Shown here in pieces: positions 1-64,000 of a stretch of 64,000 bases of DNA. The notes beneath the pieces are model-generated. The model had not been told where the DNA came from. It worked only from the letters and a program-made list of their open reading frames with translations, and searched no databases. This DNA comes from Thiohalophilus sp. (GTDB lineage: Bacteria > Pseudomonadota > Gammaproteobacteria > UBA6429 > Thiohalophilaceae), in NCBI RefSeq assembly GCF_034522235.1, contig NZ_JAXHLN010000003.1, positions 1,674,001 through 1,738,000 of the forward strand. Direction: 5' to 3'. The translations under genes were made by a program, and so were the position numbers. Position 1 is the first letter of the stretch. Each line of letters starts with the position of its first letter.

Positions 1-249
1 TTGTTCGACCGGGATCCGTACCGGAACACAGGCCCGGCAATTTCGGCAATGCGGGCGATAGATGTAATTGCCGCTGCGGCGAAAGCCGATGGTGGCCAGT
101 GCCGAATAGTGCTGCGGCGTCAACAGCAGGGAGGGGTCGACGAAGATCGAGGTGGCCGTGCGATTCTCAAGATAACTGCAGGGATGTTCCGGGCTGGCAA
201 AAAACTGCAGCTTGTCCAGTAATGGGTGGATTGTCTGGCGATCATTCAT
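1..249 (-). CDS. bpt: Aspartate/glutamate leucyltransferase (Bpt), 5' part only
   Basis: The minus strand from 249 to the window edge encodes the N-terminal 83 residues of a bacterial ATE1-like tRNA-protein transferase. It opens MNDRQTIHPLLDKLQFF, continues with a conserved YLENRTA stretch, and has the cysteine-rich YRPHCRNCRACVPVRI segment typical of this family. The enzyme transfers leucine from Leu-tRNA to proteins with N-terminal Asp or Glu, marking them for ClpS/ClpAP. The ATG at 249 lies 15 bp downstream of the aat stop codon, so the two N-degron transferases are probably co-transcribed. The rest of the gene lies outside the window. Confidence 0.88.
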   Translation of the reverse strand, partial: MNDRQTIHPLLDKLQFFASPEHPCSYLENRTATSIFVDPSLLLTPQHYSALATIGFRRSGNYIYRPHCRNCRACVPVRIPVEQ

Positions 250-264
250 CAGAATTTACACGCT

Positions 265-1011
265 TTATCGGTTCCGGAACTCGATACGACCTGTCTCTTG
301 TAACAGCCTGATCCATTGTAAATCGGTTGTCCAGTGTTCGGCCACGACAAGCTCACAATAGTTGTTTAAATAACGGGTGAATTCCTGGCGAGGAATCGTT
401 ATGGCGCCCAGGCTGTTCAGGTGTGCGGTCTCTACCTGACAGTCGATCAATTGAAAACCCCACTGACGCAGATGTGCCGCCAGGGTGACAAAGGCCACCT
501 TGGATGCATCGGTCATGCGGGCAAACATCGATTCGCCAAAGAAGACCTTGCCCAGGGCGACACCGTACAGTCCGCCGACCAGTTTGTTCTGATACCAGGC
601 TTCGACCGAATGGGCGTGACCGGCTTGATGCAGGCGTTGATAAGCCTGCTGCATTTCATCGGTGATCCAGGTCCCGAAGCCATCCTCACGCGGTTCGGCA
701 CAATGTCGTATTACCTCGGCGAAGGCGTTATCAAAGGTGATCTGATAATCCCCTTTTTTCAGTCGCTTGCGCAAACTGCGGGAGATTTTCAGTTGTTCGG
801 GAAACAGTACCGAGCGTGGATCGGGCGACCACCAGAGGATCGGTTGCGCGTCACTGTACCAGGGAAAGATCCCGTGACGGTAGGCAGCCAGCAGGCGCGT
901 AATGGAAAGATCCCCACCGATCGCCAGCAGGCCGTCCGGATCGCGCAACGCCAGTTCCACATCGGGAAACCAGGCAGGCTGGTGAGGCGGTAACCAGTAG
1001 GGAGCGCTCAT
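265..1011 (-). CDS. aat: Leucyl/phenylalanyl-tRNA--protein transferase (Aat)
   Basis: This 248-residue protein is close to the usual length of the family. It starts with [18 protein letters not shown] followed by [11 protein letters not shown], the classic Aat N-terminus, and has the core [12 protein letters not shown] and [18 protein letters not shown] motifs. Aat transfers Leu or Phe to proteins with N-terminal Arg or Lys, creating type 2 N-degrons for ClpAP in the cytoplasm. It lies 8 bp from the upstream acetyltransferase-like gene and 15 bp from bpt, all on the minus strand, so a three-gene operon is likely. Its position near trxB and ftsK matches the gammaproteobacterial order. Confidence 0.95.
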
Positions 1012-1019
1012 GGTTGCAA

Positions 1020-2168
1020 TTAACCGGCTTGTTTAAAGGGCGAATGATCCTGCAACTCGTCGATATAATCTTCCACGGCTTCGCGCTCATGATCAAGATA
1101 GCGAATCAGCCCTTCGCGGAACCCCTCGTGTGCAATCCAGTGTGCCGACCAGGTCGGGGTTGGCAAAAAACCGCGACTGATCTTGTGTTCGCCCTGGGCG
1201 CCGGGCTCGAACCATTGCAGCCCGTGGTCGATGCAGTAGTCGAGGCCCTGGTAATAACAGGCTTCGAAATGCAGGCTGTGGAATTCCCGGTTGCAGCCCC
1301 AGTGTCGGCCATACAGGGTATCGTCGCCGCGGATATTAAACGCCGCCGCCACATACTCGCCCTGATGTTTGGCCATCACCACAACCATGTTGTTTGGCAT
1401 GGTTTCACCGATTTCCATAAAGAATTCGCGGGAGAGGGTGGGGATGCCGCTTTTACGTTCGAACGTGGATCGATAAAAGCGGTGATAGATGTCCCAGTGC
1501 TGTTCCTCCATCTCGTCGCCGTGACGGATTTCGATCTCGACTCCCTGTTCCTGGACCATCCGTCGCTCACGGCGGATTTTCTTGCGCTTTTGCTGGGTAA
1601 AGTGCGACAGATAATCGTCAAAATCCCGATAGCCATCATTCTGCCAGTGAAACTGACAACCCAGGCGCATCAAATAGCGCGGGTCGGCCTGAAACAACCG
1701 TGTATCCCGTTCATCGGTAAACAGCCAGTGCAGGGACGACATGCCGCTCTGTTGTGCATGTGCGGTTGCCGCGTCGACTAACTGCAATGCGTAAGTTGCA
1801 AAGTCCCTATCCGCACGCACCAGCAGGCGCGGGCCGGTCGCCGGGGTGTAGGGGATCGCGACCACCAGCTTGGGGTAATAACGCAGCCCGGCCCGATGCC
1901 AGGCATCGGCCCAGGCCCAGTCAAACACAAACTCGCCGTAGGAATTATCCTTGATGTACATCGGCGCGGCGGCCACCGGGATACCGTCTTCCTCGATCAG
2001 GACATATTGCGGATACCAGCCGTACAACTCACCAACGGCATTATGCTTTTCCAGCGCACGCAGAAATTCATACCGCACAAATGGAAAACGCCCGTCAGAG
2101 AGGGCGTTCCAGTGATCGGCGGAAACCTCGGCAAGACTTTCCAGTATCCGGGTTGTCATAGCATTCAT
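1020..2168 (-). CDS. GNAT/FemAB-like N-acyltransferase (COG3146, DUF482 type)
   Basis: A 382-residue protein with a family-typical N-terminal [22 protein letters not shown] segment followed by [13 protein letters not shown], and an arginine/lysine-rich [12 protein letters not shown] stretch near residue 195. It ends with the [15 protein letters not shown] motif seen in COG3146 proteins. These resemble FemAB aminoacyltransferases and GNAT acyltransferases, but their substrate is not established. No signal peptide is visible, so it is probably cytoplasmic. It is first in the presumed operon with aat and bpt, which may hint at a link to aminoacyl-tRNA-dependent acyl transfer, but that is inference. 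An alternative ATG lies three codons downstream. Confidence 0.8.
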
Positions 2169-2183
2169 TTTTCCAGGTGATTA

Positions 2184-2352
2184 AATTAACGCAGAGGACG
2201 CGGAGGCGCAAAGACGCAGAGAAACATTTTGTTTAAATCTGTTCAAAACAGATCCTGCAAAATACGCAGCTCAACGATGTCAACAGACAACGATGATTTG
2301 TTTAAATTAATAATACTCTGCGACTCTGCGACTCCGCGTCCTCCGCGTTTAT
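2184..2352. repeat. Long imperfect inverted repeat, dispersed family
   Basis: The gap between the acetyltransferase gene and trxB contains two roughly 35-bp arms, near 2188-2222 and 2316-2350. They are imperfect inverted copies built from GCAGAGGACGCGGAGGCGC-like sequence and are separated by about 95 bp of AT-rich DNA. Related single arms occur near 41642-41690 and 15555-15575. It is MITE-like or REP-like in form. No coding potential is seen in it. Confidence 0.6.
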
Positions 2353-2377
2353 TCCCAGAGTACCTGCTATGAAATCG

Positions 2378-3340
<963 letters not shown>

Positions 3341-3560
3341 TTAGACTCCGGAGGCAAAATTGGATTTGTTGTTCGATTTCCTGAAACAGACAATCGAAAC
3401 CGGTACAGGTTCAGCCTGTCGAAAGGTGCAATAGCACAGAATCATTGTTCCAGAAGGCCCATCATGGACGCTGCCCCGCGAAGAGCGCGATGATGTGATG
3501 TGCGGTTTTTCGGAACCCCGCTTAGTCTACGGAATGCCAGCAGGAGGGTAAAGGCGCAAC

Positions 3561-4613
3561 ATGAAGATCGGTATACCCCGTGAAATCAAAGCCCGGGAAG
3601 GGCGGGTCGCACTCATACCGGACGCTGTGGCCGAACTTGTTCGCCACCGGCATACCGTCTTTATTGAACACAATGCGGGCCTCAGCAGCGGTTATACCGA
3701 CGAAGAATACCGGCAGGCCGGCGCCCAAATCATCGACACCGCCAGTGAGCTGTATGCCGCCGCGCAAATGATCGTCAAGGTCAAGGAGCCCCAGCCGGCG
3801 GAACTGGCGCTGTTGCGCCCCGATCATCTGCTGTTTTCCTACCTCCACCTGGCGGCCGAACCGGAATTGACCCGAAGCCTGCAGGAGATCGGCCTGACTG
3901 CGGTCGCCTTTGAGACGGTCAGCGAGGGACCGACGCTGCCGCTGCTGGCGCCGATGAGCGATATCGCCGGGCGCATTGCCAGTCAGACCGGCAGCAACTT
4001 GCTGTATCAGCATCACGGCGGCCGGGGTGTGCTGCTGGGCGGCGTGCCGACCACCGAGCGCGGTCATGTGGTGATTCTGGGCGCCGGTGTGGCCGGCACC
4101 AGTGCGGCGCGCATGGCGGCCGGCATGGGCGCGCAAGTCACCGTGTTCGACCGCAATCGGGACAAGCTGCAGCAGGCCCGGCTCATCGGCCCCAATGTCA
4201 GCGGGCGCCACGCCTTTGCCAGTGCCATCGAGGCGGCCGTGCAGAGCGCGGATCTGCTCATCGGGGCGGTGCTGATTCCCGGGGCGAGGGCGCCGCATCT
4301 GGTGTCGGCCGAGACCGTCCGGCGCATGCCCAAAGGCAGCGTGATCATCGACATTTCGGTGGACCAGGGCGGCTGCATCGAGACGACCCGGCCCACCAGC
4401 TATGATGCCCCGACTTTCCTCTGGGAAGAGGTCGTCCACTACGGGGTGACCAACATGCCGGGCGCCGTTCCCAGAACGGCCGCGCAAGCGTTGTCTGCGC
4501 CGCTGCTTCCCTATATCCTGCGACTGGCCGAGCCCGGCTGGGAAGCCCAGCCGGCGCTGGCCGCCGGGCTCAATGTCCAGGCCGGGAAGGTGGTTCTGGC
4601 TGCCTTGCAATAG
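3561..4613 (+). CDS. ald: Alanine dehydrogenase
   Basis: Catalyses reversible NAD-dependent oxidative deamination of L-alanine to pyruvate and ammonia. The protein begins MKIGIPREIKAREGRVAL, the standard N-terminus of the AlaDH/PNT family, and has the KVKEPQ substrate-site lysine segment, RIASQTGSNLL, and the NAD-binding VILGAGVAGTSAARMA. It ends after GVTNMPGAVPRTA and is 350 residues, slightly shorter than the usual 370 or so because the C-terminal tail is short. An AGGAGGGT ribosome site lies just upstream of the ATG. In E. coli this slot between trxB and ftsK is held by lrp, so ald replaces it here. Confidence 0.95.
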   Translation: MKIGIPREIKAREGRVALIPDAVAELVRHRHTVFIEHNAGLSSGYTDEEYRQAGAQIIDTASELYAAAQMIVKVKEPQPAELALLRPDHLLFSYLHLAAEPELTRSLQEIGLTAVAFETVSEGPTLPLLAPMSDIAGRIASQTGSNLLYQHHGGRGVLLGGVPTTERGHVVILGAGVAGTSAARMAAGMGAQVTVFDRNRDKLQQARLIGPNVSGRHAFASAIEAAVQSADLLIGAVLIPGARAPHLVSAETVRRMPKGSVIIDISVDQGGCIETTRPTSYDAPTFLWEEVVHYGVTNMPGAVPRTAAQALSAPLLPYILRLAEPGWEAQPALAAGLNVQAGKVVLAALQ

Positions 4614-4682
4614 CATTCCGGTATTGCGTTTATCCTTTTAATTTAGTAACTTATAATACCTTTTTCATAAAGAAGATAAACT

Positions 4683-6992
4683 TTGCCCCAGGCCAAGAAA
4701 ACAGCCTCCGAGAGTCCGCCGCTGGCCGGTCATCTGCAGCGCGCGCTGAAAGAGGGCGCGCTGTACGTCTTCGGCTTTACCGCGCTCTACTTTCTGCTGG
4801 CGCTGGCGAGTTACCACCCCGCCGATCCGGGCTGGTCTCACAGCGGTGGCGTGCATCCGCGTATTGCCAACCTCGGCGGACCGGCTGGCGCCTGGCTGGC
4901 CGATGTCTTTTTAAGCCTGTTCGGCTATCTCGCCTATCTGTTCCCGTTCATGGTCGCCTATGCCGGCTGGCGCCTGTACCGGGATCGGCGCAATCTCCAG
5001 CCGTTCGATATCCGGGGCCTGGGTATGCGGGTGGGGGGCTTCCTGCTGACTCTGCTGTCCGGTTGCGGCCTGGCGGCGTTGCATGATGTCGGCGGCCTGA
5101 CCTCCCTGCCGGCCAACAGTGGCGGCATCCTGGGCGAATATGTCGCGGTCAATATGGCCGCCGCCTTCAGCTTTCTGGGCGCCACGCTGCTGTTGCTGGC
5201 GCTGTTTCTGAGCGGAGTGACGCTGTTTACCCATCTCTCCTGGCTGTGGTTGATGGACAGCATCGGCGCCCTGACCCTGCGGGCGTTGCACAGTGTGCGC
5301 GGCGCGGTCACCCGCCTGCTGGCGCGGATCCAGCAATACCGCGCGCGCAAACAGCATGCGCAGCAGTATGTCTCCAAGGTCGAAAAACAGAAAGTCAAAG
5401 AGGCCAAACGCACGCCCCCGGTGATCCAGCGGGAGGAGAAACCCGCCGTGCCCAGCAAGCGTGTGGAGCGCGAGCGCCAGGTGCCGTTGTTTACCGGCGA
5501 TCAGGAAGGGGCGTTGCCGCCGCTGTCGCTGCTGGATGACGTCAAACCCGGCGATCGTAACGCGATTTCCGAAGAGGCCCTGCAGGCGATGGGCCGCCAG
5601 GTGGAGCTCAAGTTGCAGGATTTCGGCATCGAGGGCGAAGTGGTGGCAGTCCATCCCGGCCCGGTGATCACCCGTTTTGAGCTGCAGCCGGCGGCCGGGG
5701 TCAAGGTCAACCAGATCACCAATCTGGCCAAGGACCTGGCCCGCTCCCTGTCAGCGGTCAGCGTGCGGGTAGTGGAGGTGATTCCGGGCAAGACCACGGT
5801 CGGGCTGGAGATCCCCAACCAGCAGCGCGAAGTGGTGCGCCTGAGTGACACCCTCAAGGCCCCCGAATTCGCCGACGCCAAATCACCGCTGACCCTGGCA
5901 CTGGGCAAGGATATCAGCGGCAATCCCACGGTCGCGGATCTGGCCCGCATGCCGCATCTGCTGGTGGCCGGGACCACCGGCGCCGGCAAGTCGGTGGCCC
6001 TGAACGCCATGATCCTGAGCCTGCTGTACAACGCCAGCCCCAGGGATGTGCGGCTGATTCTGATCGATCCGAAAATGCTGGAGCTATCGGTCTACGACGG
6101 CATTCCCCATCTGCTGGCCCCGGTGGTCACCGATATGAAAGATGCCGCCAACGCGCTGCGCTGGTGTGTGGCGGAAATGGATCAACGTTATCGCTTGATG
6201 TCCGCGCTCAAGGTACGCAACATCGCCGGCTTCAATCGCAAGGTGCGTGAAGCACAGGAGGCCAAACAGCCGCTCCTCGATCCGCTGCATCCGGCCGATT
6301 CGGAACTGCCGGCTCAGGAACTGCAACCCATGCCGTATATCGTGGTGGTGGTGGACGAGCTGGCCGACATGATGATGGTGGTCGGCAAGAAAGTCGAAGA
6401 GCTGATCGCCCGCCTGGCACAAAAAGCCCGCGCTTCGGGCATTCACCTGATCCTGGCGACCCAGCGGCCTTCGGTCGATGTGTTGACCGGCTTGATCAAA
6501 TCCAACATTCCGACGCGGATTGCCTTTCAGGTCTCCTCGCGCATCGATTCACGCACCATTCTCGATCAGATGGGTGCCGAACAATTGCTGGGTCATGGCG
6601 ACATGTTGTACCTGCCGCCGGGCGCCGGCTTGCCCGTGCGCATTCACGGTGCCTTCGTCGACGATCACGAAGTACACAACGTGGTCGACAATCTGAAGAA
6701 AAGCGGCCAGCCCCAGTATCTTGAGGAAGTCCTCAGCGGTCCGGCCGACACCGGCGGCGGTGCCAACGGCAACGGCGGTGATGATGCCGAAGCCGACCCG
6801 CTCTATGATGAGGCGGTCCAGATCGTCACCGAAACCCGCCGGGCTTCCATCTCCGGTGTACAACGCCGCCTGCGTATCGGCTACAACCGGGCCGCGCGCC
6901 TGGTGGAAGCCATGGAACTGGCCGGTGTGGTCGGGCCGCTGGAATCCAACGGCAACCGCGAGGTGCTGGCACCACCACCGCCCAAGGAGTGA
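4683..6992 (+). CDS. ftsK: DNA translocase FtsK
   Basis: Septal DNA pump that clears and unlinks chromosome termini at division. The 769-residue protein has four or five N-terminal membrane helices (residues about 25-190), a short charged linker, then the RecA-like motor with Walker [13 protein letters not shown] near residue 430 and Walker [14 protein letters not shown] near 555. The C-terminal winged-helix gamma domain reads [26 protein letters not shown] and would recognise KOPS sites. The linker is much shorter than in E. coli FtsK. The start is a TTG at 4683; no nearby in-frame ATG gives a better fit. The gene heads the conserved ftsK-lolA-rarA-serS order. Confidence 0.96.
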
Positions 6993-7110
6993 GCGCGAAA
7001 GGGCGTGAGAGGGCGAGAGCGTCAGAGCGCCAAAGATTCATTGAACAGAGTTCGCGAGCTCACCACCTGACGCCCTCGCGATCTCACCTTACACCACAAG
7101 AGAGTCAAAT

Positions 7111-7722
7111 ATGCTGAACCGGATTATCATCATGCTGACTGCAAGCCTGCTGTTGTTGCCAGCAGCACAGGCGGCGCCGTCCATCGAGGACTATTTCAGT
7201 AACCTCGACAGTTTCGAGGCCCGCTTTGTGCAACGCCTGTTCAATGCCGAGCAGGAACTGGAGGAGGAGAGCAGCGGGGTGATTAAAATCCAGCGCCCGG
7301 ATCGCTTCTATCTGCAATATCGTGAGCCCTATGAACAGCTCTATATTGCCGACGGAAAAAAGCTCTGGTCGTATGATACCGATCTGGAACAGATTATCGT
7401 TAAACAGCAAAAAAACCTGTTGCGCGATACGCCGGCAATGATTTTAAGCAACCCGCAGAACCTGCAACGCCAGTACCGTGTGGCGCAATATAAGAGTGAT
7501 GACAACCTGACCTGGTTCCGTCTGACACCGAAAAGCAGCGAGAACCAGTTTGAGGAAGTCCAGCTGGGTTTTGATAGCGAACAGATCCGGATCATGGAAC
7601 TGAAAGACGGCTTCGGCCGTATCACCCGGCTGGAATTCGACGATATCCGCCGCAATCCATCCTTTACAGCCGAGACATTCCGTTTCACGCCGCCGCCCGG
7701 CGTGGATGTCATCGAACAGTAG
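7111..7722 (+). CDS. lolA: Outer membrane lipoprotein carrier protein LolA
   Basis: Periplasmic chaperone that carries lipoproteins from LolCDE to LolB. It has a clear signal peptide (residues 1-21, ending AAQA), then IEDYFSNLDSFEARFVQ and GVIKIQRPDRFYLQYREPYEQLYIADGKKLWSYD, which are characteristic of LolA. The mature form of about 180 residues is the usual length. It lies about 120 bp downstream of ftsK and just ahead of rarA, as in E. coli. An AAGAGAG ribosome site precedes the ATG. Confidence 0.95.
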   Translation: MLNRIIIMLTASLLLLPAAQAAPSIEDYFSNLDSFEARFVQRLFNAEQELEEESSGVIKIQRPDRFYLQYREPYEQLYIADGKKLWSYDTDLEQIIVKQQKNLLRDTPAMILSNPQNLQRQYRVAQYKSDDNLTWFRLTPKSSENQFEEVQLGFDSEQIRIMELKDGFGRITRLEFDDIRRNPSFTAETFRFTPPPGVDVIEQ

Positions 7723-7791
7723 TTTTATTGCGCTATTGCAGGGTAATAATGGCTTAACCACTTATCAAGATGGCAACGAACCTGATTCATC

Positions 7792-9159
7792 ATGCCTGAC
7801 ACCCCCGACATGTTTGGTACTGAAGCAAAGCCGACGGACGCGGAGGCCGAACTGGCCTGGCGGCCGCTGGCGGATCGCATGCGCCCGCAGTCACTGGACG
7901 AGATCGCCGGGCAGGGCCATTTACTGGCACAAAACAAACCGCTGCGTCAGGCGATCGAATCGGGCAAGCTGCATTCGATGATCTTCTGGGGACCGCCCGG
8001 TACCGGCAAAACCACGCTGGCGCGAATGATCGCCCGTTATTGCGATGCCGAGTTTCTCAGCATCTCGGCCGTACTCTCCGGCGTCAAGGAGATTCGTGCC
8101 GCTATTACCCGGGCCCAGGAGGTACAGCAACAACAGAACCGGCCCAGTGTTCTGTTTGTCGATGAGGTGCACCGGTTTAACAAATCCCAGCAGGATGCGT
8201 TTTTACCCTATGTGGAAAACGGCACGGTGACGTTCATCGGTGCGACTACCGAAAATCCCTCTTTCGAACTGAACAATGCCCTGTTATCCCGGGCCCGGGT
8301 CTATGTGCTCAAGGCACTGGACAGTGAAGATATTCTGCAGGTGATTCAACGGGCACTGGGTGATCCGCAACGCGGGCTGGCGCAGTTACAGCTGGAGATT
8401 GCGCCCGAACTGCTCCAGCGACTGGCCGAGGCCGCCGATGGCGATGCCCGGCGCGCGCTCAATTTACTGGAGATAGCGACCGAGCTGGCCGAGGAAGTCG
8501 ATGGCAGCGCCCGGATTACGGAGCAGACCCTGGCTGAAGTGCTGGGCAGCGGCCTGCGCCGTTTCGACAAGCAGGGCGAGGCGTTTTACGATCAAATCTC
8601 CGCGTTGCATAAATCGGTGCGCGGTTCTTCCCCGGATGCCGCGCTGTACTGGTTCGTACGCATGATCGACGGGGGTTGCGATCCGCTGTATATCGCCCGG
8701 CGGGTGGTGCGCATGGCGAGCGAGGATATCGGCAACGCGGATCCGCGGGCGCTGACGATCGCGCTGCACGCCTGGGATGTTCAGGAGCGGCTCGGCAGTC
8801 CGGAAGGGGAGCTGACCATCGCCCAGGCGGTAATCTATATGGCCTGTGCGCCCAAGAGCAATGCCGTCTATAGTGCCTTCAACCAGGCCCGGGCGGATGT
8901 CCAGCAGGCCGGTTCGGATGAAGTCCCCATTCATCTGCGTAACGCCCCGACCCGGCTGATGAAAGAGCTGGGATACGGCCGTGAATACCGTTACGCCCAT
9001 GATGAACCCGAAGCCTATGCCGCCGGCGAGACCTATTTTCCCGAGAGCTTTGGCGAGCGACGCTATTATTATCCGGTGGATCGCGGACTGGAGATCAAGA
9101 TCGCCGAAAAACTGGCTCATTTGCGCGAGCTGGATAAAAAAAATCGTGGTTCGGATTGA
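7792..9159 (+). CDS. rarA: Replication-associated recombination protein A (RarA/MgsA)
   Basis: AAA+ clamp-loader-like ATPase that acts at stalled replication forks. The 455-residue protein starts with the family segment [21 protein letters not shown] and contains Walker [13 protein letters not shown] near residue 65, Walker [16 protein letters not shown], sensor [19 protein letters not shown], and the C-terminal tetramerisation domain with [22 protein letters not shown]. Length and order are standard. The start at 7792 gives the short variable N-terminus before the conserved block. Its position between lolA and serS is the gammaproteobacterial norm, here with crcB-DUF190 inserted before serS. 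Confidence 0.96.
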
Positions 9160-9222
9160 GCGCTTTTTGCCGGGCCGTCGGATTTTGATTATCATGCTCT
9201 TTTTGATTCCGGAGACGCATCG

Positions 9223-9593
9223 GTGTTGCAGATTCTGGCCATTGCCGTGGGCGGTGCCGTCGGTTCGGTGCTGCGGTTTACGCTCTCCGGCAGCGTCCAT
9301 CAGCTGTTGGGACGGGAGTTTCCCTACGGCACCCTGAGCGTCAATGTGCTGGGGTCCCTGTTGATGGGCTTCCTTTATATTGTCTTGCTGGAGCGGGCCA
9401 GTCTGGGGCCGGAATGGCGTGCCTTGTTGCTGATCGGCTTGCTCGGCGCGTTTACCACGTTTTCGACTTTTTCCCTGGAAACACTGAACCTGATCGAAAG
9501 TGGCGCACTGGTTAAGGCGGGGATGAATATTCTGTTAAGTGTTACGCTCTGTCTGTTGGCCGCCTGGGTGGGTATGTTGGGAGGACGTCAATT

Positions 9594-9597
<4 letters not shown>
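9223..9597 (+). CDS. crcB: Fluoride efflux channel CrcB/Fluc
   Basis: A 124-residue four-helix membrane protein of the Fluc family, which dimerises to form a fluoride channel. Signature segments GGAVGSVLRF, GTLSVNVLGSLLMGF and GLLGAFTTFSTFSLE are all present. The start is GTG at 9223, preceded by a GGAG ribosome site. The stop overlaps the next gene by an ATGA, so translation of the two is likely coupled. The 63 bp upstream are too short and show no fluoride riboswitch fold by eye, so regulation is not apparent. Confidence 0.95.
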
Positions 9598-11190
<1,593 letters not shown>

Positions 11191-11198
11191 GCGATGAT

Positions 11199-11384
11199 TT
11201 AACCTTTCACCAGCAGGATCAGCAGCACCACGAAGCCCACGACCAGGGCGATGGGGAACAGGAAGCCTTTCCAGTCCTCGGCGGAGCCCTTGGGGGCGTT
11301 GTTGAGCGCATGGCGCATGCGCGGAAAGATGAAAATCAGCATGGCGCCGAGCAGCACCGCCGTGGCGATTTTTTCCCAACCCAT
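11199..11384 (-). CDS. Small two-helix membrane protein, function unknown
   Basis: A 61-residue protein with two hydrophobic segments (about residues 5-21 and 43-59) separated by a polar loop with NNAPKGSAEDWKGF. A GGAGG ribosome site lies about 8 bp upstream of the ATG on the minus strand, and its stop falls 8 bp beyond the serS stop in convergent orientation. I do not recognise a named family. The good ribosome site and clean membrane topology argue that it is a real gene. Confidence 0.7.
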   Translation of the reverse strand: MGWEKIATAVLLGAMLIFIFPRMRHALNNAPKGSAEDWKGFLFPIALVVGFVVLLILLVKG

Positions 11385-11452
11385 TTGAAGCCTCCTTTAG
11401 ATCCGCCTGGAACGGTCATTTTTCCACCGCTCGAAGCTTGTCTCAGGCCAAA

Positions 11453-11478
11453 AAAAGCCCCGATATTTCGGGGCTTTT
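11453..11478 (-). terminator. Rho-independent terminator of the BI-1 gene
   Basis: A GC-rich stem with arms AAAAGCCCCGA and TCGGGGCTTTT, closed by a short loop, is followed on the minus strand by a run of T. It sits 21 bp beyond the BI-1 family gene stop, and the T-run lies on the side that serves that gene. Confidence 0.85.
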
Positions 11479-11499
11479 GACGTTCGCCGTGCGCGGCGC

Positions 11500-12159
11500 T
11501 TATTCGTTGCCGAACGCACCCAACAGATGCAGCAGCGCCTGGAACATGTTCAGCAGGGACAGGAAAATCCCGGCCGTGGCCATGATGTAGTTGGTCTCCC
11601 CGCCATGGATGATGGAGGAGGTCTGGAACAGGATGAAACCGCTCATGATCAGGACGATAGCGGCGTTCACGGCCAGAAACAGCGCCGGAATTTCCAGGAA
11701 GATATTTGCCAGTGCCGCGGCCAGTACCACGAAAAAGCCCACGAACAGGAAGCCCGCCAGGAAGCTGAAATCCTTGCGCGTGGTCAGGGCGTAAGCGGAC
11801 AGCCCCAGGAAGATCACGGCGGTACCGCCCAGCGCGGTCATGACAATCGTCGGATTGGCGGCCAGATAATAGCCCACGATTGGTCCCAGACCGAAGCCCA
11901 GCAGCCCCGTGATGGCAAAAATCACCGGAATCCCGGTGGCCGAGTTGGCGGTGCGGGGCAGGACGAACCAGAGCATCACGATCCCGGCAATCGTCGCGAT
12001 CAGCCCCATACCATAAGACACCTGCGAGACCACACTGATAGCAGCCATCAGGGCACTGAAGATCAAGGTCATGGACAGCAGTGCGTAGGTGTTACGCAAT
12101 ACCTTGTTGGTCTCTATCGCCGACCCAATCGGCCGGGTAGCAGTGCGTTCTTGGTACAT
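11500..12159 (-). CDS. Bax inhibitor-1 (BI-1)/YccA family membrane protein
   Basis: A 219-residue integral membrane protein with about seven hydrophobic helices. It begins MYQERTATRPIG and has the family segment NKVLRNTYALLSMTLIFSA and the C-terminal LSLLNMFQALLHLLGAFGNE. YccA in E. coli modulates FtsH, and other BI-1 proteins act as pH-sensitive calcium leak channels; the role here is inferred only from the family. The start at 12159 was chosen because AGGATGGG lies just upstream; an upstream in-frame extension to 12306 has no family similarity. Confidence 0.9.
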   Translation of the reverse strand: MYQERTATRPIGSAIETNKVLRNTYALLSMTLIFSALMAAISVVSQVSYGMGLIATIAGIVMLWFVLPRTANSATGIPVIFAITGLLGFGLGPIVGYYLAANPTIVMTALGGTAVIFLGLSAYALTTRKDFSFLAGFLFVGFFVVLAAALANIFLEIPALFLAVNAAIVLIMSGFILFQTSSIIHGGETNYIMATAGIFLSLLNMFQALLHLLGAFGNE

Positions 12160-12376
12160 GTTTATCCCATCCTTATTCAAATTTAACCTGACTAATGGAC
12201 TACAGCATACCTGATTAGTTCCCGATATCAAGCCATATCGATTTGATTTCAAGCCCGCACCCCTCTGGAAACTTCGCCCGCCATACGGTATTCTTCGCCA
12301 CCTCAAATAAAGGGACGAGGGCCGGAGGGCCGAGTAAAAACCTCGTACCTCGTTACTCGTCCCTCGTCACTGTTTC

Positions 12377-12399
12377 TGGAGAGGTGGCTGAGTGGTCGA
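12377..12399 (+). pseudogene. 5' fragment of tRNA-Ser
   Basis: These 23 bp are identical to the first part of the intact tRNA-Ser gene at 12611-12633, through the D-arm to TGGTCGA. The sequence then switches to a hairpin repeat instead of continuing into the anticodon arm. The fragment cannot make a tRNA, but it may still follow a functional tRNA promoter. Confidence 0.85.
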
Positions 12400-12531
12400 C
12401 CAATTCGCCCGGATGACGTACAGGGATGTACTAATGTCGCGGGAGGCAGGATGCCGGGAGCGACTCGAATTGGAACATCGCGCATCGCGCGATGGCCCGA
12501 AGGGCGGAGGGCAGGGATGCCCGGAGTAGAG
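12397..12531 (+). repeat. Hairpin array copy A with CsrA-like A(N)GGA loops
   Basis: A structured repeat starts at the end of the tRNA-Ser 5' fragment. An outer stem pairs CCAATTCG with CGAATTGG. Inside it are GTACAGGGATGTAC (12418-12431) and GGCAGGATGCC (12445-12455). After it come CATCGCGC/GCGCGATG, GCCC-gaag-GGGC and GGGCAGGGATGCCC (12509-12522). The three A(N)GGA hairpins fit the known CsrA/RsmA site, and the first contains the 12-nt consensus RUACARGGAUGU. Related copies lie at about 12775, 12951, 15462, 27200 and 41757. Transcription as RNA is inference. Confidence 0.7.
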
Positions 12532-12611
12532 TGGCGGGAACCGCCGCTTGAGACCACCGCACGATAAAGGGACTGGTAATAAACGTTTTTATAGATCAAA
12601 TATTGAGTTTT

Positions 12612-12699
12612 GGAGAGGTGGCTGAGTGGTCGAAAGCGGCGGTCTTGAAAACCGTTGACCGGCGACGGTCCGGGGGTTCGAATCCCTCCCTCTCCGCCA
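12612..12699 (+). tRNA. tRNA-Ser(UGA)
   Basis: An intact 88-nt class II tRNA. The acceptor stem pairs GGAGAGG with CCTCTCC, the anticodon loop is CTTGAAA with anticodon TGA, there is a long variable arm (GACCGGCGACGGTC region), the T-loop is TTCGAAT, and CCA is encoded. It is followed at once by a terminator hairpin. A 5' fragment lies upstream and a 3' fragment downstream. Confidence 0.97.
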
Positions 12700-12701
12700 A
12701 A

Positions 12702-12737
12702 TAAAAAAACGGGCCCTTGTGGCCCGTTTTTTTATTT
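12702..12737 (+). terminator. Rho-independent terminator after tRNA-Ser
   Basis: A-tract, then CGGGCC-cttgt-GGCCCG stem, then a seven-T run. An identical copy occurs at 12880-12915 after the tRNA-Ser 3' fragment, so the terminator was duplicated together with the tRNA end. Confidence 0.9.
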
Positions 12738-12774
12738 GGGGACGGGGGAGGTTTTGATGAGAACCCTTCGGTTC

Positions 12775-12857
12775 GACAAATTCGCCGGGAGCGAATTTGA
12801 ACAGCGGCGCATCGCGCCGCTGGCCCCGTAGGGGCGAGGCGCAGGGAGGCGCCGAGT
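12775..12857 (+). repeat. Hairpin array copy D1
   Basis: Successive stems are CAAATTCGC/GCGAATTTG with loop CGGGA, CAGCGGCGC/GCGCCGCTG with loop ATC, GCCCC/GGGGC, and GGCGCAGGGAGGCGCC (12838-12853). Stem order and the GGA-bearing loops match copy A, but each stem has a different, still complementary, sequence. It joins directly to the duplicated tRNA-Ser 3' end. Confidence 0.65.
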
Positions 12858-12876
12858 AATCCCTCCCTCTCCGCCA
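12858..12876 (+). pseudogene. 3' fragment of tRNA-Ser
   Basis: Nineteen bases identical to the last part of the intact tRNA-Ser, covering the 3' side of the T-stem, the acceptor strand, discriminator and CCA. It is preceded by hairpin array D1 in place of the tRNA body and followed by a copy of the terminator. Confidence 0.85.
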
Positions 12877-12950
12877 AATAAAAAAACGGGCCCTTGTGGC
12901 CCGTTTTTTTATTTGAGGTGGGGGAGGCCATGATGAGAACCCCGCGGTTC

Positions 12951-13008
12951 GACAAATTTGCAGGACAGCAAATTTGGTCGCCGGAGCGGTAGCGACGGCG
13001 CCCGACGT
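12951..13008 (+). repeat. Hairpin array copy D2, partial
   Basis: Begins GACAAATTTGC and forms a nine-base-pair stem CAAATTTGC/GCAAATTTG with loop AGGACA, followed by GTCGC/GCGAC. It runs straight into a fragment of a Crp/Fnr-type gene. Only the first stems of the family are preserved. Confidence 0.55.
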
Positions 13009-13183
13009 GGTCGAGTTGCTGACGACCGACGAGATGGCGGATATTCTTGGTGTTACAGCCGAAAGTGTCAGTCGTGTGATCGCCGAACTTAAACGCGAAT
13101 CGGTTCTTGATCCGATTAAAAATAATAACGAATCCCTGTTTACCTGTGATCTCGAAGCCCTGGAGAAACTGGCTCAGAAGTAA
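13000..13183 (+). pseudogene. C-terminal fragment of a Crp/Fnr-family regulator
   Basis: About 58 codons encode a winged-helix tail: [25 protein letters not shown], then RESVLDP and a C-terminal [11 protein letters not shown]. The spacing of [19 protein letters not shown] matches the recognition helix-turn-helix of Fnr-like proteins. The cyclic-nucleotide or sensor domain is missing. Upstream sequence is the hairpin repeat D2, so the gene was truncated at a repeat junction. No ribosome site is evident, and a functional product is unlikely. Confidence 0.65.
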
Positions 13184-13370
13184 GTTATGCCTTCGGTAAA
13201 AACTGAAAAGGTAGTGCCTGCTATTCATGTATCGATGAGCAAGGGAGCCGATTAGCACGCCGAATGTGCCGACAATTACGTCCGGATTCTAACATTCATG
13301 GGTAATGTGACAGGTCAGGTCAGACACAAGAATCGGTTATCCGCTACGACGGGGGAGGATAAATAGCAGG

Positions 13371-13652
13371 TTATTCGATCGGGCCACCCTGTTTGGTCGG
13401 TGCTTCGGCTGATGTTAAATCGACACCCAGCATCTCCATCGCATCGAGTATTTCATCCAGCAGGCTGTTCTCACCGCCAGTCATCCCTTCTTCCTGCGCC
13501 ACATCGAGTTCGCGGGCATCCTGTTCCCAGCGCTTGAGAATCTGCGCACGCTGTTCGTCATTCAACTGCTGATCAACCAGGACCTCGCGCGGGCTGTGAT
13601 AGACCAGCGTCGGGTCTTTGAGTGCTTTGTCAAAATCGGTTTGTTGATTCAT
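13371..13652 (-). CDS. Conserved hypothetical protein, small acidic
   Basis: A 93-residue acidic protein beginning MNQQTDFDKALKDPTLVYHSPREVLVD, with the segment ILKRWEQDARELDVAQEEGM in the middle. I recognise this layout from uncharacterised proteobacterial proteins, but I know of no assigned function. No membrane segment or signal peptide is present. A CAGGAG ribosome site lies about 8 bp upstream of the ATG at 13652. It stands alone between the tRNA-Ser locus and uvrY. Confidence 0.75.
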   Translation of the reverse strand: MNQQTDFDKALKDPTLVYHSPREVLVDQQLNDEQRAQILKRWEQDARELDVAQEEGMTGGENSLLDEILDAMEMLGVDLTSAEAPTKQGGPIE

Positions 13653-14083
13653 GGCTGTAACTCCTGATGGTTGTCATGCTTGTATCAGCTTGTTAGTACT
13701 ATAGCGCTCTCTTTGTTTGTTGGCATTGATTTTGCCCAATCACCCTTCAGGTTAGTGAGTGACCTGATTAGCTATGGCAGAGGCCGGGCAATTTGTCTAT
13801 GTTATAAAAAATCCTGACTTCGAGTGGAGGGTGGCGGTATCTCTCTACTGGAAGAATCACATTCAAAGGCTTCTTCAGCTGCAGACGCAGTCGATAGTCA
13901 GTGACACTGTTGATAAGACAGTAGCGTATATGGGTTTATTAACCATTTAATAAATATGTCTATTAAAGCGGCTCAGCGTGAGTCCGATGACGCCCGCAAA
14001 AGAACTACAAATCTTACAATGTTTGAGTTACATTTCTTTGCATAATAATAATACCGCTGTTTTCAGGGTGGGAGACGAGTTTC
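13653..14083. other. Gap upstream of uvrY
   Basis: An AT-rich stretch of 431 bp. It holds a 58-codon frame at 13774-13950 (plus strand) that begins MAEAGQFVYVIKNPDFEW. It has no convincing ribosome site and no recognised family, so I do not call it a gene. The last 60 bp before uvrY have promoter-like AT-rich sequence (TTGAGT and TAATAAT). No GacA-type palindrome is obvious. Confidence 0.5.
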
Positions 14084-14734
14084 ATGACTAAAATCCTCTT
14101 GGTGGATGACCACGATCTGGTGCGTACCGGTGTCCGCCGGTTGCTGGAGGATGTGGCGGACTTTGAAATTCTGGGTGAAGCCACGACCGGGGAAGAAGCG
14201 ATCAAAATGGTTGCGGAACTCAATCCGGATGTGGTCCTGATGGATATCAATATGCCCGGTATCGGCGGTCTTGAAGCGACACGCAAGATGCTTGGCGATA
14301 ATCCCGAGCTGCGCATTATCGTTGTCACCATGCATCAGGATGACTTGTTTGCCCAGCGTCTGCTCAAGGCCGGGGCGGTCGGTTATCTGACCAAGGGTGC
14401 CAGGGTGGACGAAATCAGTCATGCGATTCGTGAGACCCTGGCGGGACGTCGCTATATCACCCCCGAGATCGCTCAGCAGCTGGCGTTGTCCCAGTTTCCC
14501 GAGCATGAGAATGTCTCGCCCTTTGACAGCCTGTCAGAGCGGGAGCTGCAGGTGTTGATGATGTTAATGGAGGGGCAGAAGATCAGCGCGATTTCCGACC
14601 AGCTCTGCCTCAGTCCCAAAACCATCAGCACCTATCGCCAGCGTCTTTATACCAAGCTGGGCGTTCACAGCGATATTGAACTGGCGCGTCTGGCGATGCT
14701 GCACGGCGTGATTGAAAACAGCCAGATCCAGTAA
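14084..14734 (+). CDS. uvrY: Response regulator UvrY/GacA
   Basis: A 216-residue NarL/FixJ-type regulator. The receiver domain (residues 1-120) has the acidic pocket DDH, phospho-acceptor Asp in VVLMDINMPG near residue 54, and lysine in YLTKGA near 104. The LuxR-type helix-turn-helix follows as LSERELQVLMMLMEGQKISAISDQLCLSPKTISTY. UvrY/GacA, phosphorylated by BarA/GacS, turns on CsrB/RsmZ-type RNAs that titrate CsrA/RsmA. Its place upstream of uvrC and pgsA is the conserved gacA-uvrC-pgsA locus, here with a DNA glycosylase gene inserted. Hairpin arrays with CsrA-like loops lie on both sides (about 12.4-13.0 and 15.5 kb). Confidence 0.94.
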   Translation: MTKILLVDDHDLVRTGVRRLLEDVADFEILGEATTGEEAIKMVAELNPDVVLMDINMPGIGGLEATRKMLGDNPELRIIVVTMHQDDLFAQRLLKAGAVGYLTKGARVDEISHAIRETLAGRRYITPEIAQQLALSQFPEHENVSPFDSLSERELQVLMMLMEGQKISAISDQLCLSPKTISTYRQRLYTKLGVHSDIELARLAMLHGVIENSQIQ

Positions 14735-14798
14735 CCTGTCCTGCCGGAATCCGTTATAATCATTTTTTCACCGCTATTTTGTCCGTATTATTAAAAGC

Positions 14799-15446
14799 AT
14801 GTCCAGTAACCAGGCCCCGGCCGAATTCGATCCCGACTGTTGTCAGTGCCCGCGTCTGAAGGGGTTTCTGCAACAGGTCCGTCGCGACTATCCCGACTAT
14901 CATGCACGTCCGGTTGCCCCGTTCGGCAGCAAGCGGCCGCGCCTGCTGATCGTCGGACTGGCCCCCGGATTGCACGGCGCCAACGCCACCGGGCGCCCGT
15001 TTACCGGTGATTTTGCCGGTATCCTGCTGTACCAGACCCTGTATCAGTTTGGTTATAGTAACCGGCCCGATTCGATCGCACTGGGGGACGGCTTCAAACT
15101 CAAGCAATGCCGGATCACCAACGCGGTCAAATGTCTGCCGCCGGAGAACAAGCCGACCACCGAAGAGATGAATACCTGCAACGGCTATCTGCGTCAGGAG
15201 CTGGCTAATCTGCCGCGCAACAGTGTGATTCTGGCGCTGGGCGGCATCGCTCACAAGGCCGTGCTCAAGGCGCAGGATCTGAAACAGTCCCAGTACAAGT
15301 TCGGCCATGCGGCTCATTATCAGCTGCCCGACGGGCGCTGGCTGGTCGACTCCTATCACTGCAGCCGCTACAACACCCAGACCGGCCGGCTGACCGAAAA
15401 GATGTTCCATGACGTGTTTCGGCTAATCGACAAACTGACAGATTGA
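14799..15446 (+). CDS. Uracil-DNA glycosylase, family 5 (UdgB-like)
   Basis: A 215-residue protein of the uracil-DNA glycosylase superfamily. The active-site segment LLIVGLAPGLHGANATGRPF followed by TGDFAG near residues 50-75 resembles family 5 enzymes, which remove uracil and related deaminated bases. A second motif is VDSYHCSRYN near residue 190. An N-terminal CCQCPRL cysteine cluster resembles part of the iron-sulfur ligands of family 4/5 proteins. It lies between uvrY and uvrC, giving a local DNA-repair pair, though each may have its own promoter. Confidence 0.85.
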   Translation: MSSNQAPAEFDPDCCQCPRLKGFLQQVRRDYPDYHARPVAPFGSKRPRLLIVGLAPGLHGANATGRPFTGDFAGILLYQTLYQFGYSNRPDSIALGDGFKLKQCRITNAVKCLPPENKPTTEEMNTCNGYLRQELANLPRNSVILALGGIAHKAVLKAQDLKQSQYKFGHAAHYQLPDGRWLVDSYHCSRYNTQTGRLTEKMFHDVFRLIDKLTD

Positions 15447-15461
15447 ATTTTCACCGCACGA

Positions 15462-15551
15462 CTGCATGGATGCAGGAGGTACGAACCCATGGATGGGCGA
15501 AGGTAGAACAATGCAGGAGCAATTGTCGAGAGCAACGCAGGGAGCAGTTGC
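15462..15551 (+). repeat. Hairpin array copy E with four A(N)GGA loops
   Basis: Four adjacent hairpins lie just downstream of the glycosylase gene: CTGCATGGATGCAG (15462-15475), CCCATGGATGGG (15486-15497), ACAATGC-AGGA-GCAATTGT (15508-15526) and GCAACGCAGGGAGCAGTTGC (15532-15551). Each exposes A(N)GGA near the loop, as CsrA/RsmA sites do. No terminator T-run follows directly, so it may be part of the 3' UTR of the glycosylase mRNA rather than a separate sRNA. Confidence 0.6.
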
Positions 15552-15608
15552 CGAGAGGTCACAGAGGACGCAAAGGAAAATTTTATTTTTGTTCTATCCC
15601 CAGCCGTG

Positions 15609-15672
15609 TAGGGTGCGTTCTACGCACCATTACCCCGAACATAAACGAAAACGGTGCGTGGGACGCACCCTA
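15609..15672. repeat. REP-like palindrome (TAGGGTGCGT family)
   Basis: Arms TAGGGTGCGTTCTACGCACC and GGTGCGTGGGACGCACCCTA face each other across about 24 bp. The same element occurs at 43482-43543. The left arm is itself a small palindrome. It is non-coding. The surrounding 15552-15768 also holds CACAGAGGACGCAAAG and its inverted partner CCTCTGTGG, another dispersed repeat. Confidence 0.75.
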
Positions 15673-15768
15673 TATTTCTGTGTCCCGGGGGTATAACCCA
15701 TTAATTTCTTCGTGACCTCTGTGGTGCAATCTGTTCTTATTCCAGGCCTCTGTGGTTAAAATAGTTTC

Positions 15769-17622
15769 ATGAGCGGTAATACTCCCGATTTTGACGCCAA
15801 AGCCTTTATCAAGGGCCTGCCCAACAGGCCGGGCGTGTATCGCATGCTCGACGCTAACGGGACGGTGATCTATGTCGGCAAGGCGGTGGATCTGAAAAAA
15901 CGGGTCGCCAGCTATTTTCGCACTAATCTGGACAGCCCCAAGACCCGGGTGATGGTCGCGCAGATCGCTGCTATCGAAGTCACGGTCACCCATAACGAGA
16001 GCGAAGCGCTGATCCTGGAGAACACCCAGATCAAGTCACTGCGCCCGCGCTACAATGTCCTGTTTCGGGATGACAAGAGTTATCCCTATATTTATCTCTC
16101 CACCGAGCATCCGTATCCACGGCTGACCTTTCATCGCGGCGCCAAACGGGGCAAGGGACGCTACTTCGGGCCGTATCCCAGCGCGCCGTCGGTACGCGAG
16201 ACCCTGAGTCTGTTGCAAAAGCTGTTTCCGGTGCGCCAGTGCCGCGACTCCTTTTATAACAACCGCTCACGCCCCTGCCTGCAGTATCAGATCAAACGCT
16301 GTACCGCGCCCTGTGTGGGCCTGATCAGCGAGGCCGATTATGCCGAGGATGTGCGGCACGCCATTTTATTTTTGGAGGGCAAGAGCAGTGCGGTGATCGA
16401 CGCCCTGGCCGGGCGCATGGCCGAGGCGGCCGGGGCGCTGGATTACGAGGCGGCGGCCCGCTATCGGGATCAAATCGCCAGCCTGCGGCATATCCAGGAC
16501 AAGCAGTACATGGACAGCGACAGCGGCGGCAACCTGGATGTGATCGCCGCCGCCGTCGAGGGTGGGCTGGGCTGTGTGCAGATTTTCACCATTCGCCAGG
16601 GGCGTAATCTGGGCAATCGCAGCTACTTCCCCAAACATCTGGAGGGGCTCGCCTCGGAACAGCCACAAAGCGAGCTGATCAGCCACTTCCTGACCCAGCA
16701 TTATCTCTCTCGCCAGGATGACATCCCGGCCGAGCTCATTGTCAGCCATCCCCCGGTGGAGCAAACCCTGATCGAGACCACGCTGGGCGAGGCGGCCGGT
16801 CGGCGGGTCGCTATCAGCCACAAGCTGCGCGGCACCCGGGCTCGCTGGCGGGATATGGCGGCGCAAAATGCCCGCCAGGCGCTGGGTCAGCGTCTCAACA
16901 GCCAGGCCACCCAGCTGCAGCGTTTTGAAACCCTGCAGGAAGTGCTGCAACTGGATGAGCTGCCGCAGCGACTGGAGTGTTTTGATATCAGCCATACCAT
17001 GGGCGAGGCGACAGTCGCCTCCTGCGTGGTGTTCGACATCAACGGGCCGCTCAAATCCGATTATCGGCGTTTCAACATCGAAGGCATTACCCCGGGCGAC
17101 GATTACGCCGCCATGGAACAGGCTTTGACGCGGCGCTACAAGCGGCTGCGCGAGGGGGAGGGCAAGCTGCCGGACATTCTGTTTATCGACGGCGGCAAGG
17201 GGCAGGTCCAGACGGCTCGCAACGTGCTGGAGGAGCTTCAGGTTCCCGGGGTGCGGCTGATCGGGATTGCCAAGGGGCCGGGCCGCAAGCCGGGACTGGA
17301 AACCCTTTACTTGTCAGACGGCGGGGAAGAAACTATATTGCCGGCCGATTCCAGGGCCCTGCACCTGATTCAGCAGATCCGCGACGAGGCCCACCGTTTT
17401 GCCATTACCGGACACCGGCAACGCCGTCAGAAGTCCCGCAACACGTCGACCCTGGAGCAGATCCCCGGTCTCGGGCCCCGGCGCCGGCAAAATCTGCTGC
17501 ACCGTTTCGGTGGTCTGCAGGAGATCGCCCGCGCCGGCGTCGAGGATCTGGCCGCGGTCAACGGCATCAGCCGCAAACTGGCGCAACAGATCTATGATAC
17601 ATTTCATCAAGACGGATACTGA
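15769..17622 (+). CDS. uvrC: Excinuclease ABC subunit C
   Basis: Nucleotide-excision repair nuclease that makes both incisions around a lesion with UvrB. The 617-residue protein has the N-terminal GIY-YIG nuclease (GVYRMLDANGTVIYVGKA, residues about 22-40), a UvrB-binding UVR segment around residue 210, the RNase H-like nuclease domain with CFDISHTMGEATVASCVVFD near 405, and a C-terminal double helix-hairpin-helix (IPGLGPRRRQNLLHRFGG). The pgsA start follows 3 bp after its stop, so the two are translationally close. Confidence 0.97.
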   Translation: MSGNTPDFDAKAFIKGLPNRPGVYRMLDANGTVIYVGKAVDLKKRVASYFRTNLDSPKTRVMVAQIAAIEVTVTHNESEALILENTQIKSLRPRYNVLFRDDKSYPYIYLSTEHPYPRLTFHRGAKRGKGRYFGPYPSAPSVRETLSLLQKLFPVRQCRDSFYNNRSRPCLQYQIKRCTAPCVGLISEADYAEDVRHAILFLEGKSSAVIDALAGRMAEAAGALDYEAAARYRDQIASLRHIQDKQYMDSDSGGNLDVIAAAVEGGLGCVQIFTIRQGRNLGNRSYFPKHLEGLASEQPQSELISHFLTQHYLSRQDDIPAELIVSHPPVEQTLIETTLGEAAGRRVAISHKLRGTRARWRDMAAQNARQALGQRLNSQATQLQRFETLQEVLQLDELPQRLECFDISHTMGEATVASCVVFDINGPLKSDYRRFNIEGITPGDDYAAMEQALTRRYKRLREGEGKLPDILFIDGGKGQVQTARNVLEELQVPGVRLIGIAKGPGRKPGLETLYLSDGGEETILPADSRALHLIQQIRDEAHRFAITGHRQRRQKSRNTSTLEQIPGLGPRRRQNLLHRFGGLQEIARAGVEDLAAVNGISRKLAQQIYDTFHQDGY

Positions 17623-17625
17623 GCC

Positions 17626-18201
17626 ATGCCGATGAACCTGCCGACCAAACTGACCCTGTTGCGGATTGGAATTATTCCTTTCTTTATCGTGCTGTTCTAT
17701 GTGCCGGTGTTTGGCATCAGCAACTACCTGCTCACCGCAGTCTACGTTCTGGCCAGCATCACCGACTGGTTCGACGGCTATCTGGCGCGCAAATGGAATC
17801 AGGAGTCGCATTTTGGCGCCTTTCTCGATCCCGTGGCCGACAAACTACTGGTGGGCGTCGCCCTGGTGCTGCTGGTCAGCAAACATCCCGGTTTCCTGCT
17901 GGCCATCCCGGCCGCCGTGATCATCGGCCGGGAAATCACCATTTCGGCACTGCGCGAATGGATGGCCAACATCGGCGCGCAGACCAGGGTGGCGGTCTCC
18001 ATCATCGGCAAGTTCAAGACGGCCGCGCAGATGCTGGCGGTCTGTTTTTTGCTGTTCGAGGAGCCGATTGGCCGTTTCCCGACCATGTTGATCGGCTACC
18101 TGCTGCTCTACACCTCGGCGGGGCTGACCCTCTGGTCCATGTTCCTCTATTTGCATGCCGCCTGGCCCAGCCTGACCAGCGACCGGGATCGACCGGCCTA
18201 A
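17626..18201 (+). CDS. pgsA: CDP-diacylglycerol--glycerol-3-phosphate 3-phosphatidyltransferase
   Basis: Makes phosphatidylglycerol phosphate, the committed step to phosphatidylglycerol and cardiolipin, in the inner membrane. The 191-residue protein starts MPMNLPTKLTLLRIGIIPFF and has the CDP-alcohol phosphatidyltransferase signature DWFDGYLARKWNQ with GAFLDPVADKL (residues about 46-72), plus several membrane helices. It follows uvrC by 3 bp and precedes tRNA-Gly and tRNA-Cys, the classic uvrC-pgsA-tRNA order, here opened by an island after tRNA-Gly. Confidence 0.97.
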   Translation: MPMNLPTKLTLLRIGIIPFFIVLFYVPVFGISNYLLTAVYVLASITDWFDGYLARKWNQESHFGAFLDPVADKLLVGVALVLLVSKHPGFLLAIPAAVIIGREITISALREWMANIGAQTRVAVSIIGKFKTAAQMLAVCFLLFEEPIGRFPTMLIGYLLLYTSAGLTLWSMFLYLHAAWPSLTSDRDRPA

Positions 18202-18245
18202 GCCTTGACAGCACGCGCCGTATCGCTAAAATACGCCTCTCTCAA

Positions 18246-18325
<80 letters not shown>

Positions 18326-18351
18326 TTCTAGTATAATCAAATACTTATAAG

Positions 18352-18382
18352 CGGCAGATAGAAATATCTGCCGTTTTTTTTT
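18352..18382 (+). terminator. Rho-independent terminator after tRNA-Gly
   Basis: Stem CGGCAGATA/TATCTGCCG with a GAAA loop and a run of nine T. It lies inside the island boundary, so the island brought its own terminator for the tRNA transcript. Confidence 0.9.
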
Positions 18383-18510
18383 GTGAAAAATTAATCCAGA
18401 ATTTTGCTACTTTGTCCGTAACGTCCGCATTGTCCTTTTAAAACAATAAGCTGCGTGTCAGCAAACTTTACTAAACAACCTACGCCGGGTTGTGGTCTAC
18501 TGTTAATTCA

Positions 18511-18891
18511 TTAGTGACTAACTAATGCGCAGTTTTTATAACTTGATAGTGGGGGAATCGATATATATCGAGGTGTGCGATTCAGATACTTCTCGACATA
18601 ATCATAACATCGTTGCATCAAAGTATCTCTGTCCGCGCTAATCCAGGACTCTTCGTCAAGCTTTGTGGTAGCCAGACTAAATATCTCTTCCTCAGCCGTG
18701 ATATCGACAAAATAGCGGGCTCCGATCTTTTTGCCAGGCAGGGCACCTGCCTCAATCCAGCGCCGAATAGAACGCTCAGAGGGCTTGTGTGGCCCTTTGA
18801 AGCGATAGTGACGGTAATCCATCACAGACATCAACTGATTCAATTGGAGCTGATTCTTATACTTTCCATAAGAAGCCATGTGATTACTCAC
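18511..18891 (-). CDS. Excisionase-like DNA-binding protein 1
   Basis: A 126-residue protein with a small winged-helix-like DNA-binding region, SERSIRRWIEAGALPGKKIGARYFVDI (residues about 38-64), as in Xis-type excisionases (DUF1233-like), followed by an acidic helix and an unusual tail NRTPRYISIPPL. The same tail and core recur in the neighbouring gene, so the two are paralogs. The GTG at 18891 overlaps the stop of the upstream gene (GTGA), and an in-frame ATG lies four codons later. It may direct excision or act as a regulator. Confidence 0.65.
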   Translation of the reverse strand: MSNHMASYGKYKNQLQLNQLMSVMDYRHYRFKGPHKPSERSIRRWIEAGALPGKKIGARYFVDITAEEEIFSLATTKLDEESWISADRDTLMQRCYDYVEKYLNRTPRYISIPPLSSYKNCALVSH

Positions 18892-19229
18892 TGGTGACTA
18901 TAAAATTGGATATTTTTTAGCAGGGGTGGTGCTCTCAGATACATTGGTATGCGATTCTGATACATCTGGGTGAATTCCTGATGCTTTCCCAATAACTCCT
19001 GATTAACTGACATTTTCCATATCAGACTATCGATCTCAGGATTTCCAGTAATAATCAGTTCTTTTTCAGCCTCTACATCAACATAGTATCGCCCCTTTAT
19101 TATCTTGCCGGGCAAATACCCATATTGAATCCAGCGCCTTACAGAACGAGATGAAGGTCTATTTGGGCCTTCAAATCTTTCTTTTAAATATTGCTTAATT
19201 GTGAGGTAATTATTTTTTTTAAATAACAT
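18888..19229 (-). CDS. Excisionase-like DNA-binding protein 2
   Basis: A 113-residue paralog of the next gene, with SSRSVRRWIQYGYLPGKIIKGRYYVDV in the same place and the tail NRIPMYLRAPPL. Shared pattern: RS(I/V)RRWI..G.LPGK.I..RY.VD..AE.E. The TIR gene remnant ends 10 bp upstream and the next gene overlaps by 4 bp, so all form one transcription unit. Base composition is AT-rich. A tandem pair of such proteins is unusual; one could be the excisionase and the other a repressor. Confidence 0.65.
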   Translation of the reverse strand: MLFKKNNYLTIKQYLKERFEGPNRPSSRSVRRWIQYGYLPGKIIKGRYYVDVEAEKELIITGNPEIDSLIWKMSVNQELLGKHQEFTQMYQNRIPMYLRAPPLLKNIQFYSHQ

Positions 19230-19239
19230 GGAGATATCA

Positions 19240-19735
19240 TTATTCAGCTAGGTTATTTTCTACAATGAAATCTTTTCCCAAATCTGACAACCCATATCGC
19301 CTTGGCCCACTAGAAACAAGATAGTCATTCAATAATCCTTTTTTTGTTAATGAACGTGCGAAATATTCAGTTTTTACTTCAGAAAGCCTTGCTAAATCTG
19401 CTAACCGGTTTGTAGGAAGTATATTGTTGATATTTATAGACAAAACAGAAAGGATTCCTTTCTCTTCCGCAGTAAGGTCGTTGATCGAAGTTCTTTCTGA
19501 AGGTATACGAGAAACTTCGATTACTGAAGCGTCATTAGCTTTAAGCTCGCTAGCCTCTTGTGTTGCTGACTTAACTTCTGCGATAAATGACGCTTTATCA
19601 ATTCTGGGCAGCATCGAAATATTCAAATGTTTCGCTAATCCGCCAAAAAATTTGTCAGCAAAATCTTCATCATTTATATCAATTGCCTGGAGAGAGGAAA
19701 GAGGAGGGGGAAGTTTACTTTTTGATTGACCCGAA
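19240..19735 (-). pseudogene. C-terminal half of an IS-split TIR-domain gene
   Basis: Reading in from the IS edge, the frame runs GQSKSKLPPPLSSLQAIDIN and then DEDFADKFFGGLAKHL, followed by MLPRIDKASF. It ends with a possible winged-helix region (LTAEEKGILSVLS, then SGPRRYGLSDLGKDFI). The LPPPLSSLQA-type block is what follows the CHS motif in TIR_2-type proteins, whose N-terminal half lies at 21385-21669 beyond the IS. Joined at the CGAA duplication, the two make one protein of about 260 residues. An internal ATG (19626) could start a shorter product of 128 residues. Confidence 0.75.
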
Positions 19736-19771
19736 CGGTGTTTTTCAAGATAGTTGTCGCCTTTTCCGTTC

Positions 19772-20815
19772 TTAAGCCGCTTGCTGCACCCGCTCAGGGT
19801 TGAGGGCCGTCGGTCCTACCGCTACCCAGTTTCTCGTTCTGCCGGACCATCGCTGCGGGTTCCGCACCTTGGCCTGCTCGTAGATCCGATCACGCTGTTT
19901 CAGGATATCCCGGTCGTCGCCTCGATGCCGCTGCGCCGGCGTCACAAATTTCAGCGCACTGTGGCAGTGGCGGTTGTTGTACCAGTCGACAAATTTCAGC
20001 ATCCAGTCACGAGCCTCTTCCAGCGTGGCAAATCCCTGCGATGGCCAGGCCGGACAATACTTCAGTGTCCGAAACAGCGACTCGGAAAACGCATTGTCGT
20101 TGCTCACTCGCGGCCGACTGTATGACGGCGATATGCCCAGATCCGCCAGCTTGATCCGCAGCGTCTGCGATTTCATCGGGCTGCCGTTGTCCGCATGCAA
20201 GACCAGCGGTTGGCGAAAGCACCGCTCGGCCAGCACGCTGCGCTGCACCAGCGGTGCGGCCAACTCGCCGGCCTCTCGCTCGTGGACTTCCCAGCCGACG
20301 ATTTTGCGGCTGTAGATGTCCTCAATGAGGTACAGGTACCAAAACAGTCCACGCACCCGGCTGGGCATCCAGCTGATGTCCCACGACCACACCTGGTTCG
20401 GCCCGTCGGCCACATGCGTGGTCGGCGCCTTCGTTTTCTTCGGCGCCTGGGCCCGGCCCCGGTGATGCCGCTGGCCCGCCGCATGCAGTACCCGGTAGAA
20501 GCTCGACTCACAGGCGATATATTCACCCCGGTCCGCCAGCTTCGGCACGATCTGGCTCGGCGGCAGTGACGCAAACTCGGGTTCATTGCACACGGTCAGG
20601 ATACGCTCGCGCTCCTCGGGCGTGAGCTTGTTCGCCGGCTCGGGCCTGATAGCATCAGGCCGTCGGTCGGCATGAACTTCCCCACCCTGGGTCCATCGCT
20701 GCAGAGTGCGTACAGTGATGCCGATTTCCTTGCAGGCCCGCGCCTTGCGGGCTCCAGCGCTCACCGCCTCCTCAATATAACCCACCAGTTTGCGCCGCTC
20801 CGGGAGCGAGGTCAT
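19772..20815 (-). CDS. IS3-family transposase OrfB (DDE domain)
   Basis: A 347-residue protein with an N-terminal helix-turn-helix (ACKEIGITVRTLQRW) and an rve integrase core. The catalytic acids are visible in WSWDISWM, LHADNGSPM and SNDNAFSES, giving the D-D-E triad. In IS3 elements the active enzyme is usually an OrfAB fusion made by -1 frameshifting. Here the OrfB frame is reached by slipping at AAAAAAG (20848-20854). An ATG at 20815 also allows separate OrfB by ATGA coupling. All catalytic residues are present, so the element may still be active. Confidence 0.92.
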   Translation of the reverse strand: MTSLPERRKLVGYIEEAVSAGARKARACKEIGITVRTLQRWTQGGEVHADRRPDAIRPEPANKLTPEERERILTVCNEPEFASLPPSQIVPKLADRGEYIACESSFYRVLHAAGQRHHRGRAQAPKKTKAPTTHVADGPNQVWSWDISWMPSRVRGLFWYLYLIEDIYSRKIVGWEVHEREAGELAAPLVQRSVLAERCFRQPLVLHADNGSPMKSQTLRIKLADLGISPSYSRPRVSNDNAFSESLFRTLKYCPAWPSQGFATLEEARDWMLKFVDWYNNRHCHSALKFVTPAQRHRGDDRDILKQRDRIYEQAKVRNPQRWSGRTRNWVAVGPTALNPERVQQAA

Positions 20816-21309
20816 CCTTCCTCGTCGTCCCCCCAGAGGGCGTTCAACTTTTTTCGCAGGGCCAGCAGCGCGGCGGTCTCTGCCAGCGCCTTGTCCTTGC
20901 GCCGCAGTTCCCGCTCCAGCTCCTTGATACGCTTTTTATCCTCGCGGGCCTGGGCCTTCTCAGCCTGTCGCCGACTGGCCGCCTGGTCCGCTCCGGTCTC
21001 ACAGGCCGTGCGCCAGGCCTTCACCTGCTCGGGGTATAACCCCTTACCACGGCAATACTCACTCAGCTCCGCTTCACTCAGGCCGGCGGTCTCCACCACC
21101 ACCGCCAGCTTCGCTTCACCCGACCAGTCGTCGCTTTGTTTTCCGTTTCCCGGCACCGGGACCCCCTGTTCTCTGGCTTGTTTTCGCCAATTATACAGGG
21201 TCATTTCGCTGATCCCTTCCTCTCGAGCCACATCGGCTACACTTCGGTTTTGCGGGGGCAACAGCATGCACATCACGGCAGCCTTGCGTTCTTCTGAATA
21301 ACGGGGCAT
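20812..21309 (-). CDS. IS3-family transposase OrfA (helix-turn-helix)
   Basis: A 165-residue DNA-binding subunit starting MPRYSEERKAAVMCMLLPPQ. It has a helix-turn-helix around SVADVAREEGISEMTLYNWRK and a C-terminal leucine-zipper-like coiled coil (IKELERELRRKDKALAETAALL) used for multimerisation with OrfAB. The start at 21309 was preferred over an upstream in-frame extension that runs into the terminal repeat. It overlaps orfB by 4 bp. Confidence 0.9.
   Translation of the reverse strand: MPRYSEERKAAVMCMLLPPQNRSVADVAREEGISEMTLYNWRKQAREQGVPVPGNGKQSDDWSGEAKLAVVVETAGLSEAELSEYCRGKGLYPEQVKAWRTACETGADQAASRRQAEKAQAREDKKRIKELERELRRKDKALAETAALLALRKKLNALWGDDEEG
20848..20854 (-). promoter_or_regulatory. 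Programmed -1 frameshift site (A AAA AAG)
   Basis: On the minus strand the heptamer AAAAAAG falls in the orfA frame as cgA AAA AAG, the canonical slippery sequence. Slipping back one base leads without a stop into the orfB frame (KKVERPLGGRRGRMTSLPE), giving an OrfAB fusion. Confidence 0.8.
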
Positions 21310-21384
21310 TTCTCGTCGCTTTCCACCCCCTGTCTTGGTTACTTTCTGATTCAGAAGAGGCGACAACTATCCTGACACAGGGGG

Positions 21385-21669
21385 CGAATGACAAACCGGC
21401 ATGATCGGGACATTCTTTGCCCATCCTGCACCTGCTTCAAAATTTATCCATGGTTTTATAACTGATGCGGAGCTACAGAGTAGAATAAGAATTTTACTCT
21501 CTGAAAGTGCTTGGCTAATTTTATCCAGCCATTTGCTCCCGGCAGGGATGTCATCAGAGTCACTGCTTACAAAAACGCGCACACCACCACTAAACGTAGA
21601 TTCAATCCATTCTTTCAAAATCTTTGCCAAGGGCGCTTCACTAGATATGTGACTTATAAATATGTCCAT
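21385..21669 (-). pseudogene. N-terminal half of an IS-split TIR-domain gene
   Basis: The first 95 or so residues form a TIR domain: MDIFISHISSEAPLAKILKEW at the start (BB-loop region DSDDIPAGSKWLDKI), then ILLCSSASVIKPWINFEAGA with a candidate catalytic Glu, then PIMPVCHS where the IS interrupts. Reading on into the IS adds only PPVSG before a stop. Bacterial TIR proteins often consume NAD in anti-phage defence. The gene follows the two-TM gene by 66 bp and precedes the excisionase-like pair, suggesting a four-gene unit before the insertion. Confidence 0.8.
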
Positions 21670-21735
21670 TTATATTAAACTCGGGTTTTGCGTTACAGAT
21701 TGTGTTTTATATCAACTATCATGCATTTAATTTGA

Positions 21736-22524
21736 CTATTTTCCTTCTTGTTTAGCTAATACTTCCTCTTTCATGACTTGGACTTCTCCCCAATACTCAC
21801 TGTAACCTTCCAGAAAATCTAATACGCCGAATTGATCGATTGGAATCGCCCCCTTTGCGAATAGCATTTTATCATCTACTGCTCGAAGAGGGTCTTCGTT
21901 TCCTTCTTTCCATTTGGCAAAACTGAAAATAATCGCTATCGAATTTATTGCTATAGTGTCAGCGTCATATTGATTTCCGCTAGGACAAAAATATGCTTTG
22001 GTGAAGTTGCTATTGTTAAAATCCATCAATTTATAAAATTGGAATCTCCAGTATTCTTCATGTTCGTCAATTATCTCTTTGTGTTCATTCTCAGTTATTC
22101 TGGATTTTAATCTGTCGAATCGGAGTATCATCCGGGCTGTCGTAAGCCATAATAATCTGTCATTTCTTGGCGGAAAAATATGCTTTCCATTATCTGTGAA
22201 AATCTCATAAGATCTTTCAAGAATTCTTATAGATTCTTTTAAAAAGGTTTCAGAAGCTTTGTATTTATCTTCATGTGAATGTCTGGCTTGATTGAGGCGA
22301 TATAAGAAAAATGCAACTATTGCGCTACCTGCAATTGCTAGTGAGCCTATTGTTTGAAAAATTGGATGATTATCATTTACCCATTTAACAACTGACCATT
22401 CAGCAGCAGCCGGATCTTCTGCACTGATGGTAGCTATAATTATTATTGTGATAAGAGTAAGTATTATTCCAATAAAAATGCCAAACCAAATAGTTCCGTC
22501 ATTTGAAGATTGGGCAGATGACAT
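21736..22524 (-). CDS. Two-TM membrane protein with cytoplasmic domain, unknown
   Basis: A 262-residue protein with two hydrophobic segments (residues about 10-34 and 55-75) followed by a mostly helical soluble domain rich in charged and aromatic residues (LKESIRILERSYEIF, then DEHEEYWRFQFYKLMDFNN). I do not recognise a family. The ATG at 22524 is preceded by AAGGA eight bases upstream; an upstream extension to 22593 lacks support. It is AT-rich and heads the minus-strand unit with the TIR gene. A membrane protein paired with a TIR sensor or NADase is a layout seen in defence loci, but that is inference. Confidence 0.6.
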   Translation of the reverse strand: MSSAQSSNDGTIWFGIFIGIILTLITIIIIATISAEDPAAAEWSVVKWVNDNHPIFQTIGSLAIAGSAIVAFFLYRLNQARHSHEDKYKASETFLKESIRILERSYEIFTDNGKHIFPPRNDRLLWLTTARMILRFDRLKSRITENEHKEIIDEHEEYWRFQFYKLMDFNNSNFTKAYFCPSGNQYDADTIAINSIAIIFSFAKWKEGNEDPLRAVDDKMLFAKGAIPIDQFGVLDFLEGYSEYWGEVQVMKEEVLAKQEGK

Positions 22525-22907
22525 TTGCTTCATCCTTGGTTTCTGCAAGAAGTAAAATTCATAAAAATAATACGGAATTTCCCTAATACCCACTCAAGAT
22601 GTGTATTACTACACTTTGGATCAATCAAGCTCAAAATGGAAGGGTTTCCAGTAAATATGAGTTGTCTCTCAAAGCACCTGGCGATCAGTCACAGACAGAA
22701 ATGAATCAAGAACAATCTGGCGCACAAAAATTAACCACCCAAATTTCTGATATGCATTCCCTGAATCATTCTGGTATATTGCGCGCCTTCTGGAGACGGG
22801 CATTTATACAGAAGTGTCCAGAACAAGTCACTAATGACTGATTTCGCACACAGGGGAAAATGGACTTTTCCTTTATAATCAGGGGTTTGGAGGCCATTGG
22901 CGTCATT
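22525..22907. other. Island right-end non-coding region
   Basis: AT-rich DNA between the two-TM gene and the distal att repeat. It should hold the promoter of the minus-strand operon. The sequence AGTCACTAATGACT near 22828 echoes ATTAGTGACTAACTAAT near 18510 at the other island end, possibly recombinase or excisionase arm sites. I see no gene in it. Confidence 0.4.
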
Positions 22908-22957
<50 letters not shown>

Positions 22958-22964
22958 CCCTGAA

Positions 22965-22991
22965 AACCTCGGCCGCTCCCGAGGTTTTTTT
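22965..22991 (+). terminator. Rho-independent terminator
   Basis: Stem AACCTCGG/CCGAGGTT with a short loop and a T-run, just after the distal att copy. It was probably the original tRNA-Gly terminator before the island separated them. Confidence 0.85.
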
Positions 22992-23030
22992 GTGTAAACC
23001 CCGGGCAGAGTCCGGTAAAATAACGAATAT

Positions 23031-23104
23031 GGCCGGGTGGCAGAGTGGCTATGCAGCGGATTGCAAATCCGTGTACCTCGGTTCGACTCCGGGCCCGGCC
23101 TCCA
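23031..23104 (+). tRNA. tRNA-Cys(GCA)
   Basis: A 74-nt tRNA with acceptor GGCCGGG/CCCGGCC, anticodon stem-loop GCGGATTGCAAATCCGT with anticodon GCA, T-loop TTCGACT and encoded CCA. tRNA-Gly followed by tRNA-Cys downstream of pgsA is a common order. Confidence 0.97.
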
Positions 23105-23200
23105 TCTTTATTTCCCGCCAATTTCCCGGTATTGTCCCGGCCACATCCCCCGCGCATTGCCAAATTTACAACGTCTAACACAACGGCCTGTTCATTGAAT

Positions 23201-24256
23201 ATGAGCAAACAGATTAATATCTCGTCGTTCAGTCTGAGCTATGATGCGCGCAAGTCCTGTCTCGAATTATTCGAATTAGCGGTTGAAGATAAAAAGCTTG
23301 CCGACATTCTGCAGCGCAATGTCATTCAGCCGAATGTCGATCGCATTGTGGATGAATTTTACGATTTCATGCTGTCGCATGACAGTTTTCGGCCTTACCT
23401 CAAGGATGACGCCCTGGTCGCGCGACTGAAGGAGTCTCAACGCAGTTATCTAGATACGCTTGGGGTTGATTTTGATACACCCGGTTACTTTGAAGACCGG
23501 ATACGCGTTGGCGTTATTCATAAGCAGGTTGGTCTGTCGACAACGTTATATCAAGGCGCTTATACCAAACTACTTGGGATCATTATCGATAAAATTCCGG
23601 CCGCTGAACATCTCGGCGCAAGCCGTCGTGAGATTGCGTCGTTTGCCCGGCGCATAACCGCATTGGACATGTCGCTTGCTGTTCACGCCTATCACGTCGA
23701 GCGTATCGAGGAGATGCAGGTTTCTCTCAACACCCTTCGCAAAGAAGGCGCCCAGCTGCGCGATCAAGTCGCCACAGATGAATTGACCGGCGTCCATACG
23801 CGTAACCACATAATGGAAATTTTCTCCGGGGCTATGCGGCAAGCCCGGACGCAAAAGACCGGATTGGGTCTGGCTATGGTGGATCTGGATCATTTTAAAA
23901 GCATCAATGATACTTACGGGCACCTGGTAGGTGACAAGGTATTAAAAGAGATAGCTGGAAAAATTCAGGCGCTACTGCGCGGTGACGATTTAGTGGGGCG
24001 CTATGGCGGCGAAGAATTCATGATAATTTTGAACAATACTGATTTGGCAGGTGCAACGATTATCATGGAGCGCGTCCGCTCGACTGTTGCCCACATGCTG
24101 ATCGAGGTCGATATTGACCAGCCGATTCGGGTCACGCTCAGCGCGGGCGTTACCACGCTGCGTGAGGATGACACTGAAGATTCATTCTTCCATCGCGCCG
24201 ATGAAGCGCTGTATGACGCCAAGCGGAGCGGACGTAACCGTATCGCCTCCCGATAG
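23201..24256 (+). CDS. Globin-coupled diguanylate cyclase
   Basis: A 351-residue oxygen-sensing cyclase that would make c-di-GMP. The N-terminal protoglobin-like domain (residues about 10-170) has VGVIHKQVGLSTTLYQGAY, where the His is the likely haem ligand. The GGDEF domain (about 190-350) has ATDELTGVHTRN, VDLDHFKSINDTYGH and the catalytic GGEEF. No RxxD inhibitory site is obvious just before GGEEF. The ATG at 23201 begins MSKQINISSF; an upstream in-frame extension would overlap tRNA-Cys and is rejected. It appears monocistronic. Confidence 0.92.
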   Translation: MSKQINISSFSLSYDARKSCLELFELAVEDKKLADILQRNVIQPNVDRIVDEFYDFMLSHDSFRPYLKDDALVARLKESQRSYLDTLGVDFDTPGYFEDRIRVGVIHKQVGLSTTLYQGAYTKLLGIIIDKIPAAEHLGASRREIASFARRITALDMSLAVHAYHVERIEEMQVSLNTLRKEGAQLRDQVATDELTGVHTRNHIMEIFSGAMRQARTQKTGLGLAMVDLDHFKSINDTYGHLVGDKVLKEIAGKIQALLRGDDLVGRYGGEEFMIILNNTDLAGATIIMERVRSTVAHMLIEVDIDQPIRVTLSAGVTTLREDDTEDSFFHRADEALYDAKRSGRNRIASR

Positions 24257-24431
24257 AAGCGGGCGTCTGTCGTAGATCGGGAATCTCTTCATAATCAACA
24301 AGATATATTCAGCATGGATGGAAGAGTTTTGCCCTGGCATCGATTATATATTCAAACCGACTGATATTTGTGTAAAATACCTGTAGTCACACCGTAGCCC
24401 GGGTGGCGAAATTGGTAGACGCAAGGGACTT

Positions 24432-24728
24432 AAATAATTGAGCATCCGGCTCGGAAACGGCCGGCGTGAATGGAGTCAAATTCGGGGGAACCTCAGCACG
24501 TGCAGGTGGTGGCAATCCCGAGCTAAGCCCGATTAAACAGTATCGAGTTACGAGTACCGAACGTTCGGAAATTCCCTCGTCACTCGTACCTCGTCACTCG
24601 TCACTATCTCGGGAAAGTGTAGAGACTTGACGGCTCCTGCCTACGTTCTACGAGTAGAATAGGGTAAAGATAAAGTCCAGACCACGAATGCATTTAAACA
24701 ATGCCGCAGTTAAAGCTGTAGTGGTATG
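24432..24728 (+). ncRNA. Group I intron (IC3-like) in tRNA-Leu
   Basis: A 297-nt intron starts AAATAATTGAGC and ends in G, like the cyanobacterial tRNA-Leu intron. Core elements in order: P, TTCGGGGGAACCT; Q, GGCAATCCCGAGCTAAGCC; R, GTGTAGAGACTTGACGG; S, AGGGTAAAGATAAAGTCC. The internal guide GAG can pair with CTT at the exon end, giving the required U-G at the 5' splice site. No homing endonuclease is encoded. Self-splicing is expected from the intact core. Confidence 0.92.
24543..24605 (+). repeat. Dispersed CTCGTCAC repeat inside the intron
   Basis: Between intron elements Q and R, where P6 lies, is about 60 bp of CTCGTCACTCGTACCTCGTCAC-like sequence. Similar strings occur at 12335-12370 and 54245-54400. 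It can fold on itself (TACGAGT with ACTCGTA), so it may simply extend P6. Confidence 0.6.
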
Positions 24729-24759
24729 AAAATCCCTCGGTCATTGCGACCGTGCCGGT

Positions 24760-24783
24760 TCGATTCCGGCCCCGGGCACCATT
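24760..24783 (+). repeat. att-like repeat, tRNA-Leu side
   Basis: The last 24 bases of the tRNA-Leu T-arm and acceptor region plus two flanking T recur at 27339-27362. Confidence 0.8.
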
Positions 24784-24851
24784 TATAGAAGTCGCTAGAC
24801 GATAGCTCAATCTGTTGAAACGGATTAACACTTTAGGGACGCATTAAAGAA

Positions 24852-25499
24852 ATGGCTTTTTCCGGTCGCCGCAGGCGCGTGCTGGGCTCAAGAAAAACTT
24901 TAGCTTTTCTGGTCGCTTCCGTTTTGTTGCTTACAAAGCCACTAGCTGCAACGGAGCCGGTCCGCTCGCTGTACGAGGCACGGACGCAACACGTCATCCT
25001 GCAACAGTGGGACCTGAGTTGTGGTGCTGCGGCGCTGGCCACGGTGCTGCGCTACCAACACAGCGAGCCGGTGACGGAGCGGTCCGTGGCGCTGGGCCTC
25101 ATCGACCGGGAAGAATACATCGAGAACCCACGGCTCGTGCGGCTCCGGCAGGGGTTCTCGTTGTTCGATATGAAGCAGTTTGTCGACGGCTTGGGTTACC
25201 AGGGAATCGGCCTGGGCCAGTTAACGTATACAGACTTGCTCGAACGCGCTCCGATCATCGTCCCGGTTGACCTGCGGGGCTATCCGCACTTCGTTGTGTT
25301 TCGCGGTGCGACCCAACAAACCGTTCTCGTGGCGGACCCGGCCTTCGGGAATCTCTCGGTCTCCCGGGAGAAGTTCATCGAGGCATGGATCGACTACCCT
25401 GAACTCGGACAGGTCGGTTTCATTGTGACGAAGGACGGGGACCCGGCGCCGCCGAACAGGTTGGCTGTTTATGCCACTGACTTTACCATCGTTCGCTAA
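24852..25499 (+). CDS. Periplasmic C39-family peptidase, FapD-like
   Basis: A 215-residue protein with an Arg-rich N-terminus and signal sequence (residues about 15-35, cleaved near LAATEP), then a C39 papain-like fold: catalytic Cys in QQWDLSCGAAALATVL near residue 57, His in YPHFVVFRG near 142, and Asp in VADPAFG near 156. C39 peptidases cut after double-glycine-type leaders. Unlike bacteriocin exporters, it has no ABC or membrane domain, as with FapD of the Fap amyloid system. Its last 26 codons overlap no other well-supported start. The neighbours support a secretion or maturation role. Confidence 0.82.
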   Translation: MAFSGRRRRVLGSRKTLAFLVASVLLLTKPLAATEPVRSLYEARTQHVILQQWDLSCGAAALATVLRYQHSEPVTERSVALGLIDREEYIENPRLVRLRQGFSLFDMKQFVDGLGYQGIGLGQLTYTDLLERAPIIVPVDLRGYPHFVVFRGATQQTVLVADPAFGNLSVSREKFIEAWIDYPELGQVGFIVTKDGDPAPPNRLAVYATDFTIVR

Positions 25500-25521
25500 C
25501 GTTCATCACCGGGGGCTACGG

Positions 25522-26682
25522 ATGACGCGCACTCTGACCGCCACCACAGCGGTGGCAGCCGTTCTCGCACTCAGCACCGACACCGCGCAGGCTCAACAGG
25601 AACCAACCGTAGAGCAGTTGCAGCAGAAGCTCGAACAGCGCGACAAGGTGATCATGGAGTTGCTGGAACGCGTAGAGCGGCTGGAACGCCGGGTTGGCGT
25701 AGACGGTACGCGCGAAACCATTAAGCGTGCCGAGCAGGCATCAGAGTCGCAGCAGGAAGCTAACAGCCAGCCGAAACCTGACACCGAGGCAGAGCAGACT
25801 ACCAGCAGTTCGGCCCCCGGCAAGGTGGTGGTAGAGGAAGGGGAAGCCGAACGCGCCCTTGAACGCTCGCTAACCAGTGAGGGTGCCCTTCTGTTGCGCG
25901 CAGGGCGCATGGAAGTGGAACCGAGCCTGACCTATACCCGCGATACCGATAACACACCGTCTCTGGCGACCGTCGGGGGTAACACCGCTGCTGTTCGACT
26001 CGAACGAAACTCAGACAGCCTGACCGTCGATCTAGCCATACGGCTGGGCTTGCCGTTCGACAGCCAATTGGAATTCGGTGTGCCGTACCGTTGGCGATCT
26101 GTCGAGCAAGTCACTTCGGTCGGGTTTTCGCCCGTTGCTACAAGCAGCGACAGTGCGTCAGCAGTCGGGGATTTTCGCATCGGCGTCGCCAAGACACTCC
26201 TGCGTGAAGGGTTGTGGCAGCCGGACCTCATTGGCCGGATAACCTGGGACACGGCGAGCGGCGATGACGCCGAGAATGGTGTTTCGCTCGGCGGCGGGTA
26301 TGACGAAGTTCGTGGCTCGCTCACCGCGGTGAAGCGTCAGGACCCTATCGCGTTCGTTACCGGGCTTAGCTACCAGCACGTCTTTGAGAATAACGACGTT
26401 CAGCCCGGGGCCAGCTACACGACCAGCCTGTCAGGTGTGGTAGCACTAAGTCCTGAAACCTCTGTGAGCCTTGGTGTATCCGGTGGTTACCAGGAAGAAT
26501 TCGAGATTGATGGCCAAGAGCGCGAGGGCAGCGACAGCGTGTTGGGGCGGTTGAACCTCGGGGCTTCAACGCTGCTGGCTCCGGGCGTGCTGTTCAATGT
26601 ATCCACCGGCATCGGGCTAACCGAAGACAGCGACGATTTCAGCGTAACCTTCTCGGTACCGATCCAGTTCGATGCGTTTTGA
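25522..26682 (+). CDS. FapF-like coiled-coil outer membrane beta-barrel protein
   Basis: A 386-residue exported protein with a signal peptide (residues 1-24, ending AQAQ). A predicted coiled coil follows (EQLQQKLEQRDKVIMELLERVERLE), then a low-complexity Ser/Gln/Glu linker, then GALLLRAGRMEVEPSLTYTR and alternating strands typical of a beta-barrel, ending in a C-terminal Phe (IQFDAF) as outer membrane proteins do. FapF, the Fap amyloid export pore, has the same layout of coiled coil plus barrel. The ATG at 25522 is chosen because the signal peptide starts there; a longer frame from 25471 overlaps the peptidase gene. Confidence 0.72.
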   Translation: MTRTLTATTAVAAVLALSTDTAQAQQEPTVEQLQQKLEQRDKVIMELLERVERLERRVGVDGTRETIKRAEQASESQQEANSQPKPDTEAEQTTSSSAPGKVVVEEGEAERALERSLTSEGALLLRAGRMEVEPSLTYTRDTDNTPSLATVGGNTAAVRLERNSDSLTVDLAIRLGLPFDSQLEFGVPYRWRSVEQVTSVGFSPVATSSDSASAVGDFRIGVAKTLLREGLWQPDLIGRITWDTASGDDAENGVSLGGGYDEVRGSLTAVKRQDPIAFVTGLSYQHVFENNDVQPGASYTTSLSGVVALSPETSVSLGVSGGYQEEFEIDGQEREGSDSVLGRLNLGASTLLAPGVLFNVSTGIGLTEDSDDFSVTFSVPIQFDAF

Positions 26683-26823
26683 GCGAAAACGCATAACGGA
26701 GTTTCGGTTAGTAAATGGTGAATATTGGTATATAATAAAACTATTATATTAGCGGCATTGTTAGACACGTGGCGAAAATGCATGTAGGTTTACGAACCAT
26801 CCATCAAAAAACGGAGACGATTT

Positions 26824-27105
26824 ATGAAGACTATAGTTGGCGCATTTGCGTTCTTGCTTATGGTACCTGCGGCGATGGCAGAAGAACCCATGCAGTTAGA
26901 TGACAACCAGATGGACAGGATCGTTGCGGGTAACGACCTGGGCACGGCACCGGACCAGATTGCGATCAATTTCCCGGATTCATTCTCCTCGGGTAAGGGG
27001 CCTTTGCAGGTCACTGGGGTCGAGATGGTAATGCCGGGCGATAACGTGTCCTCGGTTATTCTTAAGGCGAAAAAAGCGTTTCTTAAGGCGAAAAAAGCGT
27101 TCTAA
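26824..27105 (+). CDS. Small secreted protein with double-glycine-like motif, candidate substrate
   Basis: A 93-residue protein with a Sec signal peptide (residues 1-19, ending AMA), then MQLDDNQMDRIVAGNDLG, which resembles a double-glycine leader (LxxxxMDxIxAG) cut by C39 peptidases, here after residue 38. The rest is short and acidic to neutral and ends with two exact copies of LKAKKAF, encoded by a tandem 21-bp repeat. It lies 141 bp downstream of the FapF-like gene. I know of no family with this exact tail. A secreted peptide or surface polymer subunit is plausible. Confidence 0.65.
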   Translation: MKTIVGAFAFLLMVPAAMAEEPMQLDDNQMDRIVAGNDLGTAPDQIAINFPDSFSSGKGPLQVTGVEMVMPGDNVSSVILKAKKAFLKAKKAF

Positions 27106-27199
27106 AAATAAATTCCTGAAGGGTTCTGTCCCGTTTTCACTGACGGTTGTAAAACGTCTGAAAACGCCAGATCGCGTTTCGCAACCCGCCGTTTCATGC

Positions 27200-27340
27200 G
27201 CGGGCCGTGCCGGCTGCGGCGTGCCGTCCCTGGTACGCCCCCTTCGGGCGCACTGAAGTGCGGCCAAATCCGTGTCGCTTCCGACATCCTGTCTCCCGCG
27301 ACATTAGTACATCCATGTACGTCATCCGGACGGATTTGTC
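27200..27340 (-). repeat. Hairpin array copy B
   Basis: Read on the minus strand from the tRNA-Leu 3' fragment: outer stem CAAATCCGT/ACGGATTTG, inner GTACATGGATGTAC (27307-27320) and GACAGGATGTC (27283-27293), then GCACT/AGTGC and GCCC/GGGGC and a final AGGGA hairpin. GAC/GTC here replaces GGC/GCC in copy A, a compensatory change. The loops carry A(N)GGA. Confidence 0.7.
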
Positions 27341-27362
27341 GATTCCGGCCCCGGGCACCATT
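27339..27362 (+). repeat. Distal copy of tRNA-Leu 3' end
   Basis: Identical to 24760-24783: T-loop end, acceptor strand, CCA and two T. It is preceded by the end of hairpin array B rather than by tRNA sequence. The following 27363-27478 has a TGTAGGAGCGGCTGCGCCGCG-type REP element and no gene. Confidence 0.8.
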
Positions 27363-27478
27363 AATCGCAATACCTCTTTCCACTGTAGGAGCGGCTGCGC
27401 CGCGAATGCCAAAACGAGAGATGATCGCAAGGAACACGATTATGCGATTACCGACTTCGTTCCTTCAAAAGGTTCCAT

Positions 27479-30232
27479 TCAGCGTACCGGCTTGCCGCCA
27501 ATCGCCCGATCCAGCCAGTGTCTGATAACCCACTTTTCCAGTTCCACGATGAAGAACACGGACGCGGCGATCAGGATGATGCGCAGCCAGTCAGCCAGCG
27601 TCAGTGCCGTGGTGTTGAACAACAGCTGCAGTGGCCCCCAGTACGTAAAGGCAAGCTGCAGCAGAATCAGCAAGCCGATGGCGTAAAGCACATAGCGGTT
27701 GTTCATCAAGACCCGCCAGGTCAGCGAGTTTTCGATCAAGAAGCGGGAATTCAACAGATAAAACATTTCAAACAGCACCAGCACATTCACCGCCATGGTG
27801 CGTGCCTCGTCAATGCCGGTACCCTGGCCGCGCTCCCAGAAGAACAGGCCGAACGTGCCGGCCGCCAGAATTAACGAGACAAACGCTATTCGCCAGATCA
27901 AAAAGGGCGTAAAAACCGGTTCCCTGGGATCGCGCGGTGATCGGGCCATTACCTGACCCTCGGCCGGCTCGAAGGCGAGGGAGAGCGCCAGGGTGACGGC
28001 GGTGACCATGTTGATCCAGAGGATCTGTACCGGCGTGATGGGCAGCATCATCCCCAGCAATATGGCCCCGACCAGGGTCAGCGCCTCGCCGCCGTTGGTG
28101 GGCAGAATGAACATGATCGACTTTTTCAGATTGTCATAAACAATCCGGCCTTCCTCGATGGCCCGGGCGATGGAGGCAAAGTTATCGTCGGCCAGCACCA
28201 TCTCCGCTGCTTCACGGGCCACTTCGGTGCCTTTTTTGCCCATTGCCACGCCCACATCGGCCCGTTTCAATGCCGGGGCGTCATTGACCCCGTCGCCGGT
28301 CATGGCCACGACATTGTTCTGTGCCTGCAGCGCTTCGACCAGTCTTAACTTCTGTTCCGGGTTGACCCGGGCAAACACATCGGTGTCGCGCACGATTTGG
28401 CGCAGCGCAGCGTCATCATTGTCATCCAGGTCGGCCCCGGTCAGTGCCTGGCTGTCGTCGGCGACAATGCCCATGTTACGGGCGATGGCCAGTGCCGTTG
28501 TGGCATGATCGCCGGTGATCATCTTGATCCGGATCCCGGCCGCATGACATTGCCGAATCGATTCGATCGCTTCATCGCGCGGCGGGTCCATGATCCCGAC
28601 CATGCCCAGCAGGGTCAGACCGGCTTCCACATCGTTGAAGTTCAGCTCGCGATGGTCACTGCCGGTGGTGTTAAAGGCGATCGCCAGCACACGCTGACCG
28701 TCTTCGGCCAGTTGCTGCATCTGTTCATGCCAGTATTGGATATTCAACGGGGTGGTCTCGCCATCGGTACGTTGATGCGAGCTCATGGACAGGATCTGTT
28801 CCGGCGCGCCCTTGACATAGATAAAGCCGTGCCCGGTATGATCGTGATGCAGCGTCGCCATAAAACGATGTTCGGATTCAAACGGGATGGCATCATCCCG
28901 GGGCCATTCTTCGCTCTGATGCACCGGCTCGAGTCCGGCCTTCATGCCCAGCGCTACCAGGGCCCCCTCGGTCGGATCGCCATTGAGCTGCCACTGTTCG
29001 TCGACGTTTTCAACTCTGGCATCGTTACAGAGCAGGGCGGCACGACTCAGTTCCTGCAGTACCGGATCGGTGTCGACCTCGATGGATTTTTCATTATGAG
29101 AAAATTCGCCGTGAGGATCATAGCCGTCCCCGCTGATCGCATATTGCCGGTCCGCCGTCACCACGTGACGGGCAATCATGACATTCTGGGTGAGGGTGCC
29201 GGTCTTGTCGGAACAGATCACGGTCACCGAGCCGAGGGTCTCGACCGCCGGCAGGCGGCGAATGATCGCGTTGCGCCGTGCCATGCGCTGTACCCCGATG
29301 GCCAGGGTGATACTCATAATGGCCGGCAGCCCTTCTGGGATGGCGGCAACGGCCAGTCCGACCGCGGCAAGGAACATTTCGCCAGCAGTGTAATCCTTGA
29401 TTAACACACCAAAGGCAAAGGTGGCGGAGGCGATGACCAGAATGCCCCCGGTCAACCAGCGGGAGAACTCGGCAATTTTTTGCAGCAATGGCGTGGTCAG
29501 TGTTTCCACCGACTGCAGCATATCGCTGATTCGGCCCACCTCGGTCTCGTTACCAATCGCCACCACCACACCCAGGCCCTGGCCGTAGGTGACCAGGGTG
29601 CCGGAATAGGCCATGGCAGCGCGATCGGCCAGCAAAGTTTTTGGATCGTCAGGTTCTCGGCTTTTCTCCGACGCCATCGATTCACCGGTCAGCAGTGACT
29701 CGTCGATCCGCAGTTGGCGGGATTTGAACAGCCGCAGATCGGCCGGTACCTTGTCTCCCGACTGCAACAGGACCACATCACCGGGTACCAGCCGGGTTGC
29801 ATCGACTGTTTTAATCTGTCCTTCACGGCGGACCCGGGCCTGGCGGGTCAATAACTGCTGGATGGCGGCCAGTGCCTTTTGCGCCTTGCCTTCCTGAACA
29901 AAGCCGATCAGGGCGTTGATGACGACTACGCCAAAGATGACGCCGCTATCGATCCAGTGCCCCAGCAGCAGGGTAATGACACCGGCACCGAGCAGCACAT
30001 AGATCAATACATTATTGAACTGACGGAGCAATCGCCGCCAGGCCGGTTCGGCCTGCTGGGTCTGCAACTGGTTCAGCCCATACTGTTCACGTCGTTGTTG
30101 GGCGTCGGCCTCGTCCAGTCCCTCCTCGGTACTGGCGAGACGTTCAAAGACTTCCTGACTGGCCAGGGCGTGGTAGTTCGGCGTGGCTGATCCAGTGTTG
30201 TGGCGTTGCGGGTCGGTATCGTGTTTTGCCAT
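27479..30232 (-). CDS. P2-type cation-transporting ATPase
   Basis: A 917-residue pump with an N-terminal cation ATPase domain, actuator motif LTGES near residue 175, the transmembrane PEGLP motif near 275, phosphorylation site [11 protein letters not shown] near 320, hinge [17 protein letters not shown] near 610, and a C-terminal four-helix block. The PEGLP motif and domain order place it with P2 calcium/monovalent-cation pumps (SERCA/PMR1 or EcPMA-like) rather than P1B metal pumps. Exact ion specificity cannot be set by eye. It appears monocistronic on the minus strand. Confidence 0.9.
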
Positions 30233-30287
30233 CGCCGCTACCTTGATTTGTTACAGAATAGAGAGATACTGCATAATTGTCGTGTAT

Positions 30288-30803
30288 TTAGCGGTTTTGC
30301 AGTTCGATCAGTATATCGATCAGTTCAGGCGCATCCCATTCTCGTCCGCCGATGACGCGGGACACAATTCGCCCCTGTTTGTCGACCACAAAAGTGGTGG
30401 GCAGGCCCCGTACCGGCCACTCATTGATCACGGCAGAATCCTGATCCATCAACAACGGAAAACTTACAGGATAATCGGCGGTAAAAGTAAAGATGGAATC
30501 GACATCCTCGCCGACGTTGATCGCCAGCATGGCGATATCGTGTTCCTGTAGTTGTTCCCAGGCCCGTTCCATCGAGGGCATTTCCTCGCGGCAGGGCGGG
30601 CACCAGGTGGCCCAGAAATTCACTACGACAACCTGTCCCTTGTAATCCTCGAGCGTGTGGGTGTTGCCGTCCATGTCTTTCAGGCTGAATGTCGGTGCGG
30701 GCTTCGGATCGTTTATCAGGTGGAGTTGTTCGGCAGCCTGAACGGCCGTGGTGAACAACAGGCTCAGCGCAAACAGGGCGGTAAAAGGTCGGGTTAACAA
30801 CAT
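30288..30803 (-). CDS. TlpA-like periplasmic thioredoxin
   Basis: A 171-residue exported thiol-disulfide protein. A signal peptide (ends AVQAAEQ) precedes a TlpA/AhpC fold: APTFSLKDMDGNTHTLEDYKG, active site NFWATWCPPCREEMP, and the cis-Pro loop GLPTTFVVD. Such proteins reduce periplasmic disulfides, for example in cytochrome c or copper-site assembly. The ATG at 30803 fits better than an in-frame TTG at 30812. The upstream secreted-protein gene ends at 30813, so the two are probably one operon. Confidence 0.9.
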   Translation of the reverse strand: MLLTRPFTALFALSLLFTTAVQAAEQLHLINDPKPAPTFSLKDMDGNTHTLEDYKGQVVVVNFWATWCPPCREEMPSMERAWEQLQEHDIAMLAINVGEDVDSIFTFTADYPVSFPLLMDQDSAVINEWPVRGLPTTFVVDKQGRIVSRVIGGREWDAPELIDILIELQNR

Positions 30804-30812
30804 GATAATCAA

Positions 30813-31412
30813 TCACTCCGGTTCAGGGTGGATATCGGGCGCGCATTCGATGCCCTCGATGCGTCGGGTATACTGTTGGTCGCCACGCGACCAGCTGAAT
30901 TCCAGATCGAATTGTGTGCCGGGCGGCAGCCCGTAGGCGGTCATGCCCCAGTTATAATCATCTGCCTCATAAACCTGATAGGTCGGCAACAGGGCCCATT
31001 CAAAGGCAATTTTTGCCGGTTCGGGGAGATCGTATTCCTGCCAGATCGTTTTCCAGGTTTCGCGCACCATTAACGATCGGGTTCCCTCGTCGGTATAGAT
31101 TCGCCAGTCGGTCAGATCGTATTCAACCGGCGGCTGGTCATTGCTTGCCGTGTTGCGAAATTCACTTTGAAACACACAGGACAGCGCAATGCGCTCACGA
31201 CTCTCCTTGTCAAAGCCGCGCGCGTCAAAAAAGGCGCGGGTCTGATCCGGCAGACGCTGGGTCAGTTTGAAGGAGATGCCCGCCTCCTGCCAGTGCCAGT
31301 GGCGCAGGCCGGTGTCGGGATCCTCGCCGCGGCTCAGTTCAGCCTGCAGTGGCGTTACACTAAAATAAAAGGCAATCAGGCATACTGGCGTAAGTTGTTG
31401 CATTGACCACAT
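30813..31412 (-). CDS. Secreted hypothetical protein
   Basis: A 199-residue protein with a signal peptide (residues about 5-24, ending LQAEL) and no other membrane segment. The mature part is rich in Trp and acidic residues (GLRHWHWQEAGISFKL, WRIYTDEGTRSLMVRETWKTI), with two Cys (one in SCVFQ, one in GIECAP) that could form a disulfide. I do not recognise a family. GGGAGAG lies just upstream of the ATG. Close linkage to the TlpA-like gene may mean that protein acts on its disulfide. Confidence 0.75.
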   Translation of the reverse strand: MWSMQQLTPVCLIAFYFSVTPLQAELSRGEDPDTGLRHWHWQEAGISFKLTQRLPDQTRAFFDARGFDKESRERIALSCVFQSEFRNTASNDQPPVEYDLTDWRIYTDEGTRSLMVRETWKTIWQEYDLPEPAKIAFEWALLPTYQVYEADDYNWGMTAYGLPPGTQFDLEFSWSRGDQQYTRRIEGIECAPDIHPEPE

Positions 31413-31427
31413 GAATCTCTCCCGGGT

Positions 31428-32108
31428 CTATTTTGTCTGGTTTTGTTCTTCCACCGGCAGGCCGGCGGTTTTCCACTCAGGGTAACCGTCTTCGAGACGT
31501 CGCGCATTGAGGCCCTTCTCGCGCAGGCGGGCGACCGCATCGAAGGCGAGCACGCAATGCGGCCCGCGGCAGTAGGCGACGATCTCCTGATCCCGGTTTT
31601 CCCCCAGTTCGGCCAGTCGCTGTTCCAGCTCGCCGAGGGGAATGTTGACCGCGCCGGGCAGGTGGCCGGCGGCGTATTCCTCGGGCGGGCGCACGTCGAT
31701 GACCGTGACGTGGCCGTCACGGGCCCGGGCCAGCAGCTCGTCGCGGGGAATCGGCTCAAGATCGTCTTTCACGGTCAGGTAACTGTTGATCAGCCGTTCC
31801 ACTTCGGCCACGTGATGCTCCGCCACCCGCCGCAGGGCATCGATCAAATCCAGTACATCGTTGCTGCTCAGCCGATAATAGACCTTGAGGCCTTCCTTGC
31901 GGGTGGTCACCAGACCCGCCTGGCGCAGGTGCTGCAGATGCTGGGAGGTGTTGGCCACGGTCAGCCCGGCGACGTTGGCCAGGGCCTCGACGCTGCGCTC
32001 GCCCTGGGCCAGATATTCCAGGATTTCCAGGCGATTACCGTTACCCAGCGCCTTGCCGACCCGGGCGAACTGGGCGAAGAGATCGTGCTTGAAATTGCCG
32101 CTTGACAT
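31428..32108 (-). CDS. ArsR-type repressor fused to a rhodanese domain
   Basis: A 226-residue two-domain protein. Residues 1-100 are an ArsR/SmtB winged helix (LGNGNRLEILEYLAQGERSVEALANVAGL, then NTSQHLQHLRQAGLV). Residues 120-215 are a rhodanese domain with VIDVRPPEEYAAGHLPGAVNIP and the active-site loop AYCRGPHC. The catalytic Cys could carry a persulfide, so the protein may sense reactive sulfur. A palindromic element at 32133-32158 lies 25 bp upstream of its start and recurs 27 bp upstream of the TSUP gene, suggesting a shared regulon. Confidence 0.9.
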   Translation of the reverse strand: MSSGNFKHDLFAQFARVGKALGNGNRLEILEYLAQGERSVEALANVAGLTVANTSQHLQHLRQAGLVTTRKEGLKVYYRLSSNDVLDLIDALRRVAEHHVAEVERLINSYLTVKDDLEPIPRDELLARARDGHVTVIDVRPPEEYAAGHLPGAVNIPLGELEQRLAELGENRDQEIVAYCRGPHCVLAFDAVARLREKGLNARRLEDGYPEWKTAGLPVEEQNQTK

Positions 32109-32132
32109 GCATCACCACGCTGAATAATCTAA

Positions 32133-32158
32133 TATTCAAGTAATCACTTGATAAGTTG
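32133..32158 (-). promoter_or_regulatory. Candidate ArsR-rhodanese operator
   Basis: Contains the perfect inverted repeat TCAAGT-aatc-ACTTGA (32136-32151) within TATTCAAGTAATCACTTGAT. Eighteen of 26 bases match 38019-38044 upstream of the TSUP gene, in the same orientation and at nearly the same distance from the start codon. Confidence 0.5.
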
Positions 32159-32241
32159 TATTTGTCAGTATAGCATGCCATTTATGGCAGGCAATAACCA
32201 GAATAATCAAACGCCGTTAACGGCAATGGAGAATCGCGGTC

Positions 32242-33105
32242 ATGAATATCGACGAACTCATACTGGGAAACGAGCCCCTGATCCGGCTGGGTTTCTTTTT
32301 CGGCATCCTCGCCCTGATCGGTTTGTGGGAATTGCTCGCGCCACGTCGCGCCCTGACCGCTTCCAAGGCGGTGCGCTGGGGCAGCAACCTGGGGATCGTG
32401 GTGCTCAACACCATCGTCCTGCGCCTGCTGTTTCCGGCCGCCGCGGTCGGCATGGCATTTTTTGCCGGCGAGCAGGGCTGGGGGGGTTTCAACTATATCG
32501 AGGTGCCGTACTGGCTGGCGGTGGTCGTCTCGGTGATCGTGCTCGATTTCGTGGTCTGGCTGCAGCATGTCATGGTCCATGCCGTACCGCTGTTCTGGCG
32601 TTTGCACCGCATGCACCATGCCGATCTCGACTTTGATGTCACCACCGGCGCGCGTTTTCATCCGCTGGAGATCATTCTCTCCATGCTGATCAAGTTCGCC
32701 GCCATCGTTGTGCTCGGCCCGCCGGTGATCGCGGTGATCATCTTCGAGGTACTGCTCAACGCCACCGCCATGTTCAACCATGGCAATATCCGTCTGCCGC
32801 TGAAACTGGATCGGGTGCTGCGCTGGTTCGTGGTCACCCCCGACATGCACCGGGTCCATCACTCGGTGGAAGATGACGAGGCCAACAGCAACTTCGGTTT
32901 CAACCTGCCGTGGTGGGATCGGCTGTTCGGCACCTATCGCGATCAACCCCGCGGCGGTCACGACGGCATGACCATCGGTATTCGCAAATACCGCGAGCCG
33001 CAGCAGGTGAGCTGGCTCAACGGGATGTTAATTCTGCCGTTCAAGGGCAAGATCAGCGATTACGCGATCAACCGTCGGCAGTGGGGTGATGGCAATGAAA
33101 ACTAA
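32242..33105 (+). CDS. Fatty acid hydroxylase/sterol desaturase family protein
   Basis: A 287-residue membrane protein with about four helices and the histidine boxes of diiron membrane hydroxylases: HVMVH, then RLHRMHHAD, and HRVHHSVED. The late segment NFGFNLPWWDRLFGTYRDQP is typical of the family. Members insert hydroxyl groups or double bonds into lipids; the substrate here is unknown. It diverges from the ArsR-rhodanese gene and overlaps the VTT-rhodanese gene by 11 bp, so those two are co-translated. Its stop lies after the next gene's start codon. Confidence 0.88.
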   Translation: MNIDELILGNEPLIRLGFFFGILALIGLWELLAPRRALTASKAVRWGSNLGIVVLNTIVLRLLFPAAAVGMAFFAGEQGWGGFNYIEVPYWLAVVVSVIVLDFVVWLQHVMVHAVPLFWRLHRMHHADLDFDVTTGARFHPLEIILSMLIKFAAIVVLGPPVIAVIIFEVLLNATAMFNHGNIRLPLKLDRVLRWFVVTPDMHRVHHSVEDDEANSNFGFNLPWWDRLFGTYRDQPRGGHDGMTIGIRKYREPQQVSWLNGMLILPFKGKISDYAINRRQWGDGNEN

Positions 33106-34057
33106 ACTGATTCGTCTGGGTCTGTTTGCCATCCTCGTTATTGCGATCGGCATTGCCATCAGCTACCGGGACCAGTTCGACGCCGCGGCGCTGGAGGCCT
33201 GGCTCGACGGCGCCGGCGCGGCCGGCCCGATCCTGTTTATCCTGATCTACGCGGCGGCGGCCGTACTGTTTTTACCCGGCTCGGTCCTGACCCTGGCGGG
33301 CGGCGCGCTGTTCGGCCCGGTCTGGGGCACCCTGTTCAACCTCATTGGCGCCACCCTGGGCGCGACGCTGGCGTTTTTGATCGCCCGCTACCTGGCCGCC
33401 GACTGGGTGGAACGTAAAACCGGCGGGCGCCTGAAACAGCTCAAGCAAGGGGTCGAGAAGGAAGGCTGGCGTTTTGTCGCCTTCGTGCGTCTGGTGCCGT
33501 TGTTTCCGTTCAACCTGCTCAATTATGCGCTGGGTCTCACGCGCATCAACCTGGCCCATTACATCATTGCTTCGTTTATCTGCATGTTTCCCGGCGCGGT
33601 GGCCTACACCTACCTGGGTTACGCCGGGCGCGAGGCGATCGCCGGCGGGGAAGGGCTGATTCAGAAGATCCTGCTGGCCATCGGGCTGCTGGTGCTGGTG
33701 GCGTTTTTGCCGCGCTGGATCGGTCGCCTGCGCCAGGGGCCCTCGCAAACGGTGGATCAGCTCAAGCAACAACTCGATCAACAGGCCGATGTACTGGTGC
33801 TGGATGTGCGCAGCGAAGAAGATTTCAACGGCGAGCAACAGCATATCCCCGGCGCGCGCAATGTGCCGCTGGAAGAGCTCCCCAATCGGCTGGATGAGCT
33901 GGCCGAGTATCAGGAGCGGTCGGTGGTCACCGTCTGCCGTACCGATAAACGTTCCGCCAAAGCCGCGCAACTGCTGGCCCGACAGGGCTTTGCCGACGTG
34001 CACATTATCAAGGGCGGGATGACCGACTGGAATGAGAAAGGCTATCCGGTCGCATGA
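33095..34057 (+). CDS. VTT (TVP38/TMEM64) membrane protein fused to rhodanese
   Basis: A 320-residue fusion. Residues 1-220 are a DedA-like VTT domain: LFLPGSVLTLAGGALFGPVWG, then RLVPLFPFNLLNYALGLT. A linker (QTVDQLKQQLDQQADVLVLD) leads to a C-terminal rhodanese domain with VLDVRSEEDFNGE and the active-site TVCRTDKRSAKAA. The rhodanese would lie on one face of the membrane and could pass sulfane sulfur to or from a membrane substrate. The ATG at 33095 has GGGG eight bases upstream; ATG 33089 and GTG 33086 are alternatives. Confidence 0.88.
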   Translation: MKTKLIRLGLFAILVIAIGIAISYRDQFDAAALEAWLDGAGAAGPILFILIYAAAAVLFLPGSVLTLAGGALFGPVWGTLFNLIGATLGATLAFLIARYLAADWVERKTGGRLKQLKQGVEKEGWRFVAFVRLVPLFPFNLLNYALGLTRINLAHYIIASFICMFPGAVAYTYLGYAGREAIAGGEGLIQKILLAIGLLVLVAFLPRWIGRLRQGPSQTVDQLKQQLDQQADVLVLDVRSEEDFNGEQQHIPGARNVPLEELPNRLDELAEYQERSVVTVCRTDKRSAKAAQLLARQGFADVHIIKGGMTDWNEKGYPVA

Positions 34058-34115
34058 ACCGGCGATGGCATCGTGAAGTTTGACTAAAACCTTTGACTAT
34101 AATTCAGGAGAAAAC

Positions 34116-34601
34116 ATGAAAATGACTCTCGCCAGATCGTTCCTGACAACGGGACTGTTTATTCTGCTGTTGCTGACGGCGCTGATGACCAGCCGAACCG
34201 CCATGTCAACAGAGTCAGATCCGGTCGCCGATGCCATAGAAGAGTATCTGGCGTTTACCACCTATAGCAGCAGTCTGCTCTGGCCGGAACAGATCCCGAA
34301 ACAGGAGTGGCAAAACATCCTGGTCATCGATGCGCGTGATGCCACACAATACGCCCAGGATCACATTCCCGGGGCCGTCAATATCGAATGGCGCGAGATT
34401 GTCGCGCGCCGCGCGGAATTACCCGCTGACAGGACCGTGCTCATCTACTGCAATTCCGGCTCGCTCTCGGCACAGTCCGTTTTTGCCCTGCGTCTGCTTG
34501 GCATGGAGAACGTCAAGGTGTTGCAGGACGGCTTTGAAGGCTGGAAGGCAAAAGGGGGCTTTGACGCGCATCAGCAAGCCACGGAAGCGGCGGGGCACTG
34601 A
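34116..34601 (+). CDS. Exported single-domain rhodanese
   Basis: A 161-residue protein with an N-terminal hydrophobic signal or anchor (residues about 8-28) followed by one rhodanese domain: VIDARDATQYAQDHIPGAVNI and the catalytic loop IYCNSGSLSAQS. It would work in the periplasm or on its face of the membrane. CAGGAG lies six bases upstream of the ATG. It follows the VTT-rhodanese gene in the same direction, making three rhodanese domains within 3.2 kb. Confidence 0.88.
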   Translation: MKMTLARSFLTTGLFILLLLTALMTSRTAMSTESDPVADAIEEYLAFTTYSSSLLWPEQIPKQEWQNILVIDARDATQYAQDHIPGAVNIEWREIVARRAELPADRTVLIYCNSGSLSAQSVFALRLLGMENVKVLQDGFEGWKAKGGFDAHQQATEAAGH

Positions 34602-34639
34602 GTATTATAAATATCTGTTCCTGAAAGGTGCGCAGAGGC

Positions 34640-34720
34640 GTCGGTCAGGTTGCGCGCAGCGCTACCTGACATTCTCCATATCGGTAAGGGTGTCACGCAG
34701 GCTAACGCCAGCGTGACCTA
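34640..34720. repeat. Two palindromic repeats
   Basis: GTCAGGT...ACCTGAC (34644-34670) and GTCACGCAGGCTAACGCCAG...GTGAC (34692-34717). The second recurs in reverse orientation at about 41710-41738. They lie between the rhodanese and desulfurase genes. Confidence 0.65.
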
Positions 34721-34788
34721 CAATTTTAGCAAGTATTTAAAATGTGCATGAATTTGGAACAATTATTTATACAATGTAATCAGCTGCT

Positions 34789-35949
34789 ATGACCCGACCT
34801 GTTTATCTCGATTACAACGCCACCACCCCGGTCGACCCGCAGGTGCAGGCGACGATTGCCGAAGTACTGCAAGAGACCTTCGGCAATCCTTCCTCCTCGC
34901 ATGTATACGGTCAACAGGCCAGGGCGGTGATCGAGCGCGGGCGACAACAGGTCGCCGATCTCATCCAGGCACAAACCTCTGAAATCGTCTTTACCGCCAG
35001 CGCTTCGGAAGCCAATAACCTGGCCATCCTGGGCACGGCCTGTGCGCGCCAGGCACAGGGGCGTCATCTGATCACCTCGGCGGTGGAACACCCCTCCGTG
35101 TTGCAGCCGTTTAACTATTTGCAACAACAGGGCTGGGAACTGACCGTGCTGCCGGTCGATGAATTCGGCCGGGTCGATCCGGGCGATCTCGAGCAGGCGA
35201 TTCGCCCGGATACCGTGCTGGTGTCCATCATGCACGCCAACAATGAAGTCGGCACGATTCAGCCTATCGAAGCCATCGCCGCCATCACCCGCCAGCATGG
35301 TATCCCGCTGCACGTGGACGCCGCCCAGTCGGCGGGCAAGATCCCGGTCGAGGTGAATGCGCTGGGCGCCGATCTGCTGACCCTGGCGGGTCACAAGTTC
35401 TATGCCCCCAAGGGCATCGGTGCACTCTATATAAAAGAAGGGATCCACCCGAATCCGATCCTGTTCGGCGCCGCCCAGGAGCGGGGACAGCGCACCGGCA
35501 CCGAGAACGTGCCCTATATCGCCGGGTTGGGTGTGGCCGCGCAGCTGGCCCGGGCGCAACTCGACCACGATGCCACGGCACTTCGTAACAAACGGAATCG
35601 CTTGCACCACGCCCTGCTTGACGCCATCCCCGATCTGACACTCAACGGTCATCCTGACCAACGCCTGCCCAATACCCTGAATGTCTCCTTTCCGGGTGTG
35701 GAGGGCAAATCACTATTGGAGAAGGCATCCGACCGCATCGCCGCCTCGACCGGCTCGGCCTGCCATGCCGACAGCGATGAAGTCAGCGGGGTGCTCGGGG
35801 CCATGGGCATCGATGTGCAACGGGCAGTGGGGGCGGTTCGCCTGTCGGTCGGCCGGCCCACCCCTGACGCCGAGATCGATTCGGCGGCAACGGCGCTGAT
35901 CGACGCCTGGCAAGCTTGCCTGTCCGCCGGCAGAACAGGTTCCAGATAA
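34789..35949 (+). CDS. Cysteine desulfurase (NifS/IscS-like)
   Basis: A 386-residue PLP enzyme that takes sulfur from cysteine as an enzyme-bound persulfide. It starts YLDYNATTPVDPQV, has AVEHPSVL (cofactor-stacking His), HANNEVGTIQPI, the PLP-lysine in LAGHKFYAPKGIGALY near residue 203, and the catalytic Cys in STGSACHADSDE near 325. It lies among rhodanese and DsrE genes, which would accept its sulfur, and is not next to iscU or nifU. So it likely feeds sulfur trafficking rather than general Fe-S assembly. Confidence 0.92.
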   Translation: MTRPVYLDYNATTPVDPQVQATIAEVLQETFGNPSSSHVYGQQARAVIERGRQQVADLIQAQTSEIVFTASASEANNLAILGTACARQAQGRHLITSAVEHPSVLQPFNYLQQQGWELTVLPVDEFGRVDPGDLEQAIRPDTVLVSIMHANNEVGTIQPIEAIAAITRQHGIPLHVDAAQSAGKIPVEVNALGADLLTLAGHKFYAPKGIGALYIKEGIHPNPILFGAAQERGQRTGTENVPYIAGLGVAAQLARAQLDHDATALRNKRNRLHHALLDAIPDLTLNGHPDQRLPNTLNVSFPGVEGKSLLEKASDRIAASTGSACHADSDEVSGVLGAMGIDVQRAVGAVRLSVGRPTPDAEIDSAATALIDAWQACLSAGRTGSR

Positions 35950-36000
35950 ACTCACCGAAGCGGTTTAACGCCTTCGGCTTCAAAGACAACATCGTCATCC

Positions 36001-36210
36001 GGGTACAGGAAGAGCGTCCCCGACGACGCGGTTAACCTGGAAGAACTCCTGGGCGAGCTGATCGAATGCGGCCTGGCGGTGCGGGCCTGCGGCATGGCGG
36101 TCGACGATTGCGGCATCGCCGAAAGCGAACTGTTGCCCGGGATCGAAAAAGGCTCCATGAAATCCCTGGCCACGTGGGTCAAAGAGAGCGATCATGCCAT
36201 GACATTCTGA
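36001..36210 (+). pseudogene. DsrE-family remnant
   Basis: In frame with the stop at 36208-36210 the translation reads VNLEELLGELIECGLAVRAC, then GMAVDDCG, and ends SLATWVKESDHAMTF. The end closely resembles the DsrE protein at 38179-38499 (ending DLHQIVNESDKVLTF), with Cys in matching places. There is no start codon before GMAVDD, and the N-terminal half is missing or in another frame. It directly follows the cysteine desulfurase gene. Confidence 0.55.
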
Positions 36211-36225
36211 TCAGAGGGGAGGATT

Positions 36226-36465
36226 ATGATGGGTGAAATGGGAAATTTCGGTGGCTGGGGACCGGGGTTTGGCTGGCTGTTCATGATCCTGTTCTGGGCG
36301 CTGGTCATTCTGGGTATTGTCGCCATTTTGAAATGGTTGATGGGCTCAAATGGCAACCCGACATCGCCGAGGAAAACCGCCCGGCAGATACTGGAAGAAC
36401 GCTATGCCCGGGGCGAAATTGATCGCGAGGAATTCGAGCAGAAAAAGCATGATCTGGAATCGTAA
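36226..36465 (+). CDS. SHOCT-domain small membrane protein
   Basis: A 79-residue protein with one TM segment (residues about 17-39) and a C-terminal SHOCT motif, ILEERYARGEIDREEFEQKK. A paralog lies at 49755-49994 before the CopB gene. SHOCT proteins are small and poorly understood, and are often found near metal or envelope-stress genes. AGAGGGGAGG precedes the ATG. The next gene's start overlaps its last codons. Confidence 0.85.
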   Translation: MMGEMGNFGGWGPGFGWLFMILFWALVILGIVAILKWLMGSNGNPTSPRKTARQILEERYARGEIDREEFEQKKHDLES

Positions 36466-37168
36466 CGCCGGTGCCGGGAAACGGCGCGTCAGGGGAGCGA
36501 TACGCGTGGTACCGATTGCCATGCTGCTGTTATCGACGCTGTCCGTTGCTGAAACCGATGTCCTGATCTATCGCGGCGAGATCAATGCCGAACGCAATGC
36601 CAGCCTGTTCGCCCGGGCGCAGGCGATGGCCCCGGAACGACTGCGCATCACCTCGGGCGGCGGCGAGGTGAAAGCCGGCATTGCGCTGGGGCGCTGGGTG
36701 CACGAGCATGGCCTGACCCTGATAGTCGAGGACTATTGTCTGTCATCCTGCGCCAATTATGTCTTTCCCGCCGCGCCACGCAAACGTCTGCTTCCCGGTG
36801 CGCTCGTGGCCTGGCACGGCAATTATCGTCACCTGCTGGAGACCGGTCTGTGGCGTGAGGATGCCGCGGCGCGCATGCAAAAGCGGGGCGAGGACCGGGC
36901 GACCGCGCTGGTACGCGCGCGCGAATTCACCGAACAGCTGGTCTCGCTGGAACAGGCTTTCTTCGAGCGGATCGGGGTGGATGATCGCCTGTGCTGGTTT
37001 GGCAAGCTGCCACCCCATGCGGTCCCCGATTACTACACCCTGTCCGTCGCGGATATGGCGCGCTTCGGCGTGACGCATGTCAGCGCCCCGCCCGATTACC
37101 CCGACGCCGAGGCTCTCGGACAGGTGGACAACCTGCGCCATATTCGTCCGGGACGCGGCATGCCATGA
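36449..37168 (+). CDS. ClpP/crotonase-fold periplasmic protein (COG3904-like)
   Basis: A 239-residue protein with a basic N-terminus and a signal-like segment (VVPIAMLLLSTLSVAET), then RGEINAERNASLFARA and LRITSGGGEVKAGIALGRWV with EDYCLSSCANYVFPAAPRK. The GGGEV and SSCAN segments match the oxyanion and nucleophile regions of ClpP/SppA-like folds, but here the usual Ser context is SSCA. No protease activity is established for such proteins. The ATG at 36449 overlaps the SHOCT gene by 17 bp; a GTG near 36508 would remove most of the signal. Confidence 0.65.
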   Translation: MIWNRNAGAGKRRVRGAIRVVPIAMLLLSTLSVAETDVLIYRGEINAERNASLFARAQAMAPERLRITSGGGEVKAGIALGRWVHEHGLTLIVEDYCLSSCANYVFPAAPRKRLLPGALVAWHGNYRHLLETGLWREDAAARMQKRGEDRATALVRAREFTEQLVSLEQAFFERIGVDDRLCWFGKLPPHAVPDYYTLSVADMARFGVTHVSAPPDYPDAEALGQVDNLRHIRPGRGMP

Positions 37169-37218
37169 TCAGAACCCGGATACAAAAATCGCGCCGCAAA
37201 AATGAACGGCAGACCGGA

Positions 37219-37992
37219 TCAGGTTATCTGATTCGCCAGAATGTAGGTGGCCACCAGCATCAGGAAAATCGCGAAGCCTTTTTTCAACACGTCACCCGAG
37301 ACGCATCGCGCCAGGCGGGTACCGATGACACTGCCGACGACCGCTACCGCGGCGAACACCGCCATCAGGGCATAGTCGATCGGCACATCACCGACATAAC
37401 CGGCAAAACCGGCATAGGACTTGACCGCGACAATGGCCAGCGAGGTACCAATGGCCTGTTTCATGGGCAGGCGGGAGAGGATCACCAGTGCCGGGACGAT
37501 CAAAAAGCCGCCGCCGACCCCCACCAGGCCGGTCAGGGCGCCGACCACGATGCCGTGCATCGCCACATGGCTCAGGCAGTGTCTGGAGGTACAGCCCTCG
37601 GCCGCTTCCACCGCGGCCGCCCCGGCCGAGCGGGGCGGTTGGGCGGGGCGCAGCATCTTCCAGGCGGCGGCGTACATGACCAGCGCAAAGATACTCAGCT
37701 GCAGCACCACCGGGGTGATCACCCCCAGACGCGCCCCGGCATAGGTGCCAAGGATGCCAAATATCCCGAATATCAGTGTGACCTTACCGTTCACATTCCC
37801 GGCCCGCCAGTGCTGCAGCGCCGTCAGGGTGGCGGTGACCGCGACGATCCCCAGGCTCATGGCGATGGCCGATTTTGGCGCGATATCAAGGAGATAGAGC
37901 AGCGCGGGGGTGGTGATAATGGAGCCGCCACTGCCGAAGATGCCGAGCATGATGCCGGTGGCGAGGCCGGCGAGAATGGCACTGAGGGTCAT
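37219..37992 (-). CDS. Sulfite exporter TauE/SafE family (TSUP) permease
   Basis: A 257-residue permease with seven or eight helices in two homologous halves. Each half has a glycine-rich turn: TGIMLGIFGSGGSIITTPAL in the first and TGLVGVGGGFLIVPAL in the second. TSUP proteins move organosulfur compounds, sulfite or thiosulfate; YeeE-like relatives import thiosulfate. Neighbouring rhodanese and DsrE genes support a sulfur substrate. An operator-like element upstream matches that of the ArsR-rhodanese gene. Confidence 0.88.
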   Translation of the reverse strand: MTLSAILAGLATGIMLGIFGSGGSIITTPALLYLLDIAPKSAIAMSLGIVAVTATLTALQHWRAGNVNGKVTLIFGIFGILGTYAGARLGVITPVVLQLSIFALVMYAAAWKMLRPAQPPRSAGAAAVEAAEGCTSRHCLSHVAMHGIVVGALTGLVGVGGGFLIVPALVILSRLPMKQAIGTSLAIVAVKSYAGFAGYVGDVPIDYALMAVFAAVAVVGSVIGTRLARCVSGDVLKKGFAIFLMLVATYILANQIT

Positions 37993-38018
37993 AACAGGCT
38001 CCTGTCAGTATTTACTAT

Positions 38019-38044
38019 TATTCAATAGATCAGTAGAATACTTG
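38019..38044 (-). promoter_or_regulatory. Candidate ArsR-rhodanese binding site before TSUP gene
   Basis: TATTCAATAGATCAGTAGAA and the following six bases match 18 of 26 positions of 32133-32158, with the same strand relation and 27 bp to the start codon compared with 25 bp there. It includes ATTC...GAAT half-sites. Confidence 0.45.
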
Positions 38045-38178
38045 ACAGGATCAAGAGATTCAAGGAAATTTCTTGGTAAGAAAGTCGGGCTTCACGCGAC
38101 TAACAAATTGCAAGGATCATCTCCCGAAAGTTGTTATCGCGGCAGCCGGGAAATTACCCGGGCAAGGAGGGCACCATT

Positions 38179-38499
38179 ATGAAACTCGGCATAGTCATCG
38201 CCTGCAATATTGCGGAAACGGTCTGGAATGCCTTTCGACTGGGCGTTCATGCCTGTCAGCAGGGTGATACGGTCAAAATCTTTTTGCTCGGGCAGGGCGT
38301 GGAAAGTGAAACCCTGCAGGATGCGAAATTCAACGTGGTGGAGCAGATGAAGTCGTTTGTCGAACAGGGCGGGGAAATATTGGCCTGCGGAACCTGTCTT
38401 GAAATTCGCCAGAGTGAATCCAGCGCGCTGTGTCCGGTTTCGACCATGGCCGATCTGCATCAGATTGTTAACGAATCCGACAAGGTGCTGACGTTTTAA
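38179..38499 (+). CDS. DsrE-family sulfur carrier-like protein
   Basis: A 106-residue protein with the DsrE/F fold: MKLGIVIACNIAETVWNAFRL at the start, VKIFLLGQGVESE in the middle, and conserved Cys in EILACGTCLEIR, ending VNESDKVLTF. DsrE-type proteins take sulfur from rhodanese or TusA on the conserved Cys. AAGGAGGG precedes the ATG. The stop shares one base with the next start (TAATG), so it is coupled to the flavoprotein gene. Confidence 0.88.
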   Translation: MKLGIVIACNIAETVWNAFRLGVHACQQGDTVKIFLLGQGVESETLQDAKFNVVEQMKSFVEQGGEILACGTCLEIRQSESSALCPVSTMADLHQIVNESDKVLTF

Positions 38500-39908
38500 T
38501 GCGGGACATCGTCATCATTGGCGGCGGCGTCGGCGGGCTCATTACCGCCAGCGTTGCGGGGCAACTGGGGCTCAGGGTCACCCTGATCGAAAAAACCGCC
38601 GCGCTTGGCGGTGACTGTCTGCATCACGGCTGTGTGCCGAGCAAAAGCCTGATCAAGGCGGCGAAGGTGGCGCACTGGCTGCGGCATGCCGACGCATTCG
38701 GCCTGCCGGTCAGCGACCCGCCGATTGATCTCGGCGCGGTGAATGCGCGGGTACAGGCGATCATCGATCAGATCCAGCAGCACGATGATCCCGACCGGTT
38801 TCGTTCCTACGGCTGCGAGGTGTTGCTGGGCGAAGCGGCGACGTTTATCTCCCCGCATGCCGTGCAGGTCGGCGATCGGATCATCGAAGGCCGCCGTTTT
38901 GTCATCGCCACCGGCTCACGCCCTTTCGTACCGGAACTGCCCGGCATCGATCCCGCCGGGATTCTGACCAACGAAAGCTTATTCAACTTGCAAAACACGC
39001 CGTCACGACTGGCCGTGATCGGCGGCGGGCCCATCGGCCTGGAGCTGGGGCAGGCCATGCAACGCCTCGGCAGCCAGGTGACGTTGCTGCAACGGGCCCC
39101 GACAATCCTGCCCCAGGAAGATCCGGAACTGACGGATCTGTTGCAAGCGCAACTGATCGACGAAGGCCTGCAGATCCGGACCGGGCGCGAAATCGCCCAC
39201 GTCGACAACCATAACGGGGTTTTTGATATCACCTGTCAGGACGATACCCGGTTTCAGGTTGATCAGATCCTGGTTGCCACCGGGCGGCAACCCAATATCG
39301 AACAACTCAATCTCGAGGCGGCCGGCGTAAAATCCACGTCACGCGGTATCGAGGTGGACCGGCGTCTGCGCACCGCGCAAAAACACATCTACGCCTGCGG
39401 CGATGTCTGTGGGCCTTATGCCTTCACCCACCTGGCCGAATACCAGGCCGGTATTATCATCAGCAATGCGCTGTTTCGTTTCCCCAAAAAAACCGATTAC
39501 CGCGTGCTGCCCTGGGTGACCTTCACCGATCCGGAACTGGCCCGGGTGGGACTCACCGAACAGCAGGCCATCGAGCAGGGGATCAAACATACGGTATTGC
39601 GCTTTGACTTCAAGGAAGTCGATCGTGCCATCACCGAACGGGAAACAACCGGCCGGGTCAAACTGGTCACCCGCAAAGGGAAAATTCTCGGCGCCAGCAT
39701 CCTGGGCCCACAGGCCGGGGAACTGATCCACGAGATCGCACTGGCCATGCAAAGCGGAGCGACGATCGGCGATATCTCCGCCACCATTCATGCCTATCCC
39801 ACGTTGGCACAGGTACACCGGCGTACCGTGAATACGGCCTATGCGCCAAAACTGTTCAGCCCCTTCACCCGGCGACTGGTGTGCTGGCTGCAAAAGTTAC
39901 CGGGTTGA
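38499..39908 (+). CDS. MerA/Lpd-like pyridine nucleotide-disulfide oxidoreductase
   Basis: A 469-residue FAD enzyme: VIIGGGVGGLITASVA at the start, redox-active CLHHGCVPSKSLI near residue 44, NAD-binding VIGGGPIGLELGQAM near 175, and FAD site IYACGDVCGPYAFTHLAEYQ near 300. The C-terminal dimerisation domain has IHAYPTLAQVHRRTVN, where MerA and Lpd have a catalytic His-Glu pair; here His-Ala-Tyr-Pro-Thr. It lacks MerA's N-terminal HMA domain and the C-terminal Cys pair, so it is not a typical mercuric reductase. Coupling to DsrE hints at a persulfide or disulfide substrate. Confidence 0.88.
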   Translation: MRDIVIIGGGVGGLITASVAGQLGLRVTLIEKTAALGGDCLHHGCVPSKSLIKAAKVAHWLRHADAFGLPVSDPPIDLGAVNARVQAIIDQIQQHDDPDRFRSYGCEVLLGEAATFISPHAVQVGDRIIEGRRFVIATGSRPFVPELPGIDPAGILTNESLFNLQNTPSRLAVIGGGPIGLELGQAMQRLGSQVTLLQRAPTILPQEDPELTDLLQAQLIDEGLQIRTGREIAHVDNHNGVFDITCQDDTRFQVDQILVATGRQPNIEQLNLEAAGVKSTSRGIEVDRRLRTAQKHIYACGDVCGPYAFTHLAEYQAGIIISNALFRFPKKTDYRVLPWVTFTDPELARVGLTEQQAIEQGIKHTVLRFDFKEVDRAITERETTGRVKLVTRKGKILGASILGPQAGELIHEIALAMQSGATIGDISATIHAYPTLAQVHRRTVNTAYAPKLFSPFTRRLVCWLQKLPG

Positions 39909-39920
39909 GTCAGGCAAAAG

Positions 39921-40655
39921 ATGTCACCTGCAAAAAGGAAGGGCGCATTCTACACCCCGTTTGGGAACACTTATTTCGCATTCGATAACATTATGGATAT
40001 TACACCCGAACAGTATGACAACTGGTATCACACCCCTCGTGGGCGGTGGATCAGCACACGGGAATTTGATTTGTTGATGCGCTTGTTAAACCCGACCCCC
40101 GGGGCCCGTTTACTGGATGTCGGTTGCGGTACCGGCCACTTCAGCCGACGGTTCGCCCAGGCGAAATTGAAGGTGACCGGCCTGGATCCCGACCCGGCGA
40201 TGCTCGATTACGCGCGGCAACAGGCGGGAGATATCGCGTATCGGGAAGGTCACGCCGAAGCGTTACCGTTTGCCGATCAACAGTTTGATTATTGCGCCGC
40301 CGTCACCAGTCTCTGTTTCATTGCCGATCCGGTCAAAGCCTTGCAGGAAATGGGGCGAGTCAGCAAACACGGTATCGTGCTGGGTTTATTAAACCGGCAC
40401 AGCCTGCTGCACCGGCAAAAGGCCGGCCGCGGCGCCTATGCCGGCGCGCGCTGGGACAGCCGCCCCGATGTGATAAACTGGCTGAACCGGGCCGGCATGG
40501 GTGCTGTCCATTATCAGATGAAAAGCGCGATCTTTTTCCCCCGTGGCGGGCGGTTAGCCCGACTGATGGAAAAGGCTTTACCCGGTTCGCTGCTGTGGGG
40601 CGGTTTTCTTGCCGTCATACTCCGCAAAACAGCTCCGGACACCAATGTAACTTGA
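39921..40655 (+). CDS. Class I SAM-dependent methyltransferase
   Basis: A 244-residue protein with SAM motif I LLDVGCGTGHFSRRFA, motif II GLDPDPAMLDYARQQ, and EGHAEALPFADQQFDYCAAV. It resembles UbiE-like enzymes. The paired cysteines of ArsM arsenite methyltransferases are absent, so it is probably not ArsM. It lies 15 bp before arsS and may act in the same pathway. ATG 39921 is used; an internal ATG at MDITPEQYDNWY would also keep the whole domain. Confidence 0.85.
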   Translation: MSPAKRKGAFYTPFGNTYFAFDNIMDITPEQYDNWYHTPRGRWISTREFDLLMRLLNPTPGARLLDVGCGTGHFSRRFAQAKLKVTGLDPDPAMLDYARQQAGDIAYREGHAEALPFADQQFDYCAAVTSLCFIADPVKALQEMGRVSKHGIVLGLLNRHSLLHRQKAGRGAYAGARWDSRPDVINWLNRAGMGAVHYQMKSAIFFPRGGRLARLMEKALPGSLLWGGFLAVILRKTAPDTNVT

Positions 40656-40670
40656 TGAGACGCGATCACC

Positions 40671-41630
40671 ATGCATGCCACCTTACCCCTGCTGCAAGAA
40701 AGTGACTTTCCGGCGATTCGCCGCAACACATTAACAACCCTGCAGGTCAATCTCGGCTATCGCTGCAATCAGGCCTGTCTGCATTGCCACGTTAACGCCG
40801 GCCCGACCCGCAAAGAGGTGATGTCACGCGAGACCGTCGAGCAGATCGTCGACTTCCTGCGTCACAATAAACTCGCAACCCTGGACATCACCGGTGGCGC
40901 ACCGGAACTCAATCCCCATTTTCGTTACCTGGTCGAACAGGCGCGTGCACTGGGCCTGCATGTCATCGACCGCTGCAACCTGACCATCCTGCAGGAAGCC
41001 GGGCAGGGGGATCTGGCCGACTTTCTGGCACAGCACAAAGTGGAAATCGTCGCCTCCTTGCCCTGCTATCAGGAAGCGAACGTCAACGGCCAGCGCGGCG
41101 ACGGCGTCTATGCCCGCAGCATCGACGCCCTGCAACAACTCAACGCGCGTGGCTATGCTGACGAGAATTGCGGCCTGTTATTGAACCTGGTTTACAATCC
41201 GACCGGTCCGTTTCTGCCGCCACCACAGGCGCAACTGGAAGCCGACTACAAACGGGAACTGGCCAAACAGGGCGTGACCTTCAACCAGTTATATACATTG
41301 ACCAACCTGCCCATCCAGCGCTTCGGCAGCACGCTGATCTCAAAGGGCCAGTTCGACGAGTACATGCAACTGCTCAAAAGCGCCCACCTGGGTGCCAACC
41401 TGGATAATGTCATGTGCCGCTCGCTGATCAGCATCGACTGGCAGGGCTATGCCTATGACTGCGACTTCAATCAGATGCTGAACCTGCCGTTACCGCTGCC
41501 GAACAAGGGCCGTCCGCATATTCGCGACTTGACCGCGCAGGCATTACAGGGCCTGCCCATCGCCATCGCCGACCACTGCTACGGCTGCACCGCCGGGCAG
41601 GGCAGTAGCTGCGGTGGAGCACTTGCCTGA
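40671..41630 (+). CDS. arsS: Arsenosugar biosynthesis radical SAM protein ArsS
   Basis: A 319-residue radical SAM protein with the cluster motif RCNQACLHCH near residue 33 and the family-specific TLQVNLGYRC and DITGGAPELNPHFRYLV segments. The C-terminus has an extra cysteine set, HCYGCTAGQGSSCGG. ArsS transfers a 5'-deoxyadenosyl group to dimethylarsinous acid to start arsenosugar formation. Two TIGR04283/TIGR04282-type genes follow, supporting the assignment. No ArsM is seen in the window, so dimethylarsenic would have to come from elsewhere. Confidence 0.92.
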   Translation: MHATLPLLQESDFPAIRRNTLTTLQVNLGYRCNQACLHCHVNAGPTRKEVMSRETVEQIVDFLRHNKLATLDITGGAPELNPHFRYLVEQARALGLHVIDRCNLTILQEAGQGDLADFLAQHKVEIVASLPCYQEANVNGQRGDGVYARSIDALQQLNARGYADENCGLLLNLVYNPTGPFLPPPQAQLEADYKRELAKQGVTFNQLYTLTNLPIQRFGSTLISKGQFDEYMQLLKSAHLGANLDNVMCRSLISIDWQGYAYDCDFNQMLNLPLPLPNKGRPHIRDLTAQALQGLPIAIADHCYGCTAGQGSSCGGALA

Positions 41631-41756
41631 TCAGATAAAGAGACTGACGCAGAGGCGCAAAGACGCAGAGGAACGCAGAGAAAAATTTGTTGTGAGAAAC
41701 ATCAGCCATGTAGGTCACGCTGGCGATAGCCTGCATGACATCTATCGCAATTTTGT

Positions 41757-41829
41757 AGGAGGCGATTGACGTACATGGAAGTACTAATGTCGCGGAAGGC
41801 ACGGATGCCGCGAGCGACACATCGGCGAC
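41757..41829 (+). repeat. Hairpin array copy C within a repeat-rich gap
   Basis: GGCGAT/ATCGGC enclose GTACATGGAAGTAC (41771-41784) and GGCACGGATGCC (41798-41809), with loops of the A(N)GGA type. The gap 41631-41936 also holds a GCGCAAAGACGCAGAGG repeat at about 41645-41680 and a GTAGGTCACGCTGGCGATAG palindrome at about 41709. No gene is present there. Confidence 0.6.
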
Positions 41830-41936
41830 TATATCCTGGCGGTAAGGACGGGTCGCGGCTAAAAGCCCCTCCCACAACAATATCAAAAACTTCTCGCTTT
41901 CTCAGTGATGAAGAGGGTTTAACAAGGCAATAACAC

Positions 41937-42614
41937 GTGCAACGACTGTCCATCATTATCCCGACGCTAAATGAAGCTGACAGCCTTCCGGCGACGCTGG
42001 AGCGGCTTCAGCCGCTGCGCTCGCGCGGGCATGAGGTAATTCTGGTCGATGGCGGCAGCATGGATAAAACGATCGACATTGCCCGCCCGCTGGTGGATCG
42101 CATCCTAAATAGTGAACCGGGGCGGGCACGCCAGATGAATGTGGGCGCTTCGCAGGCCAGGGGCGACATCTTCTGGTTTTTGCATGCCGATACCCTGATC
42201 CCCGTACTGACCGATCAGATCATCGATCATGCCATTGATGGACGTAAACTGGCCTGGGGCCGGTTTGATGTGCGCCTCAGTGGCAAGGATGTGCGTTTGC
42301 GACTCATTGCGTTTATGATGAACCGGCGTTCGCGGTTGACCGGCATCGCCACCGGCGATCAGGGGATATTCGTCACCCGTGCGCTGTTTGAAACGATCAA
42401 CGGGTTCATTGAACAGCCGTTGATGGAAGATATCGAGATCAGCCGGCGACTCAAACGCCATGCCCGGCCGATCTGTCTTGAACAGAAACTGATCACCTCC
42501 AGCCGTCGCTGGGAGACCCGTGGCATCTGGCGCACGGTCTTTTTGATGTGGCGCCTGCGACTGCGCTATGCACTGGGCGGCGATCCCCATAAACTGGCAA
42601 AGCTGTACCGATGA
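41937..42614 (+). CDS. TIGR04283-type arsenosugar glycosyltransferase
   Basis: A 225-residue GT2-fold enzyme: SIIIPTLNEADSLPATLERL at the start, EVILVDGGSMDKT, GRARQMNVGASQARGDIFWF and LHADTLIP. These match the TIGR04283 family, which occurs with arsS. The start is GTG at 41937. Its last four bases overlap the next gene (ATGA), so the pair is translationally coupled. It likely attaches a sugar-derived group in arsenosugar formation, though the exact donor is not known. Confidence 0.88.
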   Translation: MQRLSIIIPTLNEADSLPATLERLQPLRSRGHEVILVDGGSMDKTIDIARPLVDRILNSEPGRARQMNVGASQARGDIFWFLHADTLIPVLTDQIIDHAIDGRKLAWGRFDVRLSGKDVRLRLIAFMMNRRSRLTGIATGDQGIFVTRALFETINGFIEQPLMEDIEISRRLKRHARPICLEQKLITSSRRWETRGIWRTVFLMWRLRLRYALGGDPHKLAKLYR

Positions 42615-43258
42615 AACCCACCACACCAACCACCGCCGTCATGGTCTTTGCCCGGGCGCCGATCCCCGGTCAGGTCAAGACCCGTTTGATCCCGGTGCTG
42701 GGCGAGGCGGGGGCGGCCGATCTGCATGCCGCCATGCTGCAACACACGCTGAATACGGTAAGCCAGCTTCCAGATACGGCGATTCGCCTGTATTGCCAGC
42801 CTGACACGCAACACCCCCTGTTTCGCCGGTATGCCGATCATTCTGCGCTGAGCCTGCATCCCCAGCAGGGCGCCGATCTGGGCGAGCGCATGGCCAATGC
42901 CTTTGTCGACAGCCTGGCGCATTATCAAAAGGTTCTGGTGATCGGTTGTGACTGTCCGTCATTAAGCGCGGCGGATCTTCACGCCGCGTTTGCGGCACTG
43001 GACGAACAGGATGCCGTGCTCACCCCGGTCCATGACGGCGGCTATGTTCTGCTGGGGCTGAGGCGCTTCTCGCCGCGGATATTCACCGATATAGACTGGA
43101 GCACCGAACGGGTATTCCAGCAGACCACCGCGCAACTCGATGCGGCCGGCCTGCGCTGGAGCGCGTTTGAGCCCAGACATGACATTGATCGTCCCGACGA
43201 TCTGATCCATTGTCCCGAACATTTATTAACCGGAGTCTCTAATGAAATGGCTGGATAA
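42611..43258 (+). CDS. TIGR04282-type glycosyltransferase/nucleotidyltransferase
   Basis: A 215-residue protein with VMVFARAPIPGQVKTRLIPV near the N-terminus, GADLGERMANAF, IGCDCPSLSAADLHAAF and DGGYVLLGLRR, the hallmarks of TIGR04282. It has a nucleotidyltransferase-like fold and is a usual partner of TIGR04283 proteins in arsenosugar clusters. It overlaps the upstream gene by 4 bp and the downstream small membrane gene by 17 bp. Confidence 0.9.
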   Translation: MKPTTPTTAVMVFARAPIPGQVKTRLIPVLGEAGAADLHAAMLQHTLNTVSQLPDTAIRLYCQPDTQHPLFRRYADHSALSLHPQQGADLGERMANAFVDSLAHYQKVLVIGCDCPSLSAADLHAAFAALDEQDAVLTPVHDGGYVLLGLRRFSPRIFTDIDWSTERVFQQTTAQLDAAGLRWSAFEPRHDIDRPDDLIHCPEHLLTGVSNEMAG

Positions 43259-43463
43259 AATCCCGTTTCCCACCCTGATTATCATCGCCATTCTGCTGGG
43301 GCTGGCGCCCTTTTCCCCGCAGCCGCATCTGGTCGAGAAGTTGCAGATGCTGTTTGACGGTACATTAAGCAAGCCGATCGATATTTTCGATCTGCTACTG
43401 CACGGCGGGCCGCTGGTGTTGCTGGTAATCAAAACGGTGCGATATTTCCGGTTTAAGAATTAA
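43242..43463 (+). CDS. Small hydrophobic protein, unknown
   Basis: A 73-residue protein with two hydrophobic segments (residues about 8-27 and 48-64). It starts MKWLDKIPFPTLIIIAILLG and ends KTVRYFRFKN. Similar short proteins are sometimes labelled RND-transporter-like without evidence. GGAGTC lies before the ATG, which sits inside the end of the TIGR04282 gene. Its 3' end is duplicated at 43560-43588 around a REP element. Confidence 0.7.
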   Translation: MKWLDKIPFPTLIIIAILLGLAPFSPQPHLVEKLQMLFDGTLSKPIDIFDLLLHGGPLVLLVIKTVRYFRFKN

Positions 43464-43588
43464 CCCCCAGACCTGGCCGGATAGGGTGCGTCCTACGCAC
43501 CACCCTCTCGATAGCAGGATAACGGTGCGTGGAACGCACCCTACAGATAACAAAACGCTGCGATATTTCCGATTTAAGAATTAACCCC
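43439..43588. repeat. REP palindrome flanked by a duplicated gene end
   Basis: A TAGGGTGCGT-type palindrome (43482-43543), the same family as 15609-15672, lies between two copies of GCGATATTTCC(g/a)-TTTAAGAATTAACCCC at 43439-43467 and 43560-43588. The copies differ at about one base. The pattern looks like a 29-bp target duplication or template-slippage product. Confidence 0.75.
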
Positions 43589-43599
43589 TACCGTTGAAG

Positions 43600-43932
43600 T
43601 CAGTAAAGCTCCAGACAATAGGCATCGAGGTCAAGCAAAAAAGCTTCGATACTGTCGCGATTTTCGATTAGTACATGCAAGGTATGACGTGTTGAGGAGT
43701 TGCCGCATTTGAGCCAGATGATTTTAGGTGGAGATCCATGCAGGAGGGCATATTCGTGAAAGTCGGAGTCCTTCGTCACAATGGCATAAGCATGCGTTTT
43801 GGCGTATTGCCAAATCGTTACATCGTCGGCATGTTCCAGGCCAACGAGGCTGACCTGGGTCGTGTCGGGATAAAGTGACTGGAGCCGTTCAACCAGACGG
43901 CGCGAGAGATTTTGATCCAGTAGTAATTTCAA
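43600..43932 (-). CDS. DUF5615 PIN-like toxin
   Basis: A 110-residue protein with MKLLLDQNLSRRLVERLQ at the start and the acidic AIVTKDSDFHEYALLHGSPP and IIWLKCGNSST segments of DUF5615, a small PIN-like nuclease family. Conserved Asp residues (LLDQN, TKDSDF) would bind metal. It overlaps the upstream DUF433 gene by 4 bp, the usual toxin-antitoxin layout for this pair. Confidence 0.88.
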   Translation of the reverse strand: MKLLLDQNLSRRLVERLQSLYPDTTQVSLVGLEHADDVTIWQYAKTHAYAIVTKDSDFHEYALLHGSPPKIIWLKCGNSSTRHTLHVLIENRDSIEAFLLDLDAYCLELY

Positions 43933-44156
43933 GCGGCGGGAATGACGGTCAGGTGCCTTTCCCTGTCGGCCGCAAATTCAAGACAGGCCTTGATATCCTC
44001 GGCGGTGAGTTCAGGGAAATCCCCCAGGATTTCGGCCTCGGTCATCCCCGAAGCCAGCCATCCCAGCACGTCATAGACGGTGATCCGCATGGAACGGATG
44101 CAGGGTTTGCCGCTGCGTTTGCCGGGCTCGATGGTAATGCGATCATGGTAACTCAT
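43929..44156 (-). CDS. DUF433 antitoxin
   Basis: A 75-residue protein with ITIEPGKRSGKPCIRSMRIT, then YDVLGWLASGMTEAEILGDFPELTAEDIKACLEFA, typical of DUF433 helix-turn-helix antitoxins. It is first in the operon and presumably binds both its promoter and the DUF5615 toxin. Confidence 0.88.
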   Translation of the reverse strand: MSYHDRITIEPGKRSGKPCIRSMRITVYDVLGWLASGMTEAEILGDFPELTAEDIKACLEFAADRERHLTVIPAA

Positions 44157-44242
44157 AAAGCAAGTTTAGATAACAACCGCTGCCCAGGCAACGCCCAAAT
44201 ATATAATGTTTTTCCGTCAGCAAGCCGGGCGGCGGGTTGCGG

Positions 44243-44512
44243 TCAGCCCAGCGGCTGCCCAATCCCGGCGGCTTTCAGCGACGCTTCGTCCACGCCGCGA
44301 TCCCGGCAACAGGCGACCAGCTCGCCATTGACCGCGACGGCCGGCACGGAACGCACGCCCAGGGATTGGGCCCGCGCGGCATTCTCGCTGTCGTTCATAT
44401 CCAGCACGCTGATCTCGCAGGATGAGCAGGCCAGTTGATTGACCCGATCGATAGTTTCCCGGCACACGGGGCAGCCGGCACTGAAAATTTCGATGTGGCG
44501 TTTCTCGCTCAT
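44243..44512 (-). CDS. Small thioredoxin/glutaredoxin-like protein
   Basis: An 89-residue protein with a thioredoxin-like fold: IEIFSAGCPVCRETIDRV contains a CPVC redox pair, and VRSVPAVAVNGELVACC gives the cis-Pro region and two more Cys. No signal peptide is present. It is the last of three genes that overlap by 4 bp each, with a MerR-type regulator first, so expression is probably metal- or thiol-controlled. Confidence 0.85.
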   Translation of the reverse strand: MSEKRHIEIFSAGCPVCRETIDRVNQLACSSCEISVLDMNDSENAARAQSLGVRSVPAVAVNGELVACCRDRGVDEASLKAAGIGQPLG

Positions 44513-44874
44513 GATTCATCTCCTGTATTGTTCAGCTTCCATCCGTCGGAAGACGACGCTGATTTCTTGCCCCGGCTGCGCAGAGCGTGAACAATCTCGT
44601 TCAGGGCCGGCACACCCCGGTGACCTGCCTCGTTGTCGGCATAGAGCCGACAGCAAAGATCATCGCCTGTCATACCGGCGTCGCTGACATCTTCGTCATC
44701 CACCAGGATGGTGGGGGAGCCGTAGCCGTGTACGTGCCCCGGGGCGGCGGGATCGTGGATCTCCCACTCCCGCCAGCGCGGCGTCAGCCCGGCCTCGGCG
44801 AACGCGCGCAGTAACTGCTCGCGGGCCGCGGCGATATTCGGGCAGGTCTTTTCATACACCAGTTCCACGCTCAT
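44509..44874 (-). CDS. Thioredoxin-fold-like protein in merR operon
   Basis: A 121-residue protein starting VELVYEKTCPNIAAAREQLL, with a GSPTILVDDEDV segment and DDLCCRLYADNEAG. The CPN motif and proline loop suggest a thioredoxin-like fold lacking the second active-site Cys. Similar proteins occur next to mercury and organomercury genes, but I do not recognise a named function. It overlaps its neighbours by 4 bp on each side. Confidence 0.75.
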   Translation of the reverse strand: MSVELVYEKTCPNIAAAREQLLRAFAEAGLTPRWREWEIHDPAAPGHVHGYGSPTILVDDEDVSDAGMTGDDLCCRLYADNEAGHRGVPALNEIVHALRSRGKKSASSSDGWKLNNTGDES

Positions 44875-45290
44875 CCGTTTTCCTCCGGCTCGTCCAGTTC
44901 CAGCTCCTCCAGGATTGGACAGTCACTCAACGATCCCGAGCCACTGCATTTTTGCGCCATGCGACTCAGGGCATCGCGGATCCGTTCAAGCTCTTTGATC
45001 TTTCGCTCGACCTGATCGATCTTGTGCGTCGCACGGGCCTTGATGTCGGCACAGGAAGTCGTCTGATCCTGGCGCAGCGCCAGCAGCTCGCCGATATCGC
45101 CGAGGGTGAAACCCACCTGCTTGGCGTGCTGGATAAACCGCACCCGTTTTATCGAATCGGGCGGATATTGCCGGTAACCGCTGTCGGTACGCTGCGGCGC
45201 CACCAGCAACCCCTGCTTTTCATAAAAGCGCAGGGTCTCCACCGTCACCCCGGCCGCGCGGGCCAGTTGACCGATACTCAGGTTGTCCAT
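44871..45290 (-). CDS. MerR-family metal regulator (MerR-like Cys pattern)
   Basis: A 139-residue regulator. The helix-turn-helix LSIGQLARAAGVTVETLRFYE is followed by RRxxGYRQY-type wing sequence and a dimerisation helix. Metal-binding candidates are Cys in TTSCADIKARA and the pair KCSGSGSLSDC, a Cys-x8-Cys as in mercury-sensing MerR. It would twist its own promoter (45313-45344). ATG 45290 has GGAGG seven bases upstream; 45293 is an alternative. Confidence 0.88.
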   Translation of the reverse strand: MDNLSIGQLARAAGVTVETLRFYEKQGLLVAPQRTDSGYRQYPPDSIKRVRFIQHAKQVGFTLGDIGELLALRQDQTTSCADIKARATHKIDQVERKIKELERIRDALSRMAQKCSGSGSLSDCPILEELELDEPEENG

Positions 45291-45312
45291 CATTCGACCT
45301 CCATTGCAGGCA

Positions 45313-45344
45313 ATTCTAAACCCTGAAGTATACTTCAGGGTCAA
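45313..45344 (-). promoter_or_regulatory. MerR-type promoter with 20-bp spacer
   Basis: On the minus strand, -35 TTGACC (45339-45344) and -10 TAGAAT (45313-45318) are 20 bp apart, longer than normal, and enclose a perfect palindrome at 45320-45341 whose half-site is ACCCTGAAGTA. This is the hallmark of MerR-activated promoters. The -35 overlaps the end of the sensor kinase gene. Confidence 0.85.
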
Positions 45345-46753
45345 GGGTGAGGCGGTCGTTCGGGCAGGATTATCTGGAATCGTGTGGATTCAGTAGTCGA
45401 GGTAACCTCCACGGTTCCTCCGTGGGCGGTGATGATCGATTTGACGATGGCGAGCCCCAGGCCGGCGCCATCGCCACCGCGTTGTCGGGAGGGATCGACG
45501 CGATAAAAGCGGTCAAACAACCGGGGCAGATGTTCGGGCGGGATCGGCGTGCCGGGGTTCTCGATGGCGAGGGCGGCGCCACCATCGTCCCGTGCGCGAA
45601 TTGTCACTCGCACGGCCCCGCCGGCCGGCGTGTAACGAATGGCGTTGGAAAGCAGGTTGCTCAACGCCCGTCGCAACATGCTGCGGTCGCCCGCAATGCG
45701 TGCATGGCCTTCCCGCGCCAGGGCAACACCGCGCTCCTCGGCCCAGCCTTCATAAAAGTCGAATAACGCCTGGACTTCCGTAGCCAGATCCAGTTCGCCG
45801 ATATTCTTAAAGGGCGCGCGGTTGTCTATCTGCGCCAGGAAGAGCATGTCACCGACCATCTGCGCCATGCGCTCGTATTCCTCCATGTTTGAATAGAGAA
45901 TTTCCCGATACGCATCGATGTCGCGACTCTGAGAGAGGGCAACCTGGGTCTGGGTCATCAGGTTGGTGATGGGGGTACGCAATTCATGGGCAATATCGGC
46001 ATTGAAGTCGCAGAGTTGATGAAAGGATTCATCCAGGCGTCGGAGCATGGCATTGAAGGAGTCCACCAGCTCACCGAGTTCGGCAGGCACCTCGTCACGT
46101 GGCAGGCGGTTGTTCAGTTCATTGGCGCTGATCCGGTGAATCCGGCTGACGATATCCCGCAACGGCGCATGGCCCTGGCGCACCACGATCCAGCCCATCA
46201 CGGCCATGACGAGAATACTGCCACCGACCATCAGCCACAAATTGCGGTAAAAAACCGCCAGAAAGCGCTGATGTTCCGTGAAGGGTACCGCGATCACCAC
46301 GGCGTAGGGTCGGCCGGCAACGGGGCCGATCTCTTCCATCATCCGCGTCAGGACAGTATACCGGACACCGTCGTGGTGCCAGCTGTACCCCAGGTCCGTT
46401 TCCGTTTCTTCACTGGCGGCTTTTGCGACAGTGGCGAGATCCGGTACCGGGCTGGCGTAAAGCATCCGGCCGTTTTGATCGACGACACACAGGGAGGCGT
46501 TGTGATGGCCCACCAGGATATCGTCGAAGCGTTGTTCAAGCGGGGCGAGCTTTTCCGTGGTATGGATACCGTCGAGCGCATCTTGTACGGCACGAGCAAT
46601 GACCTTGAGTTCGTCGGTATCCTGCGCCATGAAATGACGTTCCATCGAGTGACTGATGATCCAGCCAAATACAAGAAAAACCATCGCCGCGGCCACACCG
46701 AACAACAGGGTCAGGCGCAGCGCGAGAGAAAGCGGACGGCGTTTAAAATACAT
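45341..46753 (-). CDS. Heavy-metal sensor histidine kinase (CusS-like)
   Basis: A 470-residue membrane kinase: TM1 near residues 10-32, a periplasmic sensor region with an SMERHFMAQDTDELKVIARA start, TM2 near 170-190, HAMP, then dimerisation motif FNADIAHELRTPITNLMTQTQ with the phospho-His near 255. ATPase motifs are NLLSNAIRYT, ENPGTPIPPEHLPRLFDRF and GAGLGLAIVKSII. It starts 8 bp after the response regulator gene. Such pairs control copper, silver, cobalt or zinc efflux. Confidence 0.92.
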   Translation of the reverse strand: MYFKRRPLSLALRLTLLFGVAAAMVFLVFGWIISHSMERHFMAQDTDELKVIARAVQDALDGIHTTEKLAPLEQRFDDILVGHHNASLCVVDQNGRMLYASPVPDLATVAKAASEETETDLGYSWHHDGVRYTVLTRMMEEIGPVAGRPYAVVIAVPFTEHQRFLAVFYRNLWLMVGGSILVMAVMGWIVVRQGHAPLRDIVSRIHRISANELNNRLPRDEVPAELGELVDSFNAMLRRLDESFHQLCDFNADIAHELRTPITNLMTQTQVALSQSRDIDAYREILYSNMEEYERMAQMVGDMLFLAQIDNRAPFKNIGELDLATEVQALFDFYEGWAEERGVALAREGHARIAGDRSMLRRALSNLLSNAIRYTPAGGAVRVTIRARDDGGAALAIENPGTPIPPEHLPRLFDRFYRVDPSRQRGGDGAGLGLAIVKSIITAHGGTVEVTSTTESTRFQIILPERPPHP

Positions 46754-46761
46754 CGGAATAC

Positions 46762-47445
46762 TCAGGCCTCGCCCGAGGCATCCAGCATGTAGCCCATGCC
46801 ACGTACCGTGTGAATGAGTTTGCGGTCGAAGGCGTCATCGATCTTGGCCCGCAGGCGACGGATGGCGACGTCGATGACATTGGTATCGCTGTCAAAGTTC
46901 ATGTCCCAGACCTGGGAGGCGATCAGGGAGCGGGGCAGCACCTCGTCCCGGTGACGGATGAACAGTTCCAGTAACGCGAACTCCTTGGCGGTGAGCGGGA
47001 TGCGCCGACCCCCACGGGTGACACGCCGGCGCATCAAATCGAGTTCGAGATCGGCCACGCTGAGCATTGTCTCGCCGGCGGCAGCCGTTCCGCGCCGTAA
47101 TAAAGTGCGCACCCTTGCCAGTAATTCGGCGAAAGCGAACGGTTTGACCAGATAATCATCGGCACCGAGCTCCAGCCCCCTGACCCGGTCGTCCACGCTG
47201 TCGCGCGCGGTAAGAAACAGCACCGGCACCTTGTTGTCCGACTCGCGCAGTGATTGCAGGATTCGCCAGCCATCAACATCCGGCAACAGGATATCCAGAA
47301 TCATCAGGTCATACGTTCCGGTCATGGCAAGATGGTGGCCGTCGAGCCCGTTGTGGGCCTGGTCCACAACGAATCCCGCCTCGGCGAGGCCCTGGCGCAG
47401 GTACTCGCTGATCTTGGCTTCGTCCTCGACAATCAGGATTTTCAT
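46762..47445 (-). CDS. Heavy-metal response regulator (CusR/CopR-like)
   Basis: A 227-residue OmpR-type regulator: receiver domain with [11 protein letters not shown]-type phospho-Asp region ([13 protein letters not shown], near residue 50) and [13 protein letters not shown], then a winged-helix domain with [23 protein letters not shown] and [15 protein letters not shown]. It is divergent from the Met-rich gene, with a palindrome at 47526-47543 between them. The ATG at 47445 starts [16 protein letters not shown]. Confidence 0.92.
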
Positions 47446-47525
47446 CAGGTTAACCAAATAGTTTGTTCTGGATAGGGAGATTACCCAAGTCTAGCTCCGC
47501 GCCACTGTCTCAAAGATGACAGAAT

Positions 47526-47543
47526 GATTACATCATTGTAATC
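47526..47543. promoter_or_regulatory. Candidate CusR/CopR box
   Basis: GATTACA-tcat-TGTAATC, perfect seven-base arms, lies between the response regulator gene and the Met-rich protein gene. It fits the TTAC...GTAA form of copper-responsive regulator boxes. It may control both directions. Confidence 0.6.
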
Positions 47544-47773
47544 ACTATGTCACCTCAAGGACAGGCTCATTTGGTTATCGTCGCAGAGGAATAGCCCGCG
47601 CGTGCAAGCTGTGACCGGGTAAGGAACGTAACGGTGCAAGCCAGGGACCCGTCTGCCTTTTCGGTTTGAAGTTGCCCAAATTATCCGATGAAGGCGTTGT
47701 AACGACGACTGGCAAACTCAGAAAGAGCAAGCCAATCAAAAATTGAAGTGGTACAAAAAACATGGGAGAAATA

Positions 47774-48244
47774 ATGATGAAATCCAGAATTCTACTGTTC
47801 AGCACCCTTTTGATGACCAGCATGGTGGTATCAGCCGCACAACATGGCGGCGACATGATGAACATGCAGGATCGCATGCAAAACATGGACCGGACCCTGA
47901 AACAGGCCGAAAAGACCGGAGATCGTAATAAACACATCGAACTGATGCAGCAGCACATGAAGGAGATGCGCGAGAGCATGGGACAGATGAACGAAATGAT
48001 GGGCGGCCGACAGCGAATGATGCAGCAGATGGATGACGGCATGATGATGAACGAAGAAGGCCGGGGCGGCATGATGGGCGGCGGTATGATGGGCCGGGAC
48101 GGCTCTGGCACCGCTAAAGGCATGTCGTCAGACGACATGCAACAGCGGATGCAAATGATGCAGCAGCGCATGGATATGATGCAAATGATGATGGATCAAA
48201 TGATGGAGCATCAGCAGGAATACGAGCGCATGCAACATCGTTGA
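47774..48244 (+). CDS. Methionine-rich periplasmic protein, likely copper-binding
   Basis: A 156-residue protein with a signal peptide (cleaved near VVSAAQ). By my count the mature part has 36 Met in about 134 residues, many in MM, QMMM and DMMQMM clusters, plus several His and Gln. Met clusters bind Cu(I) or Ag(I). It is probably helical. It lies next to a heavy-metal two-component system and upstream of the copper ATPase, which supports a copper-buffering role. GGGAG precedes the ATG pair at 47774/47777. Confidence 0.8.
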   Translation: MMKSRILLFSTLLMTSMVVSAAQHGGDMMNMQDRMQNMDRTLKQAEKTGDRNKHIELMQQHMKEMRESMGQMNEMMGGRQRMMQQMDDGMMMNEEGRGGMMGGGMMGRDGSGTAKGMSSDDMQQRMQMMQQRMDMMQMMMDQMMEHQQEYERMQHR

Positions 48245-48288
48245 GTTCGATATTGCGATAACGTCGTATATTCAGCCTGTCAGGCGAA

Positions 48289-48525
48289 ATGGATATGAAA
48301 GTCCAAATTATCGCAACCCGGCAGTGTACCCATCGGGTCAACCTGGAACATGAGCTGAATGATCTGGGCGTTGCGTACGAATTACTGTTTGCCGAGGACA
48401 ATCCCGACCTGGTTGTCCGTCATCAGATCCGTCATTCACCCAATCTGGTCGTGGACGATCAGATTGCGTTTCGCGGTCAGCCGACGGAACAGGTGTTGCG
48501 CGACTATTTCAGTCATGGCACCTGA
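48289..48525 (+). CDS. Glutaredoxin-like protein with a single Cys
   Basis: A 78-residue protein with a thioredoxin-like fold: KVQIIATRQCTHRVNLEHEL, then SPNLVVDDQIAFRGQPTEQVL. The active site has one Cys in TRQCTHR, where glutaredoxins usually have CxxC. The SPNLVVDD segment provides the cis-Pro. It lies 45 bp after the Met-rich gene in the same direction, so it may act in copper or thiol handling. Confidence 0.78.
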   Translation: MDMKVQIIATRQCTHRVNLEHELNDLGVAYELLFAEDNPDLVVRHQIRHSPNLVVDDQIAFRGQPTEQVLRDYFSHGT

Positions 48526-48719
48526 CCAGCGGGTTTCTTTAACGGGTGTTAACCCCTGTCTGTGATGGGTCTGGAAACGACGGATTGATTCCAGACCTGA
48601 CGTGTTCTGCGGGGCGGATGCGCCACGAATGCAATACACATTCTGGTGTTTTTGCAAAACAGCAATTAATCGCCAGTGTCGGGGTTTTCGCTATCCGTTT
48701 TTAACTTCGGGAGAATGTC

Positions 48720-49709
48720 ATGTTTCAATCCATCCACAGTGCACTGTTTGTCCTGCTCAGCCTGGCCTGGACCTCGGCGGCAGGGGCCGCGCCGACAGTT
48801 TATATCCCCCTGGGGTCGGCCAATCAGGTGATCGCCGTCGATGCCGAAACGCACACTATCACCGCGCGGTATTCGAATGTGAAAAACCCGCATGGCCTGG
48901 TGGCCACGCCGGACGGCGAATACCTGGTTGCCGGCAGCCTGTCGGAAACCGCGCCGCCGGCCGATGCCGCACCCGATGCGCCCACCAGCAACCTCTATCT
49001 GATTCATCCGGCTCACGGTCATGTCATGCAGACCATTCCCGTGGCGGGATGGAGTCATCATCAGGCAATCACGCCGGATGGACGCTATGTGATCTCCACG
49101 CATGCCACCCGGGGTGATGTCAGTGTGCTGGATATGACCACCAACCAGATCGTGCACCGTATCCCGACCGGACCGGCACCGAACTATACCCTGGTGACCC
49201 GCGACGGCCAGCGTGCCTATGTCAGCAACAGTGGCGACGGGACGATCACCGAGATCGCTCTCGACAGCTGGAAACCATTACGCACGCTCGAAGGCGGCGC
49301 CTCGCCGGAGCACATGGTCTTTTCCGTTGATGAGCAGACTATTTATGTCACCAACCCCCGCGTCGGCAAGGTTGCCGCTGTTTCGGTCGACAACGGAAAA
49401 ATTTCCCACACCTATGACATCGGTCCGGATACCCACGGGCTGGATATCGGCGACGACGGGAAAACCCTGTTCGTCAGCAGCAAAAAGGCCGAGACCCTCT
49501 CGGCGGTGAACATCGAAAGCGGAACTATCCGTTCTGTACCGCTGGCACCGGCGCCCTATCATCTGAATACCATCGCGGGAACGGGTACTGTCTATGTGAG
49601 CAGTCGTAACAAACCGGTGATCTGGGTCATCGATCAACAATCATTGAACGTGATCAAGACAATTGACTTGCCGGGCGGCGAAGGTCATCAGATGGCAATC
49701 GTGAAATAA
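48720..49709 (+). CDS. YncE-like periplasmic beta-propeller protein
   Basis: A 329-residue exported protein with a signal peptide (ends AAGAAP) and seven or so YVTN-type repeats such as NPHGLVATPDGEYLVAGS, QAITPDGRYVISTH and TLFVSSKKAETLSAV. Such propellers occur near metal-resistance and cytochrome genes, but the ligand is unknown. GGGAG precedes the ATG. It sits between the Met-rich gene pair and the SHOCT-CopB pair, all on the plus strand. Confidence 0.85.
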   Translation: MFQSIHSALFVLLSLAWTSAAGAAPTVYIPLGSANQVIAVDAETHTITARYSNVKNPHGLVATPDGEYLVAGSLSETAPPADAAPDAPTSNLYLIHPAHGHVMQTIPVAGWSHHQAITPDGRYVISTHATRGDVSVLDMTTNQIVHRIPTGPAPNYTLVTRDGQRAYVSNSGDGTITEIALDSWKPLRTLEGGASPEHMVFSVDEQTIYVTNPRVGKVAAVSVDNGKISHTYDIGPDTHGLDIGDDGKTLFVSSKKAETLSAVNIESGTIRSVPLAPAPYHLNTIAGTGTVYVSSRNKPVIWVIDQQSLNVIKTIDLPGGEGHQMAIVK

Positions 49710-49754
49710 ACACCCATACTGATCAAATCAAACACGGTTTTAAGGAGCTAATTT

Positions 49755-49994
49755 ATGATGGACGGCGGAGTCGGGTTCACGCACGGCGCGGGCGGTTTTT
49801 TCGGCATCCTGTTCTGGATCATTCTGATTGCCCTGGTTGTTCTGGCGGTAAGCCGGGTAGCGGGAAGCGGTTCCGGCAACCGGACGGGGGGCAAGAGCGC
49901 GCTGGAGATCCTCGACGAACGCTACGCCCGGGGCGAGATCGACCAGCAAGAGTATGAACAAAAACGGCGTGATATTCGCCAGCAGGATGATTGA
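49755..49994 (+). CDS. SHOCT-domain small membrane protein 2
   Basis: A 79-residue paralog of the protein at 36226, with a TM segment (residues about 13-34) and ILDERYARGEIDQQEYEQKR. It shares one base with the CopB start (TGATG), a tight coupling that suggests a role with the copper pump. AAGGAG lies before the ATG. Confidence 0.87.
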   Translation: MMDGGVGFTHGAGGFFGILFWIILIALVVLAVSRVAGSGSGNRTGGKSALEILDERYARGEIDQQEYEQKRRDIRQQDD

Positions 49995-52042
49995 TGGCTC
50001 AACCGCATTCACACGATCATACCGGTCACGGTTCCGCTCACCAGCACAATCAGACACATCAGGGGCAGCATGGCGGTCATGATCATGCCGCCATGGTCGC
50101 GGATTTTAAACGCCGCTTCCTGGTTTCGCTGATTCTGACTATCCCGATCCTCGGTTTGTCGCCGATGATTCAGGGCTTTCTCGGTCTGCGGGAGACACTG
50201 GCGTTTACCGGCGACAGTTATCTGTTGTTTGCCCTGGCCAGCGGGGTCTTTTTTTACGGCGGCTGGCCTTTTTTATCCGGTGCACTATCCGAAGTAGGCA
50301 AGCGCGCGCCCGGCATGATGACCCTGATCGGGCTGGCCATCGTCGTGGCCTATCTGTATTCCTCGGCGGTGGTGTTCGGCCTCTCCGGCAAGGTGTTTTT
50401 CTGGGAGCTGGCCACCCTGATCGACGTCATGCTGCTGGGCCACTGGATCGAAATGAAATCGGTGATGGGGGCCTCCGGCGCGCTCGAGGCGCTGGTCAAA
50501 CTCATGCCGACCGAGGCCCATCGGGTGACTGACGGCGGTGATCTGGAAGACATCCCCGTCACGGAACTCAAGCAGGGCGACCGGGTCCGGGTCAAACCGG
50601 GGGAAAAGGTCCCCACCGACGGGATCATCATCGACGGGCGCAGCAGTCTCAATGAAGCCATGCTGACCGGCGAATCCAAACCGGTGAGCCGGGGCGAGGG
50701 CGAGGAAGTGATCGGCGGCGCCATCAACGGCGAGGGCGCCATTACCATCGAGATCCGCAAAACCGGCGAGGAGACCTATCTCTCGCAGGTCATCGAGATG
50801 GTCCGCCAGGCTCAGGGGTCGCGTTCACGGACCCAGGACCTGGCCAACCGCGCTGCCCAGTGGCTGACCTACATCGCGCTGTCGGCGGGCACCCTGACCC
50901 TCGTGATCTGGCTGGTCCTCGGCCAGGATTTTGAATTCTCGCTGGAGCGCATGGTCACGGTCATGGTGATTACCTGTCCGCATGCGCTGGGGCTGGCCGT
51001 ACCGCTGGTGGTGGCGGTCAGCACCAGCATGGCCGCCGGCCACGGGCTGTTGATTCGGGATCGGGCCAGTTTCGAGCGGGCGCGGGAACTGGAGGCGATC
51101 GTCTTCGACAAGACCGGCACCCTCACCGAAGGCCGCTTCGGCGTGACCGACATTATTCCCCTGGCCGATTACAGCGAGCGCGAAGTGCTGCGCCTGGCGG
51201 CGGCGCTGGAAGCCAGCTCGGAACACCCCATCGCCCGTGGGGTGGTGGCCTCGGCGCAGGAACAGGACGTGATGGACGCCCGGGCCTCTGATGTGCAGAA
51301 CATTACCGGGCAGGGCATCCAGGCGCGGGTGGATGACCGGGAAATCCGGGTTGTCAGTCGTGGCTATTTGCGCGCCAATCAGATCGAATTTGATGAGACA
51401 CCGGTTCAGAAGGTGACCGAACAGGGCAAGACCGTGGTCTACCTGGTGATCGACGGCCAGGTCACCGGTGCCCTGGCGCTGGCCGATATCGTGCGCGAGG
51501 AATCGCACGCCGCCATCCAGCAGCTCAAAGCACTGGGTATCCAGTGCATGATGTTGACCGGCGATGGTGAAGCGGTAGCCCGCGCGGTCGCGGAGGAACT
51601 GCAGCTGGATGATTATTTCGCCGAAGTGCTGCCGCACGAGAAGGCCGACAAGATCCGCGAGGTCCGCGCGCGTGGCCTGCGTGTGGCCATGGTCGGCGAC
51701 GGCGTCAACGACGCGCCCGCCCTGGTGGAATCGGATCTGGGGATCGCCATCGGCGCCGGGACCGACGTGGCCATCGAATCGGCGGACGTGGTCCTGGTGC
51801 GCAGCGATCCCCGCGACGTGGCGGCCATCATGGCGCTGTCCCGGGCCACCTATAACAAGATGATCCAGAATCTGTTGTGGGCCACCGGCTATAACGTGGT
51901 GGCCATCCCGCTGGCCGCCGGGGTCGCCTATGGGGCGGGCATCGTCCTGTCACCGGCATTCGGGGCAGCGCTGATGTCGCTGAGTACCGTGATCGTCGCC
52001 ATTAACGCCAAACTGCTGAATCGCAAACAACCCAGGGGGTGA
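49994..52042 (+). CDS. copB: Copper-translocating P1B-type ATPase (CopB-like)
   Basis: A 682-residue pump with a His-rich N-terminus (HSHDHTGHGSAHQHNQTHQG) instead of CxxC metal-binding domains, eight membrane helices, actuator motif LTGESKPV, the transmembrane CPH motif in ITCPHALGLAVP, phosphorylation site FDKTGTLTEG, and [19 protein letters not shown] and a His-rich tail mark P1B-3 (CopB) pumps that export copper or silver. ATG 49994 is used, with one base of overlap with the SHOCT gene. Confidence 0.93.
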   Translation: MAQPHSHDHTGHGSAHQHNQTHQGQHGGHDHAAMVADFKRRFLVSLILTIPILGLSPMIQGFLGLRETLAFTGDSYLLFALASGVFFYGGWPFLSGALSEVGKRAPGMMTLIGLAIVVAYLYSSAVVFGLSGKVFFWELATLIDVMLLGHWIEMKSVMGASGALEALVKLMPTEAHRVTDGGDLEDIPVTELKQGDRVRVKPGEKVPTDGIIIDGRSSLNEAMLTGESKPVSRGEGEEVIGGAINGEGAITIEIRKTGEETYLSQVIEMVRQAQGSRSRTQDLANRAAQWLTYIALSAGTLTLVIWLVLGQDFEFSLERMVTVMVITCPHALGLAVPLVVAVSTSMAAGHGLLIRDRASFERARELEAIVFDKTGTLTEGRFGVTDIIPLADYSEREVLRLAAALEASSEHPIARGVVASAQEQDVMDARASDVQNITGQGIQARVDDREIRVVSRGYLRANQIEFDETPVQKVTEQGKTVVYLVIDGQVTGALALADIVREESHAAIQQLKALGIQCMMLTGDGEAVARAVAEELQLDDYFAEVLPHEKADKIREVRARGLRVAMVGDGVNDAPALVESDLGIAIGAGTDVAIESADVVLVRSDPRDVAAIMALSRATYNKMIQNLLWATGYNVVAIPLAAGVAYGAGIVLSPAFGAALMSLSTVIVAINAKLLNRKQPRG

Positions 52043-52187
52043 GTTCATGCACGTTACGTTCCCAACACTTCGGCATATTATTGTTTATACCCACTCACAT
52101 GGTTAATCAAAGGAGAGAATACCGCGTAGCCTGGATCAAGGAGCAAAGCGACGGATCCAGGTTTTACGGGTTAGAGTCGTGCGCCAA

Positions 52188-52802
52188 TCAGTGGCTGCCC
52201 TGAGGCGAGGGTGTCGTACCGCGCATCAGCCAGAGCAACACCGGCGGGATCAACAGCCACTGCAAAAAGGGCGTGGCGCCGATCTCCACCACCGGGACGA
52301 TCGGCATCAGTTCGGTATACCCCCAGGTGCCTGTGAGGCGCACGTTCATGATCTCGCTGAAGATCGTGTAGCCGACCCCCAGCAGGGTGAACAGTAATCC
52401 CCGCGGCAGGATCCCCGTGGCGGCATACCAGGCACGATTGCGGCTGAGCAGCGCGACAAGTTCGTAGATGACCAGCAGGATAAGCAGATCGCCCAGGGTG
52501 CAATGGGCCAGGCCGTAGAGGATGTAACCCCAGTCGTTCTGATGCCAGACATCGTACAGCGGGAACTGGGCGATCTCCCAGAGCAGTTCCAGGGGCAGGG
52601 CGATCGTGACCAGACGCACTTCCGGCCAGTGGTGCCAGCCGGTCATGCCGGATGCGGGTTGAGCCCGGGTCACAGCCGCCGGCTCGCGACTCAGGTACTG
52701 GACCAGCAGGCCGGCGACCACCAGCAGCAGGAGTACAAAGCCCGCCAGTTCAAACCATTCCGGTGCCCCCATCTCCCAATCGGGCATCATCGAGTCATGC
52801 AT
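52188..52802 (-). CDS. Hypothetical membrane protein
   Basis: A 204-residue protein with about five hydrophobic helices. Recognisable stretches are LPLELLWEIAQFPLYDVWHQ, GYILYGLAHCTLGDLLILL and SEIMNVRLTGTWGYTELMP. I recall similar uncharacterised membrane proteins near metal genes, without function. It is oriented opposite to the copper operon. The gap 52043-52187 holds a GGATCAAG.../GGATCC element and no gene. Confidence 0.78.
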   Translation of the reverse strand: MHDSMMPDWEMGAPEWFELAGFVLLLLVVAGLLVQYLSREPAAVTRAQPASGMTGWHHWPEVRLVTIALPLELLWEIAQFPLYDVWHQNDWGYILYGLAHCTLGDLLILLVIYELVALLSRNRAWYAATGILPRGLLFTLLGVGYTIFSEIMNVRLTGTWGYTELMPIVPVVEIGATPFLQWLLIPPVLLWLMRGTTPSPQGSH

Positions 52803-53002
52803 CAGAGAAATATCCGCTCAGTTTTGAGAGAGACAAAAGGGCAAACGACAGAGTGAGTTAAAGCTGACCATACCCCAATATGATCGTCTATGTAATGCAT
52901 AAACAAAACCAATGAATAATTTCACAATCATTTATTTTTACTGATTAACATTTCAGGGCAAACTAGCAATCCCTCTGGTCCTATGATTTCAGGAGTTGTC
53001 CG

Positions 53003-54181
53003 ATGCCACTGGTCAACATGCGCGACATGCTGCAACACGCCCATCGCGAACAATACGCCATTGCCGCCTTCGATCTGGTCAGTCTCGATTTTCTGCACGG
53101 GATTCTCAACGCCGCCGAGGCCTGCGAGGCGCCGGTGATCCTGAGTCTGGCCGAATCCCATTTCGATTACTTCGACTTTCCCACCATCATGCCGGCGGTG
53201 GTCTCCGCCGCGCGCCGCGCCAACGTCCCGGTGGCGATTCATCTGGATCACGGTGCCACTTACGAGAGCGCGGTGCAGGGCATCAACCTGGGCTGCACCG
53301 GGGTGATGGTCGACGCCTCCACCCAGCCCTTTGAAGGCAACGTGGACTACACCCGCCGGATCGTCGAGATGGCCCACAACTGCGGCGTACCGGTGGAAGG
53401 CGAGCTGGGCTACGTGGCCGGAGTGGAAGGCGAGGACGCCGAGCGCCATCCCGGCGAAGTCCGCTATACCGAAGTCGGCGAGGCCAAAGAGTACGTCGAG
53501 CGCACCGGGGTGGATTTTCTGGCCGTGTCCATCGGCACCGTGCACGGGCGCATGAAAGGCGAGCCCAACCTGGATATCGAACGCCTGGGCGCCATTAACG
53601 ACGCGCTGGGCATTCCGCTGGTGATTCACGGCGGCACGGGATTAACGGACCAACAGTTCCAGGACCTGATCGCCAACGGCGTCACCAAGATCAACTACTA
53701 CACCGCGCTGGCCGACGCCGCCAGCCAACAGATCCGGGCCAACGCCGAAGCCGATAGCGGTTGCGGCTACACCGGCCTGGTCAAAGGCGTCATCGGCGCC
53801 ATCCAGAGTGAATGCGAAAAGCGCATCCGCCAGTGGGGCAGTGCGGGCCGGGCCGCCGCCATTCTGGCCGAGGCGGAACCGTGGGAAGAGGTCGAACACG
53901 TCATCGTCTACAACACCGAAGGCACCACCCCGGAACAGGTCGACGAGCTGATGCAGATCGGCCGCGAGACCCTGAGCACCATCCCCGGCGTGCGCCGCGT
54001 CTTCACCGGCAACGCCCTGCAGGAGGAGGCCGGCTACCAGCACTGCTGGGTCATCCGCTTCGCCCACCGCGACGTGGTCGCCAGCTACAAAACCCACCCG
54101 GATCACGTCGCCTACGCCGACACCCACTTCCGCCCGGTCGCCGGGGACCGAATCAGCATCGATTACGAGGATGCGGATTAA
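53003..54181 (+). CDS. Class II aldolase fused to a Dabb (stress-responsive A/B barrel) domain
   Basis: A 392-residue fusion. Residues 1-285 are a class II fructose-bisphosphate/tagatose aldolase: zinc ligands in HLDHG (80-84), EGELGYVAG (132-140), VHGRMKGEP (His181) and IHGGTGL (His209). Residues about 295-388 look like a Dabb barrel: VEHVIVYNTEGTTPEQVDEL, then IPGVRRVFTGNAL, and KTHPDHVAYADTHFRP. Dabb domains occur in small cyclases and stress proteins. I know of few such fusions. It is a lone gene. An AGGAG ribosome site lies before ATG 53003. Confidence 0.85.
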   Translation: MPLVNMRDMLQHAHREQYAIAAFDLVSLDFLHGILNAAEACEAPVILSLAESHFDYFDFPTIMPAVVSAARRANVPVAIHLDHGATYESAVQGINLGCTGVMVDASTQPFEGNVDYTRRIVEMAHNCGVPVEGELGYVAGVEGEDAERHPGEVRYTEVGEAKEYVERTGVDFLAVSIGTVHGRMKGEPNLDIERLGAINDALGIPLVIHGGTGLTDQQFQDLIANGVTKINYYTALADAASQQIRANAEADSGCGYTGLVKGVIGAIQSECEKRIRQWGSAGRAAAILAEAEPWEEVEHVIVYNTEGTTPEQVDELMQIGRETLSTIPGVRRVFTGNALQEEAGYQHCWVIRFAHRDVVASYKTHPDHVAYADTHFRPVAGDRISIDYEDAD

Positions 54182-54476
54182 ATAATATAGTAAAAACAAT
54201 AATATAGATTTGTTATTTAATGTTGGTTATACGCCATAGCAGACCCTCGTAACTCGTCCCTCCGCCCCTCGTCCCTGCCCAAAGGGCCCGGGCGCGATTT
54301 TCACTTGATCCGGCTCCTGGCTGACGACTGCCAACTGCTAACCGCCAACTTTCCCTTTGCCAACTATCACTTCTCGTCCCTCCGGCCCTCGTCCCTGCCC
54401 GAAGGGCCAGGCCAGTGGCAGGCTCATTTAAGCGGTGCTATTATCAGACCAGTTTAATGACCTGGTGATAATAGCG
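54182..54476. other. Repeat-rich gap before toxin-antitoxin genes
   Basis: Contains several CCCTCGTCCCTGCCCGAAGG-type repeats, including a 46-bp block at 54386-54431 that is identical to 55832-55877. Related CTCGTCAC strings occur in the tRNA-Leu intron and near 12340. No gene is seen. Confidence 0.6.
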
Positions 54477-54746
54477 ATGGCCATCAAATTCTCCGAAGAT
54501 CTGGTTCCCCTGACCGAACTGAAAATTAATCCCGCGCGGGTCGTCAAACAGACCACCGAGGCCCATCGACCGGTGTTACTGACCAACCGCGGCCGCGGGG
54601 TCGCCGTGGTGCAGTCTGTCGCCGATTACGAAAAAGCCGAGGAAGAGCGGGCCTTCATGCGCGCCGTAGTGGCAGGCCTCGCTGATTTGGAGGCAGGACG
54701 CGAATATTCACTCGATGAGGTTAAATCACAACTGGGACTGAAATAA
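54477..54746 (+). CDS. Phd/YefM-family antitoxin
   Basis: An 89-residue protein: MAIKFSEDLVPLTELKINPA, then EAHRPVLLTNRGRGVAVVQS, typical of YefM/Phd antitoxins, with a C-terminal toxin-binding part (EEERAFMRAVVAGLADL). The ATG at 54477 fits the family start. It is followed by a ParE/RelE-like gene. Confidence 0.88.
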   Translation: MAIKFSEDLVPLTELKINPARVVKQTTEAHRPVLLTNRGRGVAVVQSVADYEKAEEERAFMRAVVAGLADLEAGREYSLDEVKSQLGLK

Positions 54747-54790
54747 TCAAATCGACAAGCGTCAGTTTTGCAGAATCGGCGCTGGCCGAT

Positions 54791-55051
54791 TTGCAAGCTA
54801 TAAGACAGTGGTATCAGGACGAGGGGGTCCCCGAGATCGGGATCCGCTTTGTCACGGATATCATCGACAAGACGCAGCATCTTGCCAGTCACCCTGAAAT
54901 GGGTCGTATCGTTCAGGAATTCGACCTGTCGTTCCTGCGAGAGCTCATTCATCCACCATTTCGTATTGTCTATCGGCGTGATGCCGGGCAGATCAAAGTG
55001 GTCCGGGTGTGGCGTAGCGAACGCTTGTTAGAACTGCCTGGAGAAGAATAA
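54791..55051 (+). CDS. ParE/RelE-family toxin, start codon uncertain
   Basis: An 86-residue frame (from TTG 54791) with IRQWYQDEGVPEIGIRFVTD, HPEMGRIVQEFDLSFLREL and PFRIVYRRDAGQIKVVRVWR, as in ParE toxins. The conserved first strand, SFAESALADL, lies upstream of the TTG in frame, but no ATG, GTG or TTG precedes it (IKSTSVSFAE after ATA ATC). Either an ATA/ATC start is used, or a short form is made. Confidence 0.8.
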   Translation: MQAIRQWYQDEGVPEIGIRFVTDIIDKTQHLASHPEMGRIVQEFDLSFLRELIHPPFRIVYRRDAGQIKVVRVWRSERLLELPGEE

Positions 55052-55166
55052 ACATGGCGAAGCGGTGAGAGGAACTGGTGCATTCGACCTTGAATCTGTA
55101 CGCAATTTACGTATATTCGTAGTATCAGGCGATTCACAACGAGCTGGACGCCAGGAGACACAAACG

Positions 55167-55499
55167 ATGACCAAAAAACGCAAACTGTTTGACGAATTGA
55201 TGGAGGGTGTCGATGCCATGCGCCAGGCGCGTGAAGGCAAGATCACCTTGCGTTCCCATGAAGTCGATGACTTACCACCCCTGGAAATCGCCGCCGCGAC
55301 CATTCGCGAAACACGCGAAAAACTGAACGTGTCGCGTGCCGTGTTCGCCCGCCATTTGCGTGTGTCGACCCGAACCCTGGAAAACTGGGAGCAGGGCCGG
55401 GCCAAACCGAATGCCCAGGCCGCGGCACTGATCCTGATGGTGCGAAGATACCCGAACACCCTCGAAAAACTGCATTCATTGCACAACGACGCCGCCTAG
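55167..55499 (+). CDS. HTH antitoxin-like protein (HigA/XRE type)
   Basis: A 110-residue protein with MTKKRKLFDELMEGVDAMRQ at the start and a helix-turn-helix RETREKLNVSRAVFARHLRVSTRTLENWEQGRAKP. This is the layout of HigA/MqsA-like antitoxins with an N-terminal tail. No HigB-like toxin is next to it, so it is an orphan or works with the upstream ParE-type gene. GGAG lies before ATG 55167. A TACGCAATTTACGTATATTC tract at about 55099 may be its operator. Confidence 0.8.
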   Translation: MTKKRKLFDELMEGVDAMRQAREGKITLRSHEVDDLPPLEIAAATIRETREKLNVSRAVFARHLRVSTRTLENWEQGRAKPNAQAAALILMVRRYPNTLEKLHSLHNDAA

Positions 55500-55886
55500 A
55501 GCGCCGGATCCGCGAAGTTTATGCCCCACAGGGCGCATACTCGACCTATCGGTCGGGCAGTGTTAAATCCAGAGCAGGAAAATCGCGCCTACAACATCAT
55601 CAAGAAGAAATTCTATGCAAGCGACAGCGGGAAAATAGAGGGGTGGGGGCTAAAGTGCTTCCCCTGAAATGCAAAAGGCCCCGGTATTCACCGAGGCCAA
55701 TCGCCGACCGAGCATTCCCAGTCCGTTAAAAATAATTATTATCTAGTTATAGTGGATGGTCAATCCCTCAATATGCCGGGGATAAATTACCTGCAATCAA
55801 TAAGTTAATCGGTTTTACGTTCCCGGCCCAACCCTCGTCCCTGCCCGAAGGGCCAGGCCAGTGGCAGGCTCATTTAAACGGCGCTA
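55500..55886. other. Gap with degraded sequence
   Basis: Holds GGCCCCGGT-attc-ACCGAGGCC near 55678-55699, a possible terminator hairpin without a T-run, and the 46-bp repeat at 55832-55877. No gene is recognised. Confidence 0.5.
55832..55877. repeat. 46-bp direct repeat, second copy
   Basis: Identical to 54386-54431. In both places a ParE-like sequence follows, but here the antitoxin gene between them is gone. Confidence 0.85.
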
Positions 55887-55966
55887 TTTTGCAGAACCAG
55901 CGCTGGCCGATCTACAACGCATCAAGCAGGGGTACCATGACCAGGGTGTCCCCGAGGTTGGCATCA
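55887..55966 (+). pseudogene. Remnant of a ParE-like toxin
   Basis: In frame it reads AEPALADLQRIKQGYHDQGV and PEVGI, matching AESALADLQAIRQWYQDEGV and PEIGI of the toxin at 54791. It breaks off after about 26 codons. With the preceding 46-bp repeat, it is a decayed copy of the same locus. Confidence 0.75.
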
Positions 55967-56305
55967 TGAGCCTGACAATCTTCCGCCCATCAGGATCACC
56001 GCTGAACCCAGCAAAATGATTGCCGCACCAAGAATATCACTGGGTAGGGGACGACTCTGTTCTACAATCACGACCCAGACCAACGAGGCAATAATGTAAA
56101 TCCCGCCGTACGCGGCATAGGTGCGTCCGGCCAGGCTCAGATCGACACGGGTCAAAATAGCGGCGAACAGAAAAAGCGCGATGATGCCTGGCAATAGCCA
56201 AAGCGCGCTGCGATCAAGGCGCAACCACATCCATAGCGTATAACAACCGGCAATTTCAAAAACTGCCGCCGCCACATACCAGAACCAGGCCGCGAACAGA
56301 TTCAT
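55964..56305 (-). CDS. YnfA/UPF0060-family small membrane protein
   Basis: A 113-residue protein with four helices: [20 protein letters not shown] at the start, [41 protein letters not shown] and [17 protein letters not shown]. This is the UPF0060 (YnfA) family, whose members resemble SMR efflux proteins; substrate here unknown. It is a single gene on the minus strand. Confidence 0.92.
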
Positions 56306-56552
56306 TTGTCTGCTTCTTTCATCAAGCGTATTCTTTCATAATTAATATGTTTACAGCTTACTTCGGCACACAAGGGTATCGCACCAAGATGACTACAAAA
56401 AATAACCGCCATCCCTCTAGGAAAGGATACGCCCGGTAACAATTGATGCCAGGCGGCATGGCGACCGTTGTTTATTTCACTTTTATGTCATCGTCTCTTG
56501 TGTGGTTTTAAAGGGTTTGTTTTGGTTGGCACTTTACGTTAGGATAAAAACC

Positions 56553-56870
56553 ATGCGTGGGATAGCTATCCTGTTTCTGTCGTTTTTATTGCTGGTCGGC
56601 AATACGGCCATCGCCGTCGATCTGCATGCCGAAGCGCTGAACGGGCAACATCATCCCGAGTCGACCCCTGATAACAAGCATCCCGATAAGACGACACAGG
56701 CCGCCTCTCACCACTGTTGCCACGGTCAGGCCCATTTCCTTTCTGTTCCCACGGAATCCCGATTTAATGGCCTGATCGCCACCGGCCACGACTGGGCAAT
56801 TCTGTCAACGATTCGTCCCGAACATCCCGGCCACGCGCCGCCAACTCCACCCCCGATCTCCCTCAGCTGA
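56553..56870 (+). CDS. His-rich periplasmic protein, likely metal-related
   Basis: A 105-residue protein with a signal peptide (residues 1-21, ending IAVDL) and a mature part rich in His and Pro (NGQHHPESTPDNKHPDK, ASHHCCHGQAHF, EHPGHAPPTPPP). HHCCH is a strong metal-binding candidate. It lies upstream of the czcCBA-type operon in the same direction, separated by 236 bp, so it may be a metal chaperone for that system. AGGA precedes the ATG at 56553. Confidence 0.7.
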   Translation: MRGIAILFLSFLLLVGNTAIAVDLHAEALNGQHHPESTPDNKHPDKTTQAASHHCCHGQAHFLSVPTESRFNGLIATGHDWAILSTIRPEHPGHAPPTPPPISLS

Positions 56871-57106
56871 TCATCTGGTTACTGGTCCGACTGCCGGACT
56901 GATCCGTCCATGATTTCCATGGTACATGGTGGCGCATGAGCGTCTCACATGTTGACCGTCGACGTATGTATAACCGGCATGATGTTTTGCCGCCGATGAA
57001 CGTTCGATGGATCACAGATCATCTCTGTTCACCCGTGCAGCGGTTCAAGATTCGACGGCCTGACCGTCCGTATCCCGACAATTGAAACACAACAGGAGAT
57101 GACATC

Positions 57107-58405
57107 GTGTATTCATCCCTTCGATATTTAACCGTGGTCGGCCTGTGCTTGCTGGCGGCAATTAGCCAGTCTGTGGCGTCGCCTGATCCGACACCGGCCC
57201 GACTCAGCCTGGATGCCGCGTTAAGCCGCGCCATGGAATACAACTATGCCATTCAGGCGGCACAACGGCGCGTGGGTATCCGCGCCGGCGAGGCCGAACA
57301 TGCCGGGCGTTTGTTTCCCTCCAACCCGGAGCTGGAACTGGAAAGGGCGGACCGCGAAGCACCCGATGGCAGCAGTACCACGGATCTGGGCATTACCCTC
57401 AAGCAGGAAATCTGGATGGGCAACAAGGGTGACCTGCGCGAGGAGGCCGCGAACCTGCGTACCAAAGCGGCCCGCAACGAACTGGATTTTCTGCGCACCA
57501 GCGTCGCCGCGCGCACGCGCCGCGCCTTCATGCGGGTTCTGCTGGCCCGCGAGGCGGTGCGCACCGCCGAACGGGTGGTGGAGCTGGCCGAGCGTCTTCA
57601 GCGTTATGCCCGGCGCCGCAAACAGGCCGGGGAGGCGACCCGGATGGAGGTCAACGTGGCGGTAATCGGGCTGGGCCGGGCCCGCGCCGAGCGGGTCAGG
57701 GCCGAACGGGACCTGACTCGCGCCCGGCTCACCCTGGCCGAAATACTCAACATCGATCCCTCGCGCCCCCTGGAGCCGCAAGGTGAACTGCAACCGGTGG
57801 CCCTGAATCTGCCCAATACCAATACGCTGGTACGCCGCGCATTGGATCGGCGGCGCGATCTGGCCGGCTCGGCCCAGGCGGTGCTGGCGGCCCGCAAGGA
57901 GTTGCGCCTGGCCAACCGGGAGATCATCCCCAATCTCACCATCATGGGGTTCTATAAAGAGGAAGAGTCCGCGGAGATCACCGGTCTGGGCGTCTCCGTG
58001 CCGATTCCCCTGTTTCATTATTACAGCGGGGAGCAGGCGGCCGCCGGTGAACGATTGCAACTGGCCCAGGTGGAGCGTGATGCGCTGATGTTGCAGGTGC
58101 GTCGCGAAACATTACAGGGGATCGCCGACTATCGCGCGGCCCGCCGTCGTGTGGATCTACTGAACGACGATATGCTCGCGGCCGCCGAACAGAACCTGCG
58201 TCTGACCCGCGTCGCGTTCAGCGAGGGCAAGGTCGGCGCGCCGGCGATCACCACTGCCCAGGACAACCTGCTCAACGTGCGCCGCACCTATCTGGATGCC
58301 CTTGACGAATTGATCAGCGCCGCCACGGCGCTGGAGCGGGCCACGGGTGGCCTGATTCACATGGGGCAGGGCGTACCTAAAACCGATTCCCGGGAGAAAT
58401 CATAA
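57107..58405 (+). CDS. TolC-family outer membrane factor (CzcC-like)
   Basis: A 432-residue protein with a signal peptide (ends SQSVASP) and two TolC-like halves (LSLDAALSRAMEYNYAIQAA, GRLFPSNPELELERADREAP, and LANREIIPNLTIMGFYKEEE). It is the outer membrane channel of an RND efflux complex. The start is GTG at 57107 with AGGAGA upstream. Its last base is the first base of the next gene's ATG, so the three genes are coupled. Confidence 0.9.
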   Translation: MYSSLRYLTVVGLCLLAAISQSVASPDPTPARLSLDAALSRAMEYNYAIQAAQRRVGIRAGEAEHAGRLFPSNPELELERADREAPDGSSTTDLGITLKQEIWMGNKGDLREEAANLRTKAARNELDFLRTSVAARTRRAFMRVLLAREAVRTAERVVELAERLQRYARRRKQAGEATRMEVNVAVIGLGRARAERVRAERDLTRARLTLAEILNIDPSRPLEPQGELQPVALNLPNTNTLVRRALDRRRDLAGSAQAVLAARKELRLANREIIPNLTIMGFYKEEESAEITGLGVSVPIPLFHYYSGEQAAAGERLQLAQVERDALMLQVRRETLQGIADYRAARRRVDLLNDDMLAAAEQNLRLTRVAFSEGKVGAPAITTAQDNLLNVRRTYLDALDELISAATALERATGGLIHMGQGVPKTDSREKS

Positions 58406-59649
58406 TGACTATCCGACAGACACACCTTTATATACTGTTAATGCTGGGCGGCCTGGCCCTGCCCATCGGCGCGCCGCTGGCCGCCGAAGAAGACCACGCC
58501 GCCGAACCGGCGGGCGAGCATGAACGGCATGTCGAAGAAGGCGCTCACAAGGAAGCGGACGGCGAGGAAAAGCACAAGGAAAACGCGGTCCATCTGAGCG
58601 AGGCCCAGCACAAACGGCTGAACCTCAAGGTGGAGAAAGCCGAGCGCGGCAGCGCCGAGGCGGTTGTCCGCCTGCCGGCCACACTGGACTTCGACGCCGA
58701 TCGCATCGCCCGGATCGGCCCGCGGCTGCGCGCCAAGGTCGTCGAAGTGGTCAAGGATCTGGGCGCGCCGGTACGGGCCGGCGAGCCGGTGCTGATCATG
58801 GACAGCGTGGCCCTGGGCAAGGCCAAGGCCCAGTATCTGACCGCCCGCGCGCGATTCAACACGGAACAGGCCAACTATAACCGCGAGCGGGAACTGGCCG
58901 CCCAGGAGATCGCCAGCGAGGCGGCATTGCTGGAAGCCCGGGCGCGCTATCGCCAGGCCCGGGCCGAACTGGAGGCCGCGGCCGAGGAACTGCGCCTGTA
59001 TGGTCTCTCGCGTGAAGCCGTCAAGGCTATCGAGGCCGGCGGCAAGACACCCCTGTCGCGTTATGTCCTGACCAGTCCCATCGACGGAGTCGTCCAGCAG
59101 CGTGATGTGGCACCGGGACAGACCGTTGGCCCGGAAGCGACTCCGATTCATGTGGTCGATGACAGCCGCATGTGGGTCATGATCCAGGCCTATGAACGCC
59201 ATATCCCGGCCCTGGCAGACGGCCAGCAGGTGCATCTGCGCCTGCGCGCCCTGCCCGATGAGACCTTCGAGGGGCGGGTCGACTGGATCTCGCGGGCGCT
59301 GGATCGCGACTCGCGCACGCTCGATCTTCGCGCCACGGTCGACAACCGCGACCATCTGCTGCGCGCCGGCATGTTCGGCACCGCCTCCATCCATGTGGCC
59401 GAGGGTGGGGAGACCGCCCTGGTGCCCGTGGACGCGGTGCAGCGCATCGAGGACAAGCCCATGGTATTCGTGCCCGGCGACGAGCCGGGGGCGTATCGCG
59501 CCGTCCCGGTGGTACTGGGCGAAGAGTCCGGCGGCCAGGTGGAGGTGATCGCCGGCCTGCATCCCGGAGAGGCACTGGTGGTTGCCGGTGCCTTCGATCT
59601 GAAATCCGTCATGACCGCCGGTGGCCGCAGCGCCGCCCACAACCACTAA
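58405..59649 (+). CDS. RND periplasmic adaptor (CzcB-like)
   Basis: A 414-residue membrane-fusion protein: signal peptide, then a His/Glu-rich stretch (EEDHAAEPAGEHERHVEEGA) that may bind metal, barrel-sandwich hybrid (ATLDFDADRIARIGPRLRAK), long coiled-coil hairpin (residues about 150-205), and a beta-barrel with YVLTSPIDGVVQQRDVAPGQ. It bridges the RND pump and TolC channel. The His-rich N-terminus favours divalent metals. Confidence 0.92.
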   Translation: MTIRQTHLYILLMLGGLALPIGAPLAAEEDHAAEPAGEHERHVEEGAHKEADGEEKHKENAVHLSEAQHKRLNLKVEKAERGSAEAVVRLPATLDFDADRIARIGPRLRAKVVEVVKDLGAPVRAGEPVLIMDSVALGKAKAQYLTARARFNTEQANYNRERELAAQEIASEAALLEARARYRQARAELEAAAEELRLYGLSREAVKAIEAGGKTPLSRYVLTSPIDGVVQQRDVAPGQTVGPEATPIHVVDDSRMWVMIQAYERHIPALADGQQVHLRLRALPDETFEGRVDWISRALDRDSRTLDLRATVDNRDHLLRAGMFGTASIHVAEGGETALVPVDAVQRIEDKPMVFVPGDEPGAYRAVPVVLGEESGGQVEVIAGLHPGEALVVAGAFDLKSVMTAGGRSAAHNH

Positions 59650-59661
59650 GGGGAGAGCCGT

Positions 59662-62600
59662 ATGATCGACAAACTGATACGCGCGGCGCTCGCCAACCGC
59701 CTGCTGACCCTGGTGCTGGTGCTCGGCCTGGCCGGTGCCGGTGTCTATTCCCTGCAGCGGGTGCCCATCGATTCGTTTCCCGATGTCACGCCGTCCATGG
59801 TCCAGGTCTTCACCGCCAGCCCCGGCCTCTCGCCGGTGGACGTGGAGACGCTGATCTCCTATCCGGTGGAGATCTCCATGTACGGCCTGCCCGGCCTGAA
59901 ACGGGTGCAGAGCACCTCCATCTTCGGGCTCTCAAGGGTGAACATCTATTTCGAGGACGGCACCGACATCTACTTCGCCCGCCGGCTGGTGATGGAGCGC
60001 CTGGCCAAGGCCCGCGAGGCGATCCCCAAGGGGCTGGGCGAGCCGGAACTGGGGCCCATCACCAGCGGTCTGGGTCGGGTGTTCATGTACACCATCGAGA
60101 ATGCGGAGGGCGCCAACCACTCACCAATGGCACTGCGCACCGCCCAGGACTGGATCGCCAAACCCATGCTGCGCACCGTCCCCGGGGTGACCGGCGTGCT
60201 CTCCATCGGCGGCGATGAGAAACAGTACCAGGTGAAACTGGATCAGGATGCGCTGGTGGCGCGGGACCTGGGCATCGCCGATGTACGCCGCGCCATTGTC
60301 GCCAACAACCGTAATGTGGGCGCCTCGTTCATCAATCGCGGTGGCGAGGAGTACATCATCCGTGGCTACGGCTGGGTGCAGCCCGGCGACAAGGGCCTGG
60401 AGGATCTGCGCAACATCCTGATCCGCGAGAAGGGCGGCACCCCGGTCTATCTGGGCGACGTGGCCGAGGTGAGCTACGGTCCCGCCATCCGCCGTGGTGC
60501 TCTGGTCGCCAACGGGGAAGAAGCGGTAGGCGGCTTCGTGCTCAAGCTGATCTATACCAACACCCAGGAACTGCTCGGCGCCATCGAAAAGAAGGCGGAG
60601 GCCATCAACCAGGCCCTGCCCGATGGGATGGTGCTCAATGACTACTACTCCCAGGGCGATCTGGTCTCCAAGGCCGTCGGCACGGTGGAGAAGGCGCTGC
60701 TGGAAGGCGCCGTACTGGTGCTGGTGCTGCTGTACCTGTTCCTGGGCAATGTACGCTCGACGCTGATCGTGATCGCCAGTCTGCCGCTGGCGGTGCTGGC
60801 AGCCTTCATCGCCATGGACTACGTGGGTATGTCCGCCAACCTGATGAGTCTGGGCGGCCTGGCCATCGGCATCGGCATGATGGTCGACGGCGCCGTGGTG
60901 GTGGTGGAGAACATCTTCCGTCACATGGAGGAAAGACAGAACGAGAAGATCAGCATGGTCCGACTGGTGGGCGAGGCCGCCCGCGAGGTGGCCCGGCCGG
61001 TCGTGTTCGCTATCGGCATCATCATCATCGTGTTCCTGCCGCTGTTCACCCTGCAGGGGGTGGAGGGCAAGATGTTCTCGCCCATGGCCTATACCATCTC
61101 CTTTGCCCTGGCAGGTGCGTTGCTCATGGCGCTGACCCTGGTGCCGGTGCTGGCCAGCCTGGTGTTCTCCAAAGGCAGCGCCCACGGTGAGCCCCGGCTG
61201 GTGGGCTGGCTCAAACAGGTCTACCGCCCGGTCATCCGGACCGTGGTGCAACGTCCGAAGGCGGTGTTCGGGACGGCGGTGGCCGTGTTTGCCGCGAGTT
61301 TGACCCTGTTTCCGTTTCTGGGTACGGAATTTGTGCCGACCCTGCGCGAGGGCACCTTCCTGGTGCGCTCGACGCTGCCCCCCGGCACCAACCTGGATAA
61401 ATCCATCGAATACTCCAGCCATATCCAGGCGATCTTCGACGAGTTCCCGGAGGTCAAGGGCACCTACGCCCGCGTCGGCCGCGCCGAGGTCGGCGGCGAT
61501 CCCGAGCCGGTGAACGTGGTGGCCTCGCTGGTCGCCCTCAAGCCACTCGACAAGTGGGACAGCGGGCGCAGTTATGAACAACTGCAAAGTGTGATGGCCG
61601 AGCGGCTGCAGGCCGAACTGCCGGGACTGGCCAACAACTTCTCCCAGCCCATCGCCCTGCGCACCGACGAACTGCTGTCGGGGATCATGGCCCAGGTGGT
61701 GATCAGCCTGTATGGCGAGGACCTGGATGAGCTGGCCGAATACGGGGAGAAGATCCAGCACATCGCCAGAGGGGTGGACGGCGCGGTCGACGTGCGCATG
61801 CAGCAACAGGGCGGCAAGCCGCAGGTGGTGGTGCGCCCCGATCGCGGGGAACTGGCCCGTTACGGCATCGCCCTGGATGAGGTGCTGAACGCGGTGGAGA
61901 CCGGCATCGGCGGCGCCACGGCGGGGCAGGTGTTCGAAGGCATTCGCCGTTTCGACATCTTCGTGCGCCTGGCCGCGCAGAGCCGGGAGCGGATCGATCA
62001 GATCCGCAACCTGCCCCTGCGCACCGCCGAGGGTGCGCTGATCCCGCTGTCGCGCGTGGCGGACGTGGAGGTGTTCGTCGGGCCCAAGAAGATCTCGCGG
62101 GCCAAGGCCAGCCGCCGGGTGTTCGTGCAGCTCAATGTGCGCGGGCGCGACATGGGCAGCGTGGTGTCTGATATCGAGAAGCGGGTCAACAGTGAAATCG
62201 ATCTGCCGGCCGGTTATTACGTCGAATACGGCGGCCAGTTCGAGAACCAGCGCCGCGCCATGCAAACCCTGTACATCGTGGTGCCCATCACCCTGGCGCT
62301 GATCTTTTTGATGCTGTTCTCGGCTTTCGGCAGCCTGCGCTACGCGGTGCTGATCTTTTTGAATGTGCCGTTTGCCATCACCGGTGGCATCATTGCCCTG
62401 TGGATATCCGGACTGTATCTGTCAGTGCCGGGTGCCGTGGGCTTCATCGCCGTGTTCGGGGTGGCCGTGCTCAACGGCGTGGTGATGGTCTCGTACATTA
62501 ACCAGTTGCGAGAACAGGGTATGGAGACGCTGGAGGCCGTACGAGTCGGTGCTGAACGTCGCCTGCGTCCGGTATTGATGACCGCCTCGGTGGCCATCCT

Positions 62601-62766
62601 CGGGTTGATCCCGCTGCTGCTGGCCAGTGGTATCGGTGCCAACGTGCAGCGACCGCTGGCCGCCGTTGTGATAGGTGGCCTGGTCACCTCGACCCTGCTG
62701 ACCCTGCTGGTGCTGCCGAGTGTCTATCGCTGGTTCGCCGTGCCGCGCCGTGAAGCCAAAATCTGA
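59662..62766 (+). CDS. Heavy-metal efflux RND pump (CzcA/CusA family)
   Basis: A 1,034-residue inner-membrane proton antiporter with 12 helices and two large periplasmic loops. It starts IDKLIRAALANRLLTLVLVL and has PIDSFPDVTPSMVQVFTASP and YPVEISMYGLPGLKRVQS, typical of HME-RND pumps. The TM4 motif reads GIGMMVDGAVVVVEN near residue 406: the later Asp and Glu are kept, but the first Asp of the CzcA-type DFG...D pattern is Gly. So it is not a standard HME1 Co/Zn/Cd pump; the metal is uncertain. Confidence 0.93.
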   Translation: MIDKLIRAALANRLLTLVLVLGLAGAGVYSLQRVPIDSFPDVTPSMVQVFTASPGLSPVDVETLISYPVEISMYGLPGLKRVQSTSIFGLSRVNIYFEDGTDIYFARRLVMERLAKAREAIPKGLGEPELGPITSGLGRVFMYTIENAEGANHSPMALRTAQDWIAKPMLRTVPGVTGVLSIGGDEKQYQVKLDQDALVARDLGIADVRRAIVANNRNVGASFINRGGEEYIIRGYGWVQPGDKGLEDLRNILIREKGGTPVYLGDVAEVSYGPAIRRGALVANGEEAVGGFVLKLIYTNTQELLGAIEKKAEAINQALPDGMVLNDYYSQGDLVSKAVGTVEKALLEGAVLVLVLLYLFLGNVRSTLIVIASLPLAVLAAFIAMDYVGMSANLMSLGGLAIGIGMMVDGAVVVVENIFRHMEERQNEKISMVRLVGEAAREVARPVVFAIGIIIIVFLPLFTLQGVEGKMFSPMAYTISFALAGALLMALTLVPVLASLVFSKGSAHGEPRLVGWLKQVYRPVIRTVVQRPKAVFGTAVAVFAASLTLFPFLGTEFVPTLREGTFLVRSTLPPGTNLDKSIEYSSHIQAIFDEFPEVKGTYARVGRAEVGGDPEPVNVVASLVALKPLDKWDSGRSYEQLQSVMAERLQAELPGLANNFSQPIALRTDELLSGIMAQVVISLYGEDLDELAEYGEKIQHIARGVDGAVDVRMQQQGGKPQVVVRPDRGELARYGIALDEVLNAVETGIGGATAGQVFEGIRRFDIFVRLAAQSRERIDQIRNLPLRTAEGALIPLSRVADVEVFVGPKKISRAKASRRVFVQLNVRGRDMGSVVSDIEKRVNSEIDLPAGYYVEYGGQFENQRRAMQTLYIVVPITLALIFLMLFSAFGSLRYAVLIFLNVPFAITGGIIALWISGLYLSVPGAVGFIAVFGVAVLNGVVMVSYINQLREQGMETLEAVRVGAERRLRPVLMTASVAILGLIPLLLASGIGANVQRPLAAVVIGGLVTSTLLTLLVLPSVYRWFAVPRREAKI

Positions 62767-62781
62767 CAAGAGGAATCCATT

Positions 62782-63120
62782 ATGAAAGAGATCAAAGCCT
62801 ATATCCGCAACAACATGGTCGATGCCGTGATCGATGCCCTGGCGGCCATGCCGGACATTCCCGGCGTGGCCGTGGTGCCGGTCAACGGTTTCGGTCATGT
62901 CCATGACAACGGGGATACCACCGTGCGCGTCTCCATGAGCAAACTGGAGATCGACGTACCGGCGTATGAGGTGGAAGCCGTCATCGACTGTATTACGCGT
63001 CATGCGCGCACCGGCGAGGGCCACCCCGGCGACGGCAAGGTCTACGTCCAGAGCCTGGACGAAGCCGTGCGCATCGCGGACGGGCAGCGGGGCGAAGGGA
63101 TCCTCGTCCGCTTCGTGTGA
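62782..63120 (+). CDS. PII-like regulator at end of RND operon
   Basis: A 112-residue protein with the PII fold outline: MKEIKAYIRNNMVDAVIDAL at the start, GVAVVPVNGFGHVHDNGDTT in place of the T-loop, and HPGDGKVYVQSLDEAVRIAD near the end, like GlnB/GlnK. The usual uridylylated Tyr in the T-loop is absent, so it is not a classical nitrogen PII protein. PII-like genes occur at the end of some heavy-metal RND operons. It lies 15 bp after the pump gene with AGAGGA upstream. Confidence 0.85.
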   Translation: MKEIKAYIRNNMVDAVIDALAAMPDIPGVAVVPVNGFGHVHDNGDTTVRVSMSKLEIDVPAYEVEAVIDCITRHARTGEGHPGDGKVYVQSLDEAVRIADGQRGEGILVRFV

Positions 63121-63380
63121 TCCGGCCTGCCGGATCACACGAAAGCAGGGTGGATCAAGCCACAGGCGGATCCACCTTCCCCGGGCCTGTGGGAGCACCC
63201 CGCGGGCGCGATTTCGAATAAGCCGGATCCGCTGCGCTTGATCCGGCCTACCGGGTCACAAAAGCAGGGTGGATCAAGCCGCAGGCGGATCCACCTTCCT
63301 CGGGCCTGTGGGAGCGCCCCGCGGGCGCGATTCTTTCTATGCGCCGGATCCGCTCTGCCTGGTTCGGCCTACCGGTTACC
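63121..63380. repeat. Two tandem copies of a ~120-bp palindromic repeat
   Basis: The units begin GCAGGGTGGATCAAGCC at 63146 and 63265 and carry GGATCAAGCC...GGATCC and TGTGGGAGC.CCCCGCGGGCG palindromes. The two units are almost identical over more than 90 bp. TGTGGGAGCGCC-type sequence also resembles REP elements elsewhere. Non-coding. Confidence 0.75.
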
Positions 63381-63493
63381 CCCGAGTTATTGACAGCTTG
63401 CCGGTAAAAGATAACTCTGATGCTCTTGCCGATGAGTTCGGCGCCAGCATTCTTGATCCGGCATATTGTGGTAAAACTACGAAGCGACGCCTG

Positions 63494-63757
63494 ATGACAA
63501 ACAAAGACCGCTACGATGTCTCTGATTCGGTGGAACTGGTCCTGGTTCATCCCTTTCGGGAGGGCAACGGTCGTTGCGCACGCCTGCTCGCAAGTATCAT
63601 GGCGCTGCAGGCCGGACTGCCGGTATTGGACTTCAGCTTGTTAAGTAAAATGAAAAAAGCGGATTATTTCGCCGCGGTTCAAGCCGGCATGGATCGCAAC
63701 TATCGGCCAATGGAGGACCTGTTCGCGGAAATTATCGAGAATTCGATTCGGGCTTAG
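63494..63757 (+). pseudogene. Fic-family protein with a large internal deletion
   Basis: Starts MTNKDRYDVSDS, as do full Fic proteins of about 200 residues, but jumps directly to VELVLVHPFREGNGRCARLL, the Fic catalytic motif HPFxxGNGR, and then ends normally (FAAVQAGMDRNYRPMEDLF). By comparison with the family, roughly 110-130 residues between YDVSD and VELVL are missing, in frame. The remaining 87 residues lack the core helices around the active site, so AMP transfer is unlikely. Confidence 0.75.
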
Positions 63758-63932
63758 ACGGGGCAGGTTGAAAATCACCATCGGTAACATCAGTGATTTG
63801 TCGGCGTATTACCGCAACACTTTCCCCGGTTTCGATAGCAGTGGAGCTGGAAACACTGGTGATCAGGGCATCCCGGTATTTCCGGGGATCCCGCAGATGA
63901 GGATTGGACTTGAACAGGGATTTCTTTGTCAT
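63732..63932 (-). CDS. Small conserved protein next to the Fic remnant
   Basis: A 66-residue protein beginning MTKKSLFKSNPHLRDPRKYR with ALITSVSSSTAIETGESV. I recognise this small-protein type from many bacteria (TSVSSSTAIE motif) but not its function; it could be an antitoxin. GAAGG lies nine bases before ATG 63932. Its end overlaps the end of the Fic remnant in convergent orientation. The last 68 bp of the window show no other gene. Confidence 0.6.
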   Translation of the reverse strand: MTKKSLFKSNPHLRDPRKYRDALITSVSSSTAIETGESVAVIRRQITDVTDGDFQPAPSKPESNSR

Positions 63933-64000
63933 GCGCAGCGCCTTCAAAGTCAGGAGACGGCCCCCGAAGCGCCTGGATTCCCGGGGCTCACAGCCAACCG

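Follow-up and report, generated by a model that had tools for sequence, protein, structure and literature searches.

A three-gene cassette in a 64,000-nucleotide stretch of Thiohalophilus sp. DNA (the window) is probably a horizontally acquired, minimal form of a two-leader secretion route, which is the best explanation available without biochemistry. The proposed route, in which a small protein crosses the inner membrane by Sec, is trimmed by a C39 peptidase, and leaves through an outer-membrane pore, is supported by comparison with related loci; cleavage, export, and the role of the product are inferred from sequence. The cassette consists of three adjoining ORFs on the plus strand, which the original prediction had singled out and which the ORF list and sequence of the window bear out. 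These ORFs and the features in and around them are as follows.

24397 to 24781, plus strand: tRNA-Leu(UAA) gene with a group I intron, read by eye; its 3' end is the left cassette boundary
24760 to 24786, plus strand: left copy of a 27-nt direct repeat (tRNA 3' end), att-like
24852 to 25499, plus strand: C39 peptidase, 215 aa, predicted to be exported (PF03412, structure model, clade)
25020 to 25022, 25287 to 25289, and 25335 to 25337, plus strand: predicted catalytic residues Cys57, His146, and Asp162 of the C39 peptidase
25522 to 26682, plus strand: FapF-type outer-membrane pore (AF2 model, Foldseek, profile search)
26824 to 27105, plus strand: precursor (93 aa) of the small substrate, its leader conserved across the clade
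26824 to 26880, plus strand: predicted Sec signal, residues 1 to 19, inferred from our own hydrophobic-core rule and the AMA-EE junction
26881 to 26931, plus strand: double-glycine-type leader, 17 residues (20 to 36), ending in Ala-Gly (position counts in 67 clade leaders)
26932 to 27102, plus strand: predicted released protein, 57 aa, calculated pI of 9.2 (from the sequence)
27339 to 27365, plus strand: right-hand repeat of the tRNA-Leu 3' end, identical at 26/27 positions

The cassette adjoins a tRNA-Leu gene

The group I intron of the tRNA gene matches its Rfam model at 24421 to 24697 with 37.1 bits (E value of 7.1e-8), below the gathering score of 50. The tRNA stretch is 92% identical in a genome of the same genus (G001), which has a single copy of the repeat at the site and no cassette. 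Of three features looked for in a tRNA-integrated mobile island, the segment shows two, a directly repeated tRNA 3' end and a relative with the site unoccupied; the third, an integrase gene, is lacking. None of the three proteins encoded in the 2.6-kb segment is an integrase, and its ORF list holds no other convincing gene. ARAGORN found no tRNA genes beside 23 other loci (22 of clade A, defined below, and L019), which is weak evidence since the program also fails to call the intron-bearing tRNA of the window. The original prediction does not mention the repeat on either side of the cassette.

Within the cassette, a scan found no promoters and five terminator-like sites against 2.7 expected. 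In the closest relative, locus L055, these three genes are likewise all on one strand.

The peptidase and pore resemble components of Fap systems

The peptidase matches PF03412 above the cut-off (E value of 1.4e-11), and the best PDB match of its structure model is 6mpz, a double-glycine protease solved with a leader peptide. The Cys-His-Asp set noticed earlier holds up in an alignment of 24 clade members, with Cys57 and His146 invariant and Asp162 conserved in at least 90%; Gln51 is likewise invariant. We take these four positions to fill the Cys, His, Asp, and oxyanion Gln roles of C39 peptidases. The window peptidase scores 94 bits against the FapD model (cut-off of 330) and 101 bits against the FilB model (cut-off of 475). 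The FapD cut-off is strict, as a peptidase encoded next to a FapE (L101) reaches only 204, with part of the protein scanned, and the FilB cut-off is also missed by two members of the FilB-like group B (L142 at 278 and L016 at 311). No viral relatives were found in IMG/VR with either the peptidase or an alignment (A3) as the query. Phage matches are confined to two Acinetobacter records at 34.7% identity, and plasmid matches to 29 records, all below 60% identity; the highest identity among the matches listed (20 of the 29) is 47.6%, over half of the query.

For the pore, we favor 25522 as the start, since an ORF beginning at 25471 would run into the C39 gene. The AF2 model (pLDDT of 81.7) predicts a signal, a helix at residues 29 to 73, a low-confidence linker, a helix at 106 to 119 in the position of the FapF plug, and a barrel at 129 to 384. 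The last residue is Phe, as had been noted for a barrel protein. The same early reading would have failed had the barrel modeled as an unrelated porin; instead, the best 18 Foldseek matches are all FapF chains (5o67_A, E value of 3.9e-19, TM of 0.81 by target), and FapF is the sole PDB match of the pore alignment profile at an E value of ≤0.01 (best, 1.1e-29). A weaker resemblance than that to FapF links the barrel to the COG4313 uptake channel (4rl8, TM of 0.75 by target). The protein matches PF13557 (E value of 6.4e-9) and reaches 61 bits against the NCBIfam FapF model (NF058560), whose equivalog cut-off is 700. That model is matched by all 20 of the clade pores searched, and the FilC model by 10 of the 20. 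Helix 29 to 73 comes from a single-chain model; no dedicated program was used to assign a coiled coil, and no oligomer was modeled.

The precursor carries two predicted leaders in tandem

The 93-residue precursor begins with a Sec-like signal followed by LDDNQMDRIVAG, in agreement with the small protein first described. Its order is MKTIVGAFAFLLMVPAAMA, then EEPMQLDDNQMDRIVAG, then 57 residues that end in LKAKKAF twice, encoded by an exact 21-nt tandem repeat at 27059 to 27100. Sec signals here and elsewhere were judged by a crude rule of our own and not by a dedicated signal program. With that reservation, the precursor fits a Sec signal followed by L-x4-[LM]-x2-[VI]-x-[AG]-G. The canonical double-glycine leader consensus has L at −12, L or M at −7, V or I at −4, a small residue at −2, and G at −1.

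Leader proteins entered the alignment only if they matched a pattern with [AG]G at its end. At positions that this pattern leaves free or partly free, the 67 leaders found in the clade have D at −6 in 63 (a position left free in this tally), Q or E at −8 in 57, T or S at −3 in 59, V or I at −4 in 64, and, at −2, A instead of G in 63.

The three genes recur together in a mainly proteobacterial clade

Among C39 loci collected by tblastn, the window peptidase falls within a clade of 26 rows (clade A) from alpha-, beta-, and gammaproteobacteria plus one distant Nitrospirota row. Support is moderate (SH-aLRT of 86 and 88, and 83 with 16 further rows, none of which joins the clade). A FapF-like gene, detected with a profile seeded by the window pore, lies within 4 kb of the peptidase in 24 of the 26 loci; in 20 of these it is immediately downstream and has the same orientation. 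In 22/26 loci (67 ORFs) there are small Sec-like proteins bearing a leader of the double-glycine type, against a mean of 3.4 loci (maximum of 9) and 3.7 ORFs for 200 position-permuted motifs. Two loci, from Nitrosomonas (L082) and Nitrospirota (L105), have the peptidase and pore and no recognizable leader protein in the available locus DNA; two others (L079 and L094) have neither pore nor substrate in the available DNA, and their peptidase lies at a contig end. One leader, LTASAMAKAKGG (L086), is atypical and may be a chance match.

Across 369 genomes, a leader model trained on loci other than those of the genomes searched matched six (E value of ≤1e-3): the five that encode a clade peptidase, plus a marginal sixth (8.3e-4), which yet has no C39 match at an E value of ≤1e-30. 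In one genome (G171), a leader-like protein is encoded about 2 Mb away from the cassette. These locus counts and the genome-wide co-occurrence sustain the expectation that the neighbors are conserved together. Because the mature parts of the clade products lack conservation, no shared function has been shown, and no Pfam match (E value of ≤0.01) was obtained for the 28 small clade proteins scanned.

Clade-specific dipeptides suggest a substrate for FapD

To tally the dipeptide at the end of the leader, we used a pattern in which both of its residues may vary freely. AG occurs in 21/26 clade A loci, GQ in 22/34 clade B (FilB-like) loci, and G[RK] in 18/35 clade C (FapD-like) loci, there partly in FapE; clade D gave no clear dipeptide with this pattern. 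The dipeptide before the predicted cut therefore shifts with the peptidase clade, as expected of a cleavage site.

We propose that the precursor would cross the inner membrane by Sec, as its sequence implies, and that signal peptidase would then expose EEPMQLDDNQMDRIVAG as a second, periplasmic leader, resembling a bacteriocin double-glycine leader and conserved in the clade. A periplasmic C39 peptidase may bind this leader and cut after Ala-Gly, an inference from conservation, the clade-specific dipeptides, and the fold. By homology to FapF, the 57-residue product would exit through the pore, whose coiled coil and plug helix would lie on the periplasmic side. The same logic may serve other cargo in related clades: Fap amyloid with FapD, Fil with FilB, and presumably Nap.

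The available text of papers from 2017 and 2018 states that Fap amyloid secretion needs FapD activity and that the substrate of FapD was undetermined (PMC5557850, PMC6173800). Because the dipeptides are clade specific, this question becomes testable. On balance we favor, with less assurance than for the cassette itself, a general proteobacterial envelope route: exported C39 peptidases would recognize a clade-specific dipeptide (AG, GQ, or G[RK]) in a second leader on the periplasmic side, and the trimmed protein would then pass to a pore of the FapF type. This route would branch into Fap, Fil, and Nap, the window would belong to a separate branch for diverse small proteins, and FapE would be the substrate of FapD, cut after [IML]RG[RKG]. 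A search for FapE (NF058559) gave no match in five genomes of Pseudomonas loci or in 14 controls and is therefore uninformative; the FapE leader has thus been seen only in taxa other than Pseudomonas.

What began as a single odd cassette thus becomes a recognizable export route with many candidate substrates, and similar three-gene kits recur in distant bacteria. From the comparison comes a rule, based on sequence, for the possible cleavage sites of exported C39 peptidases, which predicts a site in FapE for FapD. The cassettes may also offer compact parts for secreting small proteins from Gram-negative hosts.

Alternative origins and possible roles of the product

The FapF-type pore and the 94 bits of the peptidase against the FapD model could point to the remnant of a Fap amyloid operon that has lost fapA, fapB, fapC, and fapE. 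We consider this very improbable: the peptidase lies outside the Fap-like group (group supports of 89 and 88), and the set of peptidase, pore, and small protein recurs in alpha-, beta-, and gammaproteobacteria. No Fap subunit model matched the 28 small clade proteins (E value of ≤0.01), with larger neighbors outside the scan; in the window, as anticipated for FapA, FapB, and FapC, none of the three proteins matches these or FapE even at an E value of ≤1. A 12-residue motif is short if the relatives are ignored, and an ordinary exported protein with AG near its N terminus could have come to lie beside an unrelated peptidase and porin. Such a chance neighborhood is barely credible given the conservation, the permutation control, and the co-occurrence across genomes.

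For the role of the released protein under the two-leader secretion route, the likely candidates are a surface or matrix protein outside the cell and a peptide that resembles a bacteriocin or a signal. One tentative possibility, compatible with the export mechanism, is that the products are small subunits of an extracellular matrix or of an amyloid-like kind. Clade A products have a median mature length of 67.5 aa and are rich in A, S, G, and T, and those of Oxalobacteraceae have in common QxNxSPVTVxQ...SGN blocks, curlin-like on visual inspection; against this, the window product lacks such blocks, and no amyloid family is among the Pfam and NCBIfam matches of the 28 clade proteins. A bacteriocin or autolysis module like that of the Neisseria nap island, releasing a cationic peptide that acts on the producer or its kin, is equally compatible with the mechanism and, as a role, unlikely. 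The parts are those of the nap island as far as its available description goes (PMC11798529), the window product is basic with a lysine-rich repeat at its end, and the cassette is an island-like insertion. However, a gonococcal standalone C39 peptidase, presumed to be NapP, does not group with that of the window, 41/64 clade A products have a calculated pI of ≤7.0, and no further convincing gene was seen in the segment, although no dedicated search for immunity genes was made.

Comparison with known systems

The original prediction held that this could be an undescribed peptide export system. That may stand for the clade, the tandem leader, and the small substrates; it does not stand for the parts, since the nap island, in the available text of its description, has the same ones. 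The literature matches listed contain no description of the window clade, its tandem Sec and AG leader, or its small substrates. Colocalized homologues of fapD and fapF had already been pointed out in additional phyla in 2018 (PMC6173800).

Like the window cassette, the nap island (NapP, NapF, and NapA to NapC) is, in the available text, an acquired island of a few kilobases with a C39 peptidase, a FapF-related channel, and small GG-type peptides (PMC11798529). Promotion of autolysis by its peptides is a defining trait of the nap island. The island also holds napR, napI, and napH, which are not among the three window genes; the window cassette encodes a single substrate, whose leader ends in AG. 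The gonococcal peptidase, presumed to be NapP from an unannotated record, belongs to clade D (SH-aLRT of 100) and that of the window to clade A.

Fap systems (FapA to FapF, in Pseudomonas and others) share the pore fold and, according to the available text, a periplasmic C39 peptidase, FapD, and a coiled-coil FapF pore (PMC5557850). The window peptidase, in contrast, forms part of its own clade, and the window leader ends in AG, not G[RK]. Fil systems (NCBIfam FilA, FilB, and FilC) likewise pair a C39 peptidase with a pore-like protein, and FilA-like proteins have an equivalent leader ending in GQ. Their cargo is FilA/DUF6160, for which neither the window cargo nor the 28 small clade proteins gave a match, and their peptidases form the separate group B (SH-aLRT of 99), with the window outside.

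Bacteriocin ABC exporters such as PCAT and ComA, which have a C39 domain at the N terminus, share the peptidase fold and the leader spacing. Their C39 domain is cytosolic, within the ABC transporter, in the available text of PMC5557850, whereas the window peptidase is standalone and its precursor places a Sec-like signal before the leader.

The three-gene cassette and its predicted products

The three open reading frames named in the original prediction are present, all on the plus strand:

24852-25499, plus strand, C39 peptidase
25522-26682, plus strand, FapF-type pore
26824-27105, plus strand, 93-aa small precursor

The 215-aa peptidase contains a Pfam C39 domain (E 1.4e-11). Its best curated models are FilB (100.9 bits) and then FapD (94.4 bits), both scores being far below the cut-offs (475 and 330, respectively). 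Its structure model (pLDDT 81.5) matches double-glycine proteases, most closely 6mpz (E 2.4e-6), which was solved with a leader peptide and is also matched via the peptidase sequence profile (E 1.2e-8).

The preferred start of the pore gene, 25522, gives a 386-aa protein with a PF13557 match and 61 bits against the FapF model (cut-off, 700). Its structure model (pLDDT 81.7) consists of a helix (residues 29 to 73), a low-confidence linker, a short helix (106 to 119), and a barrel. The short helix is predicted to sit at the place of FapF's plug, described in a review as 12 residues long (PMC6173800). An unrelated porin was the alternative to a FapF-type protein, and FapF is the best match by both fold and profile: FapF chains take the first 18 places among the Foldseek matches, with the COG4313 uptake channel 4rl8 coming next, and FapF is the sole match of the sequence profile in the PDB.

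The 93-aa protein has no family match in Pfam and NCBIfam scans, its single NCBIfam match being at chance level (E 0.16). Its N-terminal Sec-like signal precedes a 17-residue stretch that closes with Ala-Gly; the other 57 residues have a calculated pI of 9.2. This remainder ends in two copies of LKAKKAF, encoded by an exact 21-nt tandem duplication (27059-27100), which suggests recent repeat growth, as far as the sequence alone can tell.

Relatives of the peptidase

Among 36 other genomes of the family, C39 matches were found only in G026 (E 1.4e-17) and, weakly, in G013 (2.4e-4). Across the class, by inference Gammaproteobacteria, a match at E<=1e-10 was obtained in 44 of the 369 genomes searched, counting the window's own; the most similar peptidases are those of G281 (68%), G171 (56%), G207 (49%), and G189 (45%). 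In the contig collection, relatives are encoded in at least 584 of 594 candidate stretches, and the best 80 of these yielded 79 loci. On a 6.5-kb Acidithiobacillus plasmid, a C39-type match is split over two overlapping annotated reading frames (L154:700-1411).

In a tree built from 110 peptidases (108 sources), the window peptidase groups with 25 other rows as clade A (SH-aLRT 86; 88 after adding a gonococcal row and 83 with 16 further rows). The other groups, with supports taken from the tree that includes the gonococcal row, are clade B (34 rows, Fil-like and deltaproteobacterial; support 99), the Fap-like clade C (36 rows; 89), the nap-like clade D (11 rows; 100), and clade E (3 rows; 70), names being assigned from the tree and the NCBIfam matches of sample members. 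Clade A takes in rows labeled with a range of taxa (Rhodospirillales, Minwuiaceae, Erythrobacteraceae, Oxalobacteraceae, Nitrosomonadaceae, Methylothermaceae, Methylococcaceae, Granulosicoccaceae, Halieaceae, and one Nitrospirota), suggesting movement from one lineage to another.

Conserved neighbors and the leader

With a profile seeded by the window pore, a pore gene is detected no more than 4 kb from 24/26 clade A peptidases; in 20 of these 24 cases it is the next gene downstream, on the same strand. Since pore genes also lie beside peptidases of clades B (32/34), C (31/36), D (8/11), and E (3/3), the peptidase-pore pairing is common to all five groups. Small Sec-like reading frames with a double-glycine-type motif, by a strict pattern within 6 kb, are peculiar to clade A (21/26 loci; B, 2/34; C, 3/36; D, 2/11; E, 0/3). 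A general pattern (-12, [LIMVF]; -7, [LM]; -4, [VILMAT]; -2, [AG]; -1, G; counted back from the predicted cut) recovers 67 reading frames at 22/26 clade A loci, whereas 200 position-permuted motifs give means of 3.7 reading frames and 3.4 loci, with maxima of 14 and 9, respectively. The corresponding counts are 3 in B (control mean, 4.2), 17 in C (mean, 6.9; maximum, 17), 4 in D (mean, 1.4; maximum, 6), and 0 in E. No leader protein is recognizable in the sequence available for clade A loci L079, L094, L082, and L105, and the L086 match is atypical. At L055, the closest relative, substrate, peptidase, and pore genes follow one another on one strand. With pores at 24 and leader proteins at 22 of the 26 loci, the anticipated conservation of the three-gene neighborhood was borne out.

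In the 67 clade A leaders, the constrained positions carry L-12 (63), M-7 (47) or L-7 (20), V/I-4 (64), and A-2 (63); positions left free by the pattern carry Q/E-8 in 57, D-6 in 63, and T/S-3 in 59. Ala35 and Gly36 are the sole invariant columns in an alignment of 28 proteins picked from the pattern matches, a selection that itself demanded Gly and Ala/Gly. Conservation does not extend to the predicted remainder (median, 67.5 aa; range, 41 to 155), in which A, S, G, and T are abundant; its calculated pI is <=7.0 in 41/64 clade A products.

Similar leader proteins are arrayed at Oxalobacteraceae loci L080, L083, and L090, and their products have QxNxSPVTVxQ...SGN blocks in common, curlin-like by eye. 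LuxR-like proteins occur in the available flanks of 7/26 clade A loci, for which there is no background rate; examples are as follows:

L075:4919-5629, LuxR-like protein
L077:5747-6523, LuxR-like protein
L086:8437-9231, LuxR-like protein

Co-occurrence was assessed genome-wide with a leader model (A5) built on 24 small proteins from contig-collection loci, excluding L055 to L058 and the window. At E<=1e-3 it matched six of 369 genomes: G000 (the window's own), G171, G189, G207, G281, and G137. The first five are the five clade A genomes on the tree and the five top scorers of the peptidase profile A3 (E 2.6e-101 to 7.9e-48; next, 8.3e-42). A3 included sequences from four of these five, A5 from none. 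The G137 match (8.3e-4) lies within a 505-aa frame. The other 34 genomes that A3 matches at E<=1e-30 are all without an A5 match; of all 39, 32 have a tree-placed peptidase and 7 are unplaced.

The leader end differs between clades

With the last two leader positions left free, matches were counted at 26 A, 34 B, 35 C, and 10 D loci. AG accounts for 61/114 matches in clade A (21/26 loci) and occurs elsewhere at one locus each in B and C. GQ accounts for 28/82 in clade B (22/34 loci), with none in A or C and one in D, and G[RK] for 24/96 in clade C (18/35 loci), with none in A, two in B, and one in D. Other dipeptides (51, 47, and 60 matches in A, B, and C) are presumed to be largely background. 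The 10 clade D loci show no clear preference.

All three scanned GQ proteins are FilA/DUF6160 members, and in a separate scan the FilA model matched 2/2, below its cut-off. FilA/DUF6160 proteins with a GQ leader occur in Pseudomonas too. Of the G[RK] proteins, one scanned is FapE (NF058559; 124 bits against a cut-off of 250), with the site sequence LSDAELGQLRGR.

L114:5281-5766, FilA/DUF6160 protein, leader ending GQ, beside a FilB-like peptidase
L016:7512-8474, FilA/DUF6160 protein, leader ending GQ, beside a FilB-like peptidase
L101:6753-7559, FapE, leader ending [IML]RG[RK] after the signal; the sole one checked against the FapE model
L120:1582-2376, FapE or FapE-like protein, leader ending [IML]RG[RK] after the signal
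L013:5330-6100, FapE or FapE-like protein, leader ending [IML]RG[RK] after the signal

Further FapE or FapE-like proteins have the same leader end. At several Fap-like loci, this kind of leader is also found on a small VILWDE-motif protein; the single one scanned had no family match.

The [IML]RG[RK] leader end of FapE is a candidate FapD cleavage site. Rouse et al. describe the FapD target as unclear and suspect FapE because peptides from its first ~70 residues were absent (PMC5557850), and a 2018 review gives the substrate as still undetermined (PMC6173800). Among the matches listed in a literature search largely without subscription papers and without preprints, no later paper names the FapD substrate.

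A putative insertion at a tRNA-Leu gene

To the left of the cassette lies a tRNA gene, read by eye and not called by ARAGORN:

24397-24781, plus strand, tRNA-Leu(UAA) gene with a group I intron inside

The intron matches Rfam RF00028 (37.1 bits, E 7.1e-8), below the gathering score of 50. A ~30-nt repeat in its interior (about 24572-24605) is dispersed across G000 and the same-genus relative G001. Farther left, two overlapping transposase-like reading frames, seen by eye (19772-21669), adjoin a short TIR-like frame that is apparently truncated.

The final 27 nt of the tRNA-Leu region are repeated at 27339-27365 (26/27 identical), so that the repeat flanks the cassette. G001 shares the left neighbor (80% identity across 22908-24783) and the right-neighbor ATPase (83%); its intron-bearing tRNA-Leu has a single copy of the repeat, no C39 match was found in this genome, and two different reading frames occupy the cassette's place. 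The comparison fits insertion of the cassette at the tRNA-Leu 3' end, an event that is itself inferred. Two features count against a simple att account: there is no integrase gene within the segment, and a dispersed repeat of ~50 to 75 nt (27267-27342), present many times in G000 and several times in G001, terminates at the right tRNA-derived copy. The GC content of the segment (57.1%) is not distinctive from that of the window (57.7%); the small gene has 51.1%.

Export path and known systems

The observation behind the original prediction is confirmed, and the export path it proposed is the best explanation. The genes, predicted folds, conservation, co-occurrence, and clade-specific dipeptides are established computationally; by inference, the precursor would cross the inner membrane via Sec and be cut after AG, its product would leave through the pore, and the cassette would have been inserted at the tRNA. 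The role of the released proteins is left open, and no function is assigned.

That this export system is undescribed holds only in part. No description of the clade A substrates, the tandem leader, or the leader code by clade was found in the literature searched. The peptidase-pore pairing is already known, because in a 2013 study FapD and FapF models matched many non-Fap proteins (PMC3792158), and the 2018 review notes adjacent homologues of fapD and fapF in five further phyla (PMC6173800).

The Neisseria nap island includes NapP and NapF together with NapA to NapC, cationic GG peptides that promote autolysis (PMC11798529). A gonococcal record contains a standalone C39 protein with 30% identity to the window peptidase (E 2e-9), presumed to be NapP in a stretch that the record leaves unannotated. 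Plasmid-collection record L170 (Neisseria gonorrhoeae, 2.17 Mb), listed there as a plasmid, is more likely a chromosome, judging from its size. A clade D locus from the window's own family (L019:3912-6551) encodes a pore, a C39 peptidase, and three Sec-like precursors, two with GG and one with AG leaders, whose predicted products of 8, 10, and 14 aa are pheromone-sized. The presumed NapP joins clade D (support 100), whereas the window peptidase belongs to clade A.
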